Assembly (NCBI GenBank): GCA_019787685.1
Contig: JAHNUO010000046.1
Span: forward strand, 62,001 to 126,000
Reading direction: 5' to 3'
Origin: Chiua virens
Lineage: Eukaryota > Basidiomycota > Agaricomycetes > Boletales > Boletaceae
Length of the DNA: 64,000 bases
Below are positions 1 through 64,000 of the stretch, piece after piece. The translations under genes were made by a program, and so were the position numbers. Every line of letters begins with the position of its first letter. The stretch's first letter is position 1. The notes beneath the pieces were generated by a model that saw only the letters and a list, made by a program, of their open reading frames with translations, ran no database searches and had not been told where the DNA came from.

Positions 1-2
1 TT

Positions 3-1151
3 GAAATTACGGAGGGCATGCGGTTCGACCGCGGCTTCATCAGCCCATACTTCATCACCGACGTCAAGTCCCAAAAAGTCGAGTTCGAGAAGCCGCTCAT
101 TTTGTTGAGTGAGAAGAAGATTTCGCTCCTTCAAGACATTCTTCCTTCGTTGGAAGCTGCAGCTCAATCGCGTCGTCCTCTCGTCATCATTGCCGAGGAC
201 ATTGACGGGGAAGCATTGGCTGCATGCATTCTTAACAAGCTGCGTGGCCAATTGCAGGTTGCTGCTGTCAAGGCACCTGGCTTCGGTGACAACCGCAAGT
301 CGATTCTCGGTGATCTCGCCATCCTCACCGGTGGTACCGTCTTCACGGACGAGCTTGATATCAAGCTTGAAAAGGCTACGCCTGACCTCCTCGGGTCTAC
401 TGGTTCTATTACCATTACCAAGGAGGACACGATCATTCTCAATGGCGAGGGTTCCAAGGATGCCATCCAGGCGCGTTGCGAACAGATTCGTGCACTCACC
501 GCTGACCTGTCCACGAGCGAGTACGACAAGACTAAGTTACAAGAACGCTTGGCCAAGTTGAGCGGTGGTGTTGCTGTCATCAAGGTCGGTGGTAGCAGTG
601 AGGTCGAGGTCGGTGAGAAGAAGGACCGTTATGATGATGCTCTTAATGCTACGCGTGCTGCTGTCGAGGAAGGTATCCTCCCCGGTGGTGGTGTCGCGCT
701 TCTCAAGGCTTCGCTGGCACTTGCAACGAGCACGCCTGGGTCGGCGACCTTACCTTCCAACCCGGATGCCAAGATTATTCCCACAGCCAACTTTGACCAA
801 GACCTCGGTGTCAACATTATTCGCAGGGCATTGACCAACCCCGCGCGTACCATTTTGTCGAACGCAGGCGAGGAGTCTGCCGTGATTGTTGGCACGCTCT
901 TGTCAGAACACGGCAGTGCGGACAAGTTTGCAATGGGCTACGACGCAAGCAAGGGCGAGTACGTGGACATGATCAAGGCGGGTATTGTGGACCCCCTCAA
1001 GGTCGTGCGGACCGCCCTCGTGGATGCATCAGGTGTGGCAAGTTTGTTGACGACGAGCGAGGCATGTGTGGTGGAGGCCGAGGAGGATAAGCCTGCTGGT
1101 GGACCTCCCATGGGTGGTATGGGTGGTATGGGCGGCATGGGTGGGTTCTAA
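3..1151 (+). CDS. hsp60: Mitochondrial chaperonin HSP60 (3' part, gene runs off the left edge)
   Basis: Group I chaperonin (GroEL/HSP60), which folds imported proteins in the mitochondrial matrix. The frame is open from base 3, and five codons (E-I-T-E-G) precede the first ATG, so this is the apical, intermediate and C-terminal equatorial part; the start lies upstream of the window. Seen directly: EGMRFDRG and SPYF near the start, VKAPGFGD in the apical domain, [10 protein letters not shown], the equatorial segment EEGILPGGG, and the C-terminal (GGM)n tail ending GGMGGF, diagnostic for bacterial/mitochondrial HSP60. No intron is seen within the visible 1.15 kb. Identity is near certain; only the 5' end is missing. 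Confidence 0.97.
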
Positions 1152-1436
1152 GCCTGATGCATAACGTGTCGTATGAAAAGTATATATTTCATGATTACCA
1201 CCCGCATTGCTCACATTTTTATGATACATTACGTCGCTACTACCTAGTCGCAATCGCATCACCGCTCACAAAGATCCTTTGTTGATGGAAGTGATCTGAA
1301 ACAAAAAGAATGAATGTCTGAGACACGATCTGTCCGACAAATAACGTGCTTATCTGGAGATTGATAAAATGGTCCGATCTTGTTCGCATCTTTTTCGTTT
1401 CCACCTCTTTGATACGCTACGCACATAAACTACACG

Positions 1437-2740
1437 ATGTCCAACGATCTCAAGGCGCAAAAAAGACGAAAATTCGAGGGCGTGTACGAGCAACTGAGGC
1501 TCGAGCTAGTGAACCACATGAAGACAGAAAACATGCCTCTCGATGCCGTCGAGTGGTACCGCCGCGTACGTCCCCAGCATCTCTCCGATCGATCGTCCTC
1601 ACGACACCCTCACCTGCACACAGAATCTCGATCACAACGTCCCAGGCGGCAAACTCAACCGCGGGATGAGCGTCGTCGATTCGGTCGAGATCCTCAAAGG
1701 CCGTCCCCTGACTGAGGACGAGTACTTCAAATCGGCGGTGTTGGGTTGGTGCATCGAGTTTGTGCGTTCGTCCCCTCGCGACGACCGACATCGTGCTGAC
1801 CTCACGTGCAGTTGCAAGCCTTTTTCCTCGTCTCGGACGACATGATGGACAAATCGATTACGCGCCGCGGGCAGCCGTGTTGGTACCGCGTCGAGGGCGT
1901 AGGCGATATCGCGATCAACGATTCGTTCATGCTCGAAGGAGCGATCTACCATCTGCTCAGGAAATATTTCAGGTCCGAACCGTACTACGTCCACCTGTTG
2001 GAGCAGTTTCACGAGGTGCGTCGCGTGCGTTTCGGACGGACGCCGCTCACACGGCGACGGACAGACGACGTTTCAAACCGAGATGGGCCAGTTGGTCGAT
2101 TTGATCACCGCCCCCGAGGGCAGCGTCGACCTGAGCAAATTTTCGCTGAAAAAGTAAGTCTAGCCGGGATCGTGCCCGGACGTCGTTCACCCCCCGATGC
2201 AGACACGCGTTCATCGTACAATACAAGACGGCGTACTACAGTTTCTACCTTTCGATCGCGCTCGCGCTGCGCATGTGCTGCGTGCCCGAGTCGTACGTCG
2301 TCCGTGGGGAGACTGTCCGCCCATACGACGTCGCGCTCTCTATTCTCTTGCCGCTCGGCGAGTATTTCCAGACCCAGGACGACTTTTTGGACTATGCCGG
2401 GACGCCGGAGCAGATTGGCAAGGTCGGGACGGATATTGTGGACAACAAGTGTGCGTGGCCGATCAATGTCGCGCTGGGAGTGGCGACGGCGGAACAGCGG
2501 GCGGTGTTGGACGCGAATTATGGGCGCAAGGACTGGGAGAAGGAGAAACTTGTGAAGAAAGTGTATGAAGCGATGGGGATGCGGGAGCGGTACCAGGTGT
2601 ATGAGGATGGTGCGAAGGAGAAGTTGGACGCGATGATTGCGGCGGTGCCGGAGCCTGCGGAGGGGGAAGTACAAGGAGTTGTATTGAGGCGGAAGGTGTT
2701 TACGGCGTTTTTGGACAAGATTTACAAGCGTACCAAGTAG
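1437..2740 (+). CDS. ERG20: Farnesyl diphosphate synthase
   Basis: Condenses IPP with DMAPP and then GPP to make FPP for sterols, dolichol, ubiquinone and prenylation. Exons: 1437-1565, 1624-1761, 1812-2015, 2065-2153, 2203-2740; all four introns are 49-58 nt with GT/AG ends and keep the frame (about 365 residues, normal for the family). Motifs: first Asp-rich motif DDMMDKS preceded by QAFFLVS, then RRGQPCWY; second Asp-rich motif [14 protein letters not shown] and NKCAWP in the second half. The aromatic residues before DDMMD are the FPP-type chain-length determinant, arguing against a GGPP synthase. The C-terminus KIYKRTK matches fungal FPP synthases. Confidence 0.95.
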
Positions 2741-2849
2741 AGTGGAAAAGGTGTGTGTTGTATTATAAGCTCGTCTGCTGATTGTGGCGTCTGCTGATTG
2801 TCAGAGTATTACAGTACGAGTTATCTCATTACAAATTCAACTTGTTCCC

Positions 2850-4040
2850 TCAGGCTTGAAGCTTGAAGCTTGACCATTCCCCTCCTACTAAACAAAAAGT
2901 GATGGTCCCAAGAATGTCTCCGTACGTGAGGCTAGAATCAGAATCAAGTTGGTCGTGGAGCATGCGTTGAATCTTTGAACATAATACATCAAGACTAGGG
3001 GAACAGTCCAGCACGAACGATCTCAGACCTTTGGGCGAGTGAATACCGTCCAATGCGTTGACAAGGTCTTACGACGATCGACCCATTGTGAGAGACTTGG
3101 AGGTACCAAGTAAAGCGACAATTTACATCTGGGTTCGGTCTGTCTCCTCTGGAACCAAGTTTAAGGGTGAACGAACGAAGAGCAAGCAAACGGGTCCGGG
3201 CAGGAACCAGCAAAGATACCTTCAGATATGTGTGGCATGCGTCCATCCGCAATTTTAATTTGGAGAAATAGGGTTTCGGGAGAACATGGTGCTCGCTCGA
3301 GGATGTCAGTGTGGACTATGTGGATGCACTCGCACCAGTCTGCTACAGTACTGGCGAGGGGAGTAACGATGCGAAGTTCAGTGAGAGAAGTCTGAGGGAA
3401 CCAGTCAACTAGATCGAACATATTGATGTCCAGGTAGAGACCGAGGATGTATGGATTTGAAGGGTTCGTAATATATGGAGCACTGGGGACTGGTCATTTC
3501 GAAGCAAGACACCTTGACCATCATCTCAGGTGCAACTTCACGCAGAGGAATGATCGCGCGCCAAAATCTACTGGTTCATCCACCGAGGTCCATGTAAACT
3601 CGAGTCGGCGGATGTTTGTCATGTGCGATATCCCAGAGAAGTACTTCTCGGGGGTTAGTCGGTCTTCGAGCACATTCATCGACACTGCCCCGTTTACGAA
3701 ATAACAGTCTTGCACGCGAGGGAGAGTGCAAGAGGTTTCTTGGTGGTGATCTGCGAGATCTATACGGTCCCGCTTGAGATCTGGTACATTTCGTCTACAC
3801 AAGGTTGTGTTGAGGAGAAATGGGGGATACATTTTACGGATTCAAAAATGCGGGGAAGGCAGAATTCGGCAAATGATTTGCAAACAAGAGAAGCAAATGT
3901 CTGGCATTCCGAGTCGCATGCTGGGGCAAGGTGTTCGAATGTGCTGAACAACATCTCGTTTGGAATGGCAGGCAAAATTTTATCCGCGTTGCGTCGCTCG
4001 GGATCTGATGGACGTGACGAATTTTCAGTACTTTAGTCGG
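2850..4040 (-). pseudogene. Decayed F-box protein gene
   Basis: A degenerate relative of the intact F-box genes at 25395 and 27575. In order on the minus strand: an F-box-like start (PAIPNEMLFSTFEHL, near 3970), CLPRIFESV, then QISSGTV followed by an in-frame TAG where the intact copies continue; HMTNIRRLEF in another frame near 3600; DWFPQTSLTEL near 3400; LALRSFTLKL near 3200; and the conserved C-terminal end (SSLTYGD..GTITFCLVGGEWS) near 2860-2950. The frame changes at least three times and no acceptable splice path restores it, so it is a pseudogene rather than a multi-exon gene. Confidence 0.8.
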
Positions 4041-4052
4041 CGCAGTGAACAA

Positions 4053-4704
4053 GGTGCCATAAGATTCACGGACAGTCGCGTGTCTACTAGTGTTTGAACG
4101 ATAGGCTCAAGGAATGAAAAAAGGAGGTACTGACCCTTATAGTAGGATCGATTTATACTGCCGATACTGAATAGGTTTATAATTAAAGATGGATCAAAGT
4201 CATCAAATCATCAAAATCTCAGCATCTACCGTGACGCGTGATGGCTGAGTTTAGCGGAATCGTGCGATGGCGTGTCACCCTACCAGTGTGAAGCGAGGTC
4301 GTTGTAGACGCGACAGAGGTCCTTCCATTGGGCGAGCGATGGAGGAGGTGTGTGGAGTGTGGAGAAGGAGGAGGGCGAGGAATGTGTGCGGTGATTTATG
4401 TGTGCGTTGCATTATAAATTGCATTTAGTATATGTGTGTGTATAGTCCATTATGTGCTGATTGTCAGGGGTATTCTGTAGTAGGCTGGCATGGTAGTAAT
4501 AATAGGTTATGTGAGTAATAAGTGCGATTGAGGGGCATTTACATAAATAAGACGGATCAAAAGGGTATCATCATGATCCAAGCATGCGGCCGAAATGATT
4601 CAGCGGGAGCGCCTTCGTGAGCATTCCGAGACGTTGTAGACGCGACATAGATCCCAGGGCGGGTAAGCGAGGTACGAGACGCGGAGTGTGAAGTCGTGGG
4701 AGAG
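4053..4704. other. Intergenic, no gene seen
   Basis: About 650 bases between the F-box pseudogene and the next minus-strand reading frame. It has short TGTG/GTGTG-rich runs (near 4400-4440) and no open frame with family similarity. Nothing functional can be supported. Confidence 0.5.
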
Positions 4705-5412
4705 TCAGGTGTTGGTCCACTTCCTCATCCTCTCTCTATCGGTCCCATTTCTCAATGAGAGGAAGTGTAATTTTGAGCGCTGTGTGTTGATCCTGGTCCT
4801 CATTATCACCCTCGTCTCCCCGTGGTCGTCCTGGCAGGTTTGGAGGAAGTATGGCAATCGAATGGTGAGTCTGCCATCGTCCCCATCCTCACCCTCTCCC
4901 ACATTCTCTTTGTTGACCTCTGAGTCATCTCTATCCCCATTTGAATCGCTGTCCGAATCGGAGATGCCGTCGTAAAAGAGGTCGTCCTCGCGCTCGTTGA
5001 TGAGTTCGGGTTCGAACGGAACGCTCTCGAGTGGACCACTGGGGATTCCGCGCGTTGCATTCGGCGTACACGGCCATATGTTGATCATTGATGGCAAGCC
5101 GTCGGAGACGTCGTCGTCGTCTTCCGGGGCCCAACGGGGAAGAGGATACTCCGAGGAGATTGGAACATGTTTGGGTGTAGGCGAATCGCCGCCATCAATC
5201 GCGTTAAATATGAGAATAACGTTACGATATGAATGGAGTTTCCAAATTTGGTGCGGTGGGAGTCGGTGTTGTGTGGTCAAAGTTCTTGGCAGACGCAAAG
5301 CCAAGAGTACCAAGACACAAAGTACTAATCTCCTACGGTGACGACATCGATCCGGTATCTTTCGCTGGCATCGGCACCAACGACGAGGACATCCAATCCA
5401 CACGACCAACAC
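4705..5412 (-). CDS. Hypothetical acidic protein (uncertain model)
   Basis: An open frame of 235 codons. Its central part looks coding: a run of acidic residues (EDDDDVSDG), a Pro/Gly-rich stretch, then ELINEREDDLFYDG and a Ser-Asp repeat (SDSDSDS), ending before 4705. The N-terminal 60 residues are Arg/Leu-rich and look like translated non-coding DNA or an intron, so the true start is probably in another exon; a coding-like stretch (GYLYLPEDACWSCG) lies just upstream in another frame (about 5330-5450). I recognise no family. It would be divergent from the chitin deacetylase gene, whose ATG is at 5559. It could also be a chance frame. Confidence 0.3.
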   Translation of the reverse strand: MLVVWIGCPRRWCRCQRKIPDRCRHRRRLVLCVLVLLALRLPRTLTTQHRLPPHQIWKLHSYRNVILIFNAIDGGDSPTPKHVPISSEYPLPRWAPEDDDDVSDGLPSMINIWPCTPNATRGIPSGPLESVPFEPELINEREDDLFYDGISDSDSDSNGDRDDSEVNKENVGEGEDGDDGRLTIRLPYFLQTCQDDHGETRVIMRTRINTQRSKLHFLSLRNGTDRERMRKWTNT

Positions 5413-5558
5413 GCGTCTTCAGGCAGGTATAAATAGCCCTGCATGGGAAATGCATGACCCACACGGCGCTGAGCCGTTCCATTTCGGGCACCCTTTTTAT
5501 ACCCATCTCGCCGTGAACTCGTCCATCCCCCTCTCTCGCTATTTTCTTCTCTCTCCAA

Positions 5559-7326
5559 ATGCGTCTCTTGTCACTCCTTACCCACCTCTCCCTCACCGCC
5601 ACCCTTCTCGTGTCCGCCGTCAATTTGACCCCCTCCACCGAGCAGGAAGAAGCCCAAATTACAAGTGTGTTTCCCCCCGCTCGAAATACGTCTCCGTTCA
5701 TCTTTAAATTTCCCAGATACCACCCAGGAGTGCATCCCATACTACTATGCTCCCGTAGGTCAGGCCGTCTCAGCGGGCAAATTCCCCCCGGTCTGGACAC
5801 CCGCCACAATCATTGCAAACGATACCAACGCACAAGCAAAATACCAGAGCATTCAGTCTCAGATTCCCAACATATCCCCAAATGGTTACCAGCCCGCATC
5901 CCTCGAGGGCAACTGGACAAACTTCACTTACCCCTCCTCCGATCCAAACTGTTGGTGGACCTATGACCAATGCACCACCCCAAAGCTACAAGGTCTCCCA
6001 CCAGATCTTGCAGCCGTTCCAGAGGTACTCTTTGCCCCCGCGTCACCATTCACTCTCCTCACGCGCCCCTAGCCGGATACTCTTGGATACGGCTTTGATG
6101 ACGGCCCAAACTGCTCTCACAACGCCTTCTATGATTATCTCCAGCAGAACAATCAGAAAGCCAGTCTGTATCCTTTCTATTGACCTGTCGTCCATTCCTC
6201 ACCCGCATACAGCCATGTTTTACATCGGCAGCAATGTCATCGACTGGCCCCTCGAAGCCCAACGTGGTCTTGCTGATGGCCACGAAATTTGCGTCCGCAA
6301 GTATCCATTTTTGTTCTTCTTGTACCCCACGCTGATCCTTTCCTAGACACTTGGTCTCACCGTTACAGTTTGTATTCCATCCCGTGACCTCGTGTGCCGT
6401 ATTCACCCCTCTCCCAGTGACCTCCCTCACAAACGAAGAGGTCTTTGCTGAATTCTACTATAGTATGTCTTGGCCTCCTTGTCACGCTCATCACTCATCC
6501 ATTTCTAGCCGTATGCCCTTTCTATTCTCGTCAGGAACCTTGTTCATCCCTTCTAGATGGAAATCATCAAACTGGCTATTGGCGTCACTCCCACTTGCTG
6601 GCGTGTTCGTCGCGTGTTTCTCTTTTACTCAACTTTCTGCTTACCCACTCACACAGCCTCCCTTTGGCGACGTAGACGATCGCGTCCGTGCGATTGCTCA
6701 TGCCCTTGGTCTCCGCACCATCATCTGGAAATACGACTCCAACGATTGGCGTGCAGGAACCGGAAACATCACTGATGCCGACGTCGACGCTAACTACGAG
6801 GCCCTTATTGCCCGCGCTCAAAATGGCACCTTTAGCACGGTATGTCCCTCAATCCCCACCTATCGCCGCACTCTTGACACGTTCTGCAGGGCGGTACAAT
6901 TATGTTGACTCATGAACTCAATAATTTTACCATGTCCGAGGCTATCAAATACTACGACCAGCTCAAGAGCGCGTTCAAGCACCTCGTTCCCATGGGTGTC
7001 GCCACTAACCAGTCGCAACCTTACGTTGAGACCAACTATTCACTGCCCAACTTTGAGCAATGTTTGTTTCTGTATTTCCGTGTTGCTAACGTCACTGATT
7101 GACACATTTTCTTCCAGATATTGCCGGAACCACAACGCTCGCTGGTAGCCCCGCGCCGACGGGTTCAGCTGCGTCTGGTTCCTCTGGTTCCTCTGGTTCC
7201 TCCGGTTCCTCCGGCTCGCAAGGCTCGGGCTCAGGCACCAGTGGTGCAAGACATTCGTTTGAAACTTTAGGCGGTCTGGCTGTATCAGCCGCATTCCTTG
7301 CCAGCTTATTGAGATTGTTGATGTAA
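5559..7326 (+). CDS. Chitin deacetylase, GPI-anchor type, with a predicted 2-nt microexon
   Basis: Secreted carbohydrate-esterase family 4 enzyme that converts cell-wall chitin to chitosan. Exons: 5559-5664, 5717-6024, 6073-6163, 6213-6296, 6347-6367, 6418-6462, 6509-6510, 6557-6604, 6657-6839, 6890-7061, 7118-7326, total 1269 nt = 422 residues plus stop. Features: N-terminal signal peptide (hydrophobic LLVSAV), GFDDGPN (metal/catalytic Asp pair), KATMFYIGSNV, HTWSHRYMTSLTNEE (HxxxH-type metal site), WRPPFGDVDDR, and a Gly/Ser repeat followed by a hydrophobic C-terminus (AAFLASLLRLL), typical of a GPI attachment signal. Odd points: the intron at 6297-6346 begins GC rather than GT, and frame is kept only if CC at 6509-6510 is an exon. 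Confidence 0.92.
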
Positions 7327-7680
7327 CACACCGTGAGGCCCGTTGCATTTTTTTAGATTTTTACGACCTTATCCATGACATGACCCTCCCATATCGTTCT
7401 TGTTTCGCTCCGACCTTGTTTCCTTGTCGATGGAGCCCCCTTGCACATTCGTGTCGTTGTTGTTTCTTTACTTAAGTAATTAGGGATGCCTTATGGACCC
7501 GCGTTTCGACACTTTAGTTGTTACACCCTGCCATCCAAGTGGCCTGGTGACGCTTGCGTTCTTCACAGTACATATGGTAACTGCTTTCATGTGAAGCAGG
7601 AACACGATAAAATATATTAAACTGGTGCATATACACATACGCGCGCGCGCCGTGATAGTTGATACGGACAGGTATAGTGA
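7327..7680. other. 3' flank and intergenic spacer
   Basis: Spacer after the chitin deacetylase stop codon. It contains a short (CG)n-like run at about 7641-7650 and no reading frame with recognisable similarity. Nothing else is seen. Confidence 0.4.
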
Positions 7681-8255
7681 TGCGATATCGTCGGAGACAG
7701 TTACCCGATGGGAAGATAGATGATTGGAGGGCGGTCCTGCCAGAGCCTCGGGTCGGGGTCTTCGTGGTACTGTTTGACTTTAGAACTTGCGTGAAGGTTT
7801 GATGCACGATGACCTGAACGTCTGGTCCGCCCGGACCTTGATACATTGTCCAGTGCTCTTGAACCATGCTCCAATCGCGCGGAGCGGGCCGATAGCCGAA
7901 CGTCGGGGAAACGATGCAATGACGGACCGATCGAATGTGGACGTTATGTGGGTGTGCGTCCTGGGAACCTCAGGCTATTGTGGACCCCGGGGTCGTTGAC
8001 ACGGTACATGGTCGCGGTAGCGCGTGCTCGATCGTTACCATCGGCTGTTGCAGAGCGTCCGTGCACGTCGTAAATTTCCTCGCTGCCGTACGTCTCTGTC
8101 GAACACATCCACGTCCCCGAGGTGCCCTGTAGGATCATATTGGGAGGTGGGCACTGTTACTCTACCGGTACTTACTTGGTGCTTGTGTTGATGAAGTCGA
8201 CCAGTTCATAGTACATCTGAACTTGGGGCACATCTTCCCCCTTGAGACATGGTGA
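7680..8255 (-). other. Coding-like stretch, unassigned, possibly a decayed gene
   Basis: Two pieces look like coding sequence on the minus strand. Near 8180-8245 a frame reads VPQVQMYYELVDFINTST and ends at a good GTAAGT donor (near 8175), followed by an acceptor at about 8131. Near 7700-7790 a frame reads VKQYHEDPDPRLWQDRPP and ends LPIG then stop. The frames between them do not connect with simple introns, and stops intervene. I do not recognise the family. It could be a small gene with an intron I failed to place or a relic. Confidence 0.25.
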
Positions 8256-8945
8256 GTGCCACTGGCTGCGATATCGATAAATACCGCATTAATTAAAACC
8301 TAGATAAGGATGCGTGGTGTGCATGGAACGTTGTCGGGAACGGAGAGCCTTGAATAGGCTAGGTGGCGGAGGGGGTCAAAGCGTGCATGTGCATGGTACG
8401 TGTCGCGTGGATATTGTCCGAGTTCCACAACCTGCGTGGCTCACAGATGGGTCCTTTCTCAAACGAAGGTGTTGGCCACGTCGACCAACAAGATAAACGG
8501 ACCACATTCGAATCCGTCAAACAATGGAACCCAAGCTGGTACGTGATGGACGGCAGCAGGCCTATAAATTGGAGCGGGACTGCAATGTCCCACTCCAGAC
8601 CATAGGGATCAGTGAAAGCCAGGTCGCTCCTAACAACTCCAAACATTTGAACACCAGACACTCGAGCGAGAATGTCCGAGAACTGAGTAAGCTAGAGTGT
8701 AACACCTGGGTTTACCATCCACTCACTGTTTTTGTGGGCAGTGGGGTCCAGCTCGTCCGCAATCGACACACCGAGTCGGGAGTACGCTCTCACTCACCCG
8801 ACCAAATCAAAATTTACCAATGGCAGAAGGGGGAGGTAAAACAACCTCTGGTAGTGGTTGTGATTGATGGGGCAGAAGCAGGTGCATCAACGCAGACTCG
8901 GAGCCTTCTAGTCCATGTCGTTCTTCAATTGCGACTGTCCGTGTT

Positions 8946-9400
8946 AACACCTTGGGTTTTTCAGCTTTGAGGTCCCTCATGGTCAAGGCGTTTCATAGAA
9001 AGCCTGAAGACTCCCCACCATTGCCAGACGTGGGAATCCTCGAATTGGAGAATGGACACTGCGATGACGAGCTTACTCCCAAACACCACCAGAGTCCCAT
9101 GTATGTGATACAGGTGAACATTCGTCGGTTCAATTTTGGGAGTTGCGTCGTGGACATTGATCATTGGCGTACAATCGCGGGGCCTGCCGTGATAAAGTCG
9201 TGTCCACGTTGATCCGGTCGTCGGTGTCGGCCAGCCAGGGCACTGTTACAACTCCTCTGGTGCAGCCAAGTCGCTGCGCCAGGTTCTGCATATGAAGGCC
9301 CTTCTACCTTTGCTCGAGGAAATACGCTTTCGGTGCAAATTCCTCGATTCCTGCGGATGTTAAACTAAGATGGCCAAGCGCAAACTCTCCCTCTTGGAAC
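8946..9400 (+). pseudogene. F-box family gene fragment
   Basis: Short remnant of the F-box family found intact at 25395 and 27575, here on the plus strand. The frame at 8952-9212 contains ILELENGH, then VNIRRFNFGSCVVDIDHWRTIAG, matching the middle part of the family (TNIRxFxxxxxxVDxDHWRTI). A second frame at about 9291-9360 continues with LLPLLEEIRFRCKF. The F-box at the start and the conserved end are missing and the frame shifts between the two pieces. Confidence 0.65.
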
Positions 9401-9764
9401 TGTTGTATTGCGACATACGACGTCGATCATCTAGCTCTCTCGCTGCTCTCACAGAATTGAACCTCTGCCACTCGATGCCAGTTTGGCCGACTCAGGCTTG
9501 ACCCGCGTGATCCTATGTGCGAATCTGGGATTTGCAATCGAAGTATATGTGAGATCCTCGTATAAATACCCAACTGTATCCAAACGCTATCGCTCTACCT
9601 TGCAGATGAACTGACGGAAGACGTTCGCTAATGCACTTTTGCTCTTCAGGCTCCCACATGGTCCAACGGCGGGCATCGATGCGGGTATAAGATGCGAATG
9701 TCAAATGGTACACGAAAACGAGAGCAACTGTAATATACACTGAAAAGCGATACCTCCGGGCTGA
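9400..9764. other. Intergenic, no gene seen
   Basis: Spacer between the F-box fragment and the small membrane-protein gene. No frame with recognisable similarity and no repeat was found. Confidence 0.4.
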
Positions 9765-10325
9765 TTATTCTTCTCTTTGCCATGGTCGTCGACTTCCTTG
9801 GGCAAGAAACCCATGTTTGTGTGATTCAGACCCAACCGTGGTCGCACCGAGCGCCCTGACCAAGCCCCTGTTGACGTGGCAGTTAGATTCCGTACCCGAA
9901 GCATCTGTCGCCGTCACAATGTCACCGCACGCACCTTTGCGTCGCATCGAGATAATCTTCTCTATCGAATCGCTTTTGCGTCTTGAACGAGACGCCCCCG
10001 CTAGAGACGGTGCAGCCCCTGGCTTCAAGTCTGGTCATAGGTGACGGTTGTGATGAGTGGACGACGGTCAGGAAGCAACTGTGGCATGCGCGGATGGGTA
10101 CGTACGATGCTTTCGTGGTCTTGAGGTATGCAGAGATGGATTTTATGGCGTAGAAGATACCGAAGATGGTACCAACAAACAGGAAGGTGGTCTGCGAGTG
10201 GATTAGGCACCGTATTGCATTGAATGTTGGAGCTACGTACCATGACAAGAGAGAAGATGTCGATCCTGGGGTGGGTTAGCATAGGGCGAGCAGTAAGAGG
10301 AATACAAGATATACCATGTAGCCAT
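9765..10325 (-). CDS. Small single-pass membrane protein of unknown function (106 residues)
   Basis: Five short exons on the minus strand join in one frame: 10325-10315, 10265-10241, 10191-10106, 10030-9935, 9867-9765 (321 nt). Each intron has GT/AG ends; the tiny first exon (11 nt) supplies MATW. The protein begins with a hydrophobic segment at about residues 6-33 (IFSLVMTTFLFVGTIFGIFY), followed by KTTKASLEARG, a basic/acidic region with RFDREDYLDATQRG, and a short polar tail ending WQREE. This suggests a type II or tail-facing endomembrane protein with a cytosolic domain. I do not recognise a named family. The agreement of four phased introns supports a real gene. Confidence 0.6.
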
Positions 10326-10452
10326 GATAGTTAGAGGAGACAATGTTAGTAAGCAGAAAGAGGTCAATGTCGGAGTCGCTATATATTCGGTTCAACGATA
10401 TGACGACATCAATTTAATAAACAAACAACGATCGGTGGCAGTGCGTACAAAT

Positions 10453-11723
10453 TTACTTCCCTTCTGCCAGCGCTTGTTGAACAGCAGCGAGAACCTGTGC
10501 ATGCACATCCTTGCCCGCAGCAATCACACCGTAATTCTCTCCCAGTGTACGCCCAAGTCCAAAGTCGAGCAACTTTCCTCGTGAATCCGTAATGACACCA
10601 CCACATTCCTGAACGAGCAACGATCCGGAGGCATGGTCCTGCGCAACAATCAGTGTCTAACATATGACATGGAAAACCAAACTGTCCGGCTCACCCAGAT
10701 CTTTTCCTGATACCCGGTTCCCGTAGGCATCCGCAGGTAGGCACCGCCATCGCCTCGAGCGAGACAACCATACTTGGCTTGGCTATCCATGCGTGCCGGG
10801 GCCCGCGTGATGCTGAGCAGTTCGGATACCCTGTTGTTGAACGTAAGGTCTGCGTGCGCAACTTCGACGGATTCCAAAAAGTTGAGTGAACCTGGTCCGG
10901 CGCCGGGGATTGACAACGGCACGACGTGATCGCCCGAGAGCGTGGTCTGTATGTGTGAGGAAAAGAAAATGAGACCAGACCAGTGACGTACCTGTTCTGC
11001 ACCTTGGCCTTTAACGGCGACGAAGATACATCCCCTGGATCCATCGGGCTCAGCATTGTTGACCGGTAGATTCGGGCAACCAATGACGCCCAGGACAACT
11101 TCGCCGTCGACAATCAACGCCAGACATACCGCATACTGACCACCACGCAAGAAGCCCTTGGTTCCATCAATGGGATCGAGCGTCCATCGACCTATGGCGA
11201 CACACCGTCAAATACGATCGTTGAAAGGAAGAACCAGCCGACGACGACGTACGTCCCACGCGACCACCTTGGTCACTTCCACGATCGATCGCATCCAAGA
11301 GTTCGTCAGGGGTACGTGCCTGTCCCGGTCCGAGTCCCAGGTCGGACGACTCGTCCGATCCTAGATCACCCGTAAGGGCCTCGTTGGCGAGCGCAACGAT
11401 GCGGTCTTTGAGGACGGTTCCACTCGCTTGACGCAGTTCAGCGGCGTCTTCTTCACCGACGATGGGATCACTGGGAAATGCCCGGCCAAGGATCGTGTTG
11501 ACGACAGCTTGGGCAGAGTAGTCGCCGACTGAGACGTCGCTGAGTGTTAGACGCTGGGTGGTTGACGTCTCGGTCGTTTTTGCTCACCTGTCACTGGCGA
11601 CTTGTCGCCCTTTGTGAGCGTCTCGTTCTTGACGAGGTTGTTAAAAATGGAGGACGTCAGTGCGCATGCGCGTCGCACGGCGACCACTGCGACCTGTTTT
11701 TCGATAGCGTATGGTAGAGACAT
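10453..11723 (-). CDS. MET22: 3'(2'),5'-bisphosphate nucleotidase (HAL2/MET22 type)
   Basis: Hydrolyses 3'-phosphoadenosine 5'-phosphate (PAP) to AMP, clearing a by-product of sulfate assimilation; the yeast enzyme is the Li/Na-sensitive HAL2. Exons (minus): 11723-11588, 11528-11253, 11191-10992, 10946-10695, 10638-10453, about 349 residues, normal for the family. Motifs of the inositol-monophosphatase fold: VGEED (metal ligands), WTLDPIDGTKGFLRGGQYAV (catalytic metal-binding loop), and WDHASGSLLVQECGGVITD near the C-terminus. Introns are 45-61 nt. The start MSLPYAIEKQVAV is the usual N-terminus of fungal members. Confidence 0.95.
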
Positions 11724-12281
11724 GGTAGAGTTGGATAGAAATCGCGTACAATGGGAGTGGTAAAAGAGATGCGTTAAATTCCTGTGGGCATGTCGAAACA
11801 TGGACAGGCGTGGGCGTGACCATCGTGTGTGTTGATTAGATGTAGATAATTGACTAATACGGCAAGCTAGATGCTACTGCCAGTGGTTGAATTCGCGACC
11901 TGGTGCGGACCGATGATGTCGATGCGGCTTGTCGGGTCATTCCCTGCAGGATATTACGTCGCGTCCATCAAGGAGTTCAAAACATTGGAACTCATTTCGG
12001 GGAATGAGTCCATACTCACATAACTCGTGCAAAAATAAGAATTACAATGAATAAAAGTCAGTATAGTAGACTAGTACTGGAATGTATACTATATACATGA
12101 TGCACGATGAGGCAACGAAATTAGGCTTGAAGCTATAAAAAACCAGACTTGGGAACTCGGCAGACTAAAATTATACAAACGGCGTAAGAGTGCAAGCCGG
12201 TCCGCTCCCTGCTAGACCGCTCGTAGAAACGAATCTCTAGGTAGCCTTCAGGGACAGAGAATGTACTGCCATGCATGATCG
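11724..12281. other. Intergenic, no gene seen
   Basis: About 560 bases upstream of the nucleotidase and downstream of the F-box gene end. It is AT-richer than the flanking genes (near 12040-12170) and has no supported coding frame, RNA gene or repeat. Confidence 0.5.
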
Positions 12282-13612
12282 TTAGTACATCCAAGATCGC
12301 TGCACTTCTGACCATTCCCCATCCACCAAACGAAGCGCTGTCCCGAGGCTATGTATGTATGTGAGAGAAGAGTGAGGACCGAGTTTATCACGAAGAATGA
12401 GCCGCATCTCTGAAGCTGGCATCGTTCGTTCGTCGGGATCCCCGGGAATACAATGCACCGTCAACGAGTGCAGCTCTGTGAGATGACCAGTGCCATCCAG
12501 TGCTGTAGAGAGGACCTAAAGCATAGCCAATGAGATAGGTACCAGGCAGAGGAGGCAACTTACCTCTGAGTAGCGCCGAGGCGCATGGTAGTTGACTGAT
12601 AGTTTGAGCGAACGCAGGTGACGAAATTTCGTCCATGCGGGGGAATCAAAGAGGTATCGGACAACGTCTTCCGTCGGTCCATCTACCATCTGAGCAAAAT
12701 GGAGCGATAACGTTCGGATAGACTCGGGAATTTGTACGAGGATGCCACATATCTGAGTTATGTGAAAATCCCAAGGATGTGGGTCGAAGCAGAGGCATTC
12801 ATCGCTAAGGACCATCAATTCCGTGAGAGCAGACTGAGGGAGCCAATCGATGTCGCTGAAAATTTCGAGATCCATGATAAGAGTACGCAGATGTCGAGCA
12901 TCTATGGGTACCACGGGCTGGAAACGCCCGACACAGCTCGTCACTTCCAGGAGGGAGAGCTGAAGCTTGTCCATCTTCTCGAATTTGACACCCACAGGAC
13001 TCGGGATAAATTCACATGACACAAAGCGTAGTTCCTCCAGCAGCGGTAGGGACGCAATCGTACGCCAGTGATCGACGTCCACCATGCAGTGCCGAAGCCC
13101 AAACTGACGTATGTTCGTCATGTATAACATGCAAGAAAGGTAGCGATTAGGAGTACGTCCTTTAACCCATTCCCATCTAACCTCGTGTCCGTTTTCCAAA
13201 TGGAAAATCCGCACACTTTTGGCAAGAGTGGTGTCGGGCTCGTTTGTGGCAAGCCGTGTGAATAGCGCCTTGCTCAAGAGCTGACGAACAGGATAAACCA
13301 CAGTATTTGAACCATCAGGGACATCGACACTAAAAAAACTCGAGGTGTTCAAACAAGCGAGGAAGGCAAACATTGGCAAAGAATCTGCAAACGCTGCCAA
13401 GCCTGACCAACATTCCAAGGTCCCATAATTCCATAGGTTCATTCGATGGGACCAGAAGTTCGAAGATATGGAGATATATATCGTCTGGGATGATAGGCAA
13501 GATTTGATCCTCGCTGCGTCGCTCTGGGGCTGAAGGATGGGAATACAGCGCGAGTTAGTAGCGAAGAGACAAGCACAAGGACAGACTCACTAGCCCATTC
13601 GAAGAATGTCAT
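12282..13612 (-). pseudogene. F-box protein gene disrupted by one extra base
   Basis: Same family and same exon structure as the tandem pair at 25395/27575. Exons (minus): 13612-13591, 13529-12564, 12515-12282. Exon 2 encodes the F-box (LPIIPDDIYLHIFELL), CLPRLFEHLE, then MTNIRQFGLRHCMVDVDHWRTI, DWLPQSALTEL; exon 3 carries the conserved end (RDKLGPHSSLTY..LVDGEWSE). The exon lengths sum to one base too many: the frame breaks in a run of seven A (13332-13338; T on the coding strand). Six T would restore the frame exactly, and all splice phases then agree. It is either a fresh null allele or a homopolymer sequencing error. Confidence 0.8.
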
Positions 13613-13922
13613 ATCCAGGGTGAAATAAGGTCTTTCAGAACGCGAACGAAAGGTTGTACGCCGTGACCTGTAGTCAAGTTGACATGTGTGCAAGTCGCAA
13701 CGCGCAACCTCGGCTAAAGACCGGGTCGCCCCGAGTTACGTCAAAGGCCCATGGCCCCGTGTCGCATTACTTACTATGATGTTTGAACGGGTCTGCCGAG
13801 GGAAACAAATCCACAAAACGTTACACCGCGGCACAGAATGCGACTGGCTGCCCAACACGCACACGCAAATAACATATCACGGACCCAAAAAAGTGAATGC
13901 ATTCACAATAGATAGTCAGTAA
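13613..13922. other. Intergenic spacer
   Basis: 310 bases between the F-box gene start and the TAF8 stop codon; both neighbours are on the minus strand. Presumably holds the promoter of the F-box gene and the TAF8 terminator, but no motif stands out. Confidence 0.4.
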
Positions 13923-15559
13923 TCAGGTGCCCACTTTAGAAGGTCTACCAAGCGACGATAAAGAGACAATTGGTGCCGCAGATCCTCTGCCCCTTCTACC
14001 TGCACCCAGAGGCTCTTGATGGTGCTTGGCCTCGTAGTCCCACGTCGCGAACATGTGTGCGTCTGGAAGTGTGAACGACGAGGCGTCTTGACCATGATGT
14101 GTGCCCCCGTCTTCCCCTCCCTTTCCGCCCTGTGTTGCCGACATGCTCAGAGAGGAATTCCAGGGAGCTGGCACACCTGAACCGTAATGGAGCTTCTGCG
14201 ATCCGCGTTGCAGGATCGGAGGATGAGTAAGGCGTGTAGTACGTGACAGCACAGGTCCCTGTGCATATCAAACGTATCAGTCATGCAGTCGTCGAAGCAC
14301 AAGTATACGCACGGGGAGAACTTGCCGAGAAAGCTCGGGAAGCCTGGAAGACTGTTGGGAAGAAAGGAATACCGGTTTGTCGTTGGAAAAGACGGGTCGA
14401 GGGGGTGCAGGCGGAAGCATAGGTCTTTTGTCCGCGTCCTTGTCGTCCTTTCCCGAACGAATTTCTTCCAAGACGCCGTGAGCGATAGGGTAAGACGGTC
14501 CAATGGGCGCGACGCGAGGAGGACAGGGTACGGCGTTCGCGTAAAGTGTCGACGGTGCATCCCAACGAGGATTGTGTTGAATTTGGGAGAGTAATGCCAT
14601 TGCCACCTTGTGCTTCGCAGGATTGGGGGGCCCTGGTTGCGACACAGGATGAGTTAGTATATGGTGATAGGCAGCCAAGAGGGCTTGTTGAGTCGACGGT
14701 ATTGGGAGGCGCGGGGGTTGAGGCTTGGACGTTCGCGTCGTAGAGTTTTGAGTCGGCAAATGCCACGAAGGCGTGTTGGCGAGAACGGAATCTGAATAGG
14801 GGACCTGCAAGAGGTAGTCCCCTGCAGTAATCGAGGTGATGTGTTGCGGGAGTGGCGACGGTGGCCTTTCTATCTTGACTGCGTTGGGGCCGGGGGCAGG
14901 AGTTGGTGAGGGGGACTGTGGTCGGGTGGCATCGGGGAATGGTGGTAGAAAATCGGGTAAGAAGGATGCTGTGGCATGTTCGCGATATGATAGTGGTTCC
15001 GAAAATCGGTTGATAGCGGCTAATGGAAGTGATTGGCCAGCATCGCGATCATTCAATCCGTCGTCAGAATCTTCAGCGTCCTCAGCAACTCCGTCGGCAA
15101 TTGGGCCGTCCTCGAGGACGGGGGCGTAATGAAGGGGGATGGGATCGTCGTCTGGAATGAGCCCTTCCTCTAGGTAACCTGCAAAGTAAAATGAGTTTGT
15201 AAACGTGAAAAGACCAGGTAGATCACACCTCTGAAATCTGCGAGGTCGTCAAGTCTTTTGACGCTACTAGATGCGTACCTCGATAACTCAACCCCTTCTG
15301 TGGAGCAATATTCACCCAACTCGTCCAAATTGGTTCCTAGCTCCTCAAGACAAGCAACCAAGTCGTGGACAGAGAGCTTTGACCGCCCTGCGAGCTCGGA
15401 GAACTGACCACAAGCAGACGCGAGGAGAAGGAGGTATCTGGTCAACAGGTTGGAAAGGACAGACAGTGCTTGGGCAGAGGTTCGAGCGAAACTGTGGGTA
15501 TGCAAGATCTTCATCACGACCGAGTCGACGATCACAGCAGTTGACGCTTGCGAGGCCAT
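13923..15559 (-). CDS. TAF8: TFIID subunit 8 (TAF8) homologue, Bromo-TP histone fold
   Basis: Subunit of the general transcription factor TFIID, pairing through its histone fold with TAF10. Exons (minus): 15559-15229, 15178-14313, 14258-13923; 510 residues. Residues about 5-90 form a bromodomain-associated histone fold (VIVDSVVMKIL, AQALSVLSNLLTRYLLLLAS, LSVHDLVACLEELG). Residues about 165-185 hold the TAF8 C-terminal signature ASFLPDFLPPFPD. The rest is Pro/Ser-rich and probably disordered. Introns 50 and 54 nt. A BTP-domain protein of other function is possible, but the FLPPFPD motif after the histone fold favours TAF8. Confidence 0.8.
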
Positions 15560-15792
15560 ACTAGTGTTGGTGGATAAATTCAAGCAGTCAATCCATCCAT
15601 CGTGGGAATAAATAGTAAGCGTTGATTAATATTATGATGTGCATGCTCTGCCCAAATATTCTTATGTATGTGAACAACATTCAGAAATTATAGAGGAAAC
15701 ATGGTGCATGATGACATTCTGTCTAGTCTGCGTGCCAGCCTGAATGAACAACATTACTATGACGTCTTGCCGGGGGCTTCAGGTCAAAGTTG

Positions 15793-18247
15793 CTAAAGGA
15801 ACATGGTATCCTCATACACCACCGACGCAGGACTCCTGTAAGCATCGGGTGAAAGATTTGTATAACCTTCAGACGGAATGCACGATCATATGGTTACTCA
15901 CCTTATCTCCATGCCCTGAAGAGACATGTGAAGAACGGTCAGCATGAACGGCGTTCAGTACTAGTAGGTCGATACAAAGACGTACGTTGTCGTACCAACT
16001 GATCTGAGCCTTGAGCTCTGTCAGACCAAAAAGCAACACGACGTAAAACATAATCGAATAATAAGTTCCTCCACCATCGGGAAGGTGATGGGGCTGCATG
16101 CTTTGGGCAAGCTTCGACGTGTCCGCACGCACAGAACACAGGGTTGCAAACGCATCTGACGCAACCAGAGATAGGTCAGTGCGACAGTCCATGAATGCGC
16201 GTGTACCAAACTCACCGCGCTCCGTGTCTACCCAAAACGGATTCAGAAGCTTGCCCCTGTATGCGATGATGTCGACGTGGATACTGCCACAGTGAGAAAG
16301 GTCAAACTCTTCAATGATAAAGGGTTTCTTGAACTCTTGTTCCTCGGACACCTCTGTACCCTGCACATAGCAAACAGGATCTATCTGTAAAAGGGTCGAG
16401 TAATGGGATAGGCTAACCTTTTCGAGAATAGACTCAAACGCATGCGGCAATTCCAAAAATCCGGTAACACCTTCGAACGCATGTTCCCTCCTCGCGACAT
16501 GCTCTGAATCGTGTTCGTTGTATAATGCATTGCACTCAGTTCCATAGGTGAACCTTGCGGTCCGAGATGAGACAAGATGGTCGATAAAGAACGAGACAGC
16601 TCCGTCTGCGACAGCCTTGTTGCTAGTCATAATCGTGAAATGGGCCGCGCACATATGGGCAAAATACTTACACGTGTTGACAAGGGCGATAAAACGTAAC
16701 GTCAAGTGCGTTCATGTGTTCCACGAGTTTGGTGTGCAGCCAGTCGCTTGCAGCAAATCCGCCTACCAGGAAAACACTCTGCTCATGATGAATGTCTCGC
16801 TGGACACGTGCAAAAGCTTGAACTTACAGTGATGGGCATGGATGCAGCTGCACGCTGTTGTTCGAATGCTGCAATGATCTCTTGGACAGAAGGTTCGAAG
16901 AGCTTAGCCACGTCTTCTCTGAGGCTTCAGTGAGTTGAGATCATCTACGTGTAACAAACCTTACCCAATCAATTTGAGTTGACCAGAACGAATACCATAC
17001 TCTGGATCCTTATCCCGTATACCGCCAAACTTGATGTATTGCGGCTCGTCCACATCCCGAAACCTCACTTTGGTAGTCTTGTCAAAGATCTCCGTCATAT
17101 TCCATAGGTTCTCCTCGCTTCCATATCGTGAATTGGCGAGTTTAGCTGCCAGTAGAGAACCGACAAATCAGAAAGGGAGTGCCTGAGCGACAACATAACC
17201 AACCTCTCAAGAACGCGTGGGTGCGATATGTAATAAAAACGGACCCCTGAAGTCGACCTATCATCATGTTCGTTAGTCATAGCACTCCGGAGACAGAACA
17301 AGCTCACATTCTGCAGGCGCAATTTCCTTGAATGATGTGGGAGAAAGCTTCATGGAGTATGCAGAAAGGTCAACAGTCCCACCTCCGGCGTCGATGATGA
17401 TGACGCCTTGACGGTCGGGCTGTGACTCTTGGTCCATATCCTCTTGGTCGTCCAACTCGGAGCACAAAATAGGCGTCGCATTGAATACATCTGATGTTAG
17501 CATATTGGTCACGCAAAAGTGAAGACTAGCTTCTCCCTCCGTGAGAAGATGAATTCGCAACTGGCCCTCTTCCCCAGCCGGAACGAGCCCGCCTTGCACG
17601 GCAGCTTGCCGAATTTGCTGTTGCTGTGGACCTTCCCATCCGTTCGGGTGTGTCAGAACAAATTCGATATTGCTCTCGAGGGATTCCCAAAGGCAAGTGT
17701 GAACCTCCGTGATATACGCCTTGGAACACTTGAACAAGTAGCTCATGAAGTCACCTAGAACCTGCACTGCAGTCTTTCCCTTGGGAAGGGGGGGAATATC
17801 GGCATCCGTAAAATGGGCTGCTTCAAGGCTTTTAGCGCGAAGATAAAGCTTCCACCTGGGGGTCAAGTCACTAACAAGGCAACCCGTTTGAAAAATTCTC
17901 TTTACCATTCAAGCCTAGTCCACTGTTCGCTTGCAGCTAGTTCAATGATATGCTTCTGTTGGGTCTCCGCACCGACTGCGCGTAGCAACCCTTCTTTGTC
18001 ATAGTACAGAATGGAAGGTATCCTGCTATCGCCGCCAGTGCTTTCTTGCTCTGGATATCTTTGAATGAAGTTAAAATGCCATGCTGATTCAGACATGAAA
18101 CATTATCGCTCACTTTGACACCCCATGAATTTTTGGAATCTCGCTCGGGTCGAGAATACAGTAAGAAACCCCACTGAATGTGGTGCCAACGTCAAACGCC
18201 AATACCAACTTTCGGGATGAGCCCGAGTATGGCTCTCGTGAGAACAT
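15793..18247 (-). CDS. HSP70-like ATPase (HSPA12-type)
   Basis: Actin-fold HSP70 relative of the atypical HSPA12 kind that is expanded in basidiomycetes; substrates unknown. Twelve exons (minus): 18247-18114, 18058-17906, 17855-17308, 17257-17204, 17145-16965, 16918-16828, 16778-16673, 16623-16418, 16360-16216, 16155-15986, 15915-15902, 15835-15793, all in phase. Motifs: N-terminal phosphate loop LVLAFDVGTTFSGVSY, second phosphate loop IIIDAGGGTVDLSAYS, adenosine motif SVFLVGGFAASDWL, then KAVADGAVSFF. The typical end GLTELKAQISWYDN is followed by a 14-nt exon and a short last exon (ASVVYEDT). It lacks the canonical HSP70 substrate-binding domain, so it is not a classical SSA/BiP chaperone. 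Confidence 0.88.
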
Positions 18248-18752
18248 GTGTTTCGTTGATGGACAGAGTTACGAGGGTTAACATGAAGCCGAGGTCGAGC
18301 TTATAATCCAACGGGCATGCGTTCTCCTCGACCTGTACGACACAAAAGTGGAAAGATCGTCGTCTTTCGAAAGCAGAATGTAACCCTGAAACGTGGTCAC
18401 CGAAGTCAGTGACTCAGAGAGCCCATTAGTGACCCCAAACCCTTTCACATCAAGAATGGATGCATGTAGCCTACATGAGGCACACGTTGGTATTCTCTCC
18501 ACACAATCGTGCAAGACACTCACCAAAATTACAAGGATTAGATGGTGTGTGATATGAATGTAAAAAGCTGAACCCTTTCACGTCATCGTGCGTAGATTAG
18601 CTTGGCGAGACTGTCTCGCATTGAACAAGGTCCTGTGCTCTTGAGCTTGTGGGGCATACGCTGTAGTGTCGTTTCACTAATTCTCCCATCTTTTCACCAC
18701 TCACCTCGTACCCTTTCAAAACCCGGCTGTCGACTGGCTCCGGTAGCACATC
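18248..18752. other. Intergenic, no gene seen
   Basis: About 500 bases upstream of the HSP70-like gene; short minus-strand frames here lack similarity or splice logic. Nothing can be supported. Confidence 0.4.
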
Positions 18753-19030
18753 ATGATGTCACGCTCTACACACCAAGAGTCGAACAACGATACTCCTCGA
18801 GCACATCTGGTGATAGATGCAGCACATGACGACGATATCTACGCGCTAGCGTATCTGCCCGAGAGAAGACGAGCTTTCACAGGTTTGCGGTGTGGGAGAG
18901 TATGGAATATGGAATATGAAGACCGGGGAGTAAGAATGTCGATAGAGCACGAGGACAGAGTCTCAGTGCCAGTGAGTCTCGCAGTGACCAGGACGGCACA
19001 ATAATCATCAGCACTTCAGCAGTGATGATG
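18753..19030 (+). pseudogene. WD40 repeat gene fragment
   Basis: A frame on the plus strand reads HDDDIYALAYLPERRRAFTG, then RVWNMEYEDRG, and in another frame SQDGTIIIST, which together make a decayed WD40 blade (HxDxIxxxAYxPxxxxxxTGxxxGxxRVWN). The frame breaks once or twice and no further blades follow. It looks like a relic of a WD-repeat protein gene. Confidence 0.55.
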
Positions 19031-19453
19031 CATCGGTCATCATATAGAACTCTCACAAACGACCAACAAGAAGACCGTGGGAATCTGTACTTTGAAGGTC
19101 GTATTACTCCAGGGTCTGGAATTCGCTCGTCATCGGTGGGTTCAAAGACGGAAAGAGCTGGATCCTATGTTTTGTTGAATCAATACAATGATTTCTCCAG
19201 GCATCAGTCGGTTGTGAACTGCGCACTCTCGTTCAACAACTCTGTACCACAACCTGTCATGATAATTGAAAAAACTTACGCCGTCCTTGGCAAATCAATG
19301 GTTTCAGTTTTCAGTATGTACATTGTATCCGATATCTACCAAGGATCATAGATCATCATGGATATGTTACAATTTTTGAGTTTATTTGTTTTTCACCGGG
19401 TTGCCTTGTCGGCTGAGTGCTCGCCAGTGAGATCCCATTTACCAAACAGAAGG
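19031..19453. other. Intergenic, no gene seen
   Basis: A 109-codon plus-strand frame (19022-19351) crosses this stretch but has no recognisable motif, splice support or neighbour logic. It may be relic sequence following the WD40 fragment. Confidence 0.35.
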
Positions 19454-24295
<4,842 letters not shown>

Positions 24296-25394
24296 TCAAC
24301 TATTAATGTTATGTCGCCGAGTCTGGTTTATGTATGGACTTGATAGCACGCATCGACTGCTTTGTAAAGTATTTCGCACTAGTTGGTACTTCTGTCTGTT
24401 CCTCAAGGAATTTTATAATTGCATGCCCTTTGTAGCTAGCTAGTAATAGATTCAGATTATCGGGCCCCTCCCAAAATAACTAACCAGGGTGATTGCGAAG
24501 CTGATTGCCAGCGTGCGCTCGAATCATGCTTCGGCACCCCTCGCGTGGACCCACAGCCGAAAGTGGGGTCAGATCTTCAGATAACACGATATGTCACTTT
24601 TATTTGGCACGTGACAAGACTTCGATGGAGAGTCATGCCAGTACGTACCTGCGCTCGCATCTAATACCCCACACAGTGCACTGTATGAAAGATGGCGACG
24701 ACGGTGAAGACTCTTACACCTCGAGCGTGTCGCACCTCGGTCGTACGCGGCATTGGCCTCCTACCGCCTCGAGCACAGCCAGCCGAACGAACCTCGCGGT
24801 TAGTTGCTAGCTGCCCAGAAAAATCTCGATAGCTTGGTGTAGAATGAATCGCGATTTGACTTGGTTGTCGGTCCGGCCCGGGATTGGTCACAGTACGTGG
24901 CTAGTAGTAAGCTTTGTCGATGAAGATCATATCGAATGTACTCACATGGCGACGTCATCAAACCCTGCGTGCGCTTAATCATCGGCCTCGTCCAGCGCAA
25001 GTTGGCCGCTTACCGCCTAGCCTCACGGTCATGGTCATACAGTGCGTGGCTAGTAACTTGTCGATAAAAAAGATCATATCGAATGTAGCCTCTTGCATGA
25101 AGTCAGCCATTAATGTTCCTCGGAGACACGCAGTCCACGCAAAACAATGTGGGAGCCTCGACAAAGGCACCCTAGCACTGGCACTATCCTACAGTGCAAC
25201 ATCATGACATCTTTGATTAACCTGGGCCAGGACCGGCTGCGGCATCCTTTGAATGTGCATTTTATGTACATTTCGCGCGGTCTACCTAAAGTCTACCTCC
25301 GTTGACACTCAAACCCGCCCGTTCGGTTGGGCTACGACGTACAACATAATTTCCGACTTCCTGTTAGTTCTCGTTGCGCTTGGTTCCAGCAAAG
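24296..25394. other. Intergenic, start of the duplicated region
   Basis: No gene. From about 24660 the sequence is repeated in degenerate form near 27010-27570, upstream of the second F-box gene (shared blocks include the 17-base stretch starting CATCAAACCCTGCG at 24956 and 27187). Within it a shorter block (GATCATATCGAATGTA) occurs twice, near 24924 and 25072, suggesting an older internal duplication. Confidence 0.6.
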
Positions 25395-26749
25395 ATGTCG
25401 TTCTTAAACCTTTTCCCATACTCTAGTCGGTGTATTCTTTTTCTCTTTTGACTCGGACCTCATGGTATCTGGCAGCTCCAGAGAGAGGGGATGGTGATCG
25501 AATCCTGCCTATCATACCAAATGAGATCCACCTCCACATATTTGAGCACCTTTCCCCGCTTTTTCGCCGTCTTGACGATGAAGCACTTCGGACCCTTTCC
25601 AGACTCTCCGCTGTCTGCAGATTCTACGCCAATATCTGCTTGCCCCGGGTTTATGAATATATCGAACTCTCTGTCCCCCAGGATGATCATAAATCACCCA
25701 CCGCACCTGATGGTATTTACGACCTCTCAAGCGGGACTACGTTGTTCTCGCAGATTGCTGCGAACCAGCCTCTCGCACTCACCCTCGCTAGATGCGTGCG
25801 GAGCTGTCATTTTAAGAACGGACGCCTAGACGTCCTGCTTGGAGCACATATTGAAAAACATGGACCGACCCCAAAGGAGTACATCGTTGCGGTTTCACAG
25901 ATGACGAATATCCGGGAACTCAAGTTTTCGTGCGACTTTGTGAATCAGGACCACTGGCGGACAATCATGTCACTAGAATCACTCGAAGAACTATGTTTCT
26001 ACGGATGTACATTTCTCGGGGATCCTATGGATACTGCACCTCAGCAGAGCATCAAACTCCACATTCATCGCCTTCAAGTGACCGCTTGCATCGGAGATTT
26101 TCAACCCATTACGGCTATAGATGCACCATTTCTATGTGTTGTTGCCACAGATGACTGCATTGTCAATGGCATCGACTGGTTACCCCGCTCTCCTTGTACA
26201 GAATTTTCCCTCTACCTCTGCCGTGGCGTATTCTACTTTGACGAGGCATGGCTGCATGCCGTCCTCGAGCGAGTACCACAGACCATAAAGACGCTGTCAC
26301 TTGCCATTGATCTCGGCCGTGGCTATGGTCCACTGGCAGGATCTACAGACTATATATCCGACAGATTGGGAGATATCTTTGCTGCTCCTGCATGGAATAG
26401 TAACCTTCGCCTTCTTCGTTCGCTCACGCTACAGTTTGAATGCACTCTTTCTACACCGGACTCAGACGTAAGATTCAGCCCATTTCGCTTGTTACCTATC
26501 TAACGGTTGGCGGTCCTTCTGTAGGTCCTTCCCATTGTATTGGACGGCATTGGCTGTCACACATACCTGCAATCATGTGTTCTGAGAGATCACGAAAATT
26601 CGCCTTCAGGCATGCCAAAGATGCTTCCTTTAGAGATTCGAGCTGCACTTCATGAAAAACTTGGTCCTCACTCTCGCCTCACACATATAGACTGCTTTGG
26701 GACTGTTTTTCATTTAGTGGAAGGGGATTGGTCAGAGGAGGGTATATAG
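25395..26749 (+). CDS. F-box protein, tandem copy A
   Basis: F-box proteins recruit substrates to SCF ubiquitin ligases through Skp1. Exons: 25395-25425, 25476-26467, 26525-26749; 415 residues. A 31-nt first exon encodes MSFLNLFPYS. Residues about 18-60 form the F-box (ILPIIPNEIHLHIFEHLSPLF...RLSAVCRFYAN). The rest shows LRR-like Leu periodicity with family blocks MTNIRELKF, DHWRTIMSLESLEEL, DWLPRSPCTEF and LRLLRSLTLQFE, ending LEIRAALHEKLGPHSRLTHID..LVEGDWSE. Intact. The donor of intron 1 (GTCGGT) is weak; GTATTC four bases on is an alternative that keeps frame. Confidence 0.85.
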
Positions 26750-27574
26750 TAAAGTGTAAACATTCGATGTTTCAATGTCATTCCCGAGGGAACGACAATG
26801 ATCACACTCGTTTCCGATTTTCGGCTCGAAATTGGGGGAAACACTGATTTCGTGCTACTACCCAAACCGCATTTTCCTGCAGCGTGCCACGCTCGAATTA
26901 TCATGCTTCAGCCAACGCCTTGGGCGCCCCTCGCATCGTGCGGACCCACAGTTGGCCCAGAGCCACGCAGGTGGTTCAAGACCAAATACCCGCGCACACG
27001 GCTACAAGTACTGTATGAAAGACAGTGGCGACGACGGCGAAGACTCTGCCAGTGATGGCCATGGCCCTCTAGATAAAGATGCGCAGAGATGCTCGGACAC
27101 GCACCACACCTCGAGCGTGCCACACCTGAATGTCTCCCATACGCGTCTGTGTCGGCGTACGCGGTAGACATGTTCAGCGGCGACGTCATCAAACCCTGCG
27201 TGCGCTTGATGGCCTCGTCCGGCGCAAGTTGGCCGCTTACCGTCTAGCCTCACGGTCATGGTCATACAGTGCGTGGCTAGTAACTTGTGTCGATAAAAAA
27301 GATCATATCGAGTGTACTTACATGAAGTCAACCAACAGCGTTCTTCGGAGACATGCAGTCCACGCAAAACAATATGGAGGCCTCGACCGAGGTACACTGG
27401 CATTGGCACTATCCTACAGTGCAACATCATGACATCTTTGGGCCAGGACCGGCTGTGGCGTCCTTTTATGTACATTTCGCGCGGTCTATCTCAAGGTTAC
27501 CTCCGTTCGGTCGGGCTACGACGTACAACATAATTCCGACTTCCTGTTAGTTGTTGCGCTGGGTTCCGGCAAAG

Positions 27575-28944
27575 ATGTCGTTCTTCAACTTTTTCCCATA
27601 CTCTAGTCGGTGTATTTTCTCTCTCTTTTGACTCGAGCCTCATGGTATCTGGCAGCTCCAGAGAGAGGGGGTGGTGATCGAATCCTGCCTATCATACCAA
27701 ACGAGATCCACCTCCACATATTTGAGCACCTTTTTCCGCTTCTTCGCCGTCTCGACGATGAAGCACTTCGGACCCTTTCCAGACTCTCCGCTGTCTGCAG
27801 ATTCTACGCCAATCTCTGCTTGCCCCGGGTTTATGAGTATGTCGAACTCTCTGTCCCCCAGGATGATCATAAATCACCCACCGCACCTGATGGTATTTAC
27901 GACATCTCGAGCGGGACTACGTTATTCTCACAGATTGCTGCGAACCAGCCTCTCGCACTCACCCTCGCCAGATGCGTGCGGAGCTGTCATTTTAGGAACG
28001 GACGCATAGATTTCCTGCTTGGAGCACATATTGAAAAACATGGACCGACCCCAAAGGAGTACATCGTTGCGGTTTCACAGATGACGAATATCCGGGAACT
28101 CAAGTTTTCGTGCGACTTTGTGAATCAGGACCACTGGCGGACAATCATGTCACTAGAATCACTTGAAGAGCTATGTTTCGACAGATGTACATTTCTCAGG
28201 GATCCTGTGAATACTACACCTCAGCAGAGCATCAAACTCCACATTCATCGCCTTCAAGTGACCGCTTGCATCGGAGATTTTCAACCCATCGCGGCTATAG
28301 ATGCACCATTTCTATGTGCTGTTGCCACGGATGACTGCATTGTCAATGACATCGACTGGTTACCTCGCTCTCCTTATACAGAATTTTCCCTCTATCTCTG
28401 CCGTGGCATACCCTACTTTGATGAGGATGGGTGGGAGGCGCATGGCGTCCTCGAGCGAGTACCGCAGACCATAAAGACGCTGTCACTTGCCACTGATCTC
28501 GACCATGACTATGGTCCAGCGTCAGGATCTACAGACGGTATATTCGACGGATTGGAAGATATCCTTGCTGCTCCTGCATGGAATAGTAACCTTCGCCTTC
28601 TTCGTTCGCTCACGCTACAGTTTGAACGCACTCTTTCTACACCGGACTCAGACGTAAGATTCAGCCCATTTCGCTTGTTACCTATCTAACGGTTGGCGGT
28701 CCTTCTGTAGGTCCTTCCCATTGTATTGGACGGCATTGGCCGTCACACATACCTGCAATCATGTGTTCTGACAGATCACGAAAATTCGCCTTCAGGCATG
28801 CCAAAGATGCTTCCTTTAGAGATTCGGGCTGCACTTCATGAAAAACTTGGTCCTCACTCTCGCCTCACACATATAGACTGCTTTGGGACTGTTTTTCATT
28901 TAGTGGAAGGGGAGTGGTCAGAGGAGGGTAATAGTAAAGTGTAA
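27575..28944 (+). CDS. F-box protein, tandem copy B
   Basis: Near-identical paralogue of the gene at 25395. Exons: 27575-27605, 27656-28653, 28711-28944; 420 residues. Same architecture: short first exon (MSFFNFFPYS), F-box (ILPIIPNEIHLHIFEHLFPLL), LRR-like middle and conserved end (EIRAALHEKLGPHSRL..LVEGEWSEEG). Differences from copy A include a 6-base insertion (DEDGWEAHG in place of DEAWLHA), an FDR/FYG change after EELC, and a slightly longer C-terminus because the stop codon differs. Both copies are open throughout, so both could be functional. Confidence 0.85.
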
Positions 28945-29031
28945 ACATTCGAAGTTCCAATGTCATTCCCTCGAGAATGACAATGCACACTCATTTCCGA
29001 TTTACATAACGACTCGACCTACTTCTAATTT

Positions 29032-30671
29032 TCAGCTCGAAATTGGGGGAAACACTTGGCCTCGCTCTCCCATGATCTCGACCACCCTCTCCCACAGGGA
29101 CAAGCGATTTCTATTTGTATCGTCAGGGTTCATAGCAGGGATCGAAAGCGTGATGCGAGGAGAGAGGTCTGACAGAAATTGCGCAACAGCGACAGGATCC
29201 TGAATGGAAGAAGATGGAAGAATGACGAGGCGAAGCTGATTCCGAGTATTCTCTGCTCTCAAGTCTCCTTGGGATGTGTCGGTCGGGACATGAACGAGGG
29301 GTGGGATCAGGCTTGCATCCACTTCGATTTGGAGGTAAACAAAGTGGGGACAAAGCTTGCAGAACGAGACAAGACTGTTCAATGTAGCTCGAGCAGAGTC
29401 CTCAGATGGATATTCACGGTATGTCAAGTTGAGGTGCTCCAGAGCGGGCCAAGCCTGCGCTATTCGTTGAAGTATATTATCATCGAGATTCGAGCCGTTG
29501 AGAGACACGTTACGGAGACGCGTTAAACCGAGCAGACATTCCACAGCCTGGGTGGACACAGGTGGGCTAGCTATTGAAATTGACTGCAAAGAATGTTGCC
29601 ATGCAGCACGTGAGGTTATGAATGCACAGAGCTCGTCGGGGTTCTCCTGATTGTTCAGACCGAGCCGTAGCGTCCGCAGATTTGGAGACTGAATGACCTT
29701 GAGCGCTTGAAGGGTCGAGGAAGAGGAACAGCGGAGGAAAAGTTCAAGAATAGCAGGGAACAAGGCATCCAGCGGCATTTCGGTAGGTAAATCAGAACAT
29801 AGGAGGGAATCAAGCTCAAGGGTGGACAGCGCAAACGATGTGAGGTGCTGGAGTGATCCAATTGGGACGAGGTAGTCAAAAAGTTGCAGATCGGTACGAA
29901 CTGGGCCTGGTGAATGATATCTGTGAATCTATCGGTCAACCGAGCGCAGATGTATTACCGTTCATGACGTCCAGTGACTCGATGGTGGCATAGCATTCGA
30001 CCAGCCGTGTCAATAGGGCACGAGCGGCATCCTTGCTTTTGCGCGTTCGAAATGCAAACTTCAACTTTCGAAGTGCAGCCGGATTTGACAACTCGAACAG
30101 ATATCCCGTTTCCAAAGCGACTTGAGAATCGATCGCAAGTTGCCGATCAAAAGTCCACCCGGGGAAAGAGATAAAAGCATGATCGAGAGTTTCAAGTCTT
30201 CGAAATAATGGGGGGACGGGGCACGATTTCACGAGTGTGTCTAGCACACTCGGAGGGAGCATATATCTCTTCGCTCGGGCATGCACAAGGCGAGTTGGTC
30301 CAATTACTCTGACGAACTCTGCATATCTCAAAGGACGTTCCCAATCCTGTGAGCCCGGCGACTTGACGAACGTCTGTGAAGGGAACACCAGTGGCCCATT
30401 ACCCATCAGAATTGGCACAAGCACTTGGAAGACGTCGAACCACAACTGGTGGACCTCTAAGATCCCCTCCTGAGATGTCGAGCAATTCTGGGGGGAAACA
30501 GAAGACGAGAGGAGCAAGTGACGATTGAGTACACCAAAGAAGAGAAACTGCTGGGTCGTAGAATGCACGGCACGTCCTAGCCAGAGCTGCAAGGATTGGA
30601 TAGCCGTCCTCTAGAGTAAAGGCAAATTTGAAGATTTCGAGAAGGATCTCTGACACTTCCAGGCAACCCAT
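29032..30671 (-). CDS. F-box/LRR-like protein of a second type
   Basis: Exons (minus): 30671-30447, 30373-29959, 29906-29032; 504 residues, all phases agree. It starts directly with a divergent F-box (EILLEIFKFAFTLEDGYPILAALARTCRAFYDPAVSLLW), then WERPLRYAEFVRVIG, and a C-terminal half of LRR-like repeats (LQHLTSFALSTLELD, LTRLRNVSLNGSNLDD, WPALEHLNLTYRE). It is not closely related to the tandem F-box pair. Its last codons (VFPPISS) lie in the sequence shared with the end of duplication unit 1. The first intron (73 nt) is the least certain join. Confidence 0.7.
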
Positions 30672-31253
30672 CTTCAGTCAGCTCGAAGAAAGGTAGCAAA
30701 GCGAAAGACTGAAAGTTTTGGGAATGTGTTGGGCTAAGTGGTACTTGATATTGAGTCGTGGGAGGATAGGCAGTACTACAGCAGTAGCGCATACGAGTCT
30801 GTTTCAAACTTCCATCAGTCGGAATGGGATCGGTTACGCGCGACGCTTTCGGTAACCTGAGATCCGGGTAGAATGCTGTGAACACGTCCACTGAGCCTCC
30901 TTGGCCGCCGGACAAGTAACCTAATGTTGTGGCAGTCTGCCCCACATGCTCAGGCGCCATTGAAAGGATGTCATCATTATACGTATATCTTGACACCTTC
31001 AACACGCCGTTTACATTTGCCCTTCAAGACTTCTTCCGTCTCACCTTTTCACCCCCAAAGTCACATTTCTGAACCTGAACGCATGGACCAATGACGAACG
31101 ACAGTACTAGGTACTGGAGTCATTCGTCCTTGTTCCAGGCCCGGGCGTGTCATGAATTGTACATTGCATTCGTACTATGTGCATATCCTCGAATAAGATT
31201 AATATGTACATAACGTAGTATATATACCAAGCCTCGAGCGTATCACATCGCCG
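30672..31253. other. Intergenic, no gene seen
   Basis: About 580 bases between the F-box/LRR gene start and the kinase stop, both on the minus strand. A 143-codon minus-strand frame (31005-30577) overlaps the F-box gene in another frame and has no motif; I treat it as chance. An AT-rich stretch (31185-31225) with ATATATAC may belong to the kinase 3' flank. Confidence 0.4.
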
Positions 31254-33763
31254 TCATGATGTCATTGTAAACGCCCCAACCGCATCCAGCATCTTCCCCA
31301 CCTCCGTCATTGTCGGCCGTAACGGCGGAATCGCATTCCAACACCGGTCCAACACAGTCCAAAACGCCTCCTCCGCCAGCGCGGTCAAACGCATCCCAGT
31401 TACGGGCGGAGTACCCCGGCACGGCCGTACTCCGCGTAAAATGTCGATCGTCACCGCGCGGTCGTTACGGCGGTGTGGGTACGGCAGGTCGTTGGTCGCC
31501 ACCTGTCGAGGTCGATGAGACGCTAAACGAACACGCACGGGGGACGTACCTCGAGACAGACGCACGCAAACGAGAACACGTCGCTCTCGCGCGTGACGGG
31601 ACACGGAATGCCGTCCTCTTCGACGAGTGCGAGAATGAGCTCGGGCGCCATCCAACGTGTGGAGCCTTCGAGGAGGGATGTGCCGAGCTGGGCGGCGCGC
31701 ATGGTGACGTCGGTGAGCGAGAGTTCTTCGACGACGGTGGAGAGACCGAAATCGGAAATGAGGGCGTTGCCTTCATCGCTGATGAGGATATTGGTCTGGA
31801 GGACGCGTTAATTGACACCAGAAGCGAATGGGAACGGGAACGCACCCCTTTGAGGTCCCCGTGGACGACGACCGGCTTCGTGTTGTGCAAATAGCTCACC
31901 CCAGACGCGATTTGCTTCAACTGTGTCTCATTCGTCAATGCGGTGTCTCCGAATTTCGATGTTCACTTACCAACGCCAATCGGTTCACGTCAACGTCTTC
32001 CCGCTGAATGTACTGCATGATCGTGCCATTATGGCACCACGGAGACACCATCGCAATGGACTGGACAGACTGGAAGACTCCGTACAGAGGGCAGATATTG
32101 GCATGCTGTAGGCGATACCAAGCGGCGATCTCTGTTTTCAGACGCTACCAGGATTCAGCAAGACAACAAATGCACCGAACCACTAGTACCTTGAGCAGCT
32201 TCTCGCGCACTTCGTCCGCCACGCTCTGATATTGACGGAGAAACTTGAGTGCAACCTATCCCATCGCGCATACATTCAGCACCACGCACCGCTGCCACCA
32301 CCACAGATCATCAAAACACGCACCGTTCTCGTCTGCCCCATCGTATTCGTCCATATGCCCCTCCACACGTCCGAGAAACCGCCATGACACACCGGATACT
32401 CTCCAACCTTGCACACCTCGTCCGTCAGATCGACCAACAGCACGTTGCCCTTGACGAGCAACGTCTTGGTGAGCTTCTCAAACTGAGCCTTGTGTCGCGC
32501 GCGTTGTTTGAGCCGTGCGTAGTCGACATGTTCCGAGACCCATCGGCACTCATCGTAGTTGGCGAGCGCTTGGACGAGCGAGATAAGCGAGGAAAAGTAG
32601 AGGTTGGTCGGGTTGCGTTGGAGGAGGGAGGCATTGCGGAGGTGAACGTCGGAGCGGGATTCGATACCCACGTCGAGCCAGACGGCGCCGTCATGCTTTG
32701 TGCGGCAGTTGCGAACGTCGCCGAACTGAGTAGGTTTTGCACGAGGATCGACGGGATCATGTTGATCCTGATCTTGAGCACCGAGGATGTACAGCGCCAG
32801 CGTTGGCATCAACGGAAATACCAAATGTGCTGACGTCCTGAACAAGGCAAGGCGGATCCATCAACGATCACGGATCAGGAGAGGACACACAAACCCGACA
32901 CTCACGGATCAGCTCCAAAGTCCTCGTCAAGCGAGGCGAAACACGTATCGGGGAGCACAAACTGCTGGTCCTCCCCCGCAACCCCAAAACACATCTCGGC
33001 CTCTAAAAACCGCCAACAATCGAAGCCCTCGAAGTGCGGGTGCGTCGAGGTCGCGGTGGGGTTTGGCGCCGTCCGTCCATGTCCATGGCACACCCGATCA
33101 ACAGGCAGATGCAGAAACGCATGAAAACTCCCCAGAACAGCACGCCGCCGCACCCGATGCCATGCATGGCATGTTTGTACGACCGACTCGCCGACGACCA
33201 CGCGGCGGGTCAACCGCCCGACGGTCTCCTTGTACGCCTCGCTGTTCCGATAGCGCAGAAAAACAAAGTACCTCAGCAAGACCTCGCGTTCGCGCTTGGA
33301 CATGGACACTTCGAAGCGGCGTGCCGACTCGTCGGCGTTGGGAGAAGGGGAGGAGTCCATCGCGTCGGAAGAGGCATCGGTATATACGCGCGCACGGATC
33401 TGACGCACGGCCTGAGCGAGGATCCGCTCCGTCTCGTTCTCGATGCGGACAAACGTCTGCTCGGCGGTGCGCAGCGCGACGAGACACTCCTCGTCGAGCA
33501 CACTCGCGTCCGACTCGGCATCGCCACAAGCGACGACATCTGCAAAGACGGATCGCGTTTGTTCGGGGATACGGCGCGTCTCAGAGAGGTTGTTGTGGAA
33601 GACGTCGTAGATGTGGACGCGGTGGTCGTCGAGGGTGTGTTTGTGCGGGTGTCTGAACGGGCATGATCAGGAGGCGCTCAGAAGGAGGAGACAAGCCGTA
33701 CGCGTCTGAGAGCCAGAAACGCCAAAAGAATTGGGGGATGTAGGGTTCGACCTCGGGGACCAT
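31254..33763 (-). CDS. DUF4238-protein kinase fusion (TKL-like kinase)
   Basis: Exons (minus): 33763-33702, 33652-32906, 32837-32324, 32255-32190, 32144-31971, 31926-31846, 31795-31550, 31502-31254; 712 residues. Residues about 5-330 match DUF4238 (EPYIPQFFWRFWLSDA near the start, RVHIYDV, later HLVFPLMPTLALYI). Exon 3 runs without break from DUF4238 into a kinase domain: glycine loop VGEYPVCHGGFSDVWRG, VALKFLR (VAIK Lys), VVHGDLKGTNIL (HGD catalytic loop), ISDFGLSTV (DFG), RWMAPEL (APE), ESDVFAFACVC, then WNAIPPLRPTM. All catalytic residues are present; the HGDLKGxN loop is typical of fungal TKL-like kinases. Since no stop or promoter-sized gap separates the halves, a fusion is the simplest reading. 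Introns are 44-68 nt. Confidence 0.82.
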
Positions 33764-34348
33764 TGATGGCCGGGAGATATTACTGTGCACGGTGTATATT
33801 TGGGTGGTGTTCGGACGAGGGATATTGTACAGGAACCGACCTTTACTCCAATGGTTTCGTGCCCACAACGGTGAGCTTGGCCCGGACCGCAGATCAGAGG
33901 AGGGTGCCAACCAGTGGGTCAGTAGGTAGGGGAAGAGTGGGGACAGCACGACGATGTAGCCGTACATATAAAGTGGGTACCTCGTGTCCGGAAAACATCA
34001 TCATAGCCCCGCGATTATCTGCAAGATAAAGTGTGGAGAATGCCAAGCGAAGCATCTGTAGTCATGAGATCATCATACACTTACAGCCCCAGCGCCACTT
34101 CCGAGATGCATCCTAAGGCACAAGGAGTAAACATATACTGCAACAAGACAACAAGTGTCTACAGCAATACTGATATTTAGGTGGTGCAGCCCACAAGGTA
34201 AGTAATACATAGAAAAAGTAGGCTCCAACGGCGCTTCCACTATAACTTATCGGCTAGGAAGATGGGTTTTACCGAGACACGGATCACAGATAAATGAGTG
34301 TGTGAAAAGAAGAGGGTGCTGTCCATAGACGAAAAAGTGCAAACCGCC
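33764..34348. other. Intergenic, no gene seen
   Basis: About 585 bases upstream of the kinase gene and downstream of the TVP38-like gene. An upstream in-frame extension (to 33967) of the kinase frame exists, but lacks DUF4238 similarity. No other coding sequence or repeat is visible. Confidence 0.4.
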
Positions 34349-36140
34349 CTATCCTCGGTAGCTGGGGGGTGGAGAGGAAAATTGCGTCGGCCGCCGGTTG
34401 CCCTCGAAACTGTGTTGAGGCGAGCTGAACGCGTACTCCCCAGTGGATGAGCGTGTCGGTTGCGGTGCACTGGGAGGGATGACAGTTTCCGAACTTTCAT
34501 TGTCGAATGGATTCCGCAGTAGCCCCACGGGTTCATCCATCGCGCGCAATGGGTATGACTGACCCTCCGCGGCATTCGCCTGCAGTTCCCATGTTGCGGT
34601 ATCCGTGCTTGCATGGCGTGATGCGCTGCTGGTGCCCGTCACATTCCCTGTAAGAGAAGGGGCAACAAGAGCCGCATCCAATGAGGCGTTGGCTCGACGA
34701 GGTTGTGGAGCAACGACGCGGGGATCTGTAGCATAGCCTACTGCGTGACCGGTTGTATCCCATTGCTGGTAAGTTGCATCATACGGTGCATCTGATTGAG
34801 CGGTGGGCGTGGTAAGGTTAACATCCGAAGCGGTGGGGTTGAATACGGTATCTTCGGTTGATCCGGTGAATCCACCGTTTTGATACAAGACATCGCCGTC
34901 TGGCTTTACTTGGCTACGGTGGGAGATGAATGAACACATGTCAAGGGTGATACGGTATGACTGACCGAGCTTTTCGGCGGGCGTAGATAACTTCAGGCTT
35001 GACTCGGTTTATTTCTCGCTGAATGTACCACATGGCAGCCACGGTTACTAAAATAGTGACGCCAGTGACAACATAACTGAGAATTTTGTTTGACTTCGAA
35101 GTAGTGCCTTCCTCTAGGTGAGCACGATGTTGTGACAACCACTAGGTTACGTACCGTTGGCGGAGTTCTCCAAGAGGACACCAATGTAGACAGTGATGAA
35201 TTGTTTAGGCATGGACAAAAGCGCAGCGATCACGAAAATGAATATGTTCATTCCACAAACAGCAAAGATAGCAGTCGTGACTTGAGGACGAGTTTGAGAA
35301 CGTCGTTTTTGGAAAACGAGGACTCGGACTCACAATGACCGGGTACGGCACTATAACGCACAATGACGGCGATTTTGAAACCACCTTCTCGTACAATCTT
35401 AGCGAGACAAGCATACTGGATGCTTTTTTGTTCTTCCTTGTCTGCACGTGATTTGAAGATGTATCTGAATGCGCTGTCGAGAGATTAGAGGGAGCAGGGC
35501 AATGCAAGCGGATACACACTAGAAGTTGCCAATCTCGCCGAGTAGCGTGCCGGCAGCAGTGATAGCAAAGCCGATTCCAACACCCCAGACCAGCCCACAT
35601 ACGATTGCCAAAATTTCGTGACCGAAGAGCTAACGGGGATAACAGTTGAGTGGTACGAACATGGGGACAATGCGGAGACGAACAGGAGGAAACGAGATGA
35701 CGAAAAAGATGGCGATTGGTATCAGCCAACCAAAGCGTACACTGTTCGTATGTGAGACGGTCAAAACTACAAATGGAGCATCGCGGCGTACTTGTGCATC
35801 CAATTGGCAGCAGGCTGAATGGCGTGCACGATCTGGGAATAGTAAAGGGAAAAGAGCAGGAGAACGATGGCGATGATGATGGCAACAACATAATAGACTG
35901 AGGATGGTCAGTGTGGGCGGATGACGACAAGGGTGGGGACGAACTAATGTACTTCTTTGTCAATAGCTTGTCTCTCCGGAATATGGCGCGGTAGTTGATC
36001 ATGGACTTGGTTTTGAGCGACTCGATCTCGCTCGGGGATGGACTGGGTGTCCTGGTCGTTGAGCGTCCATCTCCTGCGAGTGGATTGTAAGTTGCTGGTT
36101 GTGGTGTAGGACTGAGATAGCCCGGATAAGAAGCGCTCAT
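34349..36140 (-). CDS. TVP38/TMEM64-family membrane protein (VTT/DedA domain)
   Basis: Golgi/late-endosomal multi-pass protein of the SNARE-associated (VTT) family; members of the wider family act as lipid scramblases. Exons (minus): 36140-35945, 35897-35792, 35741-35684, 35629-35520, 35473-35334, 35280-35155, 35113-34966, 34913-34349; 482 residues. The N-terminal 45 residues are polar and Pro/Ser-rich. Then a hydrophobic segment (VVAIIIAIVLLLFSLYY), FGWLIPIAIFFVISFPPLFGHE, the family core AIVCGLVWGVGIGFAITAAG, IFAVCGMNIFIFVIAALLSMPK, and a last segment ILSYVVTGVTILVTVAAMWY. The 190-residue C-terminal tail is soluble and Ser/Thr/Pro-rich. Introns 41-54 nt. Confidence 0.85.
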
Positions 36141-36234
36141 GGTGAATGTCGATGAAGAAGGACCAGCTTCGGTTTATGAACAAGAAGAACACGACACCGC
36201 CAAGACAACTACCAGATACACGTGATGCTACTCG
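36141..36234. promoter_or_regulatory. Very short divergent intergenic region
   Basis: Only 94 bases lie between the ATG of the TVP38-like gene (minus) and the ATG of the multi-dsRBD gene (plus). Both 5' UTRs and promoters must overlap here or extend into the coding regions. No TATA box is apparent. Confidence 0.45.
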
Positions 36235-39014
36235 ATGGCTGTCCTTCTAATGGATCTCGTCGCAAACAACCTTCTCGACATTGGCGCTATTACTCTCGAC
36301 GACTATCTCAGCGCCAGCATTACACCGCAACCACAGCCATCAGACATTGCACTGGACGTGGATGCGATCACCCGACTCCACCAAACTTGCCAGCGCATCT
36401 TCCGAACCACAGACCCCCTCAAATTCGAGTTTGTCGACCACGGTCTGAAAAGTGAGCTTCTCGTCGCGCTCGCAACCCGATTCCTAACCGACGGATACAG
36501 GCAAACAATGCATCCTGACCATCACCAAACCCGACGGCGCACAGCGTTCATACATTACACAGCCCGTTTTTGCCAAAAAGAACGAGGCAAAATCGCAGGC
36601 AGCAAAAATAGCCATCGACATGGGTGCTCTCGACTTTCTGTCGATGTTCGATGAAGTCCACCTGCACGAGGACGTCAATGCCGTCAGTGTGGCCATCTCT
36701 GACGAAATACCAGCGCAATCCGTGCAGGATATCGAGGCAGGTTGTCGCGAATGGCGTGCCGGCCATGTTACCCCGCACTGGGCCCCCTTTCCCGACCCCA
36801 AATTGATGCACAGTCCGTCTCGGTCTCAAATTCCCCTAGGCAGTGCACTGACCCAACGCAGAACAAGGATGTGCACTACGCATTCAGCTTTCGTCCCACG
36901 TCCTTCGTGTTTACCTTGCCGATCCCACGTTTGACTCCTTTTCGGACGCGCAGGATGCTTGTGCCAAGGTCGCCATCTCCGAAGGTGTCCTCGATTTCAT
37001 CAAGCACGGGAATGGCCAAACGCGTCCTTCGTCACCCAGTCCAGTGTTTGTGCCCACCACCTTGCTACCACCTGCCGTGACACCTTGGACATTACAAACG
37101 TTTTACGACTCCCTCCCAAGGCCATTTCCAGAGTCTTTTGAGACCAACGATGCCTCCGAGATCAACGCCCTCGGATGGCTTAACACCATGGTACAACATG
37201 CCAGAGGAGGAAAATTGATCATGTCGTTTTTTTTCACGTCCGATGGTCCACCTGGTCGTCAGTATCTATATCAAAGTCTCATTCAGTCACTTAGTTCTCC
37301 CTCAGTGCACGGCTGTCTCCTCAAACTCGATCGCCCTGGAGGGTACAAAGCCTCTCTCGTCGACGCCAGGTTCATCAAACGGTCCGAGGCCAAGGCTGCC
37401 GTTTGTCTACAAGCCATGTCCGAGGGCATTGGTGACTACATTCGGGCCATCGCGTCCGCGGTGGATAACAAAACCACAACTACGATGCGTTCCTTCTCGA
37501 GCAGTCTAGTCTACCCTGTCTTGACGTCGGAGCTCACCAAGGTCGACGCTAGCCTTCACCCACATTTCGAGTACAACAGGGAGAGAGACGGTCAGTATTT
37601 TATTCGCTCTCCTATCTAAAGCAGTTTCTGATCCTCCAGTCCCACCAGCGTTCGGAGCCAGCTTGATTCTCAAACTGTCAACGGACCCCACGTCAGAACA
37701 GGTCCGACGATACACCGTCCCAGCAGACTATCGCAACAAAGCAGACGCCAAGGTAGCTGTCATATGCCATGCTGCTGAGCTCGGGGCCGTCGAGTTTGTT
37801 CGTTTTCGGGGTGGGTCCCTACCAGATGGTTACGTCAGTCTCTATACCTTACAAGCCTACAACCCCGACGTGTCCCGCAAGCGAAAACAACCCGGATTCA
37901 CAGAAGATCTCGAATCGGCCCAATCAACCAAGAAAAAGAAAAAGAGGGGCCATAAGCGGGCAGGGGGCAGGGGCAGCAGCGGTGGCCAGACTCATGACAT
38001 CTCCGGGCCGGACGACATGGGTCTACCGCAGAGTATCGTCCCTATGGACCGCTCGTGTGACCCATCTCAGTCAGGTGTCGAGGGTGAACGTGGATCCGGT
38101 ACAGCTCGCCTTGCGGGATTCCCGTCCTATGGTGCACCGATACCCGTGCCGATGACGTATCCTGCGGTGCTGGACCCGAGGTTCGCTGCGGGGGGTGCTG
38201 ACGTGCACTTGTCGGGTGAGTATGGCGGTGCTACTGTCCCTCCAGCGCGCGAATTGCGTGCGCTGCCAGGCAGTTCATCGCGTCGACCGGTCGAGCCTGC
38301 CGAATTGGAGCCTGGGGAAGTGGTGTCAGTGGTCGAGTCGGATTTTTCGGTGAGCTCGAGTCGGCACGAGGACGAGGAGGCGGACGAGGGAGGTGGGTCT
38401 GCGCGGGCGCATTGGCTTGTTCATGTTTGAATGTTTGACATATCCGCAGAGACCGATGCGAGTGCGGGCGCGCACGTGAACGACGTGGAGCTTGTTGCGC
38501 GCAATAAAGTCAAGGGCAAGGGCAAGGAAAAGGAGACGTCGCCTTCGACGACGGGATCGACGACGGCGTCTCAAGACCGCCTTGGGCCCTTTTGGAACGG
38601 GATGAGGGAGGAGCGCGAATGCGTCAATGTGGAACGTGTCGCGCGGAGTAAGGGCAAGGAGAAAGCGACATCGCCCGCCACCTCGGCCTCGACGACGCTC
38701 TCTCAAGGCCACCCATCCAGGAGCACGACGATGGCCTCGACGTCCCACGTGGACAAACTCATCGGTGCGCCCATTCCCTGACGGTCTCTGACACGCTGAC
38801 GCTTCTTACAGCCTACTGCTCCGCACACAGCTGTGATACACCGTCCTTTCACGAGGTGCAACGCCAGGGTCGGTTTCAGGTATGGATCGTGATCGGCAAA
38901 GAGCGTTTTGATTTGCCGTCCACGTACGAGAGTGCGGAGGAGGGGCGACAGCGGGTGGCGAAGCAGGTTTTGGCGCGGTTGACCAAGGGTCGAAATTCTG
39001 CTAGGGATGTGTGA
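36235..39014 (+). CDS. Protein with about five dsRNA-binding-like modules
   Basis: Exons: 36235-36451, 36501-36812, 36862-37590, 37640-38392, 38450-38764, 38812-39014; 842 residues, all phases agree (introns 47-57 nt). The protein repeats a module whose second half resembles the dsRBM alpha-2 helix: FAKKNEAKSQAAKIAIDMGALDFL; FDSFSDAQDACAKVAISEGVLDFI; FIKRSEAKAAVCLQAMSEGIGDYI; YRNKADAKVAVICHAAELGAVEF; and a last one, YESAEEGRQRVAKQVLARL. Each is preceded by a beta-like stretch (for example RSYITQPV, RVYLADPT). A Lys-rich patch (KKKKKRGHKR) lies near residue 515, consistent with nuclear or nucleic-acid binding. A Ser/acid-rich linker precedes the last module. RNA binding is inferred; the first halves of the modules are divergent. 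Confidence 0.75.
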
Positions 39015-40498
39015 GATATTGAATGCTTGGAATGTTACAGTAAGGTGGGGTCATCGTGGGCTTGATGGGGTCCACTGGAGGTTCAAACGTTCATCCTGAG
39101 TCGGCCACTGCACCTTGATCTTTGCATCTTTGCACCACACTTAACGAGAATGAGATGTCTTGTCTTGCTCATGTGCTGCACTACATATTGTATGAGATAC
39201 TTTGCCTTGTTACATAAGAAAATCCTGGCCCTCGCGAGTCGGCGATTCGATTTACTACAGTGGCGGGCACTCAAAATAAGCTATAAACAAAACCAAAATG
39301 GTAATTACACTTCCACTAATACAACTAATAGATTTTTAAGTGTACATACATACTGTAGGACACTGGTATCTCGTCGAATTTTTGAAGTTCTGACTTTGAG
39401 TCAACATGCCCGTCCGAAAAGTGAACTTCAAGCGCCGATGTCGGGGTGTCTATATTGGGACGTCGGAGTTAGTAGTATATACTATATTTGGTATTCTAAT
39501 TCCACGGTCTACGCTCATCATGACCGTTGGTCCACAGCGACGGTGCGATTTGTACTTTTTCACTGCAAATTCAGTTTGTTTGGCATTTAGCCCCCTTCTG
39601 TATAAATTTAAGATTAAATGTGTGCATAGATCGAGGTGTGAACCGTGTGATCATACCGATAAGCATCCACGTAGCGCCAACATTTTCGAAAAAAGCTTCG
39701 GATTGTTTTGATTGGGCAATCATCAAGAATCTGGGCACAAGACGACGTGCGGCAGGGAACGTGCCATCCGCTACAAGACGGAATCCTGTTATCACGAGTG
39801 CGGCGTTGCCGCGGCGATCAGTTATCAAACATTCCCACTGCAACGTTGCGCTTTGTAACATGGACGGGCCAATATTATGTCCTAAAGTTTATTCTGAGTC
39901 CAAACTGAGTCGAAAGTGTTGATTACTGTAATGACAATTGGACCATGTTTCAGTCCTAAAATTCAATCAGAGCACATCTGGATCGAAACTGCAGCCTCCA
40001 CAGCTCTGAGTGCTCGCCACTGTAGTCATGGTGCACTGCCGTCCTATTTCGTAACTTCCGTTCGACGTTCGAGAACTAGTCCAAAATACGTATGCTATGC
40101 CGTCAATCAATCAATATTTCGCGCAATCACTTCAGTGACCTCACTTTCGAGGTTGTCGTACCTTCGATAACTTCGGATCCGCATACTAGTGTTCTAATTT
40201 TCCTCGTCGACCCATACTGAAGTCTACCACGATTCAACTGAACAGGATTCGGCTCCGGCGGCCACTGGCTGAAAGGAATGGCCGAAGTTCGGGCCTGTTT
40301 TCGTGTCCTGGTGAGTTTTACTTTCGTATCATAGTATTCCTCACTGATGAAGCCCTGAATGATGACAGCAACAATTCGGAAATCAAGACTAATATGTACA
40401 CGTGGACATCAATTGGTTCAGTCCATAAAAATCATACGTTTGTTGTGTCTTGACCAGAAGAAGGATTCACCCCCCCCCTCCCCCTTGTGTTGCTTCCA
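39015..40498. other. Long intergenic stretch, no gene seen
   Basis: Nearly 1.5 kb of AT-richer sequence than the flanks. Short frames on both strands (for example 39150-39590 plus and 39571-39861 minus) show no family motif or phased introns. A C-run (about 40471-40485) sits just before the OLE1 start codon. No repeat boundaries were recognised; it might be decayed transposon DNA. Confidence 0.4.
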
Positions 40499-42108
40499 AT
40501 GGCACCCAGGCCGCATAGTCGCATTCACATAGAAAGTCCGGATGATATACCTGCCGAAGTTGTCCCCGAAAATTTTGTGTCGTATATTCTCAAGTATCAA
40601 GAAACACTCCTTCCAATCACTTGGGAAAACTGGTACAGAGAATTACATTGGTTACATGTCTTTATCCTAGGAGTCCCACCCACATTTGGCCTCATTGGTG
40701 CTTGCTATACATCCCTTCGCCTGAAGACTGCCATCTGGTTTGTTGTTTACTCTTTCCTTAATTGCCTCGGTACTGCGCTGTCATTCGCATGGGGGCTTTC
40801 GTGCTAATGTAGACTGCCTAGGTGTCACTGCTGGGTACCACCGTCTTTGGACCCATCGCGCTTACAAGGCAACCAGGACGTTGGAGTATATTCTCGCTGT
40901 TCTCGGCGCCGGCGCTGTCGAAGGCTCCATCGCTTGGTGGGCTCGTGGCCACCGCGCGCATCATCGCTACACCGATACGGACCTCGACCCCTACGATGCT
41001 CGTAAAGGCCTACTTTATTCCCACATAGGCTGGATGATCTTCAAGCCCAGGCGAAAACTAGGTCCTGCAGATGTTAGCGATCTGAAATCAAACCCGGTCG
41101 TCGAATGGCAACACAAGAACTATCTATTTCTCGCCTTTATCATGGGGATTGTCGTACCCACTTGTGTGGCTGGTTATGGATGGGGAGATTGGCAAGGTGG
41201 GTTTGTATGGGGGGGTCTGCTTCGTCTCGTATTTGTGCAACATGTCAGTAGTCTCCTCAAAAGTCCACGAGATTGGAACTGATGACCATCAAGTCCACTT
41301 TCTGTGTCAATTCGCTGTGCCATTGGCTTGGAGACCGCCCTTACGATGACAAGCTGACGCCTAGAAATTCCGCACTCGTAGCCTTCATCACCGTAGGCGA
41401 GGGATACCATAACTTTCACCACCAATTTCCAATGGATTATCGCAATGGTTACAAATGGTATCACTACGATCCGACAAAATGGTTCGTTTGGTCGTGCGAG
41501 AAGCTTGGTCTTGCGACACATCTCAAGGTGCGTTTTACTTGTTCCTGCCTGATAAAGATCAATGTCAATTCTCGTTTCAGACGTTTTCAGAGAATGAAAT
41601 ACAGAAAGGCGAGTTGACCATCCAACTCAAGCGTCTTCGTCACAAACAAGAGATGCTTGCTTGGCCGTCTGAGAAATCAGATCTGCCAGTCGTTACTTGG
41701 GAAGATTGTGAGAATTTTATCAAGTGTTTGTATCGAGCCTCATCTTTTGTTTCTTAGTCCAACGTCAAGCGGAATCTCGGGCATTGATCTGCATTGCGGG
41801 ATACATTCACGACATCACCGACTTCTTTGACAAGCACCCTGGAGGTCCTAATCTCCTGAAGACGCACAAAGGAAAGGATGCTACATCTTCGTTTTTTGGT
41901 GGCATATACGAACACAGCAATGCTGCGCATAACGTACGGACCCGGTTAGATTATGTTCATCTTGCTTTTTCTGACTGTCACTTTCCAGCTGCTTGCCATG
42001 AAGCGAGTGGGCATTTTACATGGAGGCGTACCCCATTGCTCAGAGGAGCAGATCGTTCCTCCTAGTCAGCATCTGCGCATTGTGCGTTATGATGAGTTCT
42101 CGGATTAG
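40499..42108 (+). CDS. OLE1: Acyl-CoA delta-9 desaturase with cytochrome b5 domain (OLE1)
   Basis: ER-membrane di-iron enzyme introducing the first double bond into palmitoyl/stearoyl-CoA. Exons: 40499-40769, 40822-41243, 41294-41527, 41581-41707, 41758-41933, 41989-42108; 449 residues. Three histidine boxes: [16 protein letters not shown] and HNFHHQFP, embedded in [20 protein letters not shown] and [10 protein letters not shown]. Transmembrane stretches flank them. The C-terminal cytochrome b5 domain has the heme motif HPGG ([10 protein letters not shown]) and SNAAHN, so electron supply is fused to the enzyme as in yeast Ole1. Introns are 50-55 nt. Confidence 0.96.
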
Positions 42109-42713
42109 CGTGTACCAATTCGTCACGGCATCCTTTCGAAAGAATTTCTCAACATGCGTGTGTTGTCGTAGTAATTGATGTTTTGAACACGATTGTGAGC
42201 CTCTGTATATTTTGAAACGTCTCAATCAAACCTTCGTATAAATGCGCTGCACTTTTGAGTTTGATGTTATCCTTTTGGCCACAGCATCAGCAAACCGAGA
42301 TATTTTGACGTCGGATTATGTATCTGATGCGGTCTGTTCACGAAGTAAGCTATCACGGTGCATACTCCTCAGGTTGATGCTCCATTTGTCGAAGGAAAAC
42401 AAAAGTGAAAAATACTTGCCACGGAACCTATGGTGAACTTCAAGTTCTCAGTTCAAGTTGTGCACGAATATTCATTTTACCTACCTCTTGGAAAATGTGC
42501 AGAACCGCTTGCCTATCACACTGGTATTTCCGTTGATGTATGTTCGGCCTAGGCCGCTTTCAGTCACCATCAAATCGATCAACGTAGCAAGCTATGCATT
42601 GTGATAGATCCGAACTTTTGCTCCTACGCGAGTTACACTTAGCGTGTGATTGGAGGGACCTCCCACTGGCCGCGGGGATATGGGTCTGATGCAATTATGT
42701 AGTAACCGACTCG
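42109..42713. other. Intergenic, no gene seen
   Basis: About 600 bases between OLE1 and the MITE-like element. No coding frame with similarity, RNA gene or repeat is apparent. Confidence 0.4.
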
Positions 42714-42904
42714 TCAGGAAATTTTTTAAGGGAACGATAATCCATTATAATCCCTGGCAGATAAAATATATCCATTTTCTGCCTTCATTTGGTGCTTATT
42801 TAGAGTTGTTGTTCCTACATAATGCTTCAAAAGAGGGCAAGAAAGAAGAATATCATATCTGCCAGGGATTATAATGGATTATCGTTCCCTTAAAGTTTTC
42901 CTGA
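42714..42904. mobile_element. MITE-like element with about 48-bp terminal inverted repeats
   Basis: The left end (42714-42762, starting TCAGGAAA) and right end (42857-42904, ending TTTCCTGA) are inverted copies over about 48 bases, including AAGGGAACGATAATCC and its complement; only a few mismatches/one indel near the outer tip. The 191-base element has no coding capacity, fitting a non-autonomous DNA transposon. No clear target-site duplication was found (left flank ends GACTCG, right flank begins TGCCCC), so it might instead be a long hairpin or have lost its target duplication. Confidence 0.65.
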
Positions 42905-42906
42905 TG

Positions 42907-42929
42907 CCCCCCGCCCGCCCGCCCGCCCG
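42907..42929. repeat. (CCCG)n microsatellite
   Basis: About five consecutive CCCG/GCCC units immediately next to the right end of the MITE-like element. Low-complexity; no function suggested. Confidence 0.8.
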
Positions 42930-43979
42930 AGGGTTCCTTATACCACCACGGTCTTTGCTTGTGATGATACCAATGAGACTAGGAGACCTCCTGGACTTCT
43001 TTTCGTTCCCTATCATGGTTCTTGTGGTTTGTTTGTCCCTCAGGTTGGATCAGGACCCGACAGCGAGAGAGGGAGCTGAAGAAAGAAAATGCAGAAAAGA
43101 GGACCGGAGTGGAATGCACATTTCAACTTGCTGATGTCGATGGGTCGACAGGAAAGACTGAGTGAAGGATCTGACGTGCAAGCATTTGTGACTATGTATG
43201 CAACCTGAGGTGAATAAGTCAGACGAGGGTTGGCCTAATTCAACATAGATGTAGTTGCCGTGCACATGATATCTCAGATGAACTTCTTGACATTTCTGAA
43301 ACTTGCACTCATCCTAACTTGCAGACTACTAGTAGGCTGGTTTTGCTCGTGAGACACTATCCAAAGTTCCCTGGGCCCATCAAGAAAGCAATGAAACCTC
43401 TCACGTCATCCAGCACGAAAACGAAGACGCTCGATGAACCACTACCCCAACGGGCCGAAGAACGAGAAGTTCCTGGACCCTTTAGGGGACAGGTTTGTGA
43501 GACTGGCATCAACTTTTGCCGGTCCATCCGGACCGCAAGCTTTTTTTCGTGAGAAACCGGAAAACCCCACCCCTTTCGATGACTCCGGTCATCGATTCAT
43601 CGATGGGCATACCGTTCACTGTTTACGTCTTCAACTGCCTCGTTCGGCGTCCCTGTTCGACACCAGTGTGGGTCCAGGTGTGCCCGAAGGGCTTGTTGAA
43701 TTGGAAGAGGTGAGCAAATGGTCAGCTACCGAGGTATGTGTTATGGGCCGATCACATCGCACATGAACGGCACTTTGAGCGGTCGACAGATCATCCCAAG
43801 CAGACCACCTCAGTTTTCCTCTGCAAGCCGAAAAACTGAGTCGTGCCTCCAACCTCGAACTCGCAGCCAGATTAGCAGTTTCACTCATCCAAGCAGTTCA
43901 TTCAAAATCCGAAGCTCAAGGGTAGGTCACCGTACCACATTTTAAGTCTCTCATCACGACTGACGCCGTCGCTTCTAGG
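42930..43979. other. Region before the GH31 relic, partly coding-like
   Basis: No intact gene. Frames around 43319-43940 on the plus strand contain stretches that look like former coding sequence (for example LELAARLAVSLIQAVHSKSEA near 43850-43920, followed by a GTAGGT donor and an acceptor at about 43978). They may be the 5' part of the GH31 pseudogene or of another decayed gene; I recognise no family. Confidence 0.3.
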
Positions 43980-46060
43980 TCCTGAATCTCTCTCGTTCGA
44001 CATCACCCTTCCTAGCGACCCTCATATCCATGTCTACGGCATGTCTGAGTACACTACATACCAACATGTCCATTCCCTCCACGACCGGTCCTGACGTTCC
44101 TTATTCGGATCCTTATCCACTGTACAACTTGAACTCTGACGGCTAAAATAGTACCTTGGAGATCTTCCCGTCGCCGTGTTCAATGCCAGTGATTGGCAGC
44201 GATATGTAGATCAAGATCGGAAGGCGAAACGACGCGGAGGCTCATTGGATCGATGAATCTGACATTCTTGACGTGTTCATTCCCCTGGTCCTAACCGTGT
44301 CTCTGTCTTTTCTCTACGCGCGCTTGACGGGAGCACCCATACCTCCCCGTTGTTCTCTATCACGTACAACCAAAATCGCTGGAATTATGTCAACAGTCGA
44401 TGTGCGGGGTATCTTGAAGCGGCTCGATGAAGCGAATATGAACACTTTTGGTTCGATATCGACTATGCCGGCGGACACAGTACTTTATGTGGGACGAGAA
44501 GGCGTTCCCTGGTTCGGTCGAGATGACTCAGATTGCAGACGCCGAGGGCAAGAAACGAAAGGTGCGTTTTAGTGATCGGGGTGTTGATGGGTCTCAATTA
44601 GACACATAGACAGTCATTATCATTGAACTCCATCTCAAAGGCGAGTCCGACTATCTTGATTGCGCCTGATATCGGCGTGCTTGCGAATCCCGAGTCGGGT
44701 GAAGGTGAATACGGGGTCAGTGGTGCTTTCACTCCGACTCGTCGTGAGAACCGATACGCGTGTCCTAGATGAGGTTGGCCCGGATATTCCTCATAGATCG
44801 ACTTTTTCAACCCAACAACTGGGACTTGTGGATCAAATTATCCAAGACCAAGAGTACCGATGGCCCTTGAGCATGGACGCAGAGTTCGGAGAACGTGTGT
44901 ATCTGGAACAACACGAATGTGAGCATTTCTAGTTGTTTCTTTCCGATTTAGAGCTCGATTTTTTAAGATCTTTCACTGGAGCCTTCGGTGACCAACGGTC
45001 CCGAGATCTTGATGCCGTCCATTAAACATGGTGGTGTCAGTTGGGAGCTCCGAGATGTGCAAAACATTGATGTCATGCTCTATGTAAGTGTCCCCATCGG
45101 TCCTCTGGATTTTACTCATTGCTGCACTCGTCTTCATCAGGCCAATCAAACCTACGTCGTCTATCACCATTCAGACTCTCCCAAACTGCCCTTGTATTCA
45201 CGCGGGCCTACTATGCCGGTATATAACACTTCGCGGCAATGTGGACTGGTGACAACCTTGGCACGTGGCAGGAAGAATGAAGATGGTTCTTTCAAATGGG
45301 CTCGCTGGACTGGTGTTTGCAGGTGAACGTCCCATCGTTTTCTTTGCTACAGCTGGCATTTTTAATGCACTTCTGAATCCTTCTTAGTAACCCCGAATCC
45401 GGGATGCCTGCGAACCGTTTTTTTGAGCACCTACGTACGTCGACGCCGCCGCGAGCGTATGAGCACTACAAGGGTATGATTAAAGACGTGTTGAATTTTA
45501 GATACGCGAGGTTACTGATTTAATAGAACAGTGTGACGGGAGTACCCATATTCTGGTAGGTCTCTTCCTCGTTGTTTACGGAACGAGTTTGGTGCTGATG
45601 TGCGTTTGTGACAGCTAGCCCACAATACGTGCTGTTTCCCGAGGACGAACAAGGCTTCGGAATTGGTGATCAAACTCATCTCGGTGACAGAGCGAGCCGT
45701 GACCCCTGCCTGCTAACCGCTCAGATGCACAAGCTACTATGACTATCCCTCATACACGGCCCATCGTCCATCCACGTTCAAAGCCACTGGCTGGACCATC
45801 ACGGTTCCAGCGGTCCTATTGATCCCGCAAACGGTACGGGCCTCTCGTCGACACACGGTCATCGCACTCCGATGACGGAACCAGGACGCGAGTCAGTCGG
45901 CGGTCATCAAGACTAGTGTGTTGATGGATCTACAGCCATTGGATGGGTTCGTAGTGGCTGGAGTGCGGAGCGGACGGCTGCCGTTGGTATTACTGAGAGG
46001 CGAGGAATCGACACCTTGGCATATCCACACTCAATGAGTATCAGATACCACCGCACCCCG
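43980..46060 (+). pseudogene. Glucosidase II alpha subunit (GH31) pseudogene
   Basis: ER glucosidase II trims glucose from N-glycans. Blocks of the family occur in the right order but in shifting frames: PESLSFDITLPSDPHIHVYGM (43985), STTGPDVPYSDPYPLYNL (about 44075), LTGAPIPPR and VDVRGILKRLDEANM (44320-44440), LHLKGESDYLDC (44625), EPSVTNGPEILMPS and HGGVSWELRDVQNIDVMLY (44973-45085), VDW then LGTW fragments (about 45238-45275), NPESGMPANRFFEHL (45395), EHYKG, and SPQYVLFPEDEQGFGIGDQ (45617). Catalytic-region motifs (WLDIDY) are lost, and many stops and frameshifts interrupt. Length (2.1 kb) suggests an almost full-length gene that decayed in place. Confidence 0.8.
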
Positions 46061-46275
46061 GGTGAAGGTGGTGGTGGATGTGCGGTTTCAGCGTCGGAGG
46101 AACTTCATCTGCATGACGGACACGAACGGACGGCTTTGGTGTTGCCAAAGTCTTAGCAATATAGGATGTCGGAACGCTGAAGTGGCTGAATGGTATTGTG
46201 GGTTGTTGACACGGGGTCTGGGAATCTTTCTCATAGTCGACACCGAGCGATCAGCGCTATCAGCAACTAAGTACA
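46061..46275. other. Spacer before the GTPase gene
   Basis: About 215 bases presumed to contain the GTPase promoter. No motif stands out. Confidence 0.3.
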
Positions 46276-49200
46276 ATGAAAAAGTTCACAGCTCGCGCTC
46301 GTTTCCCATACTTTCGCTCCAACGCTCCCACGAGATCTTCCGCAGAATCTCTCGCAGAGCCACCCACAGAACCTCTCGCAGGACCGTCCACAGAATCTCT
46401 CGCAGCGCCACTCGCAGAACCACTCGCAGGACCTTCCGCCGAATTTCCTGAAGAATCATCCGCAGAATCTATTATGCAGATGGACGGTATTAGAGAGAAA
46501 TTCGGGCGCTTCAGAATTCTTATCATTGGCCGGGCCAATGCCGGGAAGACTACGATGCTCAAGCAAATCTGCAACTCTACGGACGAGCCAGTATTATATG
46601 ATGGAGATGGGAATGAGGTATGCTTAAATGAGACGTCTGTGATGATGTGGGCGCACTGATAGTCTGCGATCAGGTTGGTCTAGCACAGATCCAGGAATGC
46701 CGGGATGTGAGTTAAATGGTTACCGTGAAGTCCTTATCAGCAACATTTTCTAACACTTCTCAAGCGCGGAATGCATGATATCAAGAACGAATTGGTTTTT
46801 CGAAGCAACCCAAATTTTGTTTTTCACGACTCGCAGGGCTTCGAAGCTGGCAGTATAGAAGAGTTTGAACAGATGAAGGAGTTTGTTTCTGAGCGTGCAA
46901 AGACAGCACACCTCAAGAAGCGAATCCATGCTATCTGGTAATGAGAGATAGCAGCATTTATGTGACACTGACACTGACATGTGACCGAATAGGTACTGTA
47001 TTCCAATGGACCAGTACCACCGGGCTGTCTTGGCTGCCGAGGAAATGTTTTTCAATGAATGTGACACAGGGAGTGGTAAGTTCTCATGCATGTATGATGT
47101 CTTTTTTCTCATACTATTTGCAGTGCCTGTGATACTTGTATTCACAAAATGTGATGCACTTCTGATACAAGGCATGGTAGCCTTGACACCTGAGGAACAA
47201 CAGCTTCCCAAAGACAGAAGGATTGTAATTGGACAGCAGAATGCTGAAAGAATGCTGAAAAGGAATTCTACATGGGACAAGGTACAAAAGATGATGTATC
47301 CACCAAAGGCATGTGTGGAGTTGAGAGGTATGTATGTATACATGTCTCTCATGGTCAAACTGATTTTAAATGTACAAAGAACTGCACAAGTCAAATGAGG
47401 GGTGTTCATTTCTCTTGAAAAGGACTGTGGGGGCCTTAGATGAAGAAGCAATGCAGATGCTACTTGTGACTACACAACACACAAACATGTTGCTTTGCAT
47501 TGAGTATGCTCTTAGCAGGTAATTGATATGGAATTTATGAGCTATGGATTATAACTATTAATTTGTTTTATAGGGTCCTGATACCTTTCATTCAGGATAC
47601 ACATCAGAACAAAAAACCATCAACAGTCTCTGCTCAGCAGTTACTAGTGAAAGGAATTGCATCATGGTTTCCACATACTAAGGTGTGTGAATTTCTATGC
47701 AGTGCAAATGAGATCTATAGTGACAGAAATTCTTGTCCTATTCTTGAAAGGCAAGACATTCTTGTGACTGTAAATGAGTTCCCAACCTGAGGATGCTGAT
47801 ACATGCTTCTCTGTTCTTGCCCCTGTCCTGCCATTCATAGTTTGTAAGTGCTTTGATTGTGAATGGGTTTTGGAAGCCAGAAGGATAGTGATCCATGCCT
47901 CTCTGTCCTTGCCCTTGTCCTTTCATTCATAGGAAGTAGGTGCTCTGATTGTGAATGGATTTCCAGAAGAATGCTGATCCATGCCCCTCTGTCATTGCCT
48001 CTGTCCTGCCATTCATAGTATGTAAGTGTTCTGATTGTGAATGGGCTTCCAGAAAGATGCTGATCCATGCCTCTCTGTCCTTGCCCCTGTTCTGCCATTC
48101 ATAGCTTGTAAGTGCTCTGATTGTGAATGGGTATTGGACCAGAAGGATGCTGATCCATGTTGCTCTGTCCTTGCCCCTGTCCTGGTATTTATAGGGAGTA
48201 AGTACTCTGATTGTGAATGAACTTCTAGAAGGATCTTGATCCATGCCTCTATGTTCTTGCCCCTATCCTGCTATTCATAGCTTGTAAGTGCTCTGATTAT
48301 GAATGGGTTTTCAGAAGAATGCTAATGCATGCCCCTCTGTCCTTACCCTTGTCCTGCCATTCATAGCTTGTAAGTGCTCTGATTGTGAATGGGTCTCCAG
48401 AAGAATGGTGATCCATGCATCTCTGTCCTTGCCCCTATCCTGCCATTCATAGGTTGTAAGTGCTCTGATTGTGAATGGGCATTGGACCAGAAGGATGTTG
48501 ATACATGCCACTCTGTCCTTGCCCCTGTCCTGCTATTCCTAGGGAGTAAGTGCTCTGGTTGTAAACAGTCTTCCAGAAGAATGCTGATCCATGTTGCTCT
48601 GTCCATGCTCCTGTCCTGCCATTCATAGCTTGTAAGTGCTCTGATTGTGAATGTGCATTGGACCAGAAGGATGCTAATACATGCCCCTCTGTCCTTGCCC
48701 TGTCTTGTCATTCATAGGTTGTAAGTGCTTTGATTGTGAATGGGCTTCTAGAAATATCCTGATCCATGGCTCTCTGTTCTTACCCCTGTCCTGCTATTCA
48801 TAGCGAGTAAGTACTCTGATTGTGAATGAGCTTCCAGAAGGATACTGACCTATCACCCCCTTTGTCCATGCTCCTGTCCTGCCATTCATAGCAAGTAAGT
48901 GTTCTGATTGTGAATGGGGTTCTAGAAGGATGCTGATCCCCTCTGTCCTTGCCCCTGTCCTGCCATTTATAGCGAGTAAGTACTCTGGTTGTGAATGGGC
49001 TTTGGACCAGAAGAATGCTTATCCATGCCCCTCTGTCCTTGCCCTTGTCCTGCCATTCATAGCTTGTAAGTGCTCAGATTGTGAATAGAGTTCCAGAAGA
49101 ATGCTGATCCATGTCCTTCTGTCCTTGGCCTTTCTCTGCCATTCATAGCAAGTGAGTGCTCCAATTGTGAATGGGCTTCTAGAACAATGCTAATCCATTC

Positions 49201-52200
49201 CTCTCTGTCTTTGCCCCTGTCCTGCCATTCATAGGGAGTAAGTGCTCTGATTGTGAATGGGCTTCCAGAAGGATACTGACCTGTGTCTCTTTGTCCTTGC
49301 CCCTATTCTGGCATTCATAGCTTGTAAGTGCTTTGATTGTGAGTGGGCTTCCAGAAGGATACTGATCCATGTTGCTCTGTCCTTGCCCTTGTCCTGCCAT
49401 TGGTAGCAAGTAAGTGCTCTGATTGTGAATGAGCTTTGGACCAGAAGGATGCTGATCCATACCTCTTTGTCCTTGCCCTTATTCTGCTATTCATAGCTTG
49501 TAAGTGCTCTGATTATGAATGGGTTTTCAGAAGAATGCTAATGCATGCCCCTTTGTCCTTGCCCTTGTCCTGCCATTCATAGGTTGTAAGTGTTCTGATT
49601 GTGAATGGGCTTCTAGAAAAATGCTGATTAATGCCTTTCTTTCTTTACCCCTGTCTTACAATTCATAGGGAGTAAGTGCTCTGATTGTGAATAAGCTTTG
49701 GACCAGAAGATTGCTAATCCATGACTCTCTGTCCTTGCCCCTGTCCTGCCATGCATAGTATGTAAGTGCTCTGATTGTGAATAGGCTTCTAGAAGAATGC
49801 TGATCCATGACTCTCTGTCCTTGCCCCTGTCCTGCCATTCATAGCAAGTAAGTGCTCTAATTGTGAATGGGCTTTGGACCAGAAGGATGCTAATCCATGC
49901 CTCTCCATCCATGGCCCTGTCCTGCCATTCATAGGGAGTGAGTGCTCTGATTGTGAATAGGGTTCCAGAAGAATGCTAATCTATTTCTCTCTGTCCCTGT
50001 TCTGCCATTCATAGCAAGTAAGTGCTCTGATTGTAAATGGGCTTTCAGAGGGACACTGATTCATCCCCCTCTGTCCCTGCCCCTGTCCTGCTATCCATAG
50101 CTTGTAAGTGCTCTGGTTATGAATGGGCTTTGGACCAGAAGGATGCTGATGCATGCCCCTCTGTCCTTACCCCTGTCCTGCCATTCACAGCGAGTAAGTA
50201 CTCTGATTGTGAATAGGCTTTGGACCAGATCAATGCTGATCATGCCCCTCTGTCCTTGCCCCTGTTCTGCCATTGATAGGGAGTAAGTGCTCTGATTATG
50301 AATGGGCTTTCATAAAAATGTTAATCCATGCCCCTTTGTCCTTGCCCCTATTCTGACATTCATAGCTTGTAAGTGCTCTGATTGTAAATGGATATTGGAC
50401 CAGAAGGATACTAATCCATGCCTCTTTGTTATTATCCCTGTCCTGCCATTCATAGCGAGTAAGTGTTCTGATTGTACATTAATGGGCTTCTAGAAGAATG
50501 CTGATACATGCTTCTCTGTTCTTGCCCCTATTCTGCTATTCATAGGTTGTAAGTAACTCTGATTGTGAATGGGCATTGGACCAGAAGGATGCTGATACAT
50601 GCCTCTCTGTCCTTGCCCTTGTCCTGCTATTCATAGTTAGTAAGTGCTTTGATTGTGAATGGGCTTCTAGAAGGATGCTGACCTGTGCCTCTCTGTCCTT
50701 TCCCCCATCTTGCCTACACAGGGAGTAAGTTCTCTGATTGTGAATAGGTTTCCAGAAGGATGCTGATCCCCTGTGTTCTTGCTCCTGTCCTGCCATTTAT
50801 AGCTTGTAAGTGCTCTGATTGTGAATTGGCATTGGGCCAGAAGAGTGCTGACCTATACCCCTATGTCCTTTGCCCCTGTTCTGCAATTCATAGCGAGTAA
50901 GTGCTCTGATTGTGAATGGGATTCCAGAAGAATGCTGATCCATGTCTCTTTGTCCTTGCCCCTGTCCTGTGATTTACAGGGAGTAAGTGTTCTGATTGTG
51001 AATGGGCATTGGACTAGAAGAATGCTGATCCATGTCCCTCTGTTCTTGCCTCTATTCTGCTGTTCATAGTATGTAAGTGCTCTAATTGTCAATGGGCTTC
51101 TAAAATGCTAATCCATACCTCTCTGTCCTTGTCCCTGTCCTGCCATTCATAGCAAGTAAGTGCTCTGATTGTGAATGGGCTTCTAGAAGAATGCTGATTC
51201 ATGCCCCTGTTCTGCCATTAATAGGGAGTAAGTACTCTGATTATGAATGGGATTACTGTAAATGCTGATGCATGTCCCTCTGTCCTTCCCCCTGTCCTGC
51301 TATTCATAGCGAGTAAGTGCTCTGATTGTGAATGTGCTACTAAATGAATGCTGATCCATCCCTCTCTGTCCTCGCCCCTATCCTGCCATTCATAGCAAGT
51401 AAGTGCTCTAATTGTGAATAGGGTTCCAGAAAGATGCTGATCCCCTCTGTTCTTGGCCTTGTTCTGCTATTAATAGCGAGTAAGTGCTCTGATTGTGAAT
51501 GGGCTTTGGACCAGAAGAATGCTGATCTATGCCCCCCTATCCATGCCTCTCTGTTCTGGCATTCATAGGGAGTAAGTGCTCTGATTATGAATGGGCTTTG
51601 GGCCAAAAGAATGCTAATCCATGTCTCTCTGTCCTTGCTCTTATCTTGCCACTCATAGGGGGTAAGTGCTCTGCTTGTAAATGGGCTTCTAGAGGGATGC
51701 TGATCCATGTCTCTCTGTTCTTGCCCTTGTCCTGCCATTCATAGCTTGTAAGTGCTCTGATTATGAATTGGCATTGGATGAAAAGGATGCTAATCCATGC
51801 CTCTGTGTCCATGCCCCTCTGCTGCCATTCACAGGAAGTAAGTGCTCTAACTGTGAATGGGGTTCTACAAGAATACTGATACACACCCTTCTGTCCTTGT
51901 CCCTGTTCTGCCATTCATAGGGAGTAAGTGCTCTGATTGTGAATGGGCTTCCAGAAGGATGCTAATCTGTACTGCTTACCATAATTTCCTTTATGATGTC
52001 TATAATAGCTGGTATGTATTCACTATATTTAACTACATTGATTATTTTAATGTTATATAGGATGTGAGCATTCACATGTACTTTAATTTTCAAATATTTT
52101 AACTTTTCTTTATTTTCATTCATAGCGGGTATGATTAAATTTTAAATTTTAAATCATTTGACTCATCCTTTGTAGGAGGTTTGTACTGTGTTGGAGTTTT

Positions 52201-52754
52201 GCAGTACCAATCATAACATCAACTTCATAGATATTGCAGGCTTCTAGTGTATGTTGGTTCATTTTATTTTACTCTTTTTCAATTAATTTACAACATCCTC
52301 AGTCCCCTATTTCTGTTGAAGGTACACTAGCAAGAAAATGCACATTCATTGTGAGCACAATGATTCATAGGACCAGTCTGCCTAATATTTATTCTATAAT
52401 TTAGTCTCCTTTGGAAAATGGTAATGCATGGCACACAATACTTCATTTAGGCATTGGTTGGTTTTTAAATGTGAAATTCAGTAACCATCTCCATTAACAT
52501 TTGTAGGCATTACCATTATCCTGGAACATTCCTTCTTTTTACACCAGCAGGGTATTCAAGACCCAATTATGGTAGCAACCCAGCTTTATGAATCATCTGA
52601 AACAATGCACAAAGTCAAGAATGCAGTCTCTGAGCTTATTCCTCAATATGACTTTGGGAATGGAGAGAAAATGAAAGAGCTCCTTTTGCCTCTGATTTCT
52701 AAGAATCTTATTTGTAAGTCATCTGCCAATCTGGTCATTATAAACAACTTTTGA
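46276..52754 (+). CDS. P-loop GTPase (G-domain protein) whose C-terminal half is interrupted by a microexon array
   Basis: Fungal G-domain protein; cellular role unknown. Exons 1-7: 46276-46617, 46674-46706, 46765-46937, 46993-47075, 47124-47327, 47380-47518, 47574-47769, phase-consistent and ending in phase 0. N-terminus: Pro/Ser/Glu repeats (about residues 20-65). G domain: P-loop IIGRANAGKTTM (G1), VFHDSQGFEAGS (DxxG, G3), VPVILVFTKCDAL (TKxD, G4). Then comes the array of 52 triplet exons (see 47770-52178), and a C-terminal part reading ALVGITIILEHSFFLHQQ, then VATQLYESSETM and KMKELLLPLISK. A consistent path for the end is 52240-52248, 52303-52321, 52371-52375, 52451-52460, 52507-52754; these small exons are tentative. 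If all triplets are used the protein has 538 residues. Base composition is AT-richer than the neighbours from about 46.9 kb on. Confidence 0.75.
47770..52178 (+). repeat. Tandem array of intron-like units separated by single codons
   Basis: From 47770 to 52008 an 83- or 87-nt unit (a few 69-89) recurs about 48 times. Each unit starts with GTAAGT (variants GTAAAT first, GTAGGT second, GTGAGT at 49152 and 49938), carries GCTGATCC or GCTAATCC (a CTRAY branch site), then a pyrimidine-rich run, and ends ATTCATAG (TAG; CAG at 50190, 50721, 50979, 51834). Between an AG and the next GT there are always exactly three bases, e.g. CTT at 48105, GGA at 48195, GTT at 48453, CGA at 48804, CAA at 48892, TAT at 48019. 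Four further introns of unrelated sequence (52012-52060, 52064-52125, 52129-52175, and one from 52179) continue the pattern with CTG, GAT, CGG and GAG. All 52 triplets are sense codons in the incoming phase 0. It can be viewed as a minisatellite, but every unit is a complete spliceosomal intron by sequence. Confidence 0.85.
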
Positions 52755-53322
52755 AATTATGTTAGCTACAAGCATCACCAAGTGAAATAGTGACTCTTAC
52801 AAGGCTTACAATGTGTCTGCATGTGCTTTGATAGAAATATAGTGTATTGAGTTGTCTTGGAACCATCCCATGTACAGTACTAGTAGTTGAAGACCAAAGG
52901 TCACAAGTGTAAAGGATCAGGCTAAATAAAATATCACAAGTTGTGGAAAACGATAGACACCTACTTGTAACTGTAACTGTTTTCTTTCAATATTCAGCCT
53001 TTGCAGACACCCCTTCAACATCTTAGTCCTAGTCAAAACCCACAACAGAGTAATACAAATATCTACAAACATTTGTAGATCATTGTACCAATCAACAGCA
53101 ATATTGTTGTAGAATGATGTATGTGATTGGATATTCAGGACTACTAACCTGGCCTAACCAAATCGAGGGACCTAAAAGGTAGAGGTTGGGCTCGCTTATG
53201 CAATTTCAACTTTTAGATGTATAGACTTGGTGAATCATTGTGTTTGATCACGGAACAAAATTGAAACCACCGTAACGTAATTCGACAACGCTCGTTTGAT
53301 CTCAGCGCTAAGCGACTCGTTT
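52755..53322. other. Intergenic, no gene seen
   Basis: AT-rich 570 bases between the GTPase stop and the TMEM19 start. A direct/inverted pair around ACAAATATCTACAAACATTTGTAGA (about 53056-53080) forms a small hairpin (TCTACAAAC/..TTTGTAGA). No coding sequence. Confidence 0.4.
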
Positions 53323-54516
53323 ATGACCATGTCTTGGACCAGTCTACCCATCTTCCCTTTCCTCATCGCGTTGTATCTGAGCATAAATGGAGCTATGTCG
53401 CGCAAACTATCTCCCTCTGGTGCTATAACAGCCTTCGCAGTCGGCTTCGTCGTGATGGCAACCCACGTTCGCGCGATTGGCGTGTCTCTCATAGTGTTCT
53501 ACTTGCTAGGATCCAGAGCGACCAAGCGTAAGTCATCATCACATCATGAAATCCCACATATCAACGTGTTCACGCCGCACACGAAGAGGGAAAGCAACGC
53601 AAAGCTCAGCTGGAAGCAGGGCATCACGGCGCTGGCTACCGCACTGGATGGCAGGTGCTCTGTAATACCCTGGCGGTCTTTGTCGCTTGTGTGATATGGA
53701 GCATGAAATTTACCTCGCATGCGTTCCCTTACTCTTTGCTCGCGCGAGCTGTGCACGTACCTCGTGGCCTTGACACATACGACAGCGACAACTGGTGTCC
53801 TACTTCGCCTGCCGTCGCGGACGGTCTTACTCGTGCCCTCTTTTTTGCGACACTGGGGTGTGTATTCGCAGAAAATAACACGGGTGCGATTTTAACTCAC
53901 AATATTGGTACTTCTAGCCAGTTTGCGTGCTGCCTCGGGGATACACTTGCCTCAGAATTGGGCATCCTTTCAACCTCCCCACCCATCCTTATCACAACCC
54001 TAAAGCCAGTGCCTGCGGGCACGAATGGCGCGATCTCTGTTGGAGGAACGCTTGCGTCAGCTGTAGGAGGATGTATCATTGGGTTAACACAGTTCGCGAG
54101 CCTAGTCGTGGAAAACAGCGTCTGCAGAGCGGAGTGGGCGACATTACTCCCCACGCTGCTCGGGTGGGGTGGTGCCGCGGGAATTCTTGGGTCCATGGTG
54201 TGTCATTGCCCTCTTTCTCCGACCACGACCATCAACCGATATTCGATATCGCCTAGCTCGATTCTCTTCTCGGGGCGACCCTTCAACGTACGCGTTACTC
54301 TGCAGACAAAAAATGGATTTTACAGGACGAAGCCATACCCGAAAAGAATGAGTCCATCAAGGTGATCAGCGGAATCAATGTTCTCACCAACAACCAGGTT
54401 CGTACATTATGATCTCATTTGCCGTTCAGCTCATACTGATGGTGTGACACGTGCGTCCCAAGGTCAATTTGGTATCTTCTGTGCTTACTGCGTTTGTCGT
54501 GGCGGCCCTTGCCTGA
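53323..54516 (+). CDS. TMEM19/DUF92-family integral membrane protein
   Basis: Multi-pass membrane protein of the DUF92 (TMEM19) family; plant and cyanobacterial relatives act in phytol phosphate metabolism, fungal role unknown. Exons: 53323-53527, 53587-53857, 53918-54197, 54257-54397, 54463-54516; 316 residues. Features: hydrophobic start (PIFPFLIALYLSINGA), SRKLSPSGAITAFAVGFVV, then TGWQVLCNTLAV, NWCPTSP, and the family signature CCLGDTLASELGILS followed by PILITTLKPVPAGTNGAISVGGTLAS. Ends INVLTNNQVNLVSSVLTAFVV. Introns 59-65 nt. A small extra intron near 53750-53790 cannot be excluded. Confidence 0.9.
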
Positions 54517-54799
54517 AGGCGTGTTCTCGTCGGATCGAGTACCAACTCCGACTACCGTTCTGGAAGACACTCGATGGAATGAGCGTGCTTCTTGTACTCC
54601 CAGGCGGTATAGAAAGTTGCCATGTCAAGTCGCGCTGCCCAGCGATAATATGCATAGTTACCGCATTAGGGATTTGTTTTGATATTGTGTTCTGCCTGAT
54701 CCGGTACTATCCAAATTCAATTCAATTCTTCCACCGTTTGTCCGCCCGCTCCATCTTGTCTCTTGCCATTTCACTTGTCCCCGTAGCGAATATCTGGTC

Positions 54800-57459
54800 A
54801 TGGCAGAGGAAGTCCCAGAACTACCAAAGCGCGACGTGCAAAACCATCTGCTCTTCGAATGTGCTTGGGAGGTCGTTAATAAGGTCGGCGGCATCTACAC
54901 CGTCATCAAAACCAAAGTGCCCGTCACCGTCGCAGAGTATGGCGATCGATACACCCTCATCGGCCCTCTGATGTACAAAACTGCCCCGATGGAAGTCGAG
55001 GCGCAAGAGCCCACCGATCCCGTGGTCGCAAGCACGCTAGATAGCATGCGCGTCCAGGGCGTTAAATGTCTGTACGGTCGATGGCTGATCGAGGGTGCTC
55101 CCCGCGTGCTCTTATTCGACACAGGCAGCGCATTCCATCGACTTGATGAGTGGAAGGGCGACCTCTGGAACGTGGCTGGCATCCCTTCCCCGCCGCATGA
55201 TACAGAGACCAACGATACGATCATCTTTGGCTATCTCGTGGCGTGGTTCCTTGGCGAGGTGCGTGATCCGTTGTCTCCCGTCCCACACCACACTGACCGG
55301 CCCCGGCCGATGATCGTGCAGTATGTGTCGCGACAGCTCCACACCGCTGTCGTTGCCCACTTTCATGAGTGGCAGGCTGGCGTCGCCATCCCTCTTTTCC
55401 GGAAACGACACGTTGATGTCACAACCGTGTTCACGACCCACGCTACCCTCCTCGGGCGCTACCTTTGTGCAGGGAGTGTCGACTTTTACAACAACCTCCA
55501 GTACTTTGATGTGGATCACGAAGCCGGCAAGCGGGGTATATACCACCGCTATTGCATCGAACGTGCTTCGGTACATTGCTCGGACGTGTTCACGACGGTA
55601 TCAGACATCACAGCATACGAGGCGGAGCATCTTTTGAAGCGCAAGCCAGACGGTATCTTACCCAATGGTCTCAACGTCGTTAAATTCCAGGCGATGCACG
55701 AGTTCCAGAATTTGCACGCTACCGCAAAAGCCAAGATACACGAATTTGTCCGAGGTCACTTTTATGGCCACTATGATTTCGACCTCGAGAATACTCTATA
55801 CGTCCGTCCATTGCGTTGTTATCTCGTACACATTGGTGAAATCGCTAACAGATGTTCATTGCTGGTCGATACGAGTATCGAAACAAGGGGGTGGACATGT
55901 TCATCGAGTCTCTCGCACGTGAGTATGTCCCGGTGATGTTATAGTTTTTTTTTGTTTTCTACGTTACCGACAGGTCTTAACTACCGCCTTCAACAATCTG
56001 GCTCGAAGACGACAATTGTTGCGTTCATCATCATGCCGGCTGCCACAAACTCCTACACGGTTGACGCGCTCAAAGGACAAGCGGCTATGAAACAATTGAA
56101 GGATACGGTGACTGAAATACAGCACCGAATCGGTGCTCGTTTGTTCGAACATGCTGCACGGTATAATGGCGGGTATGTGTTGTCAATGATAGACCCTGGA
56201 TAGCTCGGAGGTAATCTTATTCTTGATCACATAGGGATGGGAAGATGAACCTTCAACCAGAGAATCTCTTGTCCGCCGAGGACCAGGTGCTGCTGAAGCG
56301 GCGGATATTTGCGCTCAAGCGTGCCACATTCCCTCCGATCGTGACGCACAACATGGCGGATGATGCGAACGACCCGGTTTTGAACCAACTCCGCCGCGTC
56401 AAATTGTTCAATGCCCCATCTGACAGGGTCAAAGTGATTTTCCACCCAGATTTCTTGAATTCGAACAACCCGATCTTGGGTCTGGACTATGAGGAGTTCG
56501 TGCGAGGGTGTCACCTCGGCGTGTTCCCGAGCTACTACGAGCCATGGGGCTACACACCAGCAGAGTGTACAGTCGTGAGTAATGCGTTCGTTCTGAGGAT
56601 GACAAAGTGGCTGACTGTGAGATGAGATGGGTGTCCCGTCTGTCACCACCAATTTATCAGGGTTCGGGTGTTTCATGCAGGATCTTATCGAACGGCCCGA
56701 GGACGAAGGCTGTTACATTGTCGATCGGCGAATGCAGTCTATCGAGGACTCTATGAATAACCTGACCGACTTCATGTTCCAATTCGCTAATAAGACGCGA
56801 CGACAGCGGATTAACCAACGTAACAAGGTGGAGCGATTGAGTCCACTGTTGGACTGGAAGAACCTTGGCGTGGAGTACTCCAAATCGAGGCAGTTGGCGT
56901 TAAGGCGGGCGTATCCTGATGCATTCCTCAATGCGAACGGTGAAATTGATGACGAAGATGCTGCCTGGTTTGGAGCAAGCATTGAGCGATTCTTGCCCTC
57001 GGCTCCTGCCAGCCCTCGTTTGCGGATGTCCGGGGTAGCCACACCAGGAGACATGGGGACGTTGACGGAGGAGGTGAGCTGGCAAGGGGTGTAGAAGGCA
57101 AATACTGACTCTACACCCCCGCTTGTCAGATGCAGCGACTGAACACGAGCGATTACCGTGGGTACAATTGGCCCGGGTCGGCCGAAGATGAAGAAGACGG
57201 GTATCCGTTGTGAGTGACTGTCCTTATCAAGGTTAAATCACCCACTGATCATCACTGTCCCGCGTGTCACGATGCCGGTCACAGCCCGCTGGTGATGAAG
57301 GTCCGTTCACGCTCGGGGTCCGTGCACTCTGGGGTAAGCACACCCGGTGGAGGTGCATTCAAGAGTTTGAGCGAAGGGGACCTTCAAAAGGCGGACGCGG
57401 CACTGAGCCAGGTGAACGGGGCGGCTACCCCAGCAGAGCCAGAGGCTGTGAGAATGTAA
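54800..57459 (+). CDS. GSY1: Glycogen synthase (GT3)
   Basis: Transfers glucose from UDP-glucose to growing glycogen. Exons: 54800-55258, 55322-55801, 55852-55918, 55974-56172, 56235-56574, 56627-57073, 57130-57209, 57285-57459; 748 residues. Motifs: [17 protein letters not shown] at the N-terminus (UDP-glucose loop), [42 protein letters not shown], and the C-terminal catalytic loop [17 protein letters not shown] followed by [13 protein letters not shown], then YIVDRR. C-terminal Ser-rich tail ([28 protein letters not shown]) is where yeast/animal enzymes are inhibited by phosphorylation. The first intron is 63 nt and in frame, so reading through it would add 21 residues not found in the family. 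Confidence 0.96.
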
Positions 57460-57740
57460 GCGTGAATGACTGTGATGGCACATGCTCGGATATGTATCTA
57501 CTGGTAGATTCTTGTACTTTTGTGGTTGGCACTCCCATCTCTTGGAGAAAGTGCGACCCGGGTCTCTCCGACAGATCCTAGCCGAGTACAGCAATTTTCC
57601 TACTTTTATTTCCGATCCACCATCACTGCTTTCCATCATTTTGCAACTCTGCCCATCGTCGTTGACAGCGACGACGCCCTCTTTGTCGCTCTCGCCGTCG
57701 CTGGCGAGCTTTTGATACCATAAGCGCACCGCATCCAACG

Positions 57741-59701
57741 ATGAAGACAATTCAGAAGCGGATCTACACCGCTCTACCCCGCGCTGTCTCGTCTCCTTCG
57801 ACATCGGCCAGTGCGATTTCCAGAGTTCGCTCCAACTCGGCGTCGTCGTCTCGCTCGTTGTACACAGCAAACTCTGGCTCGGGGCCCCTCGCTTTCTTTG
57901 ATTCGCCCCCACCTTCCTCACCACCCCCCAGTTCTCGCCCCGGCAATCCTCATGTCCTTTCCACATCGCGCCTACCCGTCAAAGCGGAGGGCGAGGGCTC
58001 GTCCCATTCAACGAACCCACATTCGCACAACTCGCCCCACGGGCAGGGCCAGACGTCTGGCCAACCACCGTTCTCCCTCGCACTCACATCACCACAGGCG
58101 AACTCCTCTTCGCCTCCCGTCGTCTCACATCCCTCTGCGGGATTTTTCCCGTATTCCTCCTTTCCTCCTATCCCATTTTGCAATGTTTCGCTCTCTGATC
58201 AGTCCGACTCGCATCCGCGTGTCAAGCGACACCGCATGCGATACCACCTCGATGTCGGTGCGTATGGAATCCCGAAACATGCAAAGAAGCCTGCGAAATC
58301 AGGCATGGCCAGCTCGGGTGTCTCGGCCGGGCGTTTCTTTCAGGACGCACCGGCAGAGGACCTCAGTCTTGCTGTCCAAGTAGGCGAGGATGCCTACTTT
58401 ATTCGCGAAAATGCCATGGGCGTGGCTGATGGTGTCGGTGGCTGGTCACGAGCCAAAGGTGTGTGGACTCGTTCATGGTCTTATTAAACTCAATCTTACG
58501 CCAAATGGTCTAGATTCTTGCGTGCGTACATCGCAAGACCCTTCGCCCAGTGCTCTTTTTGCTCGCCGTTTGATGCATCACTGTTCGGCTGATGCCTTAG
58601 ATGCCGATGTTGCCGCTTCTCAGAAGCGAGAAGTTTCCCCGGTCCGCAGTGTGTCACCAAGACGTACAGGAGGCACAGCCCTGAATGATTCCTGGCCGTG
58701 GAATGCTGACATAGACGAGCTCAACGAACAGCTGGAAGATTCGCTCGAGGACCTTGAGGACGGCTTGGATATTCTCATGATTCTCGAACACGCGTACGAA
58801 AAAACGATTAAAGCGCATGTCGTGGCGGAAGAGTCCCATCCAGCCGCATCTGTAGCGCAGCCGCCCTCACTTGTTTCCATTCCAGAAGACCATCCTCTTT
58901 CCATAGTCCCCGGTGATGCCGTTGCTGTATCTTCGATTTCCTCCATACCCCCTGAGATCCCCGTCGTACCGCAGCCAAAAACGGTTCCATTGAAGACGGG
59001 TTCTTCGACAGCCCTTGTCGCGGTGCTTCAACATTCACGACGACCGACACCTGAATCATCTCCGTATCACCCGTGGCTATTCAATTTTCCGGTGCCAACA
59101 AAGCCCACATACGATGCAGTGCTCAAGATCGCACACTTAGGCGACTGCATGGGTATGCTTGTTCGAGATGAGCACATTGCTTGGCGCAGTTCCGAGATGT
59201 GGTGGGCGTTCAACACACCGGTACAACTCGGGCCGAGTTCTTCCGCCCGACCAAGCGATGCACAGATTCTCGAGTTGCCTGTGCAAGCAGATGATATTCT
59301 CATCCTCGCGAGCGATGGGCTGAGCGATAACTTGTGGGATTCGGAGGTGCTGGATGAGGTAGTACGATTTAAAAGGTCGTTCCTGGAGGACACGGAGCAG
59401 GGAATGGGGAAGGGTCTTCTTGGTCGGAGGACACTTGCGGGCATGTTGAGCGAGGCGTTGTGCTCAAGGGCCCGTCGGGTATCGGAGAGGAAGGGTTTTT
59501 CTGCCGACGACGACGGTGAGGTGGAAGACGAGATACCATTTGCGCGACGCGCAAGGGAACAGGGAAAGTCTTTCAGAGGCGGTAAAATTGATGGTGAGTA
59601 TCGATTGCCCCACTCCATACGCTGAGTTCTGAGACGGAACTACAGATATCTCCGTGTTGGTGGCAGTCGTGTCTCCAGCGCCAGACTTGACGCTCAACTA
59701 G
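57741..59701 (+). CDS. PTC7: PP2C-type protein phosphatase (PTC7-like)
   Basis: Metal-dependent Ser/Thr phosphatase; yeast Ptc7 acts in mitochondria on coenzyme Q enzymes. Exons: 57741-58458, 58514-59593, 59646-59701; 617 residues. The N-terminus (MKTIQKRIYTALPRAVSS, Arg/Ser/Ala-rich without acids) fits a mitochondrial presequence. A long Pro/Ser-rich region comes next. Catalytic: GEDAYF, GVADGVGGWS (DG metal site), AHLGDCMGMLV, LPVQADDILILASDGLSDNLWD, and SVLVAVVS at the end. An insertion of about 170 residues (58550-59070) interrupts the fold between GGWS and ALVAV, longer than in yeast Ptc7. Introns 55 and 52 nt. Confidence 0.9.
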
Positions 59702-59913
59702 GTCGCTGATTGGTTTGTGGCATTGCTAGTTTACTTTGCACCTGTACAACGTTCGTTTGTATCCTATTGAATCGCTGTATAGATATACATGGTACAAGGA
59801 ACAGTATTTCCAGTCTTATTTTATGCGTATATGCGATTGAATTGATCCAGAGCGTTGAAAGTGACGACAAGGCAGCATCGATTGGTGTATATAGTACATT
59901 TGACGACATGCGT

Positions 59914-60933
59914 CTAACTAACATCCATGGCTTCGCCCGTGATAGGGGTGATCTGTTCGTCGACGATCAAGTTTCTAATGCTCTCGCTCTTCCAAGCTGT
60001 CGTTCCCCGTCTGAATGTATACTGGCGCTCTTTTGCGACACGTTCGTTGGGTTTGACAAAGTTGCGCAGTGTCTCGGTGCCTGCAGCAGTGATGATGCAT
60101 GCATCGACGTTGGATCCTGAGCCAAGATCATTGAAAATACCAGCTGAGATGGCAGCGGTCACTAGCTGAAGGGCTTCCTCCCGCTGTACATGGTGACGTC
60201 AGCCCTGAACGTCTCGGAGTCCAAGCTCGCATTACCGTCATGTTGGGCTTCCAACTGCTTTCAAAGACGGCCATCGCTGCCAAGCTTCCCGAACCCATTG
60301 TCACATACGGAAGTTTGTCGGTGGAACCGTGAGGATGGATCGTAAAGAGTTGTGGGCCGGTGATGTCGACACCCCCAAGGACGAGTGCGGCACCGATCTG
60401 CCCTTGGTGTCTGAAAGCAAAAAGGTCAGCACTATGGTGGATAGATAAATGAACGAGGCGTACCGCCATAGATGCTGTTTCAGCATCGTCATCGCGGTGA
60501 CCACGCGCGGCTTCCTGCCCGTCGAGAGCGCGTGGAGTTCCATGTTGGATGAGATCATGGCAGTGACGAATTCAGTGTCTGCGGCGGTCCCCGCACCGCA
60601 ACAACGGATGGACTCTGAGATGTAGTGTATCTAAGGTGGATGAACACATGGAAATCTGATGGTGTTGCGACAACGCTTACCTTTTCGCAGTTCTTGTCGG
60701 CGACGATCTCGCCTTCGGTCGCGCGCGTGTCTGCGCCGAGGGCGATGCCATCTTTGAAGAGGCAGCCTACAATGGTGGTACCGGTGCTGGTCGCCTTGGG
60801 TAGGGGCAGTCCTTTTTCCGCCAGAAAGTGATTCCTAGGTGGGGTCACGATTGGATAACAGTAAGGATCGCGAACGCGCGCACCGTATCGAGTTTGAGAA
60901 GTTGAAACCAGATGGTCTGTAGACGTTGTCCAT
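59914..60933 (-). CDS. PUP1: 20S proteasome subunit beta-2 (PUP1)
   Basis: Trypsin-like catalytic subunit of the proteasome. Exons (minus): 60933-60884, 60834-60681, 60630-60464, 60410-60236, 60183-59914; 271 residues. Propeptide [14 protein letters not shown]...; processing site [26 protein letters not shown] with catalytic Thr1 of mature TTIVG, DTRAT and Lys33 (DKNCEK). GAGTAADTE and [13 protein letters not shown] are proteasome beta signatures. The C-terminal extension (TFRRGTTAW..) wraps beta3 in the yeast structure. Introns 49-53 nt. Confidence 0.96.
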
Positions 60934-61127
60934 GGTCGTCGCCGTCGTTGTCGATGTGCAGTTATGACCGTATGAGTATCAAGAACAAGGTATACGCGTC
61001 CCCGCGAGAGCTGGACTGATGGCACCGCTTTACTTCCTTTGTGCGACGAACCCCGGACAGCCTCCATCATCGTTCACGACAACCGCCAAACTGCTGCGCC
61101 CGCATCCAAACTCCAGCGAGCAAGACA
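60934..61127. promoter_or_regulatory. Shared divergent promoter region
   Basis: 194 bases between the PUP1 ATG (minus) and the BAR-protein ATG (plus). In yeasts proteasome genes carry a PACE element for Rpn4 (GGTGGCAAA); I do not see an exact match here. Confidence 0.4.
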
Positions 61128-62362
61128 ATGGAACATTGGACGAAACTTCAATCGAGCCTTTCGACCCTCAACCTTGGCCAGTCGGCCAACAAATTGGCAA
61201 AGGGTTTCAACTCGAGCGTTCAGGCGACGCGAGAACGTCTCGGCCAAATTGCACCTGAAGAAATCACAGAATTGCCCCAAGGTGCGTTACGTTCGACGCA
61301 ATGCGAGTAGGGCTCTGACATGCCCCTTGCAGAGTATAAAGACCTCGAGACCCGCGTCGACGCGCTGCGTCAGGCCCATCTGGCCATGCTCAAGTAAGAG
61401 ACCGCAGCGAATGCGGGGTCGTGTCTGATGCCCTCTTGACCCAGGATCACCAGGGCCTACGAATTTGAGTCCTACGACTACCCGACTCAAATTCAAGAGT
61501 CGATCACAGAGCTCTCGACCACCATCGGTCATGGCATCACCAATTTTGCTGCGACGAACCTCAAGGGGACGAATCTCCCCGCGCCGAACCCTCTTCCCCC
61601 GGCGGAGGCACAGCACAAGACACTCCCTCATGCACTCGGTCGGGCGGCCACGACTGCAGCCACGGTGCTGACTGCGGCACCAGGCGGGGTGGATGACAAA
61701 TTTGGACAGGCGTTGGCCTTGTATGCGGGTGCTTGGGAGAACATCGCTGGTGCGCGCGTCGAGCAGGACGACGCGATTCAGAGGCAGTACCTCTACCCAT
61801 GGCAGACGACATTGTCAGCCTCGATCAACGTCGCCATGAAAGCCCGTCAGGCAGTTCGTACGAGCAGACTCGAACTCGATGCGGCGAAACAATCGTAAGA
61901 GGCCGCCTACGTACCCGTTTCACTGACTGAGCACCGCCTCAGGTTGAAAACCGCAAGTCCTGCTAGACAAGAACAGGCAAAGCTGGACATTGAGAACGCA
62001 GAGGATGACCTCGTTCAGAAGACCGAGGTCGCCATCACACTCATGAAGACTGTTCTTGAAAACGTACGTCTACGTATCACTTTTTTGAATCAGCATCCAA
62101 TTGCTCTCCAGCCCGAGCCACTCAAGAACTTGAACGAACTTATCAAAGCACAAGTAAGTGTGTGTCGTTGTCTACTGTTTTCAAAAGCCTCATGTCCGCT
62201 CAGTTGGTTTACTTTTCGTCTGCCGCCGAGGCACTCTCTTCCACACAGGGCGAGATAGAAGAATTGAGTGTGGCAGCGGAGGGTGAATACAGGTATCACA
62301 ACCGTCATGTTCTGTTCATGTCACCATCTCACATTCACTCTAGAAAGTCTCGGGATCACTGA
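61128..62362 (+). CDS. BAR-domain protein (GVP36-like)
   Basis: Coiled-coil membrane-curvature protein; yeast Gvp36 acts at Golgi vesicles and endocytosis. Exons: 61128-61281, 61333-61393, 61445-61894, 61943-62063, 62112-62153, 62204-62292, 62344-62362; 311 residues, phases agree. N-terminal amphipathic stretch WTKLQSSLSTLNLGQSANKLAKGFNSS, ERLGQ, DLETRVDALRQAHLAMLK, then AYEFESYDYPTQI, the middle helix region GAWENIAGARVEQDDAI, LYPWQTTL, RQAVRTSRLELDAAK, and the last helix AQLVYFSSAAEALSS. The heptad pattern and LQ-rich helices fit BAR. The final exon is only 19 nt, so the 3' end is less certain. Confidence 0.88.
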
Positions 62363-63201
62363 ATGATCGCATCACGCTTGCAATATGACCTGGGAGATGA
62401 ATACATTCCTAATGACTGTCTACAGGGGTGATTGTGTAGTATATTGGACATGTCTCCATTCCCTGAATCACTCGTAACAGTCAGACTTGAGTCTGCTGTC
62501 TGTCACTTTATGTAGTTCTCGAAACATTGTTTAAATACAATGATTCTGTGGTAATGTCATAGACAATATTTCCAATCTTCACCATTGCAAGCAATTTCTT
62601 GTTATTTGCCTCATGCTCAGTTGCTCTTTGTTGGCTCTAGCTATTGAATAGTGAATGAACCTGATTGAGAATGTTTTGTGGCAGCTTTGTGGGGTCAAAA
62701 AGTGCAACACACCTGTCAGCAAATTATTTCTATAGTGATCCATTGGCATTTAGGTCATTAATATACAGGATGAGCATGCGTATACCCCAGGCTGGGTATT
62801 ATCCCATGTATCCACACACACACCCTGTATATAGGGTATGTTAGAACAAACTGGTTCTGAAGGACCAGGTTGTCCTGAGGGCAGAGTCACTGTTCCAGTG
62901 ACTTACCTGATGGTTATGCTCAAGACGATATACAATAGTTCCAGGTAGGACCTAGTGTAGCTACAAAAGCACTAAGTACCAAGTGGCGGTGATAACTCTA
63001 ACAACCACCACTTGATACATGGTGCACTGAAAGAGTTTGAAGTGGGTTACTGGTCAGTGGATTGCTACCAGTGATACAAAGTAGAACTCAGGCATTGCTG
63101 AGTGTCCTGTTGGGAATCTATACCTGAAGGACCAAAGGTCAATAGGCAACTGCATGGGTGTACCCCCAGGTGGCAGTGCTGACACCCACACCTGCACCTG
63201 A

Positions 63202-63240
63202 GGATACACCTGCACCCTTGCCAAGGGTGCAGGTGTATCC
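63202..63240. repeat. Perfect short palindrome (hairpin), 19-nt arms
   Basis: 63202-63220 and 63222-63240 are perfect reverse complements (left arm GGATACACCTGCACCCTTG) separated by a single C. It lies within a series of CACCTGCACC repeats and could extrude as a cruciform. Confidence 0.8.
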
Positions 63241-63366
63241 TTGGATGTCCAAAACTGGCACCCAGGGGTACACCTGCACCCCAAGTACCCGTAGGGACCC
63301 AGATGCTACCATACACCTTGACCTTCTAACACTAAGACAGCGAGTGTGAGAGAGGATGGTGATGAT

Positions 63367-63400
63367 GACATGAACACCACATTATCATGGTGTTCATGTC
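63367..63400. repeat. Inverted repeat, 13-nt arms
   Basis: GACATGAACACCA (63367-63379) and its complement (63388-63400) flank CATTATCA. A related, more diverged copy is near 63488-63512, next to the GTT run. Confidence 0.7.
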
Positions 63401-63510
63401 GTCATCATTGTCATCATCATTGTCAGGTGAGGGTGACTTGGAGGGTGAGGACAATGAGGGTGAGTGAGGATGAGGATGAGGACACGAGCACCACGATAAC
63501 ACGGTGTTCA

Positions 63511-63543
<33 letters not shown>
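63511..63543. repeat. (GTT)n microsatellite
   Basis: About eleven consecutive TGT/GTT triplets without interruption. Confidence 0.9.
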
Positions 63544-64000
63544 CATTGCTGTCGGGTGAGGGTGAGGGCAAGGACAATGGGGGTGAGTGTTAAGACCAGG
63601 TCTACTTGGGGTGTGAACTCTGGAACTCCAGAGTTATTCTTGTGGAGGGACTTGGCTTCACCGTGTGTGGTGTGCCCTTGTCATGAGTCTGTCCTTTATT
63701 TCAGAGAACGGAGAGTGGAGGTGGAAGGTGGGACTTGACACTGAAGTGAAGTTGAGCAAAGGTAAGACCGTTGAGGTCTTTATGGAGTTTGGAGGGAATA
63801 GAAGGTAAAACTAATATTCAGACTGAGGGTACAAAGTCGGGGTACTACAGTTTATATACTTGGAGTGGAATGGAGATTAGTAACGGAGTTGGTAAGAAAC
63901 TGAGTAAGACAGTAATCAGGACAGTATGTAACCGGAGTGGAGTTGGGTATGTACAGAAGCTGGAGCTGTGCTGTTAAGCAAGACACAGGTTATTACTAAT

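What the first reader, a model, noticed from the sequence alone, without database searches (positions are those of the whole stretch)
47770..52178. About 52 consecutive codon-sized (3-nt) microexons between complete introns in one GTPase gene
Directly seen: 52 times in a row an intron-like acceptor (TAG or CAG) is followed by exactly three bases and then a GT donor, almost always GTAAGT. Exon 7 (ends 47769) leaves phase 0, so each triplet would be one whole codon, and none is a stop. The GTPase C-terminal sequence resumes downstream (ALVGITIILEHSFF at about 52451-52540). Because every exon is symmetric, any subset could be spliced in without a frameshift, giving a huge number of in-frame isoforms. 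Known parallels are microexon genes of schistosomes and single cases of 1-3 nt exons; a run of tens of 3-nt exons is not something I know of. The alternative is one 4.4-kb intron grown by tandem amplification of an intron, which would itself be remarkable next to host introns of about 50 nt.
Basis: partly seen in the sequence, partly recalled or inferred. Interest (0 to 1): 0.95.

Follow-up and report, generated by a model that had tools for sequence, protein, structure and literature searches.

The report
Arrays of one-codon exons in GTPases
In a bolete mushroom, one family of GTPase genes appears to spell part of its protein one codon per exon, each codon separated by a complete small intron, which would be the most finely split protein-coding sequence known to me and would let codons be reshuffled without breaking the reading frame.

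Summary
Window 47841-51923 holds 48 consecutive 3-nt exon candidates between complete introns, and 4 more follow at 52009-52178: 52 in all. The exon before them ends at 47682, not 47769, still in phase 0. The genome is that of the bolete Chiua virens. The same anatomy occurs in a GTPase gene family: 49 of 49 array positions checked lie upstream of a GTPase last exon, same strand. Genome-wide, neighbouring GTAAGT donors enclose exactly 3 nt 1543 times (control 5), against 27 times for 0-2 and 4-12 nt. In 33 loci 945 triplets hold no stop (64.6 expected); genome-wide TAA/TGA occurs 4 times, CAA/CGA 199. The spliced model is one 520-aa frame. So the triplets are most likely translated, one codon per exon. 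Introns within an array can be identical while triplets stay diverse, and triplet order is scrambled between paralogs with 97-99% identical flanks: recombination through introns may reshuffle codons in frame. No cDNA was available: splicing itself is inferred. I found no description in the papers searched.

The parts
46276..47682 (+). GTPase gene, exons 1-7 (46276-46617, 46674-46706, 46765-46937, 46993-47075, 47124-47327, 47380-47518, 47574-47682); ends ..ASWFPHTK in phase 0
   Evidence: model; Pfam MMR_HSR1 match just below its cut-off; homologues; exon end in paralogs
47683..47840 (+). first array intron, 158 nt; its last 51 bases match the array unit (92%), so it seems to hold a decayed first unit
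47841..51923 (+). array of 48 three-nt exon candidates separated by 47 introns (83 nt in 20, 87 nt in 12, others 69-89); reads FEYLGLLVGLVRQRLQGLQLVGYQGQLRGLRVLGLRGYQGRQRGGLEG
52009..52011 (+). 3-nt exon candidate CTG, behind the 86-bp repeat (CTG/CTT/ATG/TTT in paralogs)
52061..52063 (+). 3-nt exon candidate GAT, conserved in most paralogs where found
52126..52128 (+). 3-nt exon candidate CGG (GAG/AAG/ATG/CAG/ACG/CAT in paralogs)
52176..52178 (+). 3-nt exon candidate GAG, conserved in most paralogs where found
52231..52248 (+). 18-nt exon ILQASS
52303..52350 (+). 48-nt exon SPISVEGTLARKCTFI
52451..52460 (+). 10-nt exon ALV+1 nt
52507..52754 (+). last exon, ..ITIILEHSFFLHQQ.. to the stop

Best explanation
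In a family of GTPase genes of Chiua virens, the linker between the GTPase domain and a conserved C-terminal segment is encoded one codon per exon. Each array unit is a complete spliceosomal intron (strong donor, a CTRAT branch-site-like motif, YAG acceptor) plus one codon. Inferred: each intron is removed by intron definition, leaving one codon; skipping any number of 3-nt units keeps the frame. Because a unit is self-removing and whole-codon sized, unequal exchange and short-tract conversion between identical introns can add, delete and reorder codons without frameshift, so the peptide is reshuffled quickly while introns are homogenised; selection removes stops and, I think, keeps the residue mix from collapsing. 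When introns diverge (as in the window) the array freezes. Shown: anatomy, spacing, stop avoidance, phase, decoupling of introns and codons. Inferred: splicing, translation, recombination as the cause, any benefit of diversity.
For: Spacing: 1543 unit pairs with exactly 3 nt, control 5; 6 with 0-2, 21 with 4-12; 795 of 799 unit starts have YAGNNN before them. Translation: 0 stops in 945 triplets of 33 loci, 64.6 expected from base composition by position, while the splice-equivalent CAA+CGA number 150 and GAA+GGA 257; genome-wide TRA 4, CRA 199; concatenated triplets have 0 of 944 stops in frame 0, 3 of 912 in frame +1, 56 of 912 in frame +2. Splicing constraint: of 686 junctions found by intron body rather than by splice sites, 677 have AG-3 nt-GT; the nine others are one GC donor, two off-length units of L032 each listed twice, and four search offsets; triplets containing GT are 25 against 220.8 expected, those ending TA 6 against 123.8. 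Function: 22 of 24 long loci keep an open frame from start codon to WFPH or its variant; 14 of 24 also keep every downstream exon with AG/GT borders and an open frame, 6 more are open with exons unmapped or weak or off-length units left out. Relatives: P0124 (438 aa on a 1529-nt contig, so probably cDNA; inference) reads WFPHSQ, a variable stretch, then LDRA where W has CTG-GAT-CGG-GAG = LDRE. Decoupling: triplet diversity is 0.46-0.67 in the 25 distinct arrays of 19 or more units (W's copy L009 set aside), whether intron diversity is 0.0000 (L021, 26 identical introns) or 0.18 (W, L027); 86 identical introns in four genes are followed by 11 kinds of triplet. Scrambling: 300 array pairs show no shared order (mean z 0.04 against 12 shuffles each, one above 3) although flanks of e.g. 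L018/L024 are 98.4 and 99.3% identical; W and L009, with diverged introns, differ at 25 of 4092 array bases and at 0 of 48 triplets.
Against: No RNA evidence at all. Counts are not independent: paralogs share descent and some copies may be allelic haplotigs. Four TAA/TGA triplets exist in genes not fetched. In the 25 arrays five sites with other spacing were seen (L019 11 nt, L028 0, L029 14, L032 2 and 5); the L032 pair is a net frameshift unless skipped, and L030 has one ambiguous short unit. L039 seems frameshifted in an ordinary exon (by eye). Frame +1 has almost no stops either (3 of 912), so the frame test separates frame 0 well only from frame +2. Annotated C. virens proteins P0121-P0123 stop before the array. 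Branch-site conservation is modest evidence: other A and T positions are also slow. Short-tract conversion with selection should, I expected, leave more intron variants near the triplets; that was not seen.
Confidence: 0.8

Rival explanations
1. The array is one 4.3-kb intron (or a skipped block) grown by tandem amplification; triplets are never or hardly ever in the mRNA.
For: Tandem 86-bp repeat; annotated proteins P0121-P0123 end before it; some relatives have short linkers, e.g. P0202 and P0174.
Against: Loss of TAA/TGA with CAA/CGA common, 3-nt spacing kept while introns diverge (0.18 in W and L027, more in L031 and L035 with fewer same-length introns) and vary in length, splice sites kept in 677 of 686 junctions, 3-nt exon candidates also between introns outside the repeat.
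Confidence: 0.12
2. Stochastic inclusion: most mRNAs carry a random subset of the codons, and isoform diversity (as proposed for schistosome micro-exon genes) is the function. This is a form of the best explanation, not exclusive of it.
For: Units symmetric and phase 0; any skip keeps the frame; even the L032 off-length pair would be harmless if skipped.
Against: Untested; uniform strong donors argue for regular splicing (45 of 48 GTAAGT in the window), and diversity between genes alone would explain varied peptides.
Confidence: 0.3
3. Mobile introner-like intron: the 83-nt intron is a transposing element that inserts between codons and the 3 nt are a target-site duplication or scar.
For: Many identical copies in several genes (81 in five, 86 in four).
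Against: 795 of 799 exact unit starts sit behind YAGNNN and 49 of 49 array positions checked lie in one gene family upstream of the same exon; neighbouring identical triplets are not in excess in any of 26 arrays, as a duplication would give.
Confidence: 0.1
4. Targeted hypermutation of the triplets makes the diversity.
For: Triplets vary while introns are identical.
Against: W and L009: 25 changes in 4092 bases, none in 48 triplets (one pair only, and an array with diverged introns); triplets come from a small alphabet (36 kinds in 945, median 8 kinds per array).
Confidence: 0.07

Closest known systems
Schistosoma micro-exon genes (MEGs)
   Same: Runs of short symmetric exons in a gene family; skipping keeps the frame (passages of PMC8293314: exons of 36 bp or less, 72 genes, 25 families).
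   Different: Here the array exons are 3 nt, up to 58 strict units in a fetched array (L027), introns are tandem copies of about 83 nt, the protein is a GTPase, and alternative splicing is not shown.
Single 3-nt microexons of animals (e.g. mouse Ncam)
   Same: An exon of one codon length (passage of PMC8042270).
   Different: Single cases, not tandem arrays; reported there from transcripts, not shown here.
Introner elements / introner-like elements of algae and fungi (recalled)
   Same: Many near-identical spliceosomal introns.
   Different: Not seen outside one place of one gene family here.
Recursive splicing with zero-length exons (recalled)
   Same: Acceptor next to donor inside what could be one long intron.
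   Different: Spacing is 3 nt and the 3 nt behave as sense codons; 0-2 nt spacing occurs 6 times.
Coding minisatellites in fungal adhesins or repeat-domain immune receptors (recalled)
   Same: Tandem units reshuffled in whole-codon steps.
   Different: There the unit is coding; here about 83 of 86 bases are intron and one codon is the cargo.

Membership tests
Microexon (exon of 30 nt or less, included in mRNA) | length | tested here: met
   3 nt in 48 array units plus 4
Microexon (exon of 30 nt or less, included in mRNA) | inclusion in spliced mRNA | not testable with these tools
   no RNA data of this species; indirect support from stop avoidance
Schistosome-type micro-exon gene | many short symmetric exons in one gene | tested here: met
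   as exon candidates
Schistosome-type micro-exon gene | alternative splicing to variant proteins | not testable with these tools
   no cDNA
Schistosome-type micro-exon gene | homology to schistosome MEG proteins | tested here: not met
   the 120 best of 240 hits listed carry fungal names (hypothetical, G-domain or GTP-binding proteins) or none; no schistosome among those listed
Introner element | similar introns at many unrelated positions or genes | tested here: not met
   795 of 799 exact unit starts in array context; 49 of 49 array positions checked in one family
Introner element | target-site duplications or terminal inverted repeats | not tested
   only indirectly: no excess of equal neighbouring triplets
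Recursive splice site (ratchet point) | acceptor directly abutting donor (0 nt) | tested here: not met
   6 cases of 0-2 nt against 1543 of 3 nt
MMR_HSR1-type GTPase (PF01926) | Pfam match above the curated cut-off | tested here: inconclusive
   20.7 bits against a cut-off of 21.9 over residues 80-219; several homologues listed carry PF01926

The most novel reading that the evidence does not exclude
A protein segment is encoded one codon per exon in some 50-70 paralogous gene copies, and the near-identical introns serve as homology arms through which single codons are exchanged and reordered between genes: a frame-proof, codon-level shuffling system that generates a hypervariable peptide repertoire on a GTPase, perhaps for self/non-self or interaction specificity.
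Probability: 0.35. Interest if true: 1.

Novelty: categorically new. Interest (0 to 1): 0.93.

Why it matters
If the triplets are spliced in, this sets a new lower limit for the fragmentation of a protein-coding sequence (dozens of consecutive one-codon exons, as opposed to isolated cases), shows that a spliceosome can handle about 50 exons of 3 nt in one transcript, presumably by intron definition, and offers a natural case in which introns carry recombination so that codons can be shuffled without coding damage. It makes the old question whether introns promote exchange of coding modules testable at the scale of one codon. It also warns that gene predictors truncate such genes: the C. virens models P0121-P0123 end before the array.

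Tried and rejected
Paper searches that gave nothing of this kind: microexon arrays, tandem introns, micro-exon genes, introners; C. virens genome: two papers, seen only as listing. The unit was not found in viral contigs or genome contigs, which are not fungal collections. Considered and rejected: a dispersed satellite (the 49 array positions checked are sense-oriented inside one gene family); target-site duplications; duplication of blocks of several units (repeated three-letter words exceed chance at p<0.05 only in L010 and L016 of 26 arrays); whole-unit inheritance of intron plus codon (8 arrays tested: association of the intron haplotype with the triplet before it at p<0.05 in L011, L017 and L025, with the triplet after it in none; equal haplotypes are clustered at p<0.05 in L010, L024 and L025, so some unit copying does happen); hypermutation. 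A toy simulation with parameters of my own choosing: neutral whole-unit copying gave intron diversity 0.007 and triplet heterozygosity 0.00; neutral short tracts 0.029 and 0.41; short tracts with selection on composition 0.033 and 0.77, order scrambled; whole units with selection 0.130 and 0.75; young arrays have heterozygosity 0.73-0.87. It illustrates that selection with short tracts could do it, but it does not reach the low intron diversity of the youngest arrays and is no fit. A loose core-based search reported one TAA triplet in L031; one search shows it was read out of register (the unit is GAA-GTAAGT). The manual model of L039 was dropped because an ordinary exon seems frameshifted.
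Full report
What is there. The window is contig C46:62001-126000 of a 48.3-Mb genome in 136 contigs. Proteins found with the spliced model lie on contigs of exactly the lengths of C9, C13, C8, C2 and C10 and are named Chiua virens, a bolete of the family Boletaceae. Between 47841 and 51923 there are 48 triplets, each behind TAG or CAG and before GT; 45 of the 48 donors are GTAAGT. Four more triplets (CTG, GAT, CGG, GAG) follow at 52009-52178. The intron before CTG shares its first 40 bases with the array unit; the three between the four triplets resemble neither the unit nor each other.

Gene model. Joining seven ordinary exons (46276-47682), the 52 triplets and exons of 18, 48, 10 and 248 nt gives one open frame of 520 codons to a stop at 52754. 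The exon before the array ends at 47682 rather than 47769: in the paralogs the stretch behind WFPH.. has in-frame stops in 29 of 32 readable loci, 27 if the acceptor's own TAG is not counted. In 31 of 34 loci the exon end could be placed automatically, and there it ends a codon. The protein is GTPase-like (GRANAGKTT P-loop, recalled motif; MMR_HSR1 at 20.7 bits, just below the cut-off of 21.9) with relatives in many Boletales.

A family, not one gene. The last exon has 72 matches in the genome. Array positions visible or fetched give 49 arrays, and 49 of 49 have a GTPase last exon within 8 kb downstream on the same strand; listings were cut, so this is not a census. A further run of units at C3:645-654 kb lies in the gene with last exon C3:644600 and was not in that count. 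Some copies may be allelic haplotigs. I fetched 33 stretches around family members (24 of about 10 kb and 9 smaller): 33 of 33 hold the pattern, from one unit (L033) to 58 strict units (L027).

Spacing. GTAAGT followed within 60-90 nt by TAG, exactly three bases and GTAAGT occurs 1543 times (847+696) against 5 for the reversed pattern. With 0-2 bases it occurs 6 times, with 4-12 bases 21 times; the reversed controls of these two, 67 and 986, are larger, I think because the reversed pattern fits the array unit by accident. Of 799 exact copies of the 23-nt unit start, 795 have YAGNNN before them. Junctions found by the intron body instead of by splice sites: 677 of 686 have AG-3-GT; the rest are one GC donor, two off-length units in L032 (5 and 2 nt, each listed twice) and four search offsets. 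Units missed by the strict pattern have weaker donors (GTAAAT, GTATGT, GTAAGC and others) and again 3 nt, except L032 and one ambiguous unit in L030. In one search five sites of other spacing were seen in 25 arrays (L019, L028, L029 one each, L032 two).

Are the triplets codons? In 33 loci (W and L010-L041; the near-copy L009 left out) 945 triplets of 36 kinds contain no TAA, TAG or TGA; 64.6 would be expected from the base composition of the three positions. TAA and TGA should not be avoided for splicing reasons, since CAA, GAA, CGA and GGA, which make the same junctions, are among the commonest. Genome-wide TRA occurs 4 times and CRA 199 times; the four are in genes not fetched, so stops are rare, not absent (an earlier TAA-only search with gaps of 60-85 found none). 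Concatenated, the triplets have 0 of 944 stops in frame 0, 3 of 912 in frame +1 and 56 of 912 in frame +2, the last in 25 of 32 arrays. Triplets that would create a second GT, or TAG at the donor, are also rare (25 against 220.8; 6 against 123.8), as expected if both junctions are used. Nearly all triplets end in A or T (924 of 945) while codons of the ordinary exons 1-7 of the window gene do not (196 of 361).

Are the genes alive? Projecting the exon borders of W onto 24 long loci (L009-L032), 22 keep an open frame from the start codon to the WFPH exon end (315-491 codons, differing in whole codons), and 14 keep all downstream exons with AG/GT borders and an open frame to the stop; 6 more (L012, L013, L014, L020, L029, L032) are open with one to three exons unmapped or weak, or with off-length units left out; 4 could not be judged (L026, where the frame is lost at a mis-mapped 10-nt exon, L027, L030, L031). 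Six relatives' proteins from short contigs (P0124, P0133, P0134, P0188, P0197, P0237), which I take to be cDNA, have a variable stretch between WFPH/WFPQ and the C-terminal segment; P0124 has LDRA where W reads CTG-GAT-CGG-GAG = LDRE. P0202 and P0174, gene models of Suillus, have a much shorter one.

Introns and codons evolve apart. Within arrays the mean pairwise difference of introns runs from 0.0000 (L021: 26 identical introns) to 0.18 in W and L027, and more where few introns share a length (L031 0.32, L035 0.26), yet that of triplets is 0.46-0.67 in all 25 distinct arrays of 19 or more units. One 83-nt intron occurs 86 times in four genes and is followed by 11 kinds of triplet; another 81 times in five genes. 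Triplet order is not shared: 300 pairs of arrays have a mean z of 0.04 against 12 shuffles each, one above 3, although flanks of pairs such as L018/L024 are 98.4% (up) and 99.3% (down) identical and L013/L014 96.3% and 98.8% (best BLAST stretches). Arrays differ in composition (29 arrays, chi-square 1096, 280 degrees of freedom). In contrast W and its near-copy L009, whose introns are diverged, differ at 25 of 4092 array bases and at none of 48 triplets. So triplets do not look simply hypermutable; they are scrambled where introns are alike and, in the one pair that could be compared, frozen where they are not. Homologous recombination through identical introns, with selection against stops and against one-sided composition, is the simplest account; a toy simulation shows part of it is possible but does not reach the observed intron identity, and the surplus of intron variants near triplets that I expected was not seen.

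What it works like and what it is. It works like a micro-exon gene (symmetric exons, skips harmless) and like a coding minisatellite (whole-codon shuffling), but by the tests made it is a member of neither these nor the introners: no schistosome protein among the hits listed, no dispersed copies seen, zero-length spacing practically absent. I found no description in the papers searched (of these I saw listings and abstract beginnings, and passages of PMC8042270 and PMC8293314). The library lacks most subscription journals and preprints.

Limits. There is no RNA evidence. Paralogs are related, so counts overstate independence. Recursive splicing, introners and minisatellites are named from memory.

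Noticed in passing
window 46339-46467: Exon 1 of the GTPase carries a 12/48-bp coding tandem repeat (AEPPTEPLAEPS-like); the part up to WFPH varies from 315 to 491 codons between the 22 loci judged, in whole codons.
   Followed up: partly
L009 (C9:1019500-1029400): Near-identical copy of the window gene (flanks 99.7%): haplotig or recent segmental duplication.
   Followed up: partly
L018/L020 (C27) and L021/L022 (C6): Two GTPase genes about 20 kb apart occur collinearly on C27 and C6, again haplotig or segmental duplication; their arrays differ in triplet order.
   Followed up: partly
L032, about 4663 and 4751: Neighbouring units with 5-nt (TACAT) and 2-nt (TA) exon candidates, net +1 frame.
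   Followed up: partly
C10:1118582-1136575 of G000: A family member whose GTPase exons and last exon lie about 17 kb apart; not fetched.
   Followed up: no
C3:644600-655288 of G000: A family gene of about 10 kb with array units near both ends (C3:645370 and C3:652901-654130); not fetched.
   Followed up: no
L027, about 9159: A 3-nt exon candidate followed by a GC donor (GCAAGT) inside an array.
   Followed up: no
window 54800-55936: Glycogen synthase fragment; best hits 76-83% identical, unnamed metagenome proteins and basidiomycetes such as Tulasnella.
   Followed up: no
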